From an uncultured Clostridia bacterium (GTDB lineage: Bacteria > Bacillota > Clostridia > Christensenellales > Borkfalkiaceae), in contig CANQUD010000001.1 in the NCBI GenBank assembly GCA_947626935.1, forward strand, positions 1 to 34,088: a stretch of 34,088 bases of DNA. Reading direction: 5' to 3'. The notes beneath the pieces are model-generated. The model saw nothing but the letters and a program-made list of their open reading frames with translations. It made no database searches and was not told the DNA's origin. Below are positions 1 through 34,088 of this stretch, one piece after another (positions within the stretch are counted from its first letter, which is position 1; each line of letters starts with the position of its first letter). The position numbers and the translations under genes were made by a program.

Positions 1-41
1 ACCCCCTTTCGATTTCCTGTTCATCGGCTAAGCCTCTTTTG

Positions 42-66
42 AACCACGCGACTATCGCGTGGTTTT
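42..66 (+). terminator. Hairpin, possible terminator of a plus-strand gene left of the window
   Basis: A 10-bp perfect inverted repeat (AACCACGCGA / TCGCGTGGTT, loop CTA) is followed on the plus strand by a short T run. The T run is weak (TTTT then C). An open frame enters from the left edge on the plus strand and stops at TAA 29-31, so this hairpin could end that gene. The piece is too short to identify. Bases 1-41 hold nothing else I can support. Confidence 0.4.
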
Positions 67-75
67 CGTATAACC

Positions 76-98
76 AAAAAAAGCGCCTAAAGGCGCTT
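76..98 (-). terminator. Rho-independent terminator after ftsQ
   Basis: Read on the minus strand: AAGCGCC, loop TTTA, GGCGCTT followed by a run of T. It begins 15 bases past the ftsQ stop and so closes the division/cell wall operon here. That means the next genes expected in some Clostridia (for example ftsZ) are not co-transcribed from this operon. Confidence 0.85.
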
Positions 99-113
99 AT
101 AACATGCGATTTT

Positions 114-890
114 TCAGTTTCTGGCGAAGTCGTAATCGACGAGGATCTCTTCCTCTGTGCCGACAACGGTGATGCACCCGCAAAGACGCTCTCCGTCGCT
201 CCGCACGAGATAGCCGTACCGCTCGTCGAGAAGAGCTGCTCTCGCCTTTTCTTCCGTCTTTTCCTCGGGAGAAACGATCTCGATCCGCACCCCTTCCCGC
301 ATCTGAATGAGGAAGGTGTCAAAGACTGCCCCGTGGTTGTAGGTCACGGAGACGACGTTCGCCCGCATCTCGTGCAAGATGTCCGTAAAGACGCTGCAGA
401 CGGAGAGAACTGCGGCGAATTTGCCGTCTGTGGGCTTCTCGCCGAGGGTGAGTCCGAACGGAAATCCCGCAAGAAGGACATTCTCCCCGCCCGAGCGGTT
501 CGTCAGGCTGTCCTTGTTGTAAAGATAGGTCCCGTCGTCCGAGAGCACGGCATATCCCCGCTCCGTCAGGACGGCATACGCCTCTTTCCGCTCGGAAACG
601 GCGACTTCAAGGGTGGAAGGATAGTGCTTTTCGACCTTTTCCGCCTTCATACACGGATATGCCGCGATGAGGTCCGCGATCTCGTTCTCATCGAGAAAGG
701 TCGTGCTCTTTCCGACAAACTCATCGAGCTTTGCCTTGATCTCGGATGCTTCCCGCTGCCCCTCTGCGGAAGCGACGGAGAACTCCGCCTTGACGGACGT
801 CACCGTAAATATGGCGTTCAGCCCCGCCGCAACGACTGCGCAAAGGAGCAGAAAGGAAACGACGGTCGTGATGACAACTCTTGCCTTCAT
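114..890 (-). CDS. ftsQ: Cell division protein FtsQ/DivIB
   Basis: A 258-residue single-pass membrane protein. One hydrophobic segment lies at residues 5-27 after a short basic start, followed by an extracytoplasmic region that opens with a POTRA-like stretch (about residues 28-100) and continues into a beta domain. This is the layout of FtsQ/DivIB, the bitopic protein that with FtsL and DivIC links the cytosolic ring to septal peptidoglycan synthases. The ATG at 890 follows a GGGAGA ribosome binding site five bases away. It is the last gene of the operon, 19 bases after murA, with a terminator right behind it. The family diverges strongly in sequence, so the call rests on topology, size, the POTRA-like N-terminus and position after murA. 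Confidence 0.85.
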   Translation of the reverse strand: MKARVVITTVVSFLLLCAVVAAGLNAIFTVTSVKAEFSVASAEGQREASEIKAKLDEFVGKSTTFLDENEIADLIAAYPCMKAEKVEKHYPSTLEVAVSERKEAYAVLTERGYAVLSDDGTYLYNKDSLTNRSGGENVLLAGFPFGLTLGEKPTDGKFAAVLSVCSVFTDILHEMRANVVSVTYNHGAVFDTFLIQMREGVRIEIVSPEEKTEEKARAALLDERYGYLVRSDGERLCGCITVVGTEEEILVDYDFARN

Positions 891-909
891 TGGTATCTCC
901 CGAAACGGG

Positions 910-2166
910 TCAGATGCGGACCCGCTTGATCTCCGCCCCGAGGGACTTTAATTTCCCCTCGAGATCGGTATAGCCTCTGTCGATGTGCGAAAGATCCAAA
1001 ACTTCGGAGATCCCTTCCGCCCCGAGCGCCGCAAGCACGAGCGCAGCGCCGCCGCGAAGGTCCCCCGCTGTGACTGCGGCGCCGTGCAGACCGCCCACGC
1101 CGCGGACGAATGCGTTCCGCCCGCGCACCTCGATATCCGCCCCCATCTTCTGAAGTTCGGGCACATATTTGAAGCGCGTTTCAAAGAGATTCTCCACGAT
1201 GATTGCCCCGCCTTCGCAGACGGAATTGAGCGCCGTCATTTGCGCCTGCAGGTCTGTGGGGAACCCGGGGAAAGGCATGGTCTCGATGCGGCGGTTGCAT
1301 TTGAGCCTTCCGTAACTCGACAGCTTTATTTTATCATTTTTTGTATGGATTTTGCAACCGTTTTCACGCAATTTGTGCAGAAGCATCCCCAAATTCTCTG
1401 CCGAGACGCCCGAAACTTCCACTTCTCCCCCGCAGAGAGCGCATGCGATGAGAAACGTCCCCGCCTCGATGCGGTCTTTCACGGGGGTATACGCGATCCC
1501 GTAGAGCTTGGAGACCCCCTCGATCTCGATGACGTCCGTCCCCGCACCGACGATCTTTGCCCCCATGCCGTTCAGAAAATTTTGCAGGTCGACGATCTCG
1601 GGTTCCTTGGCTGCGCCCTCGATGACCGTCCTTCCCTCGGCTTTCGCCCCCGCGAGCATGATGTTTTCCGTCGCGCCCACACTGGGGAAATCGAGCACGA
1701 TCTCCGCACCCGTGAGCTTTTCGCATTCGCAGAATATGTAACCTTCCCTCTCGGAGATCTTGACGCCGAGCCGTTTCAGGGCATTGAGATGCAGGTCGAT
1801 GGGACGAAGCCCGATGTCGCATCCGCCCGGATAGGCGATGACGGCGCGGCGGAATCGGGACAGTAGAGACCCGAGCATAAAGACGGAAGAACGCAATTCC
1901 TTGGTAAGCGCCGACGAGATGATATGGCTGTGTGCATCGGAGCTGTCGATGACGACGTCCCCGCTTTCGAATTTCACGCTTGCGCCGAGTTCCCTCAAGA
2001 TCTGCGCCATACAGAACACGTCCGAGATCGCGGGCGTTTCGCGGATCGTCACCTGTTTATCTGTCAACACAGACGCCGCAAAGAGCGGCAGAACGGCATT
2101 TTTCGCCGACTGGACCTTCACTTCGCCGAACAGCCGCCGTCCCCCGTCTATGATATATTTATCCAT
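910..2166 (-). CDS. murA: UDP-N-acetylglucosamine 1-carboxyvinyltransferase MurA
   Basis: A 418-residue EPSP-synthase-fold enzyme of normal length. It catalyses the first committed step of peptidoglycan precursor synthesis in the cytoplasm, moving enolpyruvate from PEP to UDP-GlcNAc. Visible marks: K22 and N23 of the substrate site in QSAKNAVLP, and the catalytic-loop cysteine C116 in PGGCDIGLRP, which is the residue alkylated by fosfomycin in susceptible enzymes. The ATG at 2166 follows AAGGAGA by five bases. It sits between ftsW and ftsQ, where many Clostridia place murG/murB or murA. Many Bacillota carry two MurA paralogs (MurA and MurZ); the second cannot be assessed from this window. Confidence 0.96.
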   Translation of the reverse strand: MDKYIIDGGRRLFGEVKVQSAKNAVLPLFAASVLTDKQVTIRETPAISDVFCMAQILRELGASVKFESGDVVIDSSDAHSHIISSALTKELRSSVFMLGSLLSRFRRAVIAYPGGCDIGLRPIDLHLNALKRLGVKISEREGYIFCECEKLTGAEIVLDFPSVGATENIMLAGAKAEGRTVIEGAAKEPEIVDLQNFLNGMGAKIVGAGTDVIEIEGVSKLYGIAYTPVKDRIEAGTFLIACALCGGEVEVSGVSAENLGMLLHKLRENGCKIHTKNDKIKLSSYGRLKCNRRIETMPFPGFPTDLQAQMTALNSVCEGGAIIVENLFETRFKYVPELQKMGADIEVRGRNAFVRGVGGLHGAAVTAGDLRGGAALVLAALGAEGISEVLDLSHIDRGYTDLEGKLKSLGAEIKRVRI

Positions 2167-2231
2167 GGTTATCTCCTTATGTATTTCTGAAAAACGCGGA
2201 AAAAGAGCCTTCTCAAAAGTCGGCCCGCGCT

Positions 2232-3368
2232 TTATCGTTTTATTTTATGAGGAGACAACGGCTGCGTGTGCCTCGAAGCGCCGTATACGACCCCCATCCC
2301 CGTCATCGTGACGATGAGAGAAGTATTTCCCGCGGAGATGAGGGGCAAGGGAAGTCCCGTCGGCGGAATGGTCCCGCTCACAACGAGCGCGTTGAGGGAA
2401 GATTGGACCGCAAAGGACAGAATGATCCCCGAAACGAGCATGTAGCCGTAGAGATCTTTGCAGTTTCTCGCAATGCGGAATCCTCTCCAGACGACAAATC
2501 CGATGAGAAGAAAGAGAAGCAGGACGCCGAAAAAACCCGTCTCTTCGGCGATGACGGAAAGGATGAAGTCGCTCTCGGCAAAGGGCAGGAAACGATACTT
2601 TTGTCGGGAGCGGAAGAGTCCGACCCCGAAAAGTTCCCCGTTTCCGAGCGCATAGAGAGATTGAATGAGCTGATACCCCTCTCCGCGCGGGGAAGCCCAC
2701 GGGTCGAGATATGCGGAGAGCCGCTTGAGACGGTACGGTTCCGCGACGATGAGCGCGGGCACCGCGAGGAGCACGGGAACACAGATTGCAAAGAGAGTCT
2801 TGGGGCTTGCGCCGCCCAAAAAGATCATGCCGATCATGAGCGCCCCCACGCACATCGTCACGGACATATTCGGTTCGAGCATGATGAGAAGGCAAATTGA
2901 AAGTCCCGCGAGCAAGATGGGAAGAATGCCCGTAAAGTTCCGCATCCGCGCGGGGTCTTTCGCAAAATACGCAGCCGTAAAAAGCACAAAGCCGTACTTG
3001 GCGATCTCGGAAGGCTGGATCGTGAAGGAGCCGAATCCGATCCAGCGCGTCGCACCGTAATTGCTCTTTCCGAGTCCGGGGACAAAGACGAGGGCGAGCA
3101 GGACAAGGGAGAGAATGAGTGCCGGGATCCCCCCCTTTTTGAATTTTTCATACGGCAGAAAGGAGACGCCGATCATAGCGGCAAGTCCCAAAATAAAGCC
3201 GAGGAGCTGTTTCTTGAAGAAGAAAAATTCGTCCCCGTACTGGACCTCTGCGTTGTATTTGCTCGCGGAATACACAAAGACAAGCCCCAGCGCGGCAAGA
3301 AAAATGACGGCGCAGAGAAAGAGGAGGTCACCCCTCCCCTTTTTTGTTTCCTTATTCGTCCTCTCCAT
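2232..3368 (-). CDS. ftsW: SEDS-family peptidoglycan polymerase FtsW (FtsW/SpoVE)
   Basis: A 378-residue polytopic membrane protein with about ten hydrophobic segments, typical length for FtsW/RodA/SpoVE. SEDS proteins polymerise lipid II and work with a class B PBP, encoded in the same operon. Marks: FVYSAS near the end of the first membrane segment, the long loop with YQLIQSLYALGNGELFGVGL, and the conserved C-terminal LPLISAGNTSLIV. The start ATG at 3368 lies inside the end of murD (17-base overlap) and is preceded by GGAGG six bases away, so translational coupling is likely. Operon position argues for FtsW over RodA; SpoVE cannot be excluded if the host sporulates. Confidence 0.93.
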   Translation of the reverse strand: MERTNKETKKGRGDLLFLCAVIFLAALGLVFVYSASKYNAEVQYGDEFFFFKKQLLGFILGLAAMIGVSFLPYEKFKKGGIPALILSLVLLALVFVPGLGKSNYGATRWIGFGSFTIQPSEIAKYGFVLFTAAYFAKDPARMRNFTGILPILLAGLSICLLIMLEPNMSVTMCVGALMIGMIFLGGASPKTLFAICVPVLLAVPALIVAEPYRLKRLSAYLDPWASPRGEGYQLIQSLYALGNGELFGVGLFRSRQKYRFLPFAESDFILSVIAEETGFFGVLLLFLLIGFVVWRGFRIARNCKDLYGYMLVSGIILSFAVQSSLNALVVSGTIPPTGLPLPLISAGNTSLIVTMTGMGVVYGASRHTQPLSPHKIKR

Positions 3369-4746
3369 GCGCTGCCTCCGCTTTGACGTAGGGCTGCGTC
3401 TCCCGTCTGAATGTCTCCATCAGTTCACAGAAGCGTTTGCCCCGTTCCTCATAGCCCGAGAACGCGTCGAAACTTGCCGATGCGGGAGAGAGCAGGACAT
3501 TCTGACCCTTCCGCGCAAGGAGAAAGGCGACCCGAACGGCAAGATCGAAGGGACGGCACAGCGTCACGGCGGTGTACCCCGTTTTCAACGCGGCGTTCAG
3601 GATGCGGAATGCGTTTTCTCCGTAAATGACGGCATGCACGACATTCGAAGTTTTGAGCGTTTCGAAGAGCGTTTCATAGGAATATCCCTTATCCTTCCCG
3701 CCGAGCAGGATGACGCTTTCTCCCTTCACGCTGCCGACGGCTTTGATGGCGGAATCGACGTTGGTCGCCTTGCTGTCGTCGATGAAGGTCACGCCGTTCA
3801 CTTCCCCCACCTTTTCGATGCGGTGTTTGACGCCTCGGAATGTCTTGAGCGCGGTCTCTATGGCGGAATTCCCGATCCCCATGAGCTTTGCGGCTGCGAT
3901 CGCGGCGAGCGCATTGGCTCGGTTGTGGTCGCCGTCCACCGTCAGAGCATCCGCGGGAAAGAGTTTTTCCCCGTAAAAGCAGAAATTTTCGTCCTGAATA
4001 TAGGCGCCGTCCACCCGCTCGCGGAGAGAAAACCAAACGACTTTCGCCTTGGTCTTTTCCCGAAAATTGCGGACGATTGGGTCGTCGTAGTTCAGGACCG
4101 CATATTCGCTCTCCGCAGAGTTTTTGAGCAGGCGCGATTTCAGATAGATGTAATTTTCCATGTTGTAGTGACGGTTGAGATGATCTTCCGTCACATTGAG
4201 GACGACGGCGACATGCGGGCGCAGAGAATAGAGCGTCTCGAGCTGGAAGGAAGAGATCTCGGCGATTGCGACGCCGTCCTCGCCAAGCTCCTTGAGGCAG
4301 GAAGTGATGGGACGTCCGATATTTCCGCAGGCGATCCCCTTCTTTTCCGCCGCTTTGTAGATCCACTCGAGCATGGAAACGGTGGTCGTCTTGCCGTTCG
4401 TTCCCGTCACGGCGATGCAGGGACAATGCAGCTCCAAGGCCCCGAGTTCGGCTTCGCCGACGATCCGCTTCCCCGCTTTTTTGAATGCGACGGGCAGAGG
4501 ATGGTCTACGGGGATCCCGGGGGAGAGCACGAGGACGTCGCAGTCCTGCGACCGTTCGCCGAGGTCCTCTTTCGTCACGTTGATACAGCCGATCTCCTTG
4601 AGATGTTCCGCCGCAGCGCGGACGTTCGCGTCGTCCACATCGTCATACACATACACTTTTGCGCCGTGCGAGATCAAAAATTCGCTCGCCGAGATCCCCG
4701 AACGGGAAAGCCCCGCTACCAAAAACGCCTGCTCGGAATAAAGCAT
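3352..4746 (-). CDS. murD: UDP-N-acetylmuramoyl-L-alanine--D-glutamate ligase MurD
   Basis: A 464-residue Mur ligase adding D-glutamate to UDP-MurNAc-L-Ala with ATP, in the cytoplasm. Marks: N-terminal Rossmann-type start LVAGLSRSGISAS, the ATP loop GTNGKTTT, the central ligase motif around EISSFQLE and NVTEDHLNRH, and the C-terminal domain with IDDSKATNVDS and LLGGKDKGY. I chose ATG 4746 because it follows GAGGAGG by about seven bases; an in-frame TTG at 4782 would add 12 residues but has no ribosome binding site. It is 39 bases after mraY and overlaps ftsW by 17 bases. Confidence 0.95.
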   Translation of the reverse strand: MLYSEQAFLVAGLSRSGISASEFLISHGAKVYVYDDVDDANVRAAAEHLKEIGCINVTKEDLGERSQDCDVLVLSPGIPVDHPLPVAFKKAGKRIVGEAELGALELHCPCIAVTGTNGKTTTVSMLEWIYKAAEKKGIACGNIGRPITSCLKELGEDGVAIAEISSFQLETLYSLRPHVAVVLNVTEDHLNRHYNMENYIYLKSRLLKNSAESEYAVLNYDDPIVRNFREKTKAKVVWFSLRERVDGAYIQDENFCFYGEKLFPADALTVDGDHNRANALAAIAAAKLMGIGNSAIETALKTFRGVKHRIEKVGEVNGVTFIDDSKATNVDSAIKAVGSVKGESVILLGGKDKGYSYETLFETLKTSNVVHAVIYGENAFRILNAALKTGYTAVTLCRPFDLAVRVAFLLARKGQNVLLSPASASFDAFSGYEERGKRFCELMETFRRETQPYVKAEAAHGEDE

Positions 4747-4785
4747 TTGATTCTCCTCCTCTCCGCGGCTTTTCCCGCGCAAGAG

Positions 4786-5736
4786 TCAGGCATAGGGAAG
4801 AAGGAGCGTCAGACCCAGAACCGCCGTCAGGATAGCATAGCAATAGGAGATCTTCGCCTCGGAAAAGCCCTTTTCCTGAAAATGATGGTGAATGGGTGCC
4901 ATCAGAAATACCCGTCTGCCTGTCCGTTTATAGTGTATGACCTGAATGATGACGGATATGCTTGAAAGGACAAACACAAAGCCAAGGATCGGGATCGCCA
5001 AGGCGTTTCCCGAGAAGAGCGCGAGCGCCGCTGCAAAACCGCCCAAGGAGAGAGACCCCGTATCCCCCATGAACACGCTCGCCCGCGAGACGTTAAAGAC
5101 GAGATAGGCGGCGATCGCCCCCGCAAGACAGAAACAGAGATACGGCATGTCCCCCGTCCCTTGCAGGAGAAGGAGCGCACCCAAAAACACAAAGAAAAAG
5201 GCACAGGACGAACCCGCAAGCCCGTCGAGTCCGTCCGTCAGATTGACGCTGTTGACGGTCGCGAGAAAGACAAAGATGCCGAGCGGGAGCATCCACCAGC
5301 CGATATCGATTGACAGCTTCGAATACGGAAGGAGAAGCGCAGTTTTTCCGTTCAGACATGCGTAGACGCCCGCGATCACTGCGACGGCGAGCTGGAAAAG
5401 GATCTTTTGATAGGGTCGGAGTCCCAAATTCTTCCCGCGGAGCTTTTTGAGAAGGTCATCGAGGAATCCGACGAGCATGTACCCCGCCCCGACGGCGATG
5501 CAGACGGTGAAGGGTCTGTCCGAAACGCCGCAAAAAAGAAGAGCGGCGGCAGATGCGGCAAGGATGAACCCCAGCCCGCCCATCGTCGGCGTGCCGCTCT
5601 TGTCTTTGTGCTCCTTGACGAACTCTAAAATATTCTGTCCCGCGCCGACCTTCTTCAACAGGGGGATCTCTGCCGCACAGAGCGCAAGAGAGAGAAGAAA
5701 GGAACACAGGATGCACAGCAATGATCTATTCCACAT
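4786..5736 (-). CDS. mraY: Phospho-N-acetylmuramoyl-pentapeptide transferase MraY
   Basis: A 316-residue polytopic membrane enzyme that transfers phospho-MurNAc-pentapeptide to undecaprenyl phosphate, making lipid I at the inner face of the membrane. Marks: SGTPTMGG near the N-terminus, NLTDGLDGLAG, the catalytic-site FMGDTGSLSLGG, and the HHHFQEKGFSE loop near the C-terminus. The gene overlaps the end of murE by 11 bases and has only a weak ribosome binding site, so it is probably translationally coupled to murE. In many relatives murF lies between murE and mraY; here it is absent. Confidence 0.96.
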   Translation of the reverse strand: MWNRSLLCILCSFLLSLALCAAEIPLLKKVGAGQNILEFVKEHKDKSGTPTMGGLGFILAASAAALLFCGVSDRPFTVCIAVGAGYMLVGFLDDLLKKLRGKNLGLRPYQKILFQLAVAVIAGVYACLNGKTALLLPYSKLSIDIGWWMLPLGIFVFLATVNSVNLTDGLDGLAGSSCAFFFVFLGALLLLQGTGDMPYLCFCLAGAIAAYLVFNVSRASVFMGDTGSLSLGGFAAALALFSGNALAIPILGFVFVLSSISVIIQVIHYKRTGRRVFLMAPIHHHFQEKGFSEAKISYCYAILTAVLGLTLLLPYA

Positions 5737-7162
5737 TGCCGCGTCCCATCAGAGATTTTAAGACGGCTTTGTCGCTGTAACTGTACTTGATCCCCATGAT
5801 CTCCTGCTCCGTTTCTCCCCCCTTCCCCGCGACGAGAAGGATGTCCCCTTCCCGCAATTTCCGAAAGGCGTACGCGATCGCCTTCTCCCGTTCTTCAACC
5901 GCTACATAGTTGCGGCTGACCGCCTGAAAGCCCCCTTCGATCTCCGAAATGATCGCACAGGGATCCTCATAGCGGGGATTGTCGGAGGTGATGACAGCAA
6001 AATCGCAATGCTCGGCGACGACTTTGCCCATGAGTGGTCGTTTTGCCCTGTCACGGTTCCCGCCGCAGCCGAACACGACGAACAGACGTCCCTCGGCATG
6101 CTCCTTGAGCGTTTTCAATGACTTTTCGAGTCCGTCGGGCGTATGAGCGAAGTCGACGAACAGGTCGGCGCCGCGGTACGTTCCGATATGCTCCAATCTC
6201 CCTTCCACGCGGACTTTTGAGAGTCCCTCGGCGATGTGCTCCATTCCGATCCCGAGGTTTTTACAGCAGGCGGCTGCCGCAAGGGCATTTGAGACATTAT
6301 GCCGTCCCGTCATGGGAAGTTCCGCTTCGCAGAGGTCGTCCTCGAGGTTCAAAAGCGCCTTTGTGCCGTCGAGACCTTCCCGTTCGATCATCGCGAAGCA
6401 GTCGGCGGGACCGTCCAGTCCGTAGGTCAGCGTCGCGGGCGCGACATTCGAGATCTCCGCGGAAAATTTGTCGTCGCTGTTCACGATCGCAAGACGGCAG
6501 CGGGAAAAGAGAGACTTCTTCGCCTCGCCGTATGACCGCATGTCCGAAAAAAAGTCCAGATGATCTTGCGTCAGGTTCGTAAAAATGGCGCTTTCATACA
6601 CGATCGGGCAGTCCTTCCGAAGGGCAAGCGCATGTGCGGACACTTCCATCGCGACAAATTCCACCTTATCCTTCCGCATGTCGGAGAGGAGAGAAAAGAG
6701 TGAAATGGGGTCGGGCGTCGTCAGGGAAGCGGGAAGAAAGGTCCTGCCGAACTTTGCCCCGAGCGTTCCTACAAGCCCCGCCCTCTTTCCTGCCGCCGTC
6801 AGGATCGCATGGATCATGTGGGCGACGGTCGTCTTTCCGTTCGTCCCCGTCACGGCGATCATCTTCATGTATTTTTCGGGATGACCGTAAAAGGCGGCGG
6901 AGATATGCGCCATTGCCCTGCGGCAGTCGGGCACGAGGATGTACGGAAGCTGCGTGTCCGTTTTCTTTTCGCAGACGAGTGCCGCGGAGCCTCGCCGTTC
7001 CGCCTCGGCTGCATACGTATGGGCGTCCTCCTGCGTGCCGTTGATGCAGAAAAAGAGGTCCCCCTCTCCTGCGACGCGGCTGTCGGCACAGAGCGAGCCG
7101 ATCTCGGGGTCTCCCCCGTGGAGCGTTCCGCCCCCTTCGGCGGCAAGCAATGAAAGTTTCAT
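5726..7162 (-). CDS. murE: UDP-MurNAc-tripeptide synthetase MurE, meso-DAP type
   Basis: A 478-residue Mur ligase adding the third stem-peptide residue to UDP-MurNAc-L-Ala-D-Glu. Marks: ATP loop GTNGKTTVAHM, NLTQDHLDFF in the central domain, GRLEHI, and the C-terminal specificity motif DNPR in VITSDNPRYED. In characterised enzymes DNPR marks meso-diaminopimelate addition, while lysine-adding enzymes have other residues there, so a DAP-type wall is inferred. The ATG at 7162 follows GGAGGG by seven bases and is three bases past the PBP stop. murF, the next enzyme in the pathway, is not next to it. Confidence 0.96.
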   Translation of the reverse strand: MKLSLLAAEGGGTLHGGDPEIGSLCADSRVAGEGDLFFCINGTQEDAHTYAAEAERRGSAALVCEKKTDTQLPYILVPDCRRAMAHISAAFYGHPEKYMKMIAVTGTNGKTTVAHMIHAILTAAGKRAGLVGTLGAKFGRTFLPASLTTPDPISLFSLLSDMRKDKVEFVAMEVSAHALALRKDCPIVYESAIFTNLTQDHLDFFSDMRSYGEAKKSLFSRCRLAIVNSDDKFSAEISNVAPATLTYGLDGPADCFAMIEREGLDGTKALLNLEDDLCEAELPMTGRHNVSNALAAAACCKNLGIGMEHIAEGLSKVRVEGRLEHIGTYRGADLFVDFAHTPDGLEKSLKTLKEHAEGRLFVVFGCGGNRDRAKRPLMGKVVAEHCDFAVITSDNPRYEDPCAIISEIEGGFQAVSRNYVAVEEREKAIAYAFRKLREGDILLVAGKGGETEQEIMGIKYSYSDKAVLKSLMGRGNVE

Positions 7163-7165
7163 GGT

Positions 7166-8851
7166 TCAACCCTCCGACTTGGGGAGTTTCATCAAGTCGA
7201 TGATCCCCTGAAATATCTCTCCCGCACAGGGCGCGGCGACGGTACTTCCGTAATAGGACCCCTGCGGTTCGTCCACGATGATGAGCGCAAGATATTTTGG
7301 TTCATTTGCGGGAAAATATCCCACAAACGAGGAAACATACTTGCCCTGCGCGATGCGTCCGTTTTCATATTTTTGGGCGGTCCCCGTCTTTCCCGCGACG
7401 CGGTACCCCTCAATGTATGCCTTTTTTCCGCTTCCGTCACGGACGACGCCCTCGAGCATGGACGAAAGGATGCGGGAAGTTTCTTCGCTGACCGTGCGGC
7501 GGAGAAGTTTGCGCTCCGTCCTTTCTCTGACGCTCCCGTCCTCGGAAAAAATCTCCGCGACGAGCCGCGGCGCGTAGTAATATCCCCCGTTGACGGCAGA
7601 GGCGACGGCACAGGCGAGCTGCAGGGGACTGACGGCGATCGTTTGCCCGAATCCGATGCGGGCAAGGTCATGATCGCGCACGATGCTCTCGGGCAGAAGC
7701 ATTCCGATGGATTCTCCCGAAAAATCGATGCCCGTTGCCCTGCCGAATTGGAATGCCTCGAGGTACTCGTAGAAGGTCTCCTTGCCGAGCGCGAGCGCGA
7801 TATCGACAAAACACGGGTTGCAGCTGTTGTTCAAGGCTTCTGCGAGCGTCTGGTTGGAATGTTTTCCGTTCTTGTGGTCGCTCCAGCATTTGATGGTCGT
7901 GCCGCCCACCGACCGTGTGCGGGAAGAGGAAAAGACATGGTTCAAAGGAAGCGCGGAAGGGTTTCCCCGAAGTCCCTCTTCGATATTGGCGGCGGACGTG
8001 ACGATTTTGAACGTGGACCCGGGTTCATAGATATCTGTGACGAGGCTGTTCCTCGAAAGAGCATTCAGGCGGGACATGTCGTCGCGCGGGATGTCGTTCA
8101 GGTCATACGAAGGAAGGTTGACCATGGCGAGGACGGAAAAATCGGACGGATCGAGCACGATCGCCCGCGCCGCCTTCGCCGAAGATGCGGACAGCGCCTT
8201 CCCCATCACCTGTTCGGCGAGCGATTGGATGCGGAAATCGATCGTCAATTTGACGGACAGCCCGTCCTTTGCGGGAAGATATGCGGCGGATGCACCCTCG
8301 AGGTCGACGCCGACGAGGTCCGTTTCATACAGGATCTCCCCGTTTTCCCCCGCCAGAAAGCTGTCATAATATCCTTCGATGCCTGTCGTGCCCGATCCGT
8401 CGTATGAGGTGAATCCGATGACCTGACAAGCCGCCTCTCCGTACGGGTAGACGCGCACGTCGTCACGGGCATAGTACACCCCGCGGACATTCTGCCTTGC
8501 AAGTTCCTCCACCGTCTCCTTTCCCGTCTTGCGGAGAAGGACGATCTCCGACTTGCTCTTGTCGGAGAGCTTTTCCGAAAGTTCCTCCCGCGGAACGGAG
8601 AGAATGCCCGAAAGAAGGGTCGCAGACCCCTCGGCGTCCCCGACGGCATTGGCGCGGGCATAGACGGTGTACGCCTCTTCGTTCCCCGCAAGCAGTTCCC
8701 CGTTCGCGTCGTAGATGTTTCCCCTTCCCGCATGGACGGGGATCTCTCTCGTCCATTGATCGAGCGCCAGATAATGCAGTTTCTCCTTCCAAATGACTTG
8801 AATATAGAAGAATCTGCCCAAAAAAAGACAAAAAAGAAAGGTTATTACCAT
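7166..8851 (-). CDS. Class B penicillin-binding protein (FtsI/SpoVD-like transpeptidase); start uncertain
   Basis: A septal DD-transpeptidase that cross-links glycan strands made by FtsW. From the ATG at 8851 it is 561 residues. Marks: a membrane segment at the very N-terminus, the PBP dimerisation domain, then the penicillin-binding domain with STFK (active serine), SCN as the SxN motif in LNNSCN, and GKTGTA. No PASTA domain follows, so it is closer in layout to FtsI/PbpB without PASTA than to SpoVD. The ATG at 8851 falls inside the hydrophobic segment and has no properly spaced ribosome binding site. The frame stays open upstream and encodes a basic stretch LRKRLFAIL of the kind expected just before the membrane anchor, but there is no upstream ATG, GTG or TTG. 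See findings. Confidence 0.9.
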   Translation of the reverse strand: MVITFLFCLFLGRFFYIQVIWKEKLHYLALDQWTREIPVHAGRGNIYDANGELLAGNEEAYTVYARANAVGDAEGSATLLSGILSVPREELSEKLSDKSKSEIVLLRKTGKETVEELARQNVRGVYYARDDVRVYPYGEAACQVIGFTSYDGSGTTGIEGYYDSFLAGENGEILYETDLVGVDLEGASAAYLPAKDGLSVKLTIDFRIQSLAEQVMGKALSASSAKAARAIVLDPSDFSVLAMVNLPSYDLNDIPRDDMSRLNALSRNSLVTDIYEPGSTFKIVTSAANIEEGLRGNPSALPLNHVFSSSRTRSVGGTTIKCWSDHKNGKHSNQTLAEALNNSCNPCFVDIALALGKETFYEYLEAFQFGRATGIDFSGESIGMLLPESIVRDHDLARIGFGQTIAVSPLQLACAVASAVNGGYYYAPRLVAEIFSEDGSVRERTERKLLRRTVSEETSRILSSMLEGVVRDGSGKKAYIEGYRVAGKTGTAQKYENGRIAQGKYVSSFVGYFPANEPKYLALIIVDEPQGSYYGSTVAAPCAGEIFQGIIDLMKLPKSEG

Positions 8852-8919
8852 GAGAATGGCGAATAACCTCTTTCGTAGGACCGTAAAGGAGTATTGATTT
8901 TTGATGGGAATTTCCCCCT

Positions 8920-9687
8920 TCAGGAACGCGTCATTCCGAGTTCGTGTTCCGCATAATCGTCGACAAAGGCGGGATCGGTCACCTCTTCGATGCGATTTTC
9001 GAGCTGTGCGGAGTATTCGCTGAGCGCACGAAGTTCCTCTTGCTTGGTTGCAAGTCCCGTTTTGATGGAATTGATGATGCCCGTATTGATGCAGACGAGC
9101 GCGATCGCGACGACAAAGGCTGCCGCAACGATGGCAAGCGCCATCTTCGCCTTGCTCGAGAGAGAGGCAAAGAAGCCGACGCGCTCATTGAGCTGAAGCT
9201 CGGTCTCGTACTGCTGTTTGTACATCTCGCTGCGCTGGAGCGTCTCCATCGTGCGGGGGGTGGGACGAAGGTCCTCATCCTCTTCCGTCTCGGGAACGTA
9301 TGCGGGAGCGACTTCGGGCATCGCTGCGGGCGCATAGACGGGCGCCTCGGGAGCAAGCGTCGCCGCTTCCTCTTTCACGTCTGTCCGTACAAGCGTATGA
9401 TCCTTGTATTCGAGATTGGTGAAGAGTTCCCTGCGTGCGGGAGCCTCGGTCACGGCGGGCGCAGCCGCAAAGACGGGAGCGGGAGCTTCCGCGGCAGGAG
9501 CCGCCGTTGCGCTCATGGAAGGCATGGAAAACGCCGCTGCGACGTCCTCGGCACTGTAGTCCTTCGTCTGAAAGACCTTGCTGTAGATCTCGCTGCCTCT
9601 TTTCCTGTGCGCGATCGCCTCAGGTGTATTCTTATCATCTTCGACGGATGTCCGATACTCTCTTTCAAGCAAAGCTGACTGTGCCAT
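8920..9687 (-). CDS. ftsL: FtsL-like septal protein with a long cytoplasmic extension
   Basis: A 255-residue bitopic protein. Residues 1 to about 180 are hydrophilic and rich in Ala, Pro and Glu (low-complexity APAP/AAAPA stretches at about 60-100), followed by one membrane segment (ALAIVAAAFVVAIALVCI) and a roughly 60-residue outer region with a coiled coil (TKQEELRALSEYSAQLENRIEEV). The last part is the FtsL/DivIC arrangement, and the position between rsmH and the class B PBP is the usual ftsL place. Start ATG 9687 was chosen because AAGGAG precedes it by eight bases; an upstream ATG at 9753 would overlap rsmH. Ordinary FtsL is about 100-130 residues, so the cytoplasmic part is unusually long. 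Assignment is by topology and context, since FtsL sequences are very divergent. Confidence 0.75.
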   Translation of the reverse strand: MAQSALLEREYRTSVEDDKNTPEAIAHRKRGSEIYSKVFQTKDYSAEDVAAAFSMPSMSATAAPAAEAPAPVFAAAPAVTEAPARRELFTNLEYKDHTLVRTDVKEEAATLAPEAPVYAPAAMPEVAPAYVPETEEDEDLRPTPRTMETLQRSEMYKQQYETELQLNERVGFFASLSSKAKMALAIVAAAFVVAIALVCINTGIINSIKTGLATKQEELRALSEYSAQLENRIEEVTDPAFVDDYAEHELGMTRS

Positions 9688-9730
9688 GACCCATTCTCCT
9701 TGTAGATATTTTATTCGACAAATTGCCCGT

Positions 9731-10660
9731 TCATTCTGTGATTTTTTCGGCAATTCTCAATTTGGCGCTCTTGGCGCGCGGATTGTTCTTTTGCTCTTCC
9801 TCACTCGCCGTCAACGGCTTTCTCGTGAGGATCTCCAGTTCCTTCACCCTTCCGCATACGCAGACGGGGAAGCTTTTGGGACAGGTGCATGCCGTCGAAA
9901 GGTCTCTGAAAACACTCTTGACGACCCTGTCCTCCAGCGAATGGAAGGAAATGACGCATGCCCTTCCCCCCTTTTTGAGACGCTTGATCAGTCCTCTCAA
10001 GCAACTTTCAAGCCCGTTGAGTTCGCCGTTTACCTCGATACGGATCGCCTGAAAGGTCTGTCTTGCGCATGCCGCCGACCGAAATTTTGGCGGAAGGCTG
10101 TTTTCCACAAGCTCTTTCAGTTCGCCGCACGTCCGAATCTGCTTTTTCTCGCGTTCGCGGACGATGCTCTTTGAAATGGTCCCCGCAAAGGGTTCCTCTC
10201 CGTATTCGCGGAGAATGCGCTTGAGTTCTTCGAGGGGGTATCCGTTCACGACATCCGCCGCAGTCAGCGCCGAACGCTTGTCCATGCGCATATCGAGCGG
10301 CGCATCCGCCAGACGGTAGGCAAATCCCCTGCTTTCGTCGTCGATCTGATGAGATGAAACGCCGAGATCGAGCAGGAATCCGTCGAGCCGTTCGTCGGGG
10401 AGCAGGACTTCTCCGAAGTTCTTGAAGTCCGTCCGCACGAGACGATATCTTCCCGCAAAGGGTTCGAGCCGCTTCGTCGCCTCTTCGACGGCGTCGCCGT
10501 CCTTGTCCGTTGCAACGAGTCTTGCGGTCGGTTCCTTTCCGAGGATCGCGCTTGAATGCCCTGCCCCGCCGCAGGTCCCGTCGAAGTAGAGTCCGTTCGG
10601 CTTCACGTTGAGTCCCTCTATCACCTCATCGAGCATGATCGGGTGATGATAGGCGCTCAT
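9731..10660 (-). CDS. rsmH: 16S rRNA (cytosine1402-N4)-methyltransferase RsmH
   Basis: A 309-residue S-adenosylmethionine-dependent methyltransferase that modifies C1402 of 16S rRNA in the ribosomal P site. Marks: HHPIMLDEVIEGL at the N-terminus, the SAM-binding DGTCGGAGHS, LDLGVSSHQID, RGFAYRLADAPLDMRMD and the late ISFHSLEDRVVK. Length is normal for the family. The start codon overlaps the mraZ stop (ATGA), and 43 bases separate its stop from the ftsL-like start. Confidence 0.97.
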   Translation of the reverse strand: MSAYHHPIMLDEVIEGLNVKPNGLYFDGTCGGAGHSSAILGKEPTARLVATDKDGDAVEEATKRLEPFAGRYRLVRTDFKNFGEVLLPDERLDGFLLDLGVSSHQIDDESRGFAYRLADAPLDMRMDKRSALTAADVVNGYPLEELKRILREYGEEPFAGTISKSIVREREKKQIRTCGELKELVENSLPPKFRSAACARQTFQAIRIEVNGELNGLESCLRGLIKRLKKGGRACVISFHSLEDRVVKSVFRDLSTACTCPKSFPVCVCGRVKELEILTRKPLTASEEEQKNNPRAKSAKLRIAEKITE

Positions 10661-11106
10661 TGCTTTGCCTTGTACTCCTTTTTGATGCGGTTTGCGGTGG
10701 CGATCGACATTCCCTTCATCTTCTCCGTGAATGCCTCTTCGTCCCAGATCTCGATGTAGTCACCCATACCGACAGAGACGAGGTCCTTTTTCAGCCCGGC
10801 GAATTCGCGATACTCGCGCGGGATCATGAATCTCCCCTGTCCGTCCTCGACGAGGTCATCGACGACGGTGTACATGTACCGCTTTGCGTCGTATGTCTCC
10901 TCATCGGCGGGATCGACATCCCCGAAGGATAAAAGTTTCTGCTGCATGACCGAGTTGCACATGATGGCAACGCAGCCCGTCGTGTACTTGACAAAGAAGA
11001 GCTTCTCATCTTGGGGAAATGCGCTTCTGAACTTGGAAGGAATGCGTGTTCTGTTTTTGGCGTCAAGCTGGTGATTCGCTTTGCCGCTGACGAATTGCAT
11101 TTCCAT
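10657..11106 (-). CDS. mraZ: Transcriptional regulator MraZ
   Basis: A 149-residue protein made of two SpoVT/AbrB-like DNA-binding halves, matching the usual MraZ length. Marks: the opening HQLDAKNRTRIPSKFR and the second half with DGQGRFMIPREYREFAGL. MraZ forms ring-shaped oligomers and binds repeated sites upstream of its own operon (repressor in E. coli, activator in a Mycoplasma). Start ATG 11106 follows AAGGAGG by seven bases. A longer reading from further upstream would run through the promoter at 11138-11166 and is not used. It is the first gene of the dcw operon, with matching binding-site-like repeats just upstream. Confidence 0.95.
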   Translation of the reverse strand: MEMQFVSGKANHQLDAKNRTRIPSKFRSAFPQDEKLFFVKYTTGCVAIMCNSVMQQKLLSFGDVDPADEETYDAKRYMYTVVDDLVEDGQGRFMIPREYREFAGLKKDLVSVGMGDYIEIWDEEAFTEKMKGMSIATANRIKKEYKAKQ

Positions 11107-11137
11107 GAGACTCCCTCCTTTTTTCGACTGTAAGAAC

Positions 11138-11166
11138 ATTATAGCACCACGTTTAGGGAATGTCAA
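11138..11166 (-). promoter_or_regulatory. Sigma-A promoter of the mraZ/dcw operon
   Basis: On the minus strand TTGACA (11166-11161) and TATAAT (11143-11138) are separated by exactly 17 bases: both hexamers match consensus perfectly. It lies between the murI stop and the mraZ ribosome binding site. Such a strong promoter usually needs a repressor, which fits the MraZ-box-like repeats overlapping it. Confidence 0.9.
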
Positions 11167-11189
11167 CCACTTCAGACCATTTTTTTCCA
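11147..11189 (-). promoter_or_regulatory. Candidate MraZ binding boxes (TGG at 10-bp steps)
   Basis: On the minus strand TGG occurs at 11189-11187, 11179-11177, 11169-11167 and 11149-11147, that is at 0, 10, 20 and 40 bp. Three lie directly before the -35 hexamer and the fourth inside the promoter spacer; three of four are GTGG. E. coli MraZ is known to bind TGGGN direct repeats at 10-bp spacing, so this is a likely MraZ operator. Assignment to MraZ is inference from the pattern and position. Confidence 0.65.
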
Positions 11190-11206
11190 CCAAAATCAAA
11201 AAATTT

Positions 11207-12013
11207 TTAAGAATATTTGAAACAAATGTTTGAGAAAAATACCGACTCATTGATCGTTCGGCTGTTTCCGAGAAAAATGACCCGATTTTTTGGCATTTCC
11301 TTTACTTTTTTCTTAAAACAAATGTTTTGATTTTGAGGAATAGGGGTGTGATTTTGGTGGTCAACCGTCCCTAAATCGAGCCGTCTTGCGACCTCTTCCG
11401 CAACGCCGCGGTTCCCGTCGTACGTTTTACAGCCGTAAAATGCGGCAATTTCCCGCCGAAGAAAGACGTAATGCGTGCAGCCGAGCACGATCCCGTCGTA
11501 CCTTTCCCCTCTCGTTGGAGGAAAGTGGATGAATTTCCCAATGTCTCCCCCGCGGCGGAGAAAAGCCTCGATCTCTCCCGCAAGCTCGCGGCAGGGAAGG
11601 ACGGTGAAATCGCACGCGGGGCACTCTTCGAGGAGCCGCCGCAGCCGACCGCTCTCCGCGGTGCGGGTGGTCGCGAGGACAGCCGCCCTTTTGCACTCTT
11701 TTGCGGCGAGCCGAACGGCAGGTTCCGTCCCGACGATCGGGAATCCGAACTTCTCCCTCATTCTGTCGACGCACACGGCGGTCGCCGTATTGCAGGCGAG
11801 CACGGCAAGGTCGACTCCCACCCGTCCGAATTCGGACAGGGCTTCCCCGACGAAGGAACAGATCTCCTCTTCCGACCTGTTCCCGTAGGGCGCCCGTGCG
11901 TTGTCCCCCAAATAGTAGTACATTGCATCGGGAAGGAGAGAAATACATTCTTTGAGGACCGTAAGTCCGCCGATCCCGCTGTCAAACACCCCGATCCTCG
12001 GAAATTCCGCCAC
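11207..12013 (-). CDS. murI: Glutamate racemase MurI
   Basis: A 268-residue cofactor-independent racemase that makes D-glutamate, the substrate MurD uses. Marks: [11 protein letters not shown] at the N-terminus, [11 protein letters not shown], and the two catalytic cysteines in VLACNTATA and LGCTHY. I chose GTG 12013 because AAGGAG lies eight bases upstream and the protein then starts with [12 protein letters not shown] as expected; a longer frame from 12109 would cross the rpsT promoter. The last 60 residues are Lys/Phe-rich, poorly conserved and more A+T-rich than the rest, with the word NICFK occurring twice. It stops 100 bases before mraZ, so it may also feed transcription into the dcw operon. 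Confidence 0.93.
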
Positions 12014-12064
12014 CGTTTTTTCTCCTTTTTTGCAAAAATTTTTCCGCATACCCTTGAAAAACAG

Positions 12065-12093
12065 TTTACAAGCACTGTATTTTATGCTAAAAT
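12065..12093 (+). promoter_or_regulatory. Promoter of rpsT
   Basis: TTTACA (12065-12070), a 17-base spacer, then TAAAAT (12088-12093) preceded by TG one base before it (extended -10). It lies 44 bases before the rpsT GTG and runs divergently from murI. Confidence 0.75.
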
Positions 12094-12136
12094 AATCAAG
12101 ATTTATCAAGAGAAAGTATCTTTAAGGAGAAATACC

Positions 12137-12397
12137 GTGCCCAACATCAAATCCGCTGAAAAGCGCGTCCTTGTCACCGAAAAAAAGACCCTTGAGAACA
12201 AAGCCGTGAAGTCGGCGCTCAAAACGCAGATCAAGAAGTTCCTTCTCGCCGTCGAAGCGGGCAATAAGGAGCAGGCGACCGCCCTCTATCCCGAAACGGT
12301 CTCCGCCATCGATTCTGCCGTCACCAAGGGCATTCTGCACAAGAACAACGCAGCGAATAAAAAGGCAAAGCTCGCAAAAAAGCTCGCCGCTCTGTAA
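12137..12397 (+). CDS. rpsT: 30S ribosomal protein S20
   Basis: An 86-residue lysine- and alanine-rich helical protein that binds the 5' domain of 16S rRNA. The text [21 protein letters not shown] followed by SALKT and the ending [15 protein letters not shown] match S20. The start is GTG at 12137, preceded by AAGGAG (12124-12129) at seven bases; no ATG is available, and non-AUG starts are well known for rpsT in other bacteria. It is a single-gene unit with its own promoter and terminator, divergent from murI. Confidence 0.95.
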
Positions 12398-12411
12398 GAA
12401 CAACAATCGGG

Positions 12412-12440
12412 AAAGACCTGCCGTACGGCAGGTCTTTTTT
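12412..12440 (+). terminator. Rho-independent terminator of rpsT
   Basis: AAAGACCTGCC, loop GTAC, GGCAGGTCTTT followed by TTT, starting 14 bases after the rpsT stop. Stem of 11 bp, strong T tract. Confidence 0.92.
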
Positions 12441-12520
12441 CATCTTCCCCCTCTCTTTCCGATCCCGACATTTCCCCCGGGAGAAGGTGAAAGTTTCCGC
12501 CTTAGTCTTAAAAATGTTGT

Positions 12521-12545
12521 CGCGCACCCGCGGGTGCGCGTTTTT
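12521..12545 (+). terminator. Second stand-alone hairpin terminator
   Basis: A perfect 20-bp palindrome CGCGCACCCGCGGGTGCGCG followed at once by TTTTT. It lies 80 bases after the rpsT terminator and 45 bases before the promoter of the XRE regulator, with no gene between. It probably blocks read-through into the polyamine operon. The minus-strand reading lacks an immediate T tract. Confidence 0.7.
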
Positions 12546-12589
12546 CATTATATTGTACAAAGTTTTTGCGGAAAAGTTCTGCAAAACAG

Positions 12590-12618
12590 TTGACATATCC
12601 CCTGTTATCCAGTATACT
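12590..12618 (+). promoter_or_regulatory. Promoter of the XRE-potABCD operon
   Basis: TTGACA (12590-12595), 17-base spacer, TATACT (12613-12618). One mismatch to the sigma-A consensus. Transcription should begin near 12625, just before the first operator-like repeat at 12635. Confidence 0.88.
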
Positions 12619-12634
12619 TTTCAGCGTCATGAGT

Positions 12635-12711
12635 TTATTTTTATTAAACTTTTTGTTTATTATAACAAAAGTTTGATAAAAAGTAACAAAAAACTTATTT
12701 TTACTAAACTT
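12635..12711 (+). promoter_or_regulatory. Three 17-bp operator-like repeats before the XRE-cupin gene
   Basis: The word AAGTTTRRTAAAAAKWA occurs three times in the 5' leader: 12635-12651 (minus orientation), 12669-12685 (plus) and 12695-12711 (minus). Copies 1 and 3 differ at one position and start exactly 60 bp apart; copy 2 points the other way, so neighbouring copies form inverted repeats, including AAACTTTTTGTT / AACAAAAGTTT at 12646-12674. The likely binder is the regulator encoded ten bases downstream; that is inference. Confidence 0.7.
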
Positions 12712-12721
12712 CAGGTGAAAA

Positions 12722-13255
12722 ATGGAACTCGGTACAAAGCTGAAAGAGATGCGACGGCAAAAAGATCTGACACAGGAAGAGCTTGCCGATCGCTGCGAAC
12801 TCACAAAGGGATACATTTCCCAACTCGAAAACGACCTCACAAGCCCCTCGATCGCCACGCTGTGCGACATTCTGAACGCCCTCGGGAGCAATCTTTCCGA
12901 TTTCTTCCACGAGGAGACAGAGGAAAAGGTCGTGTTTTCCGAAGCGGAGTACATCGAAAAGCAGTCGGACGGGATGATGCTCAGCTGGGTCATTCCGAAC
13001 GCGCAGAAGAACATGATGGAACCCGTGCTCGTCGAACTCGATCCCCTCTCGCGGACGCAGCCCGATTTTCCCCACGAAGGCGAGGAATTCGGCTATGTTC
13101 TCGAGGGAAAGATCGCCGTCGTGCTCGCTGGCAAGCAGCATCCCGCCAAAAAGGGCGAGAGTTTTTATTTCACGGCAGGCAAAGAACATTATATTGTAAA
13201 TAAGGGCAAGGGAAAAGCGAGGGTCCTCTGGATCTCCACCCCTCCCAACTTTTAA
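12722..13255 (+). CDS. XRE-family regulator with C-terminal cupin domain (PuuR-like)
   Basis: A 177-residue two-domain regulator. Residues 4-60 form a Cro/C1-type helix-turn-helix (LKEMRRQKDLTQEELADRC then GYISQLEND). Residues about 105-172 form a cupin barrel (FPHEGEEFGYVLEGKIAVVL and KKGESFYFTAGKEHYIVNKGKGKARVLW), a fold that senses small ligands. This architecture is commonly found next to potABCD in Bacillota, where it is thought to sense polyamines. The ATG at 12722 follows AGGTG by a few bases. It is the first gene of the operon, 24 bases before potA, and probably controls it through the repeats in its own leader. Which ligand it binds is not shown by the sequence. Confidence 0.9.
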   Translation: MELGTKLKEMRRQKDLTQEELADRCELTKGYISQLENDLTSPSIATLCDILNALGSNLSDFFHEETEEKVVFSEAEYIEKQSDGMMLSWVIPNAQKNMMEPVLVELDPLSRTQPDFPHEGEEFGYVLEGKIAVVLAGKQHPAKKGESFYFTAGKEHYIVNKGKGKARVLWISTPPNF

Positions 13256-13279
13256 GGATTTTTACGAAAGGAGGCTTCC

Positions 13280-14791
13280 ATGGCGGAACACATCATCGAA
13301 CTGAAGGGAGTAACGAAATACTTCGGCGAGAATCTCATCATCGACAACGTGAGTTTCTCTGTCAATAAGGGTGAATTCATCACCTTTTTAGGTCCGTCCG
13401 GCTGCGGCAAGACGACGACGCTCCGTATGATCGCGGGGTTCGATCTTCCCACGAGCGGACAGATCCTGTTGAACGGCGAGGACATTTCCGCCCTTCCGCC
13501 CAACAAACGCCCCGTCAATACCGTCTTTCAACGGTATGCCCTCTTCCCCCATCTGAATGTGTATGAAAACATCGCATTCGGTCTGAAGTGCAAGCGCGTC
13601 CTGAACACCTACCGCAACGACAAGGGCGAAGAGTATACGAAGAAGGAAAAATTGACCAAGAAAGAGATCGCCGCCAAGGTGAAAAAGGCGCTCGAGATCG
13701 TCGACCTCGAGGGCTTTGAAAAGCGCTCCATCTCCACCCTCTCGGGCGGGCAGCAGCAGCGTGTCGCGATCGCCCGCGCGATCGTCAACGAACCCGAGAT
13801 CTTGCTGCTCGACGAACCGCTCGGCGCTCTCGACCTGAAGATGCGGAAAGAGATGCAGATCGAGCTGAAAAAAATGCACGACCGCCTCGGCATCACCTTC
13901 ATCTACGTCACGCATGACCAAGAGGAAGCCTTGACGATGTCCGACACGATCGTTGTCATGGCGGACGGCGTCGTGCAGCAGATGGGCACCCCCACCGACA
14001 TCTATAACGAACCCGCGAACACCTTTGTTGCCGATTTCATCGGGGAAAGCAACATCATGAACGGCACCGTCGTCGGCAAGAACAAGGTCCGTTTCTGCGG
14101 GAAGGACTTTGTCTGCGTGGACGATTTCCCCGCAAACGAACCCGTGGACGTCGTCGTCCGCCCCGAAGATATTCGCATGTGCGCACCCGAGGACGGAATG
14201 CTCGCGGGAGAGGTCATCTCCGTCGTTTTCAAGGGCATCCACTATGAGATCACCGTGCAGGTCGGGAAATACGAGTTCGTCATCAACTCCACCCAGAGCA
14301 GGAAGGTCGGCGACAAGATCGGAATGACGATCGCGCCCGACGAGATCCACCTCATGAAGCCCCACTTCATCACGAACGTGTACGACGGCGTCATCACCAA
14401 GCACAACACCGTCCGCTTCGGCGACGGGGAATGGGATTGCGACGTCACCCAGCTCTACCCGGGAAGCTACATCGACGAGGAAGAATACCTCATCACAAAG
14501 ACGGGCGAGAAGATCGATCTGACGGACACGGAAGTGCGCGTGGAAGTCGGTCTCAACGACATCGAGATCAGCGACGAAGAGGACGCGGGCGGCGTCATGG
14601 GACACATCATCTCCATCATCTACAAGGGCGACCACTACCGTCTCATCGTGCGGACGGAAGAGAACGAGGAAGATTACGTCTTTTCCACCGAGGACCTTTG
14701 GAATGAAAACGACTATGTTTCCGTCCTCATTCCGAAGGAAAAGATCAAGCTCACCCTAAAGCCCAAGGCAAAGGAGGATGACGCCGCATGA
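13280..14791 (+). CDS. potA: Spermidine/putrescine ABC transporter ATP-binding protein PotA, extended
   Basis: A 503-residue ABC ATPase powering polyamine import through PotBC. Marks: Walker [10 protein letters not shown] (residues 38-46), Q-loop at [11 protein letters not shown] (84 onward), signature LSGGQQQ (154-160), Walker B ILLLDEP (174-180) and switch histidine H212. Two features are unusual. A roughly 24-residue Lys-rich insertion (104-127) lies between Q-loop and signature. The C-terminal TOBE-like regulatory region seems duplicated: residues 259-361 and 367-494 share the order xxGxVxxxxxVRF then GxxISxxxKGxHYxxxV. Typical PotA is about 350-380 residues. ATG 13280 follows AAAGGAGG by five bases; the stop overlaps the potB start (ATGA). 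Confidence 0.94.
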
Positions 14792-15597
14792 AGCTTCCCC
14801 GTTTCTCGAGAAAGACGCTCTGCATCCCCTACGCTGTCTTTCTCGTCTTCTTTATCATCATTCCGATGTGCGTGATCCTCTTTTACGCCTTCACGGACAA
14901 GGAGATGAATTTTTCCTTCTCCAACTTCCTGCGCTTCTTCTCCGACCCCACGAAGCTCTCCACGATCGCCTATTCGATCGTCATTTCCCTCATCACGACG
15001 GTCATTTGTCTCGTCATCGCCTATCCCGTTGCGCTCATCCTCGCACGGAGCCGACTCAAGAAGAAATTCGTCATTCTGATGCTCTTCGTGCTTCCCATGT
15101 GGATCAACTTCGTGCTCCGCGTCAATGCCCTGCGGGAACTCTTCAATCTCCTCGCACAGGCGGAAGCGCTCGCATGGCTCGAGAACGCAAACATCTTCAA
15201 GACCGTCGTCGGCATGGTCTACGACTTTCTCCCCTTCATGATCCTGCCTCTCTATACGACGATGCTGAAAATCGACAATTCTCTCTATGAGGCGAGCGCG
15301 GATCTCGGTGGGAACGCCTTTGTCACCTTTTTCCGCATCACACTTCCCCTTTCTGTCCCGGGGATCATGAGCGGCGTCACGATGGTCTTTCTGCCTTCCA
15401 TGACGAACTATGTCGTCTCGGACATGCTCGGCAACGCGAAAGTCACCATCATCGGGAAATTCATATCCGATTACTTCGGCAACGATTGGCATATGGGTTC
15501 CATGATCGCGCTCGTCCTTCTCATCGTCGTCTTTGTTTCGACATGGCTCACGGGCGGCTTTAAGTCCGAAGAAAACGTAAGGGGGGCGAATCTGTGA
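14788..15597 (+). CDS. potB: Spermidine/putrescine ABC transporter permease PotB
   Basis: A 269-residue inner-membrane permease with about six hydrophobic segments. The cytoplasmic loop [27 protein letters not shown] is the EAA-type motif that docks onto the ATPase. It pairs with PotC to form the channel. The start overlaps the potA stop and the stop overlaps the potC start, so all four pot genes are translationally coupled. Length is normal for the family. Confidence 0.94.
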
Positions 15598-16403
15598 ACA
15601 AACAATTGTTGATGAAATGCCTCAAAGCATTCTTTGTGGGACTCGTCCTGCTCGTCCTCTATGCCCCCATCCTTCTGCTCGCCGTTTACAGCTTTGACAA
15701 GACGGATATGATCGGGCGTTTCGAGGGATTCTCCTTTACCCACTATGCAGCGCTCTTCCAGAACTCCAAAGTCCTCGGCATGATCGGGAATACCTTCCTG
15801 CTCGCTTTCCTCGCCGCCGTTCTGTCGACGGTTTTGGGGACCGCGGGTGCGCTCGGAATGTTCTACTGCAAGAAGCGGACAAAGACCGCCATCCACGCCG
15901 TCTCGCAGATCCCCGTCATCAACGCGGAGATCGTCACGGCCCTCTCGCTTGCCGTCACCTTTGTCGCCGTGGGGCTGGGGAAGTCCTACTTCACCCTTCT
16001 CATCGGACATATGGTCATATGCACGCCCTTTGTGGTCCTCTCCGTCATGCCCAAGCTCAAGCAGATGGACAATTCCCTCTATGAGGCGGCGCTCGACCTC
16101 GGCGCAAGTCCCTTCAAGGCGCTCCTGCAGGTCGTTCTTCCGCAGATCATCCCGGGGGTCATTTCGGGCTTCATGCTCGCCGTCACCCTCTCGCTCGACG
16201 ACTACATCGTGACGATGTACACCCGCCCTTCCGGGTTCGAGACCATCTCGACCTACGTCTACAATGCGACGACCAAGGGCAATGCGCACACCGCCGTCAC
16301 ACTCGCATCGCTGTGGGCGCTCACGACCATCATCTTCGTCGTCATCGTGCTGTTCGTACTCATCTCCAACCTCACAGGGCGCAAAAAGGAGGCAGACAGA
16401 TGA
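15594..16403 (+). CDS. potC: Spermidine/putrescine ABC transporter permease PotC
   Basis: A 269-residue permease with about six membrane segments. The EAA-type loop LYEAALDLGASPFKALLQVVLP and the following LSLDDYIVT stretch fit PotC. The start is GTG at 15594, overlapping the potB stop (GTGA), with a GGGG-rich ribosome binding site just upstream. The stop overlaps the potD start. Confidence 0.94.
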   Translation: MNKQLLMKCLKAFFVGLVLLVLYAPILLLAVYSFDKTDMIGRFEGFSFTHYAALFQNSKVLGMIGNTFLLAFLAAVLSTVLGTAGALGMFYCKKRTKTAIHAVSQIPVINAEIVTALSLAVTFVAVGLGKSYFTLLIGHMVICTPFVVLSVMPKLKQMDNSLYEAALDLGASPFKALLQVVLPQIIPGVISGFMLAVTLSLDDYIVTMYTRPSGFETISTYVYNATTKGNAHTAVTLASLWALTTIIFVVIVLFVLISNLTGRKKEADR

Positions 16404-18112
16404 AAAAAAGGCGTATTTTTGCTGTCGCCCTTGCGGGTGCAATACTTCTCCCCACGCTTGCGATGCTCTCGGGCTGCGGAGGGGAAGAAGTTGTGACGCT
16501 CCGCGTCTATAATTGGGAAGAATACATCGACGAGGGCGGCGAAAAAACTTTCATATTCGACGAACTCCATGAGCTTGACGAGGAAGGAAAACCGCTCAAG
16601 GACGAAAACGGCGACCATATCCATATCGAATCGGACATCGTCGACGACGATTATAAGGCTTGGTATCGGGAAACGACGGGTCACGACCTCTCCGAGGAAG
16701 GTCCGCGCATCCTCGACGACTTCCGCGAATGGTACGATCGCACCCATCATCAGAAGATCAGAGTGGAATATTCCACGTTCGGCACCAACGAGGACATGTA
16801 CAACGAGATCGTCCTCGGCAACGAATACGACCTTCTGTGCCCTTCCGACTACATGATCATGAAGCTTGCGGCAGAGGGACGGCTCGAGCGGTACGACGAG
16901 AGCTTTTTCGACCCGTCGATCCCCGAAAACTACTATGTCCACAACGTCTCCCCCTTCATCGCCGACAAATTCGAGACGAATGCGGGACTCCCCATCCGCA
17001 CCGATCCCGAAGGGAAAGAGATCTATTGGAAAGATTTCGCCGCGGGCTACATGTGGGGCACGACGGGGTTCGTGTACAATCCCGCGGCGCTCGAAGCGGC
17101 GGGCATTCCCGAGGATGAGCTGCAAGAGCTTGGCTGGGATGTATTCATCGACAGCAATTACGAAGAGAGTCGTTTCAAGGGCAAGATCACGGCAAAGGAC
17201 AACGTGCGCGATACCTACTTTGCCGCCCTCGGGGCGACCTATCAGGATGAACTCCTGCAGCTCGACAGGCAAGCGGGCGATTATATCGAGAAGCTCACTG
17301 AAATTTTCAATGCAACGGACGACGATACCATCAACGAAGTTGAGTCCACGCTCATGAAAATCAAGGAAAACATCTACAGCTTTGAGACGGACACGGGCAA
17401 ATCGGACATGGTGAACGGCAAGATCTGGCTCAACTACGCATGGAGCGGCGACGCCGTCTATGCGCTCGACCTCGCGGAGAGCGGCAAGACCGAGGACGGC
17501 GAGGACGAGAAGAAGGCTTACCTCAACTATTTCGTCCCCGAAGCAGGCTCCAACCTCTTCTTTGACGGCTGGGTCATGCCGAAGGGCGCCAATAAAGAGG
17601 CGGCGCAGGCGTTCGTCAACTTCATGTCGATGCCCCAAAATGCCATGCGGAACAGCTATTACATCGGCTACACTTCCGTCATCTCGGGGGAGATCGGGGA
17701 CGACGACCCAGCCATGCTCACCTATGCCGACTACCTCTATGGCGAGGAGGAAGATGAGGAGAACTTCTACGATCTCTCCTACTTCTTCGGGGCAGAGGAC
17801 GGAACATACGGGATCTATGCGGACGAGGAACAGCGCACCAAGCGGCAGCTCTTTGCCCAGTTCCCCACTCCCGAAGTCATCGCACGCAGCGCAGTGATGG
17901 ACTATTACGACGAACAGGCAAGCATGCGGATCAACGAACTTTGGTCACGGGTCAAGGCGGAATCTCTCGAACCGTGGACGATCGTCGTCATCGTCGTCGC
18001 CGTTCTCGGGATCGCCGCTGCCGTCCTTCTCATCAAGTTCGGCGATAAAATCGACTTCTTCCATGCAAAGCCCAAAAAGGGCTACGAGAAGGTCAAAGAG
18101 GAACGCGCATGA
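16400..18112 (+). CDS. potD: Polyamine-binding lipoprotein PotD, oversized with C-terminal membrane segment
   Basis: A 570-residue substrate-binding protein; usual PotD is about 350. Residues 1-26 form a lipoprotein signal (KKRR start, hydrophobic core, lipobox LSGC with C26). LRVYNWEEYID is the expected first strand and VEYSTFGTNEDMYNEI the next, but about 75 acidic residues separate them. Later PotD-like stretches include DLLCPSDYMIMKLA, MWGTTGFVYNP, NYAWSGDAVYALD and LFFDGWVMPKGANK. Near the C-terminus (about 525-545) TIVVIVVAVLGIAAAVLLI is a clear membrane segment followed by a basic tail, so the protein would be held by both lipid and helix. ATG 16400 follows GGAGG by seven bases and overlaps the potC stop; the longer frame from 16313 lies inside potC. 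Confidence 0.9.
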   Translation: MKKRRIFAVALAGAILLPTLAMLSGCGGEEVVTLRVYNWEEYIDEGGEKTFIFDELHELDEEGKPLKDENGDHIHIESDIVDDDYKAWYRETTGHDLSEEGPRILDDFREWYDRTHHQKIRVEYSTFGTNEDMYNEIVLGNEYDLLCPSDYMIMKLAAEGRLERYDESFFDPSIPENYYVHNVSPFIADKFETNAGLPIRTDPEGKEIYWKDFAAGYMWGTTGFVYNPAALEAAGIPEDELQELGWDVFIDSNYEESRFKGKITAKDNVRDTYFAALGATYQDELLQLDRQAGDYIEKLTEIFNATDDDTINEVESTLMKIKENIYSFETDTGKSDMVNGKIWLNYAWSGDAVYALDLAESGKTEDGEDEKKAYLNYFVPEAGSNLFFDGWVMPKGANKEAAQAFVNFMSMPQNAMRNSYYIGYTSVISGEIGDDDPAMLTYADYLYGEEEDEENFYDLSYFFGAEDGTYGIYADEEQRTKRQLFAQFPTPEVIARSAVMDYYDEQASMRINELWSRVKAESLEPWTIVVIVVAVLGIAAAVLLIKFGDKIDFFHAKPKKGYEKVKEERA

Positions 18113-18141
18113 CCCCTCTCGCACCGTAACAAACTTGTAGC

Positions 18142-18168
18142 AAAAGACCCGCTTGAAGCGGGTCTTTT
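18142..18168 (+). terminator. Terminator of the pot operon, possibly bidirectional
   Basis: AAAAGACCCGCTT, GA, AGCGGGTCTTTT: a 12-bp stem with A and T tracts on both sides, 30 bases after potD and 14 bases past the stop of the convergent gene at 18182. It can serve both strands. Confidence 0.9.
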
Positions 18169-18181
18169 CTCATAGTTTATG

Positions 18182-18520
18182 TCATTTTCCGACCGAATCG
18201 GGGGTCAGAAGTGCGTCGCGGTAATACGCCTCGATCGAGACGGAGAAGGCGATCGAAATGTGTGCCTTGAACTCTTCCCCGTCGAGCATCGTGCGAAGGG
18301 TGAAATGAGACGTTCGGTCTGCCCGAAATTGTTCCTCGAGCACCCCGTTCACGAAAAGCTGTCCCCCACGCCGCATCGAAAAGCGGACGATGACCTGCTT
18401 TCCCTTGACGGTATAGACACAGCTCTTGGAACAGGCACGGATCCTCACAATGAGAAAAATCACCATCACGATAAGAAATATGGTTGAAAGGCTAATTGAT
18501 ACGATCAAGGGCATGTACAT
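18182..18520 (-). CDS. Small membrane protein of unknown function
   Basis: A 112-residue protein I do not recognise. Residues 1-28 are a strong membrane anchor (IVSISLSTIFLIVMVIFLIV) followed by basic residues and two cysteines (RACSKSC), then about 80 hydrophilic residues with a beta-rich look (VYTVKGKQVIVRFSMRRGGQLFVNG). Start ATG 18520 follows AGAGG by seven bases; an in-frame TTG at 18538 would overlap that site. It lies 86 bases after the RHH gene and has a palindrome and a weak promoter-like sequence upstream, so it may be a separate unit or the tail of the SPFH operon. Confidence 0.7.
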   Translation of the reverse strand: MYMPLIVSISLSTIFLIVMVIFLIVRIRACSKSCVYTVKGKQVIVRFSMRRGGQLFVNGVLEEQFRADRTSHFTLRTMLDGEEFKAHISIAFSVSIEAYYRDALLTPDSVGK

Positions 18521-18554
18521 GATAGTTTCCTCTTTCAATCTATTTGAATAATCG

Positions 18555-18585
18555 ATTATATTATGTCAGACATAATACTTCGCAA
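18555..18585 (-). promoter_or_regulatory. Weak promoter-like sequence with internal 19-bp palindrome
   Basis: On the minus strand TTGCGA (18585-18580) and TATAAT (18560-18555) are 19 bases apart, longer than ideal. The spacer contains a perfect inverted repeat, TATTATGTC-A-GACATAATA (18559-18577), which would place a bound regulator between the two hexamers. It precedes the 112-residue membrane protein. Both the promoter and operator roles are inference. Confidence 0.45.
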
Positions 18586-18606
18586 AAGGATATATTTTGC
18601 GTGAAA

Positions 18607-18795
18607 TTATGGATTTTCTTCCTTACGTTTAGCTTTCTCCCCCCCCTTACGCTTTTTTACGCAAGCGGTGAGAAGATACTCGATCTGTCCGTTCAGGGAT
18701 CGGAAGTCCTCATCTGCCCACTTTGAAAGCTCCGCATAGAGTGTCGGAGACAGCCTGAGCGGCACTTGTTTTTTATTATTATCCTTGTCGCTCAT
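18607..18795 (-). CDS. Small ribbon-helix-helix (Arc-like) DNA-binding protein
   Basis: A 62-residue protein. Residues 10-45 (KKQVPLRLSPTLYAELSKWADEDFRSLNGQIEYLLTACV) give the short beta strand, two helices and spacing typical of Arc/CopG ribbon-helix-helix repressors; the last 15 residues are a basic tail. ATG 18795 follows a GGAGAGGGGG ribosome binding site and lies inside the end of the 416-residue membrane gene (17-base overlap). No toxin-like gene is beside it, so an operon repressor role is preferred over an antitoxin. The tandem palindromes at the operon promoter (23813-23831) suit a dimeric RHH protein. Confidence 0.8.
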   Translation of the reverse strand: MSDKDNNKKQVPLRLSPTLYAELSKWADEDFRSLNGQIEYLLTACVKKRKGGEKAKRKEENP

Positions 18796-20029
18796 TCCCC
18801 CTCTCCTCTTCGATCGCGATTTTCAGTTCCGCCTCGGTCGGGCGTACTTTTCTGCGGTAAACGGCGTACATGACCATCCAGACGATGAGTGACACGAACG
18901 CTGCTGGGATCAGAAATGCCAAAAAGCTCGCTCCGATCGCAGCGATGAGAAATTGCTCATGGTACAGGATGTAGCCGATCGTTCCGTAGACAATTCCAAA
19001 GACAAGCGGCGCAAGCAGGAAACAGAGAAACATGATGTTCCCCCTTCTCTGCTGTCTGATCCAAGCTCCCTGCAGGTCGCGGCGAAGCGTGTCGGCTCTG
19101 CTGTCCGTCAATTTATTATAATTTCTTTGATAGATGCTCCGCTTTTTTCCCTCGAGCGGCAGGACAAGGACGAAAAAGATGACACCGAAGAGCACAAAGG
19201 CGACGAGAACGACCGTCCATGTGACGATCGGTCCCACCTTTTCCCAAATCGATGAGAAGGAAGCAAGGGCGATCGCGACAACGATCGCAACGCCGAAGAG
19301 CATCGAGACGACTCCGCTCCGCTTGTTGACGGTGCGGAATTCTTCCCGTTCCGCGTCATCCTTCAAAAACATCGCAACGGGAACGGGCAGCATGGAAACG
19401 CCGCGTGCGTTCTCCGATTCCGCCATGATCTTCCGTTCCGAGACGCCGAACCGAATTCGCTTGATCTCGTCCAGTTCCTTCCCCGCCTTTTCGTAGAGGC
19501 TTGCCCGCATCTTCCCTTCCGACACTGCCTTCAGCCATGCGGGGATCGCCATGACGGCGCCCGCAGCCATGCACGCGAGGGGCAAAACGACATCGGGAAG
19601 TTTCATAAAGGTCGCGAGAAGGACGGAAACAGCGAGGATCGCATAGCCGAGCACGCCGATCGCGACCGTAAGCGCTTCCATCGAGGTTTGTCTCCCGAAC
19701 GTTTCGCGCCAAGCCTCGTACAGTTTTCGGTATGCTTCCCGCTCCTCTCCCGTCTTTTCGATCTCGATGGCGCTGTTTTCAAGCTCCACGAGACCCACAA
19801 TAAAGCGTTTCCGCAGCGGTACAAGGAAAACGGCGGCGACCTCGAGCACAAATCCGATGATCGTGAGCGTGAGGTTGACGGGCACGCTTTCCTTGCCGAA
19901 GATCGTCAAAAACATGGGAATGAACGCAAACGTTGCCCCGAAAAGAGCCACAAGCGATTGGAGCGTGCGGGATCTCTTCAGATCGTCCGCCCTTTTTCCC
20001 GTAAGATACAGTTTCAAAAACTCGTCCAT
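18779..20029 (-). CDS. Polytopic membrane protein of unknown function (about 8 TM)
   Basis: A 416-residue protein I cannot assign. It shows four pairs of hydrophobic segments (about 24-45 and 50-72, 118-140 and 145-165, 235-258 and 265-288, 330-355 and 360-388) separated by charged cytosolic-looking loops of 40-70 residues rich in Glu, Lys and Arg; the first loop could be a coiled coil (ELENSAIEIEKTGEEREAYRKLY). The regular pair-loop pattern suggests internal repetition. It starts four bases after the natB-like stop and overlaps the RHH gene, so it belongs to the same transcript. A partner or regulator of the ABC exporter is possible but unproven. Confidence 0.75.
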   Translation of the reverse strand: MDEFLKLYLTGKRADDLKRSRTLQSLVALFGATFAFIPMFLTIFGKESVPVNLTLTIIGFVLEVAAVFLVPLRKRFIVGLVELENSAIEIEKTGEEREAYRKLYEAWRETFGRQTSMEALTVAIGVLGYAILAVSVLLATFMKLPDVVLPLACMAAGAVMAIPAWLKAVSEGKMRASLYEKAGKELDEIKRIRFGVSERKIMAESENARGVSMLPVPVAMFLKDDAEREEFRTVNKRSGVVSMLFGVAIVVAIALASFSSIWEKVGPIVTWTVVLVAFVLFGVIFFVLVLPLEGKKRSIYQRNYNKLTDSRADTLRRDLQGAWIRQQRRGNIMFLCFLLAPLVFGIVYGTIGYILYHEQFLIAAIGASFLAFLIPAAFVSLIVWMVMYAVYRRKVRPTEAELKIAIEEERGNERQG

Positions 20030-20033
20030 TTCA

Positions 20034-21158
20034 TCACTTCCCGAACATGATCTTTTCGCTCGAGAGCATCTTTGTCATGACGAAAACGAGCGCGGCGGTA
20101 TAGAGAAGATTCACGCCGACACTGACAAGAGATTGCCAGACGGGCAATGCCCCCGCGAGGAGTTCCTGCGTGAAAACGACGGCGTTCAGGACGGGGATCG
20201 CAATGACCCAATCGCCGATAGCGGGCAAAAATGCCGCCACGAGCGAGATGACCATGACGAGGATCATGAGCACGCTCGTATAGGCGGACGCTTCCTTGAC
20301 GGAACGCGCGGCAGTCGAGATCGTCGAGATCAAGGCAACGATGAGCGGCACAAAGCTGATGATGAGAAGGAGAAGCAGGAAATAGCTCCCCACTTGGTAG
20401 CCGCCCAAGAAGTTCACGGAGATGCCCATGAGTTTTGGCATCGAGAACACTACGCCCAAGAAACTCGACAGTGCGCCGAGCATGGAGATACACGCGAGCG
20501 GAACGATCTTTCCGAGCGCGATCTGCGAACGTTTCGCGCTCGTCACGAGAATGGTAGAAAGGGTCCCCCGCTCCTTCTCCCCCGCGACGGACTCGAGCGT
20601 CACCGACATGCACGCCGAGAACACGAAGCAGACGATGATGAAGGGCAGGATCTGCTGCATGACCTCCCTGCCAATGTGCTCCTCGGACGCGATGCTGACG
20701 GCTTGGATCGAGAACTTCATGCCGATCTTTTGCAGAACTGCGTTGGAAATGGCATAAAAGGAACTTCCCGCTTCATTCAATGGATCGTACAGAATGGAAA
20801 CGGTGCCGTCTGTCTTTGTGAGATCGGTGAAAACGTCGTCGAAATGCGTCGAGAAGGTCATGATCGCAGCGGCTTCCCCCGCTTCGACCGCCGCTCCCGC
20901 ATCCGCCTCATTCTCGACGGGGAGCCATTCGACCGTGTCGCCGTTTGCCTCGATCGCCGCCTGAATGTACGCCGTCGTGACCGATTCTCCCTGCAAAAAG
21001 ACCTTGTAGTTCTGTTTTTCGGGTTCGGTATGGACGGCTTCGCCGACGAACGTATAGAGAAGAAAAATGACGATCCCCGGGAGAAGCATCGTGACGATGA
21101 GCCGCGGGTCATGGAAGAAGCGGTGGAATTCCTTCCGCATGAGAGACCAGAGTTTCAT
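20034..21158 (-). CDS. ABC-2 type permease (NatB-like)
   Basis: A 374-residue membrane protein of the ABC-2 exporter type. An N-terminal cytosolic stretch (MRKEFHRFFHDPRLIVTMLLPG) leads into one membrane helix (about 22-42), then a long outer domain of about 130 residues and a C-terminal bundle of five or six helices. The pattern SACMSVTLESVAGEKERGTLSTILVTSAKRSQIALGK is the elbow motif typical of NatB/DrrB-like permeases. Its start overlaps the ATPase stop (ATGA). NatAB of Bacillus exports sodium, but this family also exports drugs and peptides, so the substrate is open. Confidence 0.87.
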   Translation of the reverse strand: MKLWSLMRKEFHRFFHDPRLIVTMLLPGIVIFLLYTFVGEAVHTEPEKQNYKVFLQGESVTTAYIQAAIEANGDTVEWLPVENEADAGAAVEAGEAAAIMTFSTHFDDVFTDLTKTDGTVSILYDPLNEAGSSFYAISNAVLQKIGMKFSIQAVSIASEEHIGREVMQQILPFIIVCFVFSACMSVTLESVAGEKERGTLSTILVTSAKRSQIALGKIVPLACISMLGALSSFLGVVFSMPKLMGISVNFLGGYQVGSYFLLLLLIISFVPLIVALISTISTAARSVKEASAYTSVLMILVMVISLVAAFLPAIGDWVIAIPVLNAVVFTQELLAGALPVWQSLVSVGVNLLYTAALVFVMTKMLSSEKIMFGK

Positions 21159-21931
21159 ACCGTTTCCCCCTTCAGAGCGTGATAAAGGTTGAAGAAGGAT
21201 GTCTCAAGATCGCCCTTTGCGATCTCTTCGAGCGTGCCTTCCGCAGCCATTTTTCCGTCGAAGATGATCCCGACGCGGTCACAGAGTTTCTCGACGAGGG
21301 AAAAGATGTGGGTCGAAAGAATGATGCTCTTCCCCATCGCCTTGAGTTCGGCGAGAAAGTCGGTGACGACCTTTGCCGTGAGCACGTCCAGCCCGTTCGT
21401 CGGTTCGTCAAAGATGACGACAGACGGGTCATGAACGATGGAAATAACGAGCGATACCTTTTGGAGCATGCCCGTGGAAAGATTCTTGACCTGAACTTCG
21501 GCAAATTGATCGATGCCGAACTTTGCGAAAAGTTCCCGCTTTCTCTGCTGCAGGACTCCTTTCTCCACGCCGTGCATGGCGCCGAAGAAGTCAAAGAGAT
21601 AATCGGGCGTAAAGAAACCCTCGAGCTTGAGTTCGCTCGTCATGAAGCCGATCTCGTCACGGACCTTTGCGGGATCTTTCACGACCGAATGTCCGCAGAT
21701 GAAAGCATCGCCCGCATCGGGTCTGATGAGCGTCGCGAGCATGCGGAGCGTGGTCGTCTTGCCCGCGCCGTTGGGTCCGAGCAAGCCGTAGATCTCTCCG
21801 CGATAGGCGGAAAAGGAGAGTCCGTTGACGGCGATCCGCCGCGTTTCTCCCGTTTTTTCAATTTTTTGTTGTTTTTTGGAGAGCGTGAAGGTCTTTTTTA
21901 AGGCTTCCGCCCGTACGATCTCTTCCGACAT
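21155..21931 (-). CDS. ABC transporter ATP-binding protein (NatA-like)
   Basis: A 258-residue ATPase for the permease encoded next. Marks: Walker A GPNGAGKTTT, the NatA-like stretch IRPDAGDAFICGHSVVKDP and DEIGFMTSELKL, signature region NLSTGMLQKVSL (a variant of LSGGQ common in this subfamily), Walker B VVIFDEPTNGLD and switch histidine in LSTHI. A basic insertion (KKQQKIEKTGETRR) lies before the first strand. ATG 21931 follows AGAGG by five bases; it is 11 bases after the 292-residue membrane gene. Confidence 0.92.
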   Translation of the reverse strand: MSEEIVRAEALKKTFTLSKKQQKIEKTGETRRIAVNGLSFSAYRGEIYGLLGPNGAGKTTTLRMLATLIRPDAGDAFICGHSVVKDPAKVRDEIGFMTSELKLEGFFTPDYLFDFFGAMHGVEKGVLQQRKRELFAKFGIDQFAEVQVKNLSTGMLQKVSLVISIVHDPSVVIFDEPTNGLDVLTAKVVTDFLAELKAMGKSIILSTHIFSLVEKLCDRVGIIFDGKMAAEGTLEEIAKGDLETSFFNLYHALKGETV

Positions 21932-21942
21932 ACCAACCTCTG

Positions 21943-22821
21943 TTATTTTTTCACGTCGATGACGTTAAGCGCCTTGTAGCCGAGCATGGGAGACAGCGTC
22001 TCGAATTCATAGGGCGGAATGAGGAGTTCAAACGCCTCACTGCCGCGAATTTCCACGCGATAGCAGAACTTTACAGACATCTGCCCGTTGCTGTTCCTGC
22101 GGATCTTATAGGGCTTGAAGGCGCCCTTGTTGAACGGCTCCTGCTTATTCCATCCCACGAACAACCTCTTTTTGCCGATGCGCGAGAGAGACACGATACT
22201 GTCATAGGGAATGCGGACAACATATTCCTCACTCGCGAGGCAGATCGCTTCGCCGTCGCGGAAGGCGTAAACGGGCAAGTTTACAAGAGGGTTTGCGAGC
22301 AAAGTTCCCGTCTGCTTGCCCTTTTTGACGGTATACGGATAGGCAAGGACGTCCACGGGAACTGCCGTTTCGGGCACGAGCATGTTTTCAAGCGCCTCTC
22401 TTCTGACCCTTTCATACTGCGCCTCATGCTCCTTGACGGCGGAAGAATTCATCACCGCCTTCCTGTGAATGGCTTGGATCACAAAGAACGCGGCAGAGGG
22501 AAGTGCAAGTCCCCCGCCGAAGCCGATAAAGTACCAAAAAGCTTGCGAAACTGCTGTCTCGTACGTCATATCCTCTTCCCCGATCTGCTCGATCGCGACA
22601 CAGAGAAGAAGGGCGCCGACAGAGAACAGGACCCCGAACATATGGGTCATCCAAGACGGGAAATTGGCAGCCCTTTGGACGTTGTCGTCCTCTCGGTCCA
22701 TGGCGGAAAGACGGCTCTTGACCCCTTCCTCCGCCCGCCGCACGATGAACTCGCGCCCGTCGGGTTCGGGCAGAGGCCAAGGGTTCTTTCCCTTGATGAG
22801 AAAGCCGAAAAGATTTTTCAT
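21943..22821 (-). CDS. Two-TM membrane protein of unknown function
   Basis: A 292-residue protein I do not recognise. Residues 1-50 are hydrophilic; two membrane segments follow (MFGVLFSVGALLLCVAI at about 59-76 and FWYFIGFGGGLALPSAAFFVI at about 90-112); the remaining 180 residues look cytosolic and beta-rich, with KKGKQTGTLLANPLVNLPVYAF and VGWNKQEPFNKGAFKPYKI. The ribosome binding site is close to the ATG (AAAGG only two bases away). It sits between the SPFH gene (15 bases) and the ATPase (11 bases), so co-expression is near certain. A PH-like or membrane-anchoring scaffold fold is possible, but this is guesswork. Confidence 0.72.
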   Translation of the reverse strand: MKNLFGFLIKGKNPWPLPEPDGREFIVRRAEEGVKSRLSAMDREDDNVQRAANFPSWMTHMFGVLFSVGALLLCVAIEQIGEEDMTYETAVSQAFWYFIGFGGGLALPSAAFFVIQAIHRKAVMNSSAVKEHEAQYERVRREALENMLVPETAVPVDVLAYPYTVKKGKQTGTLLANPLVNLPVYAFRDGEAICLASEEYVVRIPYDSIVSLSRIGKKRLFVGWNKQEPFNKGAFKPYKIRRNSNGQMSVKFCYRVEIRGSEAFELLIPPYEFETLSPMLGYKALNVIDVKK

Positions 22822-22836
22822 ATCCTTTCAATCAAT

Positions 22837-23793
22837 TTAGTAAATGCTCCCTGTGCCGACGACGGGCTGGGCGTCGCGGTTGCCGCAGAGTACGACGAGA
22901 AGGTTGGAGACCATCTGCGCCTTTCTTTCGTCGTCGAGTTCGACGATCTCCTCTTCGGAGAGCTTGTTGAGCGCCATCTGGACCATGGAGACTGCGCCTT
23001 CCACGATCTTCTGCCTTGCGGCGATGATGGCGGAAGCCTGCTGACGCTGGAGCATTGCCGCGGCGATCTCGGGTGCATAGGCAAGGTGAGAGATCCTCGC
23101 TTCGATGATCTCGATCCCCGCGATCTCCACGCGCTGCTGGAGTTCTTCGCGAAGAATGGCTGCGATCTCCTGTGCGCTCCCGCGGAGAGAGTTTTCATCC
23201 CCGTTCGACGAGACATCGTAAGGGTACTGTCTTGCGACTTGGCGGATCGCCGCGTCGCATTGGGTGGAGATGTAAGACATGTAATTTTCAACGTTAAAGA
23301 CCGCACGCGCGGTGTTCGTGATCCGCCAGATGACGACGACGGAGATCTCGATCGGGTTCCCCTCTTCGTCGTTGACTTTCTGCTTGTCGTTGTTCAGTGT
23401 CATCGCCTTCAAAGAAAGCTTCCTCGAGACGCCGCCGACCGCTCTTGCGGGGTTGACAGCTGCGCAGAACGGGTTCGTCCAATAAAATCCGTCCGTCTTG
23501 AGCGTTCCGTGATACTTGCCGAAGAGGGTCAAAACGTAGGCTTCATTGGGCTGAAGGAGCCTGAAACCGAACGTCATGACGATCGACGCGAAAAACGTCA
23601 ACATCCCGACAGGGGCAAGGGCAATGAGCGGTGCAAAGTCCTCGTCGACGCCGAATGCGATCCCGAGGGCAAACATGGCGATGCCGAGAATGATCATACC
23701 GAAGATCACAAACAGCATGAGCCAACCGCTTACCTGCTTTGCGGGGCGTTCATCCACGACGTTGAGAGATCTGACTTCCTTGATTTCTTCCAT
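22837..23793 (-). CDS. SPFH/band 7 domain membrane protein
   Basis: A 318-residue membrane scaffold-type protein of the SPFH (stomatin, prohibitin, flotillin, HflK/C) family. Two N-terminal membrane segments (about 23-46 and 55-76), then the SPFH core beginning [28 protein letters not shown] and continuing through [26 protein letters not shown], ending in a helical part rich in Ala, Glu and Gln ([29 protein letters not shown]). Start: two ATGs lie close together; the GGAGG is only two bases before the first (23799) but eight before the second (23793), so the second is chosen. It is the first gene of the minus-strand operon with a strong promoter and tandem palindromes upstream. SPFH proteins of Bacillota are tied to membrane organisation and envelope stress; the exact role here is unknown. 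Confidence 0.9.
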
Positions 23794-23812
23794 TTCCATA
23801 TCCTCCGAAATG

Positions 23813-23831
23813 TGATATCATTTTGATATCA
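23813..23831 (-). promoter_or_regulatory. Tandem 8-bp palindromes at the SPFH operon start (candidate RHH operator)
   Basis: Two perfect copies of TGATATCA (23813-23820 and 23824-23831) are separated by 3 bp, centres 11 bp apart (about one helical turn). They begin two bases after the -10 hexamer and cover the expected start of transcription, a repressing position. Two-fold symmetric boxes in tandem suit dimers of a ribbon-helix-helix repressor such as the one encoded at 18607-18795. Confidence 0.65.
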
Positions 23832-23833
23832 TC

Positions 23834-23862
23834 ATGCTACCACATTCCCCAACATTTGTCAA
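23834..23862 (-). promoter_or_regulatory. Promoter of the SPFH-NatAB-RHH operon
   Basis: On the minus strand TTGACA (23862-23857), a 17-base spacer and TAGCAT (23839-23834). Perfect -35, -10 with two mismatches. Divergent from the upp promoter 40 bases away. Confidence 0.8.
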
Positions 23863-23902
23863 GGAGTTTTTTGAAAATTTTTATAAAAATCCATCTCCGA
23901 CC

Positions 23903-23931
23903 TTGAAAAGTATCAAGGATTGTGTTATGAT
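23903..23931 (+). promoter_or_regulatory. Promoter of upp
   Basis: TTGAAA (23903-23908), 17-base spacer, TATGAT (23926-23931). It lies 30 bases before the upp ATG, leaving a leader of about 24 bases, and rules out the longer in-frame start at 23920. Confidence 0.85.
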
Positions 23932-23961
23932 AGTTTCAAGAAAGACATGGGAGAACAACGA

Positions 23962-24591
23962 ATGAACAACGTTTTTATCTTCGATCACCCACTTATCAAC
24001 CATAAAATCGCGATCTTGCGCGACAAAAGTACGGGCATGAAGGAGTTCCGTGAACTCATCGAGGAGATCACGATCATCATGACCTATGAGAGCATGCGCG
24101 ATGTGAAGCTCGAGCCGATCGACGTCGAGACGCCGCTTGAGATCACGCGGCAGTACCGTGTTCCCGAGGGAAGCGTTGCGATCGTCCCCATTCTCCGTGC
24201 GGGACTCGGCATGGTGAGCGGCGTACATAAGGTATTTCCGAACGCAAAAGTCGGGCACATCGGCATGTACCGCGACGAGACGACGCTCGAGCCGCAAGAA
24301 TATTATTGTAAGCTTCCCGATGGCATCGCGGAAAAGATGCTTCTCCTCGTCGATCCAATGCTCGCAACGGGCGGGTCTGCCTGCGATGCGCTTACGGCGC
24401 TCAAAAAACGGGGCTGCAAACACATCAAGCTCATGTCGATCATCGGAGCGCCCGAGGGCGTCGAACGGGTCGCGCGGGAACATCCCGATGTTCAGATCTA
24501 TGTCTCCACGCTCGACAGATGCCTCAACGAGAACGGTTACATCCTTCCCGGTCTCGGGGATGCGGGCGACAGACTCTTCGGAACAAAGTAA
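23962..24591 (+). CDS. upp: Uracil phosphoribosyltransferase
   Basis: A 209-residue pyrimidine salvage enzyme making UMP from uracil and PRPP, exactly the usual length when started at ATG 23962. Marks: VFIFDHPLINHKIAILRDKST at the start, RAGLGMVSG, the PRPP-binding loop LLVDPMLATGGSA, and the uracil-site ending NGYILPGLGDAGDRLFGTK. GGGAGA lies seven bases before the chosen ATG; the frame extends to 23920 but that would begin inside the -10 box. Single-gene unit between two minus-strand operons. Confidence 0.97.
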   Translation: MNNVFIFDHPLINHKIAILRDKSTGMKEFRELIEEITIIMTYESMRDVKLEPIDVETPLEITRQYRVPEGSVAIVPILRAGLGMVSGVHKVFPNAKVGHIGMYRDETTLEPQEYYCKLPDGIAEKMLLLVDPMLATGGSACDALTALKKRGCKHIKLMSIIGAPEGVERVAREHPDVQIYVSTLDRCLNENGYILPGLGDAGDRLFGTK

Positions 24592-24600
24592 AATGACATC

Positions 24601-24643
24601 AAAAAAAACCGCTCTTCCGAGGCTCGGGAGAGCGGTTTTTTTT
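24601..24643 (+). terminator. Bidirectional terminator between upp and the methionine gamma-lyase-family gene
   Basis: A run of A, then ACCGCTCT ... AGAGCGGT and a run of eight T. The inner part (CCGAG / CTCGG) extends the stem. A and T tracts on both flanks let it end upp on the plus strand and the sir2-to-MGL operon on the minus strand. Confidence 0.93.
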
Positions 24644-24652
24644 GACAGAAAA

Positions 24653-25876
24653 CTATTTGAGAAGCTTTTCAAGGACGGCTCTGCATGCAAGTTTGCAATG
24701 TTCATAGGTAAGCCCGCCCTGAAAATATGCCGTGTAGGGTTCCCTGATGGGTGCGTCGGCGGAAAGTTCGATGCTCGCCCCCGCGACGAAGGTTCCCGCA
24801 GCCATGATGACTTTGTCGTCATACCCGGGCATGTCCCAAGGTTCCAATTTCACAAAAGAATCGACGGGAGAAACGTCCTGCACGGACTGGATGAATGCGC
24901 ACAGCTCCTCTTCGGTGTTGAAACGGATGGCGCGGGTGATGTCGGCAAGCGGCTTGTCCGTCGCGGGAAAGTTCTCGTAGCCGAGCGTTTCCATACATTT
25001 GCCGATGAGAAGTCCCCCCTTGAGCGCCTGTGCAACGACGTGCGGCGCAAGGAAGAAGCCTTGAAAATAGGACTGGTATCCATACGCATAGGAGCCGATC
25101 TCTCCCCCGACGGACGGCGCGGTAAGCCGATTTTCGCAGAGACGGATGTACTTCTCCTTCCCTGCAAGATAGCCGCCCGTGGGAGCAAGTCCCCCGCCCG
25201 GGTTCTTGATGAGGCTTCCGACGATGAGATCGGCACCGACTTCGGTCGGTTCTCTCGTTTCAACGAACTCGCCGTAGCAATTATCGACGAAAATACAGCC
25301 TTCAAACCCGTGGGAGCGGACAAACGCGCAAAGCTGACCGATCTCATCGACGGTGAAGGCGTCACGAAGTTCATATCCGCGGGAACGCTGCAGGTAGATC
25401 ATGTCAAAATGCCACATGTCGAGGTGGGCGGCGACATTTTCGAGGTCGATCTTGCCATCATCGGTCAGCGAAATGAGGTTGAAATGGACGCCGAAGTCGG
25501 CAAGAGAGCCGTTTCCCTCCCCCCAAATGACGGGTCGGATGGTGTCGTAAGGCTCTCCCGTAACAAAGAGAATGCGCATATTCGGGCGGAGCACGCCGAA
25601 GAGCGCGACCGTGAGCGCATGAGTTCCCGAGAGAAGAGCGGGAGAGACGATCGCCCGCTCCGCACCGAACGCATGAGCATAGACCCTGCCGAGCGCCTCT
25701 CTGCCCTCGTCCCCGTAACCGTAGCCCGTCGACGGGGAGAAATGGCGAAGGGCGATCCTTGCATCACGGAACGCATTCAAGACCTTTTCCTGATTGAAAA
25801 AAGCGACCTCGTCGATCTCGCGGAAGCGTTCCGTAAGGTCAGCTTCCGCCTTTGAAATTACTTCATTGACATTCAT
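24653..25876 (-). CDS. Methionine gamma-lyase family PLP protein (aluminium resistance protein family)
   Basis: A 407-residue PLP-dependent enzyme of the fold-type I family often annotated as methionine gamma-lyase-like or aluminium resistance protein. Marks: the N-terminal STGYGYGDEGREALGRVYAHAFGAE, the SPALLSGTHALTVALFG stretch, IFVDNCYGEFVE with the PLP-contacting aspartate, the PLP lysine in SLIKNPGGGLAPTGGY, and PSVGGEIGSYAYGYQSYFQGFF. The true reaction is not established for most members. ATG 25876 overlaps the miaA end by 14 bases; GAGAGG is 12 bases upstream, somewhat far, and an in-frame TTG at 25888 is the alternative. Position after miaA is common in Bacillota. Confidence 0.9.
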   Translation of the reverse strand: MNVNEVISKAEADLTERFREIDEVAFFNQEKVLNAFRDARIALRHFSPSTGYGYGDEGREALGRVYAHAFGAERAIVSPALLSGTHALTVALFGVLRPNMRILFVTGEPYDTIRPVIWGEGNGSLADFGVHFNLISLTDDGKIDLENVAAHLDMWHFDMIYLQRSRGYELRDAFTVDEIGQLCAFVRSHGFEGCIFVDNCYGEFVETREPTEVGADLIVGSLIKNPGGGLAPTGGYLAGKEKYIRLCENRLTAPSVGGEIGSYAYGYQSYFQGFFLAPHVVAQALKGGLLIGKCMETLGYENFPATDKPLADITRAIRFNTEEELCAFIQSVQDVSPVDSFVKLEPWDMPGYDDKVIMAAGTFVAGASIELSADAPIREPYTAYFQGGLTYEHCKLACRAVLEKLLK

Positions 25877-26774
25877 AAATCTTAACAACCTCTCTCGCCG
25901 CAGTCATTGGATCACTCGGCGTAATTTTATGCAGATTTTCCATTTTTTTGAAGAAAGTTTCTTGTCTTTTGGCATAATTTCGGGTATTTTGCTTGATTAT
26001 GTCTGACATAGTACTCTGCAAAAGTCCTTTTTTTAAGCCTTGAACGACTTCCTTGTACCCGATGCCCTGCATACATTGGGCGTCCTCTCCGACCCCGTTT
26101 TGTAAAAGTGTCTGAACTTCTTCGATGAGTCCCCTCTTGAACATCTCGTCCACGCGACATTCGATACGGCGATAGAGCTCCGCGCGGGGATACTCGAATG
26201 AAAACGCTTCGAAAGGATAACGGGGCGTATTGCCGTCGTTCTGCTGGGACTTCTTCTTGCCCGTCAGCTCGTAGATCTCAAGCGCACGGATCACACGTTT
26301 GACGTCGTTTTCGTGCAGCCGCGCGGCGCTCTCGGGATCCACGCTCTGCAGTATGGCATGCAGGGCTTCCTTCCCCTCTTCGAGGGCGATCTTTTCGTAT
26401 TTCTCCCGTATGGTCTTGTCTGCGGGCGCATTGCCGTAGGCGTGGCGATACAGGACCGCGTTGATATAAAATCCCGTCCCGCCGCAGAGAATGGGCATCT
26501 TTCCGCGTTCCAAGATCTCCTCGACGCAGGAGAGCGCCATGCGCTCGAAATCGCTCACGGAAAAACTCTCCGTGGGCGGCACAACGTCGATCATGTGGTG
26601 CGGAACCCCTTTTTTTTCGGCTTCCGACGGCTTTGCGGTGCCGATATCGAGTCCGCGATAGATCAAGAACGCGTCGCAGGAAACGATCTCCCCGTCCAAA
26701 AGGCGGGCGGCTTCCACGGCGAGCGCGGTCTTTCCCGAAGCGGTCGGTCCGCAGATGACAAGCAATTTTTTCAT
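25863..26774 (-). CDS. miaA: tRNA dimethylallyltransferase MiaA
   Basis: A 303-residue enzyme transferring a dimethylallyl group to N6 of A37 in tRNAs reading codons that start with U; MiaB then methylthiolates the product. Marks: P-loop GPTASGKT (residues 9-16), DIGTAKPS, CGGTGFYINAVL, RVIRALEIYELTGKKKS and the late GIGYKEVVQGL and NTRNYAKRQETFF. Start ATG 26774 overlaps the mutL stop (ATGA); a longer frame would lie inside mutL. In the usual DS motif after the first strand the serine is alanine (CDAFLIYRG), a mild oddity. A sequence very like the palindrome at 18559-18577 lies inside the gene at about 25996-26024. Confidence 0.95.
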   Translation of the reverse strand: MKKLLVICGPTASGKTALAVEAARLLDGEIVSCDAFLIYRGLDIGTAKPSEAEKKGVPHHMIDVVPPTESFSVSDFERMALSCVEEILERGKMPILCGGTGFYINAVLYRHAYGNAPADKTIREKYEKIALEEGKEALHAILQSVDPESAARLHENDVKRVIRALEIYELTGKKKSQQNDGNTPRYPFEAFSFEYPRAELYRRIECRVDEMFKRGLIEEVQTLLQNGVGEDAQCMQGIGYKEVVQGLKKGLLQSTMSDIIKQNTRNYAKRQETFFKKMENLHKITPSDPMTAAREVVKIYECQ

Positions 26775-28621
26775 ACGATCCGCTTGAAGAGTTTCTCCAT
26801 TTCGCTCCTCTTTACCTTGACTGCGACGGGTCGCCCGTGCGGGCATTTGAGTCCCATGTCCCCGTCCATGCGCTCCAATAGCTGCTTTGCCTCCTCATCG
26901 GTCAGGAGTTCTCCTCCCTTTACCGCCGCTTTGCAGGCGGCAGACGCAAGTTTGTCCTTCAAAATGTCGGAAAGGCGAATGGCGCGGAGAGATTCCATCG
27001 ATGAGAGCACTTCTCCGAAAAAGGCGCCAAGATCGATGCCCATGAGGTCGCTCGGGACTGCGGAGACCTTGATACAGCCGCTGCCGAAGTCCTCGACGTC
27101 GAATCCCATCTCCCGAAGCAGGGAGAAATTCTTTGAAAGAAAGGCATACTCCGCGGCGTTGAGTTCCAAGAGATAGGGAACGAGCATGGGCTGGGAAATG
27201 ACCGTTCTCGCCGCGAGCTTTTCCTGCAGTTTGTCGTAGATGAGCCGCTCGTGTGCGGCGTGCTGGTCCACAATGTACGCTTCGTCTCCCGCTTCGTAGA
27301 AGAGATAGGTATGGAACAGTTCCCCTTTAAAGACGAGGTCTTTGACGTCCACGCGCTCCTGCTTTGCCTTGAAGTCCTGCTCGCGCAGGAATTTTTGATT
27401 CTCCGCAAAGAAATCCTCGCTTTTCTCCGTTTCGGCGGATGATACGGGCGCATGGACCGCATAGTGAACGGGATCGGGCGTATAGAATTTCGGCTCCGAG
27501 GGGTTGTTCTTGTTGGGCGAAATGTCGAATTGAAGTTCCTTTTTTGCCTCTTCATAGGTCATTTCGCGTTGATCTTGGGGCAAAACGGGCGTCGTTTGCT
27601 CTGCCTGAAGTTCTTCCTTCAAGCCGACAAGATACTCCACCGCCCTCGAATTGCCGTCGAGCACGGAAGAGATGACGGAGTACACGCTCCCGTAAATGAT
27701 CTGGTTGTCCTGAAACCGCACGTCCGCTTTGTTGGGATGCACATTGACGTCCACGATCTCTTGCGGGACGTCCAGAAAGAGGACATAGAAGGGATATTGC
27801 CGCTTCATCAGATAGGCGGCGTAGGCGTTCATGACGGCGGAAGCGACCGTTTGGTTGACGACGTATCTTCCGTTCACGAATAAGCTCTGGTAGGTCCTGT
27901 TCGGCTTGGAGAAATTTCTGTTTCCGATGAACCCGTGCAGACGGATCCCGTGCTTGTCGGCAGCGATCTCAAGGCAGTTTTCGAGCGTGGAAGCCCCGTA
28001 GACGACTGCGATCGCGGCGGGAAGCCCCTCGCCGAGGGAGCGGAATTTGAGTTTCCCGTTCACCGTATAGGTAAAGGAGATCTCGGGACGGGAGAGGATG
28101 AACCGCGCCATCATGTTGGTGACGTCCCCCTCTTCCTGACTGTCCGATTTCAGGAACTTAAGCCGCGCGGGCGTATTGAAGAAGAGGTCGCAGACGGTGA
28201 CTTCCGTCCCCTTTGCCCCGGCGGAAGGCTGTACTTCGCCGAGTTTTCCACCCTCGCAGGCAAGAGCATAAGCCCCCTCGCCCGCGTCGGAGACGATGCT
28301 CATGCGCGAGACAGAGGCGATGGATGCGATCGCTTCCCCGCGGAAGCCCAAGGTCGAAACGGTAAAGAGGTCCTCGGCGTCGAGAAGTTTGCTCGTCGCG
28401 TGCGGGTGATATGCCTTTGCAAGCTCATCCTTGGCGATGCCGCAACCGTTGTCGGCAACTTTGATCTTCTGCTTCCCGCCCCCTTCGATCTCGACGGCGA
28501 TCTCGGTCGCACCCGCGTCGACGGCGTTTTCGACGAGTTCCTTGACAACAGAATACGGTCTGTCTACCACCTCGCCCGCCGCAATGCGGTTGTAGACGGC
28601 GGGAGAAAGAATGTTGATCAT
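26771..28621 (-). CDS. mutL: DNA mismatch repair protein MutL
   Basis: A 616-residue GHKL ATPase and nicking endonuclease that links MutS mismatch recognition to strand removal. Marks: KELVENAVDAGATEI, VADNGCGI and the lid TLGFRGEAIASI in the N-terminal ATPase; a variable linker (about 340-420); the C-terminal endonuclease motif DQHAAHERLIYD; and the metal-site CPHGRPVAVKV near the end. The two endonuclease motifs indicate a MutH-independent enzyme, as in other Bacillota. Start ATG 28621 overlaps the mutS stop. Confidence 0.97.
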   Translation of the reverse strand: MINILSPAVYNRIAAGEVVDRPYSVVKELVENAVDAGATEIAVEIEGGGKQKIKVADNGCGIAKDELAKAYHPHATSKLLDAEDLFTVSTLGFRGEAIASIASVSRMSIVSDAGEGAYALACEGGKLGEVQPSAGAKGTEVTVCDLFFNTPARLKFLKSDSQEEGDVTNMMARFILSRPEISFTYTVNGKLKFRSLGEGLPAAIAVVYGASTLENCLEIAADKHGIRLHGFIGNRNFSKPNRTYQSLFVNGRYVVNQTVASAVMNAYAAYLMKRQYPFYVLFLDVPQEIVDVNVHPNKADVRFQDNQIIYGSVYSVISSVLDGNSRAVEYLVGLKEELQAEQTTPVLPQDQREMTYEEAKKELQFDISPNKNNPSEPKFYTPDPVHYAVHAPVSSAETEKSEDFFAENQKFLREQDFKAKQERVDVKDLVFKGELFHTYLFYEAGDEAYIVDQHAAHERLIYDKLQEKLAARTVISQPMLVPYLLELNAAEYAFLSKNFSLLREMGFDVEDFGSGCIKVSAVPSDLMGIDLGAFFGEVLSSMESLRAIRLSDILKDKLASAACKAAVKGGELLTDEEAKQLLERMDGDMGLKCPHGRPVAVKVKRSEMEKLFKRIV

Positions 28622-31173
28622 TTGAGTTTCTCCTTCCATTCCGAAATGAGTGTCAGAGCCTGCATGGGCGTCAGAAGATCGGTGTCGATCCCGTTCAGCT
28701 CTTCCCGCAAATTGAGCGGTGCTTCCTCTTCGGGAACATCCTCGGAGACGTCCGTATAGGTCTTGTCCTTCTTCTCGAGGGAACGCAGAATGCTCTTGGC
28801 GCGGGTCGTGACGGCTTCGGGAACGCCCGCGAGCGCCGCAACCTCCACGCCGAAGGAGCGGGACGCCCCGCCGCGCACGATCTTCCGAAGGAATACGATG
28901 CTCCCCGCGATCTCCCGAACGCTGATCTTGTAATTTTTGACGCCGTCAAGTTTCCCTTCCAGCTCGGTGAGTTCATGGTAGTGGGTGGCAAACAGTGTCT
29001 TTGCCCGAATGTTCTCGGTCAGATATTCGATGACCGCCCATGCTATGGAAAGCCCGTCGAAGGTGCTCGTCCCCCGACCGACCTCGTCGAGAATGAGGAG
29101 ACTGTTCGGCGTCGCATTCCGCAAAATATTGGCGACTTCCGTCATTTCCACCATGAAGGTGCTTCTGTCGAGGATGAGATTGTCGCTTGCGCCGATGCGG
29201 GTGAAGATCCTGTCCGTCAAGGGAATGACCGCCCGCTTCGCGGGGACGAAACACCCGACATGCGCCATGAATACGATGAGAGCATTTTGCCTCAAATAGG
29301 TGCTCTTGCCCGCCATGTTGGGACCCGTCAGGATCATCGTGCGGTTTTCGCCGTTGTCGAGCATGCAGTTGTTGGGGACAAAACGTTCCCGCGAGATCGC
29401 TTCGACGACGGGGTGCCGCCCCTCTTCGATCTCGATCGCCCCGCCCTCGGTGAGCTGCGGGCGGGTGTATTTATTCTCCTTTGCGACGGTCGCAAAGGAG
29501 ACGAGTACGTCGAGTTCGGCGATCGCCTCTGCGATCTTCTGGAACACGACGATGTTCCTTTCAAGGATCTCGAGAAGTTCGTTGTAGAGATGTTCCTCGA
29601 GGCGCTGCGCCTGATCGTCGCTGCCTAAAATTTTGGTCTCGAGTTCCTTGAGTTCGTCGCTGATGTAACGCTCCCCCGTCGTCAGGGTCTGTTTTCTCGT
29701 ATAGGAATAGGGAACACGGTCCTTGAAGGAGTTGCTGACTTCGATATAGTAGCCGAACACACGGTTGTACCCCACTTTGAGGGTCCTGATTCCCGTCTTT
29801 TCCCGTTCCCTCGCTTCCAGCTCGGCAAGGAGTGCCTTGCTCTTCGTCTTGACGTCGCGGAGCGCATCGAGCTGGTCGTTATAGCCTTCCTTGATATAAT
29901 TCCCTTCCCGCAACGTCGTGGCGATCGGAGAGATCGCGCCGTCGATGAGCGCACAGATGTCCTTGGTATCCGCCATGCGGCTCGAAATGGACGTGAGGAG
30001 CTGGGAATTGAAGCCAGAGAGCTGAAATTTGATATTCGGCACGATCGCGAGAGAAGCGGAGAGCGCCAGACAGTCCCGCGGCTGCAAATTGCCGTTTGAG
30101 ATGCGCCCCGTCAGTCTCTCGATGTCGTGCATACCGCCGAGCATGTCGCAAAGCCCCATGCGGACGACGCCCGCGCGGAAGAGTTCATCCACGGCGTCAA
30201 GCCGCTTTTCAATGCGCTCGATGTTCCGCAACGGGTTCAAAAGGACGGAAGACAGCTTCCTCGCGCCCATGCCCGTTTTCGTCCTGTCGAGAAGCCACAA
30301 GAGGGATCCGTACTTCTTCCCCTCTCCGTGATTCCTCAAGATCTCGAGGTTGCGAAGCGCCGTCGGATCGACGGTCATGTGATCGGCTGTTTCGGCAAAA
30401 TGCAGGGAGTTGATGTTCTTGAGGGCGTGCTTTTGCGTCTCCAAGAGGTAGGCGATGAGGGCGCCCGCCGCGATCGTCGCCTCTTCGTGCCCGTCCATGC
30501 CGAGCGCTTCCATGGAAGCGACGGAAAGTTGGTCTTTCAGACATTTTTCGGCGCTTACGCGCTGGAAGGCGTACGGAAGATAGCAGGAAAGGGGCGGAAG
30601 CACGCCGCGTGTCACCTCGGCGCAGTCCTTGCTTTCAAAGAGGAAATCGTCGTTGCAGATGATCTCGGCGACAGAGAGGTTGACGAGCGCGGAGATACAC
30701 TTCTCGGCGCTCGAAAGTTCGGCGCAGCTCAACTCCCCCGTCGTGATATCCGCCCACGCGAGGGCGTACTTGCCGTTTTTCTTGTAGGCACAGGCGATGT
30801 AATTGTTCTTCTTTTCGTCGAGAAGACTCTCTTCGGTCACCGTCCCCGCCGTCACGACGCGGATGACGTCCCTGTCGACCATGCCTTTGCTCTCCTTGGG
30901 GTCGGAGAGCTGTTCGCAGATAACGACCTTCTCCCCCGCCCCGACGAGCTTCTGGATATAGGTATCTGCGGCATGGTAGGGAACGCCGCACATGGGCGCC
31001 CTCTCCTTCAGTCCGCAGTCCCTGCCTGTCAAGGTCAGGTCGAGGATCTTGCTCGCCTTCTGGGCGTCCTCGAAGAACATCTCGTAAAAGTCGCCCAAAC
31101 GATAAAAGACGATACAGTCGGGATGTGCGTCCTTGACTTTTCTCCAATGTTCCATCATCGGTGAAAGACCCAT
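28618..31173 (-). CDS. mutS: DNA mismatch repair protein MutS
   Basis: An 851-residue mismatch-recognition ATPase. Marks: the N-terminal mismatch-reading loop GDFYEMFFEDA with the key Phe and Glu, the connector and lever domains, Walker A GPNMAGKST, DRIFTRIGASDNL, Walker B LLILDEVGRGTSTFDG, and ATHYHELTEL. Length is usual for MutS1. ATG 31173 follows GGAGG by seven bases, 13 bases past the miaB stop. Confidence 0.98.
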   Translation of the reverse strand: MGLSPMMEHWRKVKDAHPDCIVFYRLGDFYEMFFEDAQKASKILDLTLTGRDCGLKERAPMCGVPYHAADTYIQKLVGAGEKVVICEQLSDPKESKGMVDRDVIRVVTAGTVTEESLLDEKKNNYIACAYKKNGKYALAWADITTGELSCAELSSAEKCISALVNLSVAEIICNDDFLFESKDCAEVTRGVLPPLSCYLPYAFQRVSAEKCLKDQLSVASMEALGMDGHEEATIAAGALIAYLLETQKHALKNINSLHFAETADHMTVDPTALRNLEILRNHGEGKKYGSLLWLLDRTKTGMGARKLSSVLLNPLRNIERIEKRLDAVDELFRAGVVRMGLCDMLGGMHDIERLTGRISNGNLQPRDCLALSASLAIVPNIKFQLSGFNSQLLTSISSRMADTKDICALIDGAISPIATTLREGNYIKEGYNDQLDALRDVKTKSKALLAELEAREREKTGIRTLKVGYNRVFGYYIEVSNSFKDRVPYSYTRKQTLTTGERYISDELKELETKILGSDDQAQRLEEHLYNELLEILERNIVVFQKIAEAIAELDVLVSFATVAKENKYTRPQLTEGGAIEIEEGRHPVVEAISRERFVPNNCMLDNGENRTMILTGPNMAGKSTYLRQNALIVFMAHVGCFVPAKRAVIPLTDRIFTRIGASDNLILDRSTFMVEMTEVANILRNATPNSLLILDEVGRGTSTFDGLSIAWAVIEYLTENIRAKTLFATHYHELTELEGKLDGVKNYKISVREIAGSIVFLRKIVRGGASRSFGVEVAALAGVPEAVTTRAKSILRSLEKKDKTYTDVSEDVPEEEAPLNLREELNGIDTDLLTPMQALTLISEWKEKLK

Positions 31174-31186
31174 GTTGTTTCCTCCG

Positions 31187-32494
31187 TCACTCTACAATGC
31201 TTCCGTAAAGGGAAATGCCGTTCGCGCGTTCGACGGCGAGCGTGACAAATTCCCCGATCCTGTTGGTTTTGCTCTCAAAATAGCCCATTCTCCCGTATTC
31301 GTCCCTGCCGAGGTAGAGTTTTTTCTTCTCGTCGTACCCCTCACAGAGGATCTCGCAGCATTTCCCGACATAGGAAGAGCTGATCGTCCTCGTCTGTTCG
31401 TTGACGGCGTCGATGAGGCGGGAAAGCCTGTCCTTGGAAACTTCCTCGGGGATCTGTCCGTCCATCGCGGCAGCCTTCGTCCCCGTCCGCGGGGAATAGA
31501 TGAACATGAATGCCGAGGCGAACCCCGCTTCCTTCACGAGGGAGAGCGTCTCGAGGAATTCCTCTTCCGTCTCCGTCGGAAAGCCGACGATGATGTCTGT
31601 CGTGACGGCACAGTCGGGAATTTCTCTGCGGAGCATGGCGATCTCCTCAAGATATTTTTCCCGCGTGTAACGCCTGTTCATGAGGGATAAAATGCGGTTT
31701 GAACCCGATTGCACGGGCAAATGAATGGAATTGCAGATCTTTTTATGTTTTTTGACGACCGCGACAAGCTCCTCGGAGAAATCCTTCGGATGCGAGGTCA
31801 TAAAGCGCAGACGGAAATTCCCCTCGATCTCCGCACATCGGTCGAGGAGCTGCGGGAACGTCGTGCCGTCCTCTCCGCGGTAGGAATTGACATTCTGTCC
31901 GAGCAGTGTGATCTCCTTGTATCCTTCCCGTGCGAGAGCGGCGACTTCCCGCACGACATCGTCCGCCTTGCGGGAACGTTCCCGCCCGCGGACGTAGGGC
32001 ACGATGCAGTACGAACAGAAGTTGTTGCAGCCGTACATGATGTTGACCCATGCCCCGGGGTAGCCCGTGCGCACGGGAGAGATACCGTCCTCTGTCTCTT
32101 CCCGCTCCTCTTTGAGCGAAAAGACGCGCTTCTTCTGCGCCCGTTTTCTGTCGATGAGGTCTCCGAGTTCCCCCAAATTATGGGTGCCGAAGAGGATGTC
32201 GACGAAGGGGAATTTCTCACGGATGAGTTCCGCCTTGCCCTTCTCCTGCGCCATGCACCCGCCGACGGCAATGATGAGGTCCTTTTTCTCCCGCTTGTGC
32301 CGTTTGAGTGCGCCGATGTTGCCGAAAGCGTGATTTTCGGCATTTTCACGGATGCAGCAAGTGTTAAAGACGATGATGTCGGCGTCGTCGATGTCCGACT
32401 CTTCGGTATACCCCTTTTCGCGGAGCACGCCTGCGATCTTCTCCGACTCATGCAGATTCATCTGGCATCCGTATGTGACGATGTGATATTTCAT
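31187..32494 (-). CDS. miaB: tRNA-2-methylthio-N6-dimethylallyladenosine synthase MiaB
   Basis: A 435-residue radical-SAM methylthiotransferase acting on i6A37 in tRNA, downstream of MiaA. Marks: the auxiliary-cluster cysteines C10 (YGCQMN), C46 (NTCCIRE) and C80 (GGCMAQ), the radical-SAM motif C156-x3-C160-x2-C163 (CNNFCSYC), and a C-terminal TRAM-type RNA-binding region (about 370-435). The YGCQMN start and the motif spacing point to MiaB rather than MtaB or RimO. ATG 32494 overlaps the sir2 stop (ATGA); the frame continues upstream to 32821 but that part lies inside sir2 and has a composition typical of a shadow frame. Confidence 0.95.
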   Translation of the reverse strand: MKYHIVTYGCQMNLHESEKIAGVLREKGYTEESDIDDADIIVFNTCCIRENAENHAFGNIGALKRHKREKKDLIIAVGGCMAQEKGKAELIREKFPFVDILFGTHNLGELGDLIDRKRAQKKRVFSLKEEREETEDGISPVRTGYPGAWVNIMYGCNNFCSYCIVPYVRGRERSRKADDVVREVAALAREGYKEITLLGQNVNSYRGEDGTTFPQLLDRCAEIEGNFRLRFMTSHPKDFSEELVAVVKKHKKICNSIHLPVQSGSNRILSLMNRRYTREKYLEEIAMLRREIPDCAVTTDIIVGFPTETEEEFLETLSLVKEAGFASAFMFIYSPRTGTKAAAMDGQIPEEVSKDRLSRLIDAVNEQTRTISSSYVGKCCEILCEGYDEKKKLYLGRDEYGRMGYFESKTNRIGEFVTLAVERANGISLYGSIVE

Positions 32495-33201
32495 ACCTTG
32501 ATTTCCGAAAGAATTTCCCCCACTTTCCCGTGCAGAACGAGGTCGCATTGGCTGTCGAGCGGCGTGGGATCGCGGTTGATGAGAACGAGATATTTCCCTC
32601 TGAAGGAACTGACAAAGCCCGCAGCGGGATAGACGGTGAGCGAAGTCCCCGCGACGATGAGCGTATCCGCCGCGGCAATGGCGCGGACCGCCCCGTCGAC
32701 CGTATCCCCGTCGAGCGGTTCGCCGTACAGGACGACATCGGGCTTCACGAGTCCCCCGCAATCGCAGCGGGGAACCCCGTTTGCGGCAGCGATCTGCTCC
32801 GCCGAATAGGTCTTTCCGCATTTCAGGCAGGTATTTTTGTGTACGGTGCCGTGAAGCTCGTAGACGGTCTTGCTCCCCGCCTTCTGGTGAAGTCCGTCGA
32901 TATTCTGCGTGACGACGGCGAGAAGTTTCCCCTTCTCTTCCAGTTCGGCGAGCTTTTTATGCGCGGCGTTCGGCTCTGCCCAAAGAGGGAGCATCTTGTC
33001 GCGGTAGAACTTATAAAATTCCTCGGTGTGCGAGAAAAACCAGTCGTGCGAGAGCATCGTCTCGGGCGAGACGGTGTATTTTTGACGGTAAAGACCGTCC
33101 TCGGAGCGGAAATCGGGGATCCCGCTCTCGGTCGATACGCCCGCACCGCCGAAAAAGACGATCTTGCGGCTTTCATCGATGATCTGCTGTAAAGTTTTCA
33201 T
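32491..33201 (-). CDS. SIR2-family NAD-dependent protein deacylase (CobB type)
   Basis: A 236-residue sirtuin. Marks: NAD-binding GGAGVSTESGIPDFR (18-32), TQNIDGLH (98-105), catalytic H117 in YELHGT, four zinc cysteines C125, C128, C146 and C148, GTSLTVYPAA and INRDPTP near the end. It removes acyl groups from lysines using NAD. First gene of the miaB-mutS-mutL-miaA operon, with which it has no obvious functional tie. The -10 box ends only eight bases before the ATG and no ribosome binding site is visible, which predicts a leaderless message. Confidence 0.94.
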   Translation of the reverse strand: MKTLQQIIDESRKIVFFGGAGVSTESGIPDFRSEDGLYRQKYTVSPETMLSHDWFFSHTEEFYKFYRDKMLPLWAEPNAAHKKLAELEEKGKLLAVVTQNIDGLHQKAGSKTVYELHGTVHKNTCLKCGKTYSAEQIAAANGVPRCDCGGLVKPDVVLYGEPLDGDTVDGAVRAIAAADTLIVAGTSLTVYPAAGFVSSFRGKYLVLINRDPTPLDSQCDLVLHGKVGEILSEIKV

Positions 33202-33209
33202 ACGGAGAT

Positions 33210-33238
33210 ATTATAACATAAATAAAAGGGATTTTCAA
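33210..33238 (-). promoter_or_regulatory. Promoter of the sir2-miaB-mutSL-miaA operon
   Basis: On the minus strand TTGAAA (33238-33233), a 17-base spacer and a perfect TATAAT (33215-33210). The predicted start of transcription (about 33203) is two bases before the sir2 ATG. Confidence 0.8.
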
Positions 33239-33304
33239 TCATCTTTGAGGAAAATTCGGCTTCGGGACTGCTTATTTTTTTTGCCCGAGCACATACTGTC
33301 ACAG

Positions 33305-34088
33305 ATGAAAAAGGTACTGCTTGCGGTCCTGATCCCCCTCGGGGTGACGGCGGCGCTCCTTCTCGGGGGGCTTTTCTATTCTTTCGGCGTGACGGCGGGC
33401 GTCAGGCTCGACAGCGAAAAACTGCGTCTCTCCACGGCGTGCGTCAGGATCTACGACGGCGAAGGGAAACAGGTCGAGTCGGCGAGGAGAAAAAGCGTCT
33501 CTTCGGACGATCTGCCCGCATATGTCCCGCAGGCGTTCATCGCCGTCGAGGACAAGCGGTTTTATTCCCATCAAGGACTTGACATTCGGCGCATCGGCGG
33601 TGCGCTCCTCAAAAACATCACATCGTTTTCCTTTCGGGAAGGCGCTTCGACGATCTCCCAACAGCTCATCAAGAATACCCATTTGACGAGCGAAAAGACG
33701 ATCGCACGCAAGCTGAAGGAAGTGAAATTGACGCAGCAACTCGAAAAGAAGTACTCGAAAGACGAGATCATCGAACTGTACCTCAACTCGATCTACTTCG
33801 GGCACGACGTGTTCGGCATCGCCGCGGCATCCGATTTTTACTTCGGCAAAGAGGCAGAAACCCTCTCCCCCGCCGAGGGCGCGATGCTTGCGGCGCTCGT
33901 GAAGTCACCCAACCGCTATTCTCCCTTCCGCAACGCAGAAGCCTGCCGTTCCCGCCGTAATTTTGTCCTGAAACTCATGAAAGAGCAGGGCTATCTGGAT
34001 GAAACTGCCTATGCGGAAGCCGTAAATGCGCCGCTCCCCGAGATCTCTTCCGAAAAAAAGAGCGGCGACGTCTACCTCTCCCTCGTGT
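33305..34088 (+). CDS. Class A penicillin-binding protein / glycosyltransferase family 51, N-terminal part
   Basis: The first 261 residues of a bifunctional or monofunctional peptidoglycan synthase; the window ends before any transpeptidase domain. A short cytosolic start (MKK) and membrane helix (4-28) lead to the GT51 domain: AVEDKRFYSHQGLD with the catalytic glutamate E82, EGASTISQQLIKN, the second conserved glutamate region KDEIIELYLNSIYFG, and LSPAEGAMLAALVKSPNRYSPF. It polymerises lipid II outside the membrane. ATG 33305 has no clear ribosome binding site upstream. Divergent from sir2; no convincing promoter was found in the 103-base gap for this strand. Confidence 0.92.
   Translation, partial: MKKVLLAVLIPLGVTAALLLGGLFYSFGVTAGVRLDSEKLRLSTACVRIYDGEGKQVESARRKSVSSDDLPAYVPQAFIAVEDKRFYSHQGLDIRRIGGALLKNITSFSFREGASTISQQLIKNTHLTSEKTIARKLKEVKLTQQLEKKYSKDEIIELYLNSIYFGHDVFGIAAASDFYFGKEAETLSPAEGAMLAALVKSPNRYSPFRNAEACRSRRNFVLKLMKEQGYLDETAYAEAVNAPLPEISSEKKSGDVYLSLV

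Follow-up and report, generated by a model that had tools for sequence, protein, structure and literature searches.

A short palindromic repeat suggests one control circuit for an SPFH protein, an Arc-like protein and ABC-2 exporters

What could tie an SPFH membrane protein, an ABC exporter and a very small ribbon-helix-helix (RHH) protein together in one bacterial operon? The question arises in an uncultured Clostridia bacterium (GCA_947626935.1; Bacillota; Clostridia; Christensenellales; Borkfalkiaceae in GTDB, the last being "the family" below). The window, meaning the whole stretch of 34,088 nt that was analysed (contig CANQUD010000001.1, positions 1 to 34,088, forward strand), carries the following seven genes:

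22837-23799, minus strand: SPFH/Band-7 protein, 320 aa, with N-terminal hydrophobic segments and a C-terminal tail ending GTGSIY
21943-22821, minus strand: 292-aa protein with 2 TM segments by hydropathy and a soluble C-terminal domain with a GWNK motif; no family
21155-21931, minus strand: ABC ATPase of ABC-2/DrrA-NatA type, 258 aa
20034-21158, minus strand: ABC-2 type permease, 374 aa
18779-20029, minus strand: 416-aa protein with about 8 TM helices; no known family
18607-18795, minus strand: RHH (Arc-like) protein, 62 aa, the proposed autorepressor
18182-18538, minus strand: 118-aa one-TM protein with a TTG start, beginning 68 nt past the RHH gene

The six genes from SPFH to RHH are confirmed by their coordinates as a single tight operon, presumably read as one transcript: successive gaps are 15, 11, -4, 4 and -17 nt, which bears out the minus-strand run with gaps of at most 15 nt or overlaps described in the first-pass annotation. 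That annotation had also placed a small membrane protein behind the run; homologues of the 118-aa protein do trail the RHH gene in several relatives, but its distance from the RHH gene speaks against tight coupling. The strong promoter claimed ahead of SPFH stands as well (TTGACA-17-TAGCAT with an extended -10, TG preceding it, and 10 of 12 consensus matches): the scan gave 7 promoter-like sites, against 3.3 expected in shuffles, and this one is among the two best, the other lying on the opposite strand ahead of the divergent gene.

The SPFH protein belongs to the SPFH/Band 7 superfamily (Pfam PF01145, E=4.6e-27, 95.6 bits against a cut-off of 23.6), and it stays below the curated models for HflK/HflC (TIGR01933, 26.4 against 159.4 bits; TIGR01932, 13.6 against 134.4). 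The ATPase (ABC_tran, PF00005, E=2.9e-25) and permease (ABC2_membrane_3, PF12698, E=4.3e-24) both pass their Pfam cut-offs and form an ABC-2 pair of the NatAB/DrrAB type. The earlier label "NatAB-like" therefore holds at the level of ABC-2 exporters and no further, the best NCBIfam matches falling short of their cut-offs (drrA, TIGR01188, 212.6 against 312.45 bits; ABC_perm_CPBP, 142.3 against 435); nothing specific points to the export of sodium. Taken alone, the window RHH protein is under the Pfam cut-off (RHH_5, 17.9 against 26 bits), and it is through its family that it can be placed in the Arc/MetJ ribbon-helix-helix group by sequence similarity: 28 of 30 family members match RHH_5 at E<=1, and a search of solved structures with the profile of these 30 picks out pArc at E=2.5e-6 and Arc repressor at E=0.0027, Arc being the closest by sequence. 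Its 62 residues hold no sensing domain.

Over the SPFH promoter lies an element that we predict to be the operator of this protein:

23834-23862, minus strand: promoter; -35 TTGACA at 23862-23857, 17-nt spacer, extended -10 TGGTAGCAT (TAGCAT at 23839-23834)
23813-23842: predicted operator, made of three boxes of 8 bp whose centres are 11 bp apart
23813-23820 and 23824-23831: two perfect palindromic boxes, each TGATATCA, just downstream of the -10
23835-23842, minus strand: third, degenerate box, TGGTAGCA, overlapping the -10

The first-pass annotation had overlooked this element. With up to three mismatches it matches twice in the window against 0.03 expected, and in the 1.68-Mb genome assembly nowhere besides the SPFH promoter, so that the match is not chance. 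At two mismatches the pattern matched 193 of 299 genomes across the phylum and a reversed control pattern matched many too; this being too loose, a 1-mismatch limit or ranking within the locus was used. When ranked, operator matches score highest over the whole locus at the promoter of SPFH in 62 of 66 phylum pairs, where 2.06 would be expected; of the four exceptions, two fall at contig ends and two have a fragmentary SPFH reading frame. The best box spacing across these pairs is 11 bp and the second 22 bp. In a control with 24 other palindromes of 6 A/T letters, counts of 47 and 30 among the 66 loci belong to the two that have 6 letters out of 8 in common with TGATATCA, and the next, among the 15 of 24 control counts listed, reaches 22.

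These pairs are the rule in the sampled genomes of the phylum that have the RHH gene. SPFH stands immediately upstream of it in 66 of 72 fetched genomes of the phylum with an RHH match (67 of 73 counting the window), and all six plasmid records opened, from five phyla, have both the pair and the operator (matching at 13-16 of 16 positions and lying 13-143 nt ahead of SPFH); SPFH directly ahead of RHH is, as gene order tells it, an old pair. Two strong RHH homologues, L092 and L113, have neither SPFH nor site in the 12 kb fetched. Within the family, counting sites with at most one mismatch anywhere in the genome, 151 genomes divide into 76 with both site and RHH, 3 with the site only, 5 with RHH only and 67 with neither (Fisher p=1e-32), and all five RHH-only genomes carry a weaker site at the locus (13-14 of 16). 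Where SPFH occurs without RHH, five of seven genes lack the site (the others being G067, with a site and an RHH remnant, and G122, with a 14/16 site), which argues that the operator tracks RHH rather than SPFH. The earlier claim that the operon is self-regulated thus gains strong support, short of proof, from the Arc type of the RHH protein and from an operator that tracks its gene across genomes.

Between the two ends of the operon, gene content is more fluid. Of 19 genus genomes sampled, 8 keep SPFH, ATPase and permease together with RHH, and the unlinking in relatives that the first-pass annotation had set as a test of its reading was not found; in 4 of 14 RHH-bearing genus genomes, the SPFH-RHH pair stands alone or with just the small membrane protein, with no exporter, 416-aa or 292-aa gene alongside. 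The last two genes come and go among genus genomes, homologues of the 292-aa protein lying within or next to the operon in five further genus genomes and L017, the one relative that a contig search with the 416-aa protein also returned; in another genus the 416-aa homologues are about half as long (201-205 aa), and an internal duplication of the 416-aa protein is weakly indicated (hhalign probability 87). Neither protein, homologues included, belongs to a consistent Pfam or NCBIfam family, and their profiles find nothing credible among solved structures (best E 0.84 and 0.57). The profile search and structure prediction that had been proposed for them were thus carried out and gave no family, the predictions, made from two-sequence alignments (window and L017), reaching mean pLDDT values of 57 (416-aa) and 41 (292-aa), too poor for a fold search. 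These two proteins are, by their distribution, variable accessories, and a role for them as essential partners finds no support.

A tie between SPFH and exporters emerges instead from the operator. RHH-bearing genomes of the family contain 13 additional sites, 11 of which precede, by 13-75 nt, operons that encode an ABC ATPase, the remaining two lying at contig ends; near phylum RHH loci, the background of ATPase-like genes is 34 of 874 (3.9%). The operons behind the 11 sites represent at least four exporter architectures in six genera of the family, although the sites may have been inherited together across related genera and so are not independent. The extra ATPases have four partners of 518-534 aa, one of which passes a Pfam transporter cut-off, and a 356-aa partner (L167) matches no family. 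In 65 genomes outside the family, the site found with at most one mismatch is almost exclusively that of the SPFH-RHH pair, which makes the tie to exporters look lineage-specific; the extra sites there include one ahead of a DUF3887-hydrolase gene (L205) and one inside a ThiF reading frame (L206). The link of SPFH to an exporter that had been inferred in the first pass receives support from this regulon evidence, shorn of its two unknown membrane proteins.

Together, an SPFH and an Arc-like gene behind one short repeat, which in this bacterium and some relatives also fronts membrane pumps, suggest a single undescribed control circuit. We consider it fairly probable that its core is an autorepressed SPFH-RHH pair with a regulon of ABC-2 exporters, SPFH organising or stabilising the exporter upon derepression. 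In this proposal, RHH dimers would occupy the tandem TGATATCA boxes, which lie on the same DNA face at a distance of one helical turn, and block the promoter of SPFH and all downstream genes; that the core is autorepressed is probable given the conservation of the pair, the operator at the SPFH promoter and the extra sites of the family. In the genus, the ABC-2 exporter is encoded between SPFH and RHH together with the two accessory proteins; this would put scaffold, exporter and repressor under one switch on a shared transcript. In other genera of the family, the same operator before separate exporter operons implies that RHH would run a small regulon of one SPFH and ABC-2 exporters, which thus probably join it in cis (as in the window) or in trans. 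Membrane perturbation or build-up of the exported compound might lift repression, and SPFH would then organise or stabilise the exporter in the membrane; the operon may have a role in envelope stress.

A simpler reading, which we find unlikely, is that RHH merely holds SPFH constant by homeostatic autorepression, the exporters being parked behind a steady promoter with no functional tie. It suits a repressor without a sensing domain, and most fetched phylum pairs have no exporter between SPFH and RHH and, at up to one mismatch, one site at most. Parking behind one promoter is nevertheless insufficient for the separate exporters of the family, which own operator copies elsewhere in the genome. 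Much less probable is that the operon simply exports drugs or antimicrobial compounds under a local repressor, SPFH being incidental: ATPase, permease and small regulator do share an operon, but the constant partner of RHH and operator is SPFH, and the gene neighbourhoods of the genus genomes that keep the pair with no exporter beside it largely refute this view. Least probable of all is a toxin-antitoxin-like or defence module, with RHH as a repressor of antitoxin type and the 416-aa protein, by its SLATT-like helices, as the effector in the membrane. One record indeed labels RHH as a HicB-family antitoxin, 22-23 of the 30 RHH members weakly match HicB and ParD_like models, and weak SLATT_1 matches occur in 5 of the 9 homologues of 416-aa type (best E=0.0019); the window 416-aa protein itself, however, is below the SLATT cut-off (13.5 against 41 bits, E=0.054), its profile has no match listed for the fetched phylum pairs, and PADLOC gives nothing past generic ATPase matches.

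The autorepressed SPFH-RHH circuit resembles known systems in its parts. Arc repressor of phage P22 and MetJ act as cooperative RHH dimers on repeated short sites; the window RHH shares sequence family with Arc and the proposed repeated-site logic, but it regularly partners a chromosomal SPFH gene, and the site proposed for it repeats one perfect palindrome of 8 bp at 11-bp spacing. As in DrrAB and NatAB, ATPase and ABC-2 permease genes are adjacent and overlapping, whereas here the pair falls outside the curated named families and is encoded between SPFH and RHH genes. The pspA-ydjGHI operon of B. subtilis, driven by sigma-W, likewise joins an SPFH protein (YdjI) to membrane proteins (YdjG/YdjH), whereas the window operon has its own Arc-like gene and predicted operator; none of the seven window genes matches Pfam or NCBIfam models of PspA. 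A stress role for pspA-ydjGHI is reported in PMC8581546. Prokaryotic SPFH proteins have been sorted into subfamilies 1-12, partly by operon context (Hinderhofer et al., 2009; PMC2636767), and the window protein shares their SPFH domain and N-terminal membrane segment. NfeD-type proteins are described there as the conserved partners of SPFH1, 2 and 5 (the stomatin/flotillin type), and other subgroups as having companions that are neither NfeD homologues nor like those of known members; the words "Ribbon" and "DNA-binding" do not occur in the main text of that study. Here the usual partner is RHH rather than an NfeD-type gene, and none of the seven window genes matches NfeD in Pfam. No paper among the literature matches listed describes the SPFH-RHH pair or its operator; in PMC8656257, the one match that mentions both "SPFH" and "ribbon-helix-helix", the latter occurs solely in a VirC2 reference.

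What SPFH proteins do in bacteria is a long-standing question, and one SPFH lineage is now tied, in several phyla, to a DNA-binding protein of its own and to an operator that can be recognised. Its regulation thereby becomes directly testable and co-regulated genes can be found by a simple pattern search, which across the family yields ABC-2 exporters and hence a concrete hypothesis for the scaffold's job. More tentatively, SPFH could itself be the sensor, holding or releasing the Arc-like repressor at the membrane, perhaps through its C-terminal tail; membrane state would then directly set transcription of the scaffold and, in the family, of ABC exporters, and the pair would be a signalling system of two proteins that reaches from membrane to DNA, present in at least five phyla. 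The tail ends exactly in [GS][ST][LIM]Y in 61 of 65 phylum SPFH homologues paired with RHH, less strictly in Bacteroidota records; one of the seven SPFH proteins without RHH in the genome ends in Tyr, a loss that may reflect deletions taking both gene ends.

The SPFH gene (Band-7 scaffold protein) of the window heads a run of seven genes on the minus strand that, with one promoter, spans 23862-18182:

First gene, minus strand: SPFH protein, 320 aa, Pfam Band_7
Second gene, minus strand: 2-TM protein, 292 aa, without Pfam family above cut-off
Third gene, minus strand: ABC ATPase, 258 aa, Pfam ABC_tran
Fourth gene, minus strand: ABC-2 permease, 374 aa, Pfam ABC2_membrane_3
Fifth gene, minus strand: 8-TM protein, 416 aa, without Pfam family above cut-off
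Sixth gene, minus strand: ribbon-helix-helix (RHH) protein, 62 aa, without Pfam family above cut-off
Seventh gene, minus strand: one-TM protein, 118 aa, without Pfam family above cut-off

Intergenic distances are 15, 11, -4, 4 and -17 nt across genes 1-6 and 68 nt between the sixth and the seventh; the operon seen in the first-pass annotation is thus borne out in gene order, gaps and the Pfam matches for SPFH, ATPase and permease. Its claim that two novel membrane proteins act as partners fares less well: the 292- and 416-aa genes come and go among the genomes of the genus. Of 19 genomes sampled in this genus, 8 have SPFH, ATPase and permease followed by RHH; the count includes the window itself and also G117 and G140, whose clusters are divided between contig ends. 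In one named record (L017), the first six genes follow the same order as in the window. The other RHH-bearing genomes of the genus, 14 in all with these eight, are G111 (SPFH and RHH with a divergent 416-aa protein, exporter absent), G027, G055, G066 and G123 (SPFH-RHH alone or plus a small membrane protein; L176-L179) and G129 (SPFH-RHH with a 224-aa protein; L180). A search of 151 family genomes matched the 416-aa protein in 15, of which four (E about 6e-4 to 1e-3) are probably chance, with nothing in G092; it matched the 292-aa protein in 16, with nothing in G042 or G140. Both genes are therefore variable in presence. Genus g8 shows a combination that lacks the exporter: SPFH and RHH occur there with a protein of the 416-aa type, which in L044 has about half the length. 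Distant 292-aa homologues are also seen in other genera, away from SPFH (L053, L054), adjoining genes that encode about 340 and 290 aa in both loci.

The operator lies downstream of the -10 and ahead of the SPFH start. It comprises two perfect 8-bp palindromes, TGATATCA, at 23813-23820 and 23824-23831 with 11-bp spacing, and a third box, a degenerate copy, on the -10 itself (23835-23842). It is unique in the whole 1.675-Mb assembly (3 mismatches allowed), and its spacing of one helical turn suits side-by-side RHH dimers. In a 30-member alignment of the RHH protein's family, K9, R14, A27, R32, S33 and N35 are invariant, and the corresponding profile matches the solved structures of pArc (E=2.5e-6) and Arc repressor (E=0.0027).

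Within the family, the site goes with RHH. Across the 151 genomes (SPFH at E<=1e-60, site at <=1 mismatch), 81 carry RHH, 88 carry SPFH (every RHH genome among them) and 79 carry the site; 76 genomes have RHH and site, 3 the site only, 5 RHH only and 67 neither (Fisher p=1e-32). Among SPFH genomes, the site is present in 76 of the 81 with RHH and in 1 of the 7 without (Fisher 6e-6). The site stands just upstream of SPFH in 75 of the 81 RHH genomes (site places from all 79 site-bearing genomes, compared by eye with those of SPFH), the only site of G080 at this cut-off lying elsewhere, and the five RHH-only genomes carry a weaker version before SPFH (14 of 16 positions matching over both boxes in four, 13 of 16 in G111). 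As for the site-only genomes, G067 has SPFH without a full RHH and retains a 44-aa RHH remnant; the sites of G008 and G143 share one sequence, and that of G008 falls within a reading frame where a contig ends. No site was found at five of the seven family SPFH genes without RHH; G122, also without RHH, has a 14/16 site.

The SPFH-RHH pair is old and extends well beyond the family. Of 299 phylum genomes sampled, 73 match the RHH family profile. From the 72 of these other than the window's, 76 loci were fetched; in 66 of the genomes SPFH lies upstream of RHH on the same strand, the distance between the two being -52 to 115 nt (65 loci measured). When every position of these loci was scored against TGATATCAnnnTGATATCA, the best-scoring place fell at the SPFH promoter in 58/65 loci vs 1.76 expected (strict starts), or 62/66 vs 2.06 expected (start set by the SPFH profile, wider region), with four misses, of which L089 and L139 are contig ends and L094 and L132 have fragmentary frames. 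This test is independent because the motif was derived from the window and tested on other families. A spacing of 11 puts the best-scoring place at the SPFH promoter in 62 loci, 22 in 56 and the eight other tested spacings in <=42. The best RHH matches are unpaired with SPFH in G357, G337, G225, G160, G329 and G372; only those of G357 and G337 are strong, and no operator site was found in their fetched loci (L092, L113). In G329 (L155, 6029-6254), SPFH is absent nearby and a 15/16 site stands 21 nt before the RHH homologue's own start. SPFH homologues also occur in 28 plasmid and 7 phage records, of which six plasmid records and one phage record were examined for RHH and site. In all six plasmid records (Deinococcus, Prevotella, Parabacteroides, Acetoanaerobium, Nonomuraea and Qipengyuania; five phyla, probably including the window's own, Bacillota), RHH adjoins SPFH and the best match, 13-16 of 16, lies 13-143 nt upstream of SPFH; the Enterococcus phage record showed neither RHH nor site. 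The records with SPFH homologues include 11 from Vibrio, at about 29% identity among the matches listed. Public records differ in how they label the small RHH gene that follows SPFH: as a hypothetical protein, an Arc family DNA-binding protein or a HicB-family antitoxin (L193, L194, L195, L198). Neither the pair nor the operator is described among the literature matches listed, in which subscription papers are thinly covered; the SPFH operons already known, with NfeD (PMC2636767) and with PspA/YdjGH (PMC8581546), both differ from the window's cluster.

The site is also associated with exporters elsewhere in the genome. RHH-bearing family genomes hold 13 sites (<=1 mismatch) away from the main SPFH promoter, and 11 of these, in nine genomes of six genera, lie 13-75 nt upstream of operons that encode an ABC ATPase:

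L163, L170, L171, L203: ATPase and a 518-534-aa membrane protein (above the ABC_tran_2 cut-off in L163, only near it in L170 and L203, without family in L171)
L165, L166, L168, L200, L202: 303-309-aa ATPase and ABC-2 permease (5/5 permeases above cut-off)
L167: DUF4097, ATPase and a 356-aa protein without family
L169: ATPase and permease, of all these the most similar to the pair in the window

The remaining two sites fall where contigs end: G098:C39 precedes an SPFH fragment, and G070:C132 is unreadable. ATPase-like genes make up 34 of 874 called genes (3.9%) near phylum RHH loci; the naive probability for 11/11 sites is 3e-16, which overstates the significance because related genera share ancestry. 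Sixty-five genomes outside the family gave two further sites. One, the second operator site of its genome (L205, 2642-2660, from another family), precedes a DUF3887/alpha-beta hydrolase gene by 14 nt, and one (L206) lies inside a ThiF frame.

We propose that RHH would bind the operator and repress the promoter, and that SPFH may help the exporters. RHH is without a sensing part, therefore release would have to come from elsewhere, and the SPFH C-terminus is a candidate: the protein ends exactly in Tyr, in the pattern [GS][ST][LIM]Y, in 61 of 65 RHH-paired phylum homologues, and in Tyr in only one of the seven family homologues that lack RHH. The latter figure could be explained by deletions removing both gene ends, and two RHH-bearing Bacteroidota records, where SPFH ends otherwise, count against a role for the C-terminus.

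The cluster also keeps its place. An operon at 13280-18112, which we take to be potABCD-like and to serve polyamine uptake, is convergent with the SPFH operon. The presumed first gene of this neighbour, a 500-aa-class ABC ATPase frame, borders the cluster on its far side in ten relatives' loci (L017, L035, L036, L038-L041, L047, L207, L208), also where the exporter is absent, and the cluster's place is therefore conserved. No sign of a mobile element was seen. On the other side, a presumably upp-like gene (uracil phosphoribosyltransferase; 23920-24591) is divergent to the SPFH promoter in the window and, on inspection by eye, also in L017, but a 404-439-aa gene takes its place in several relatives (e.g. 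L035, L036, L039, L042, L047).
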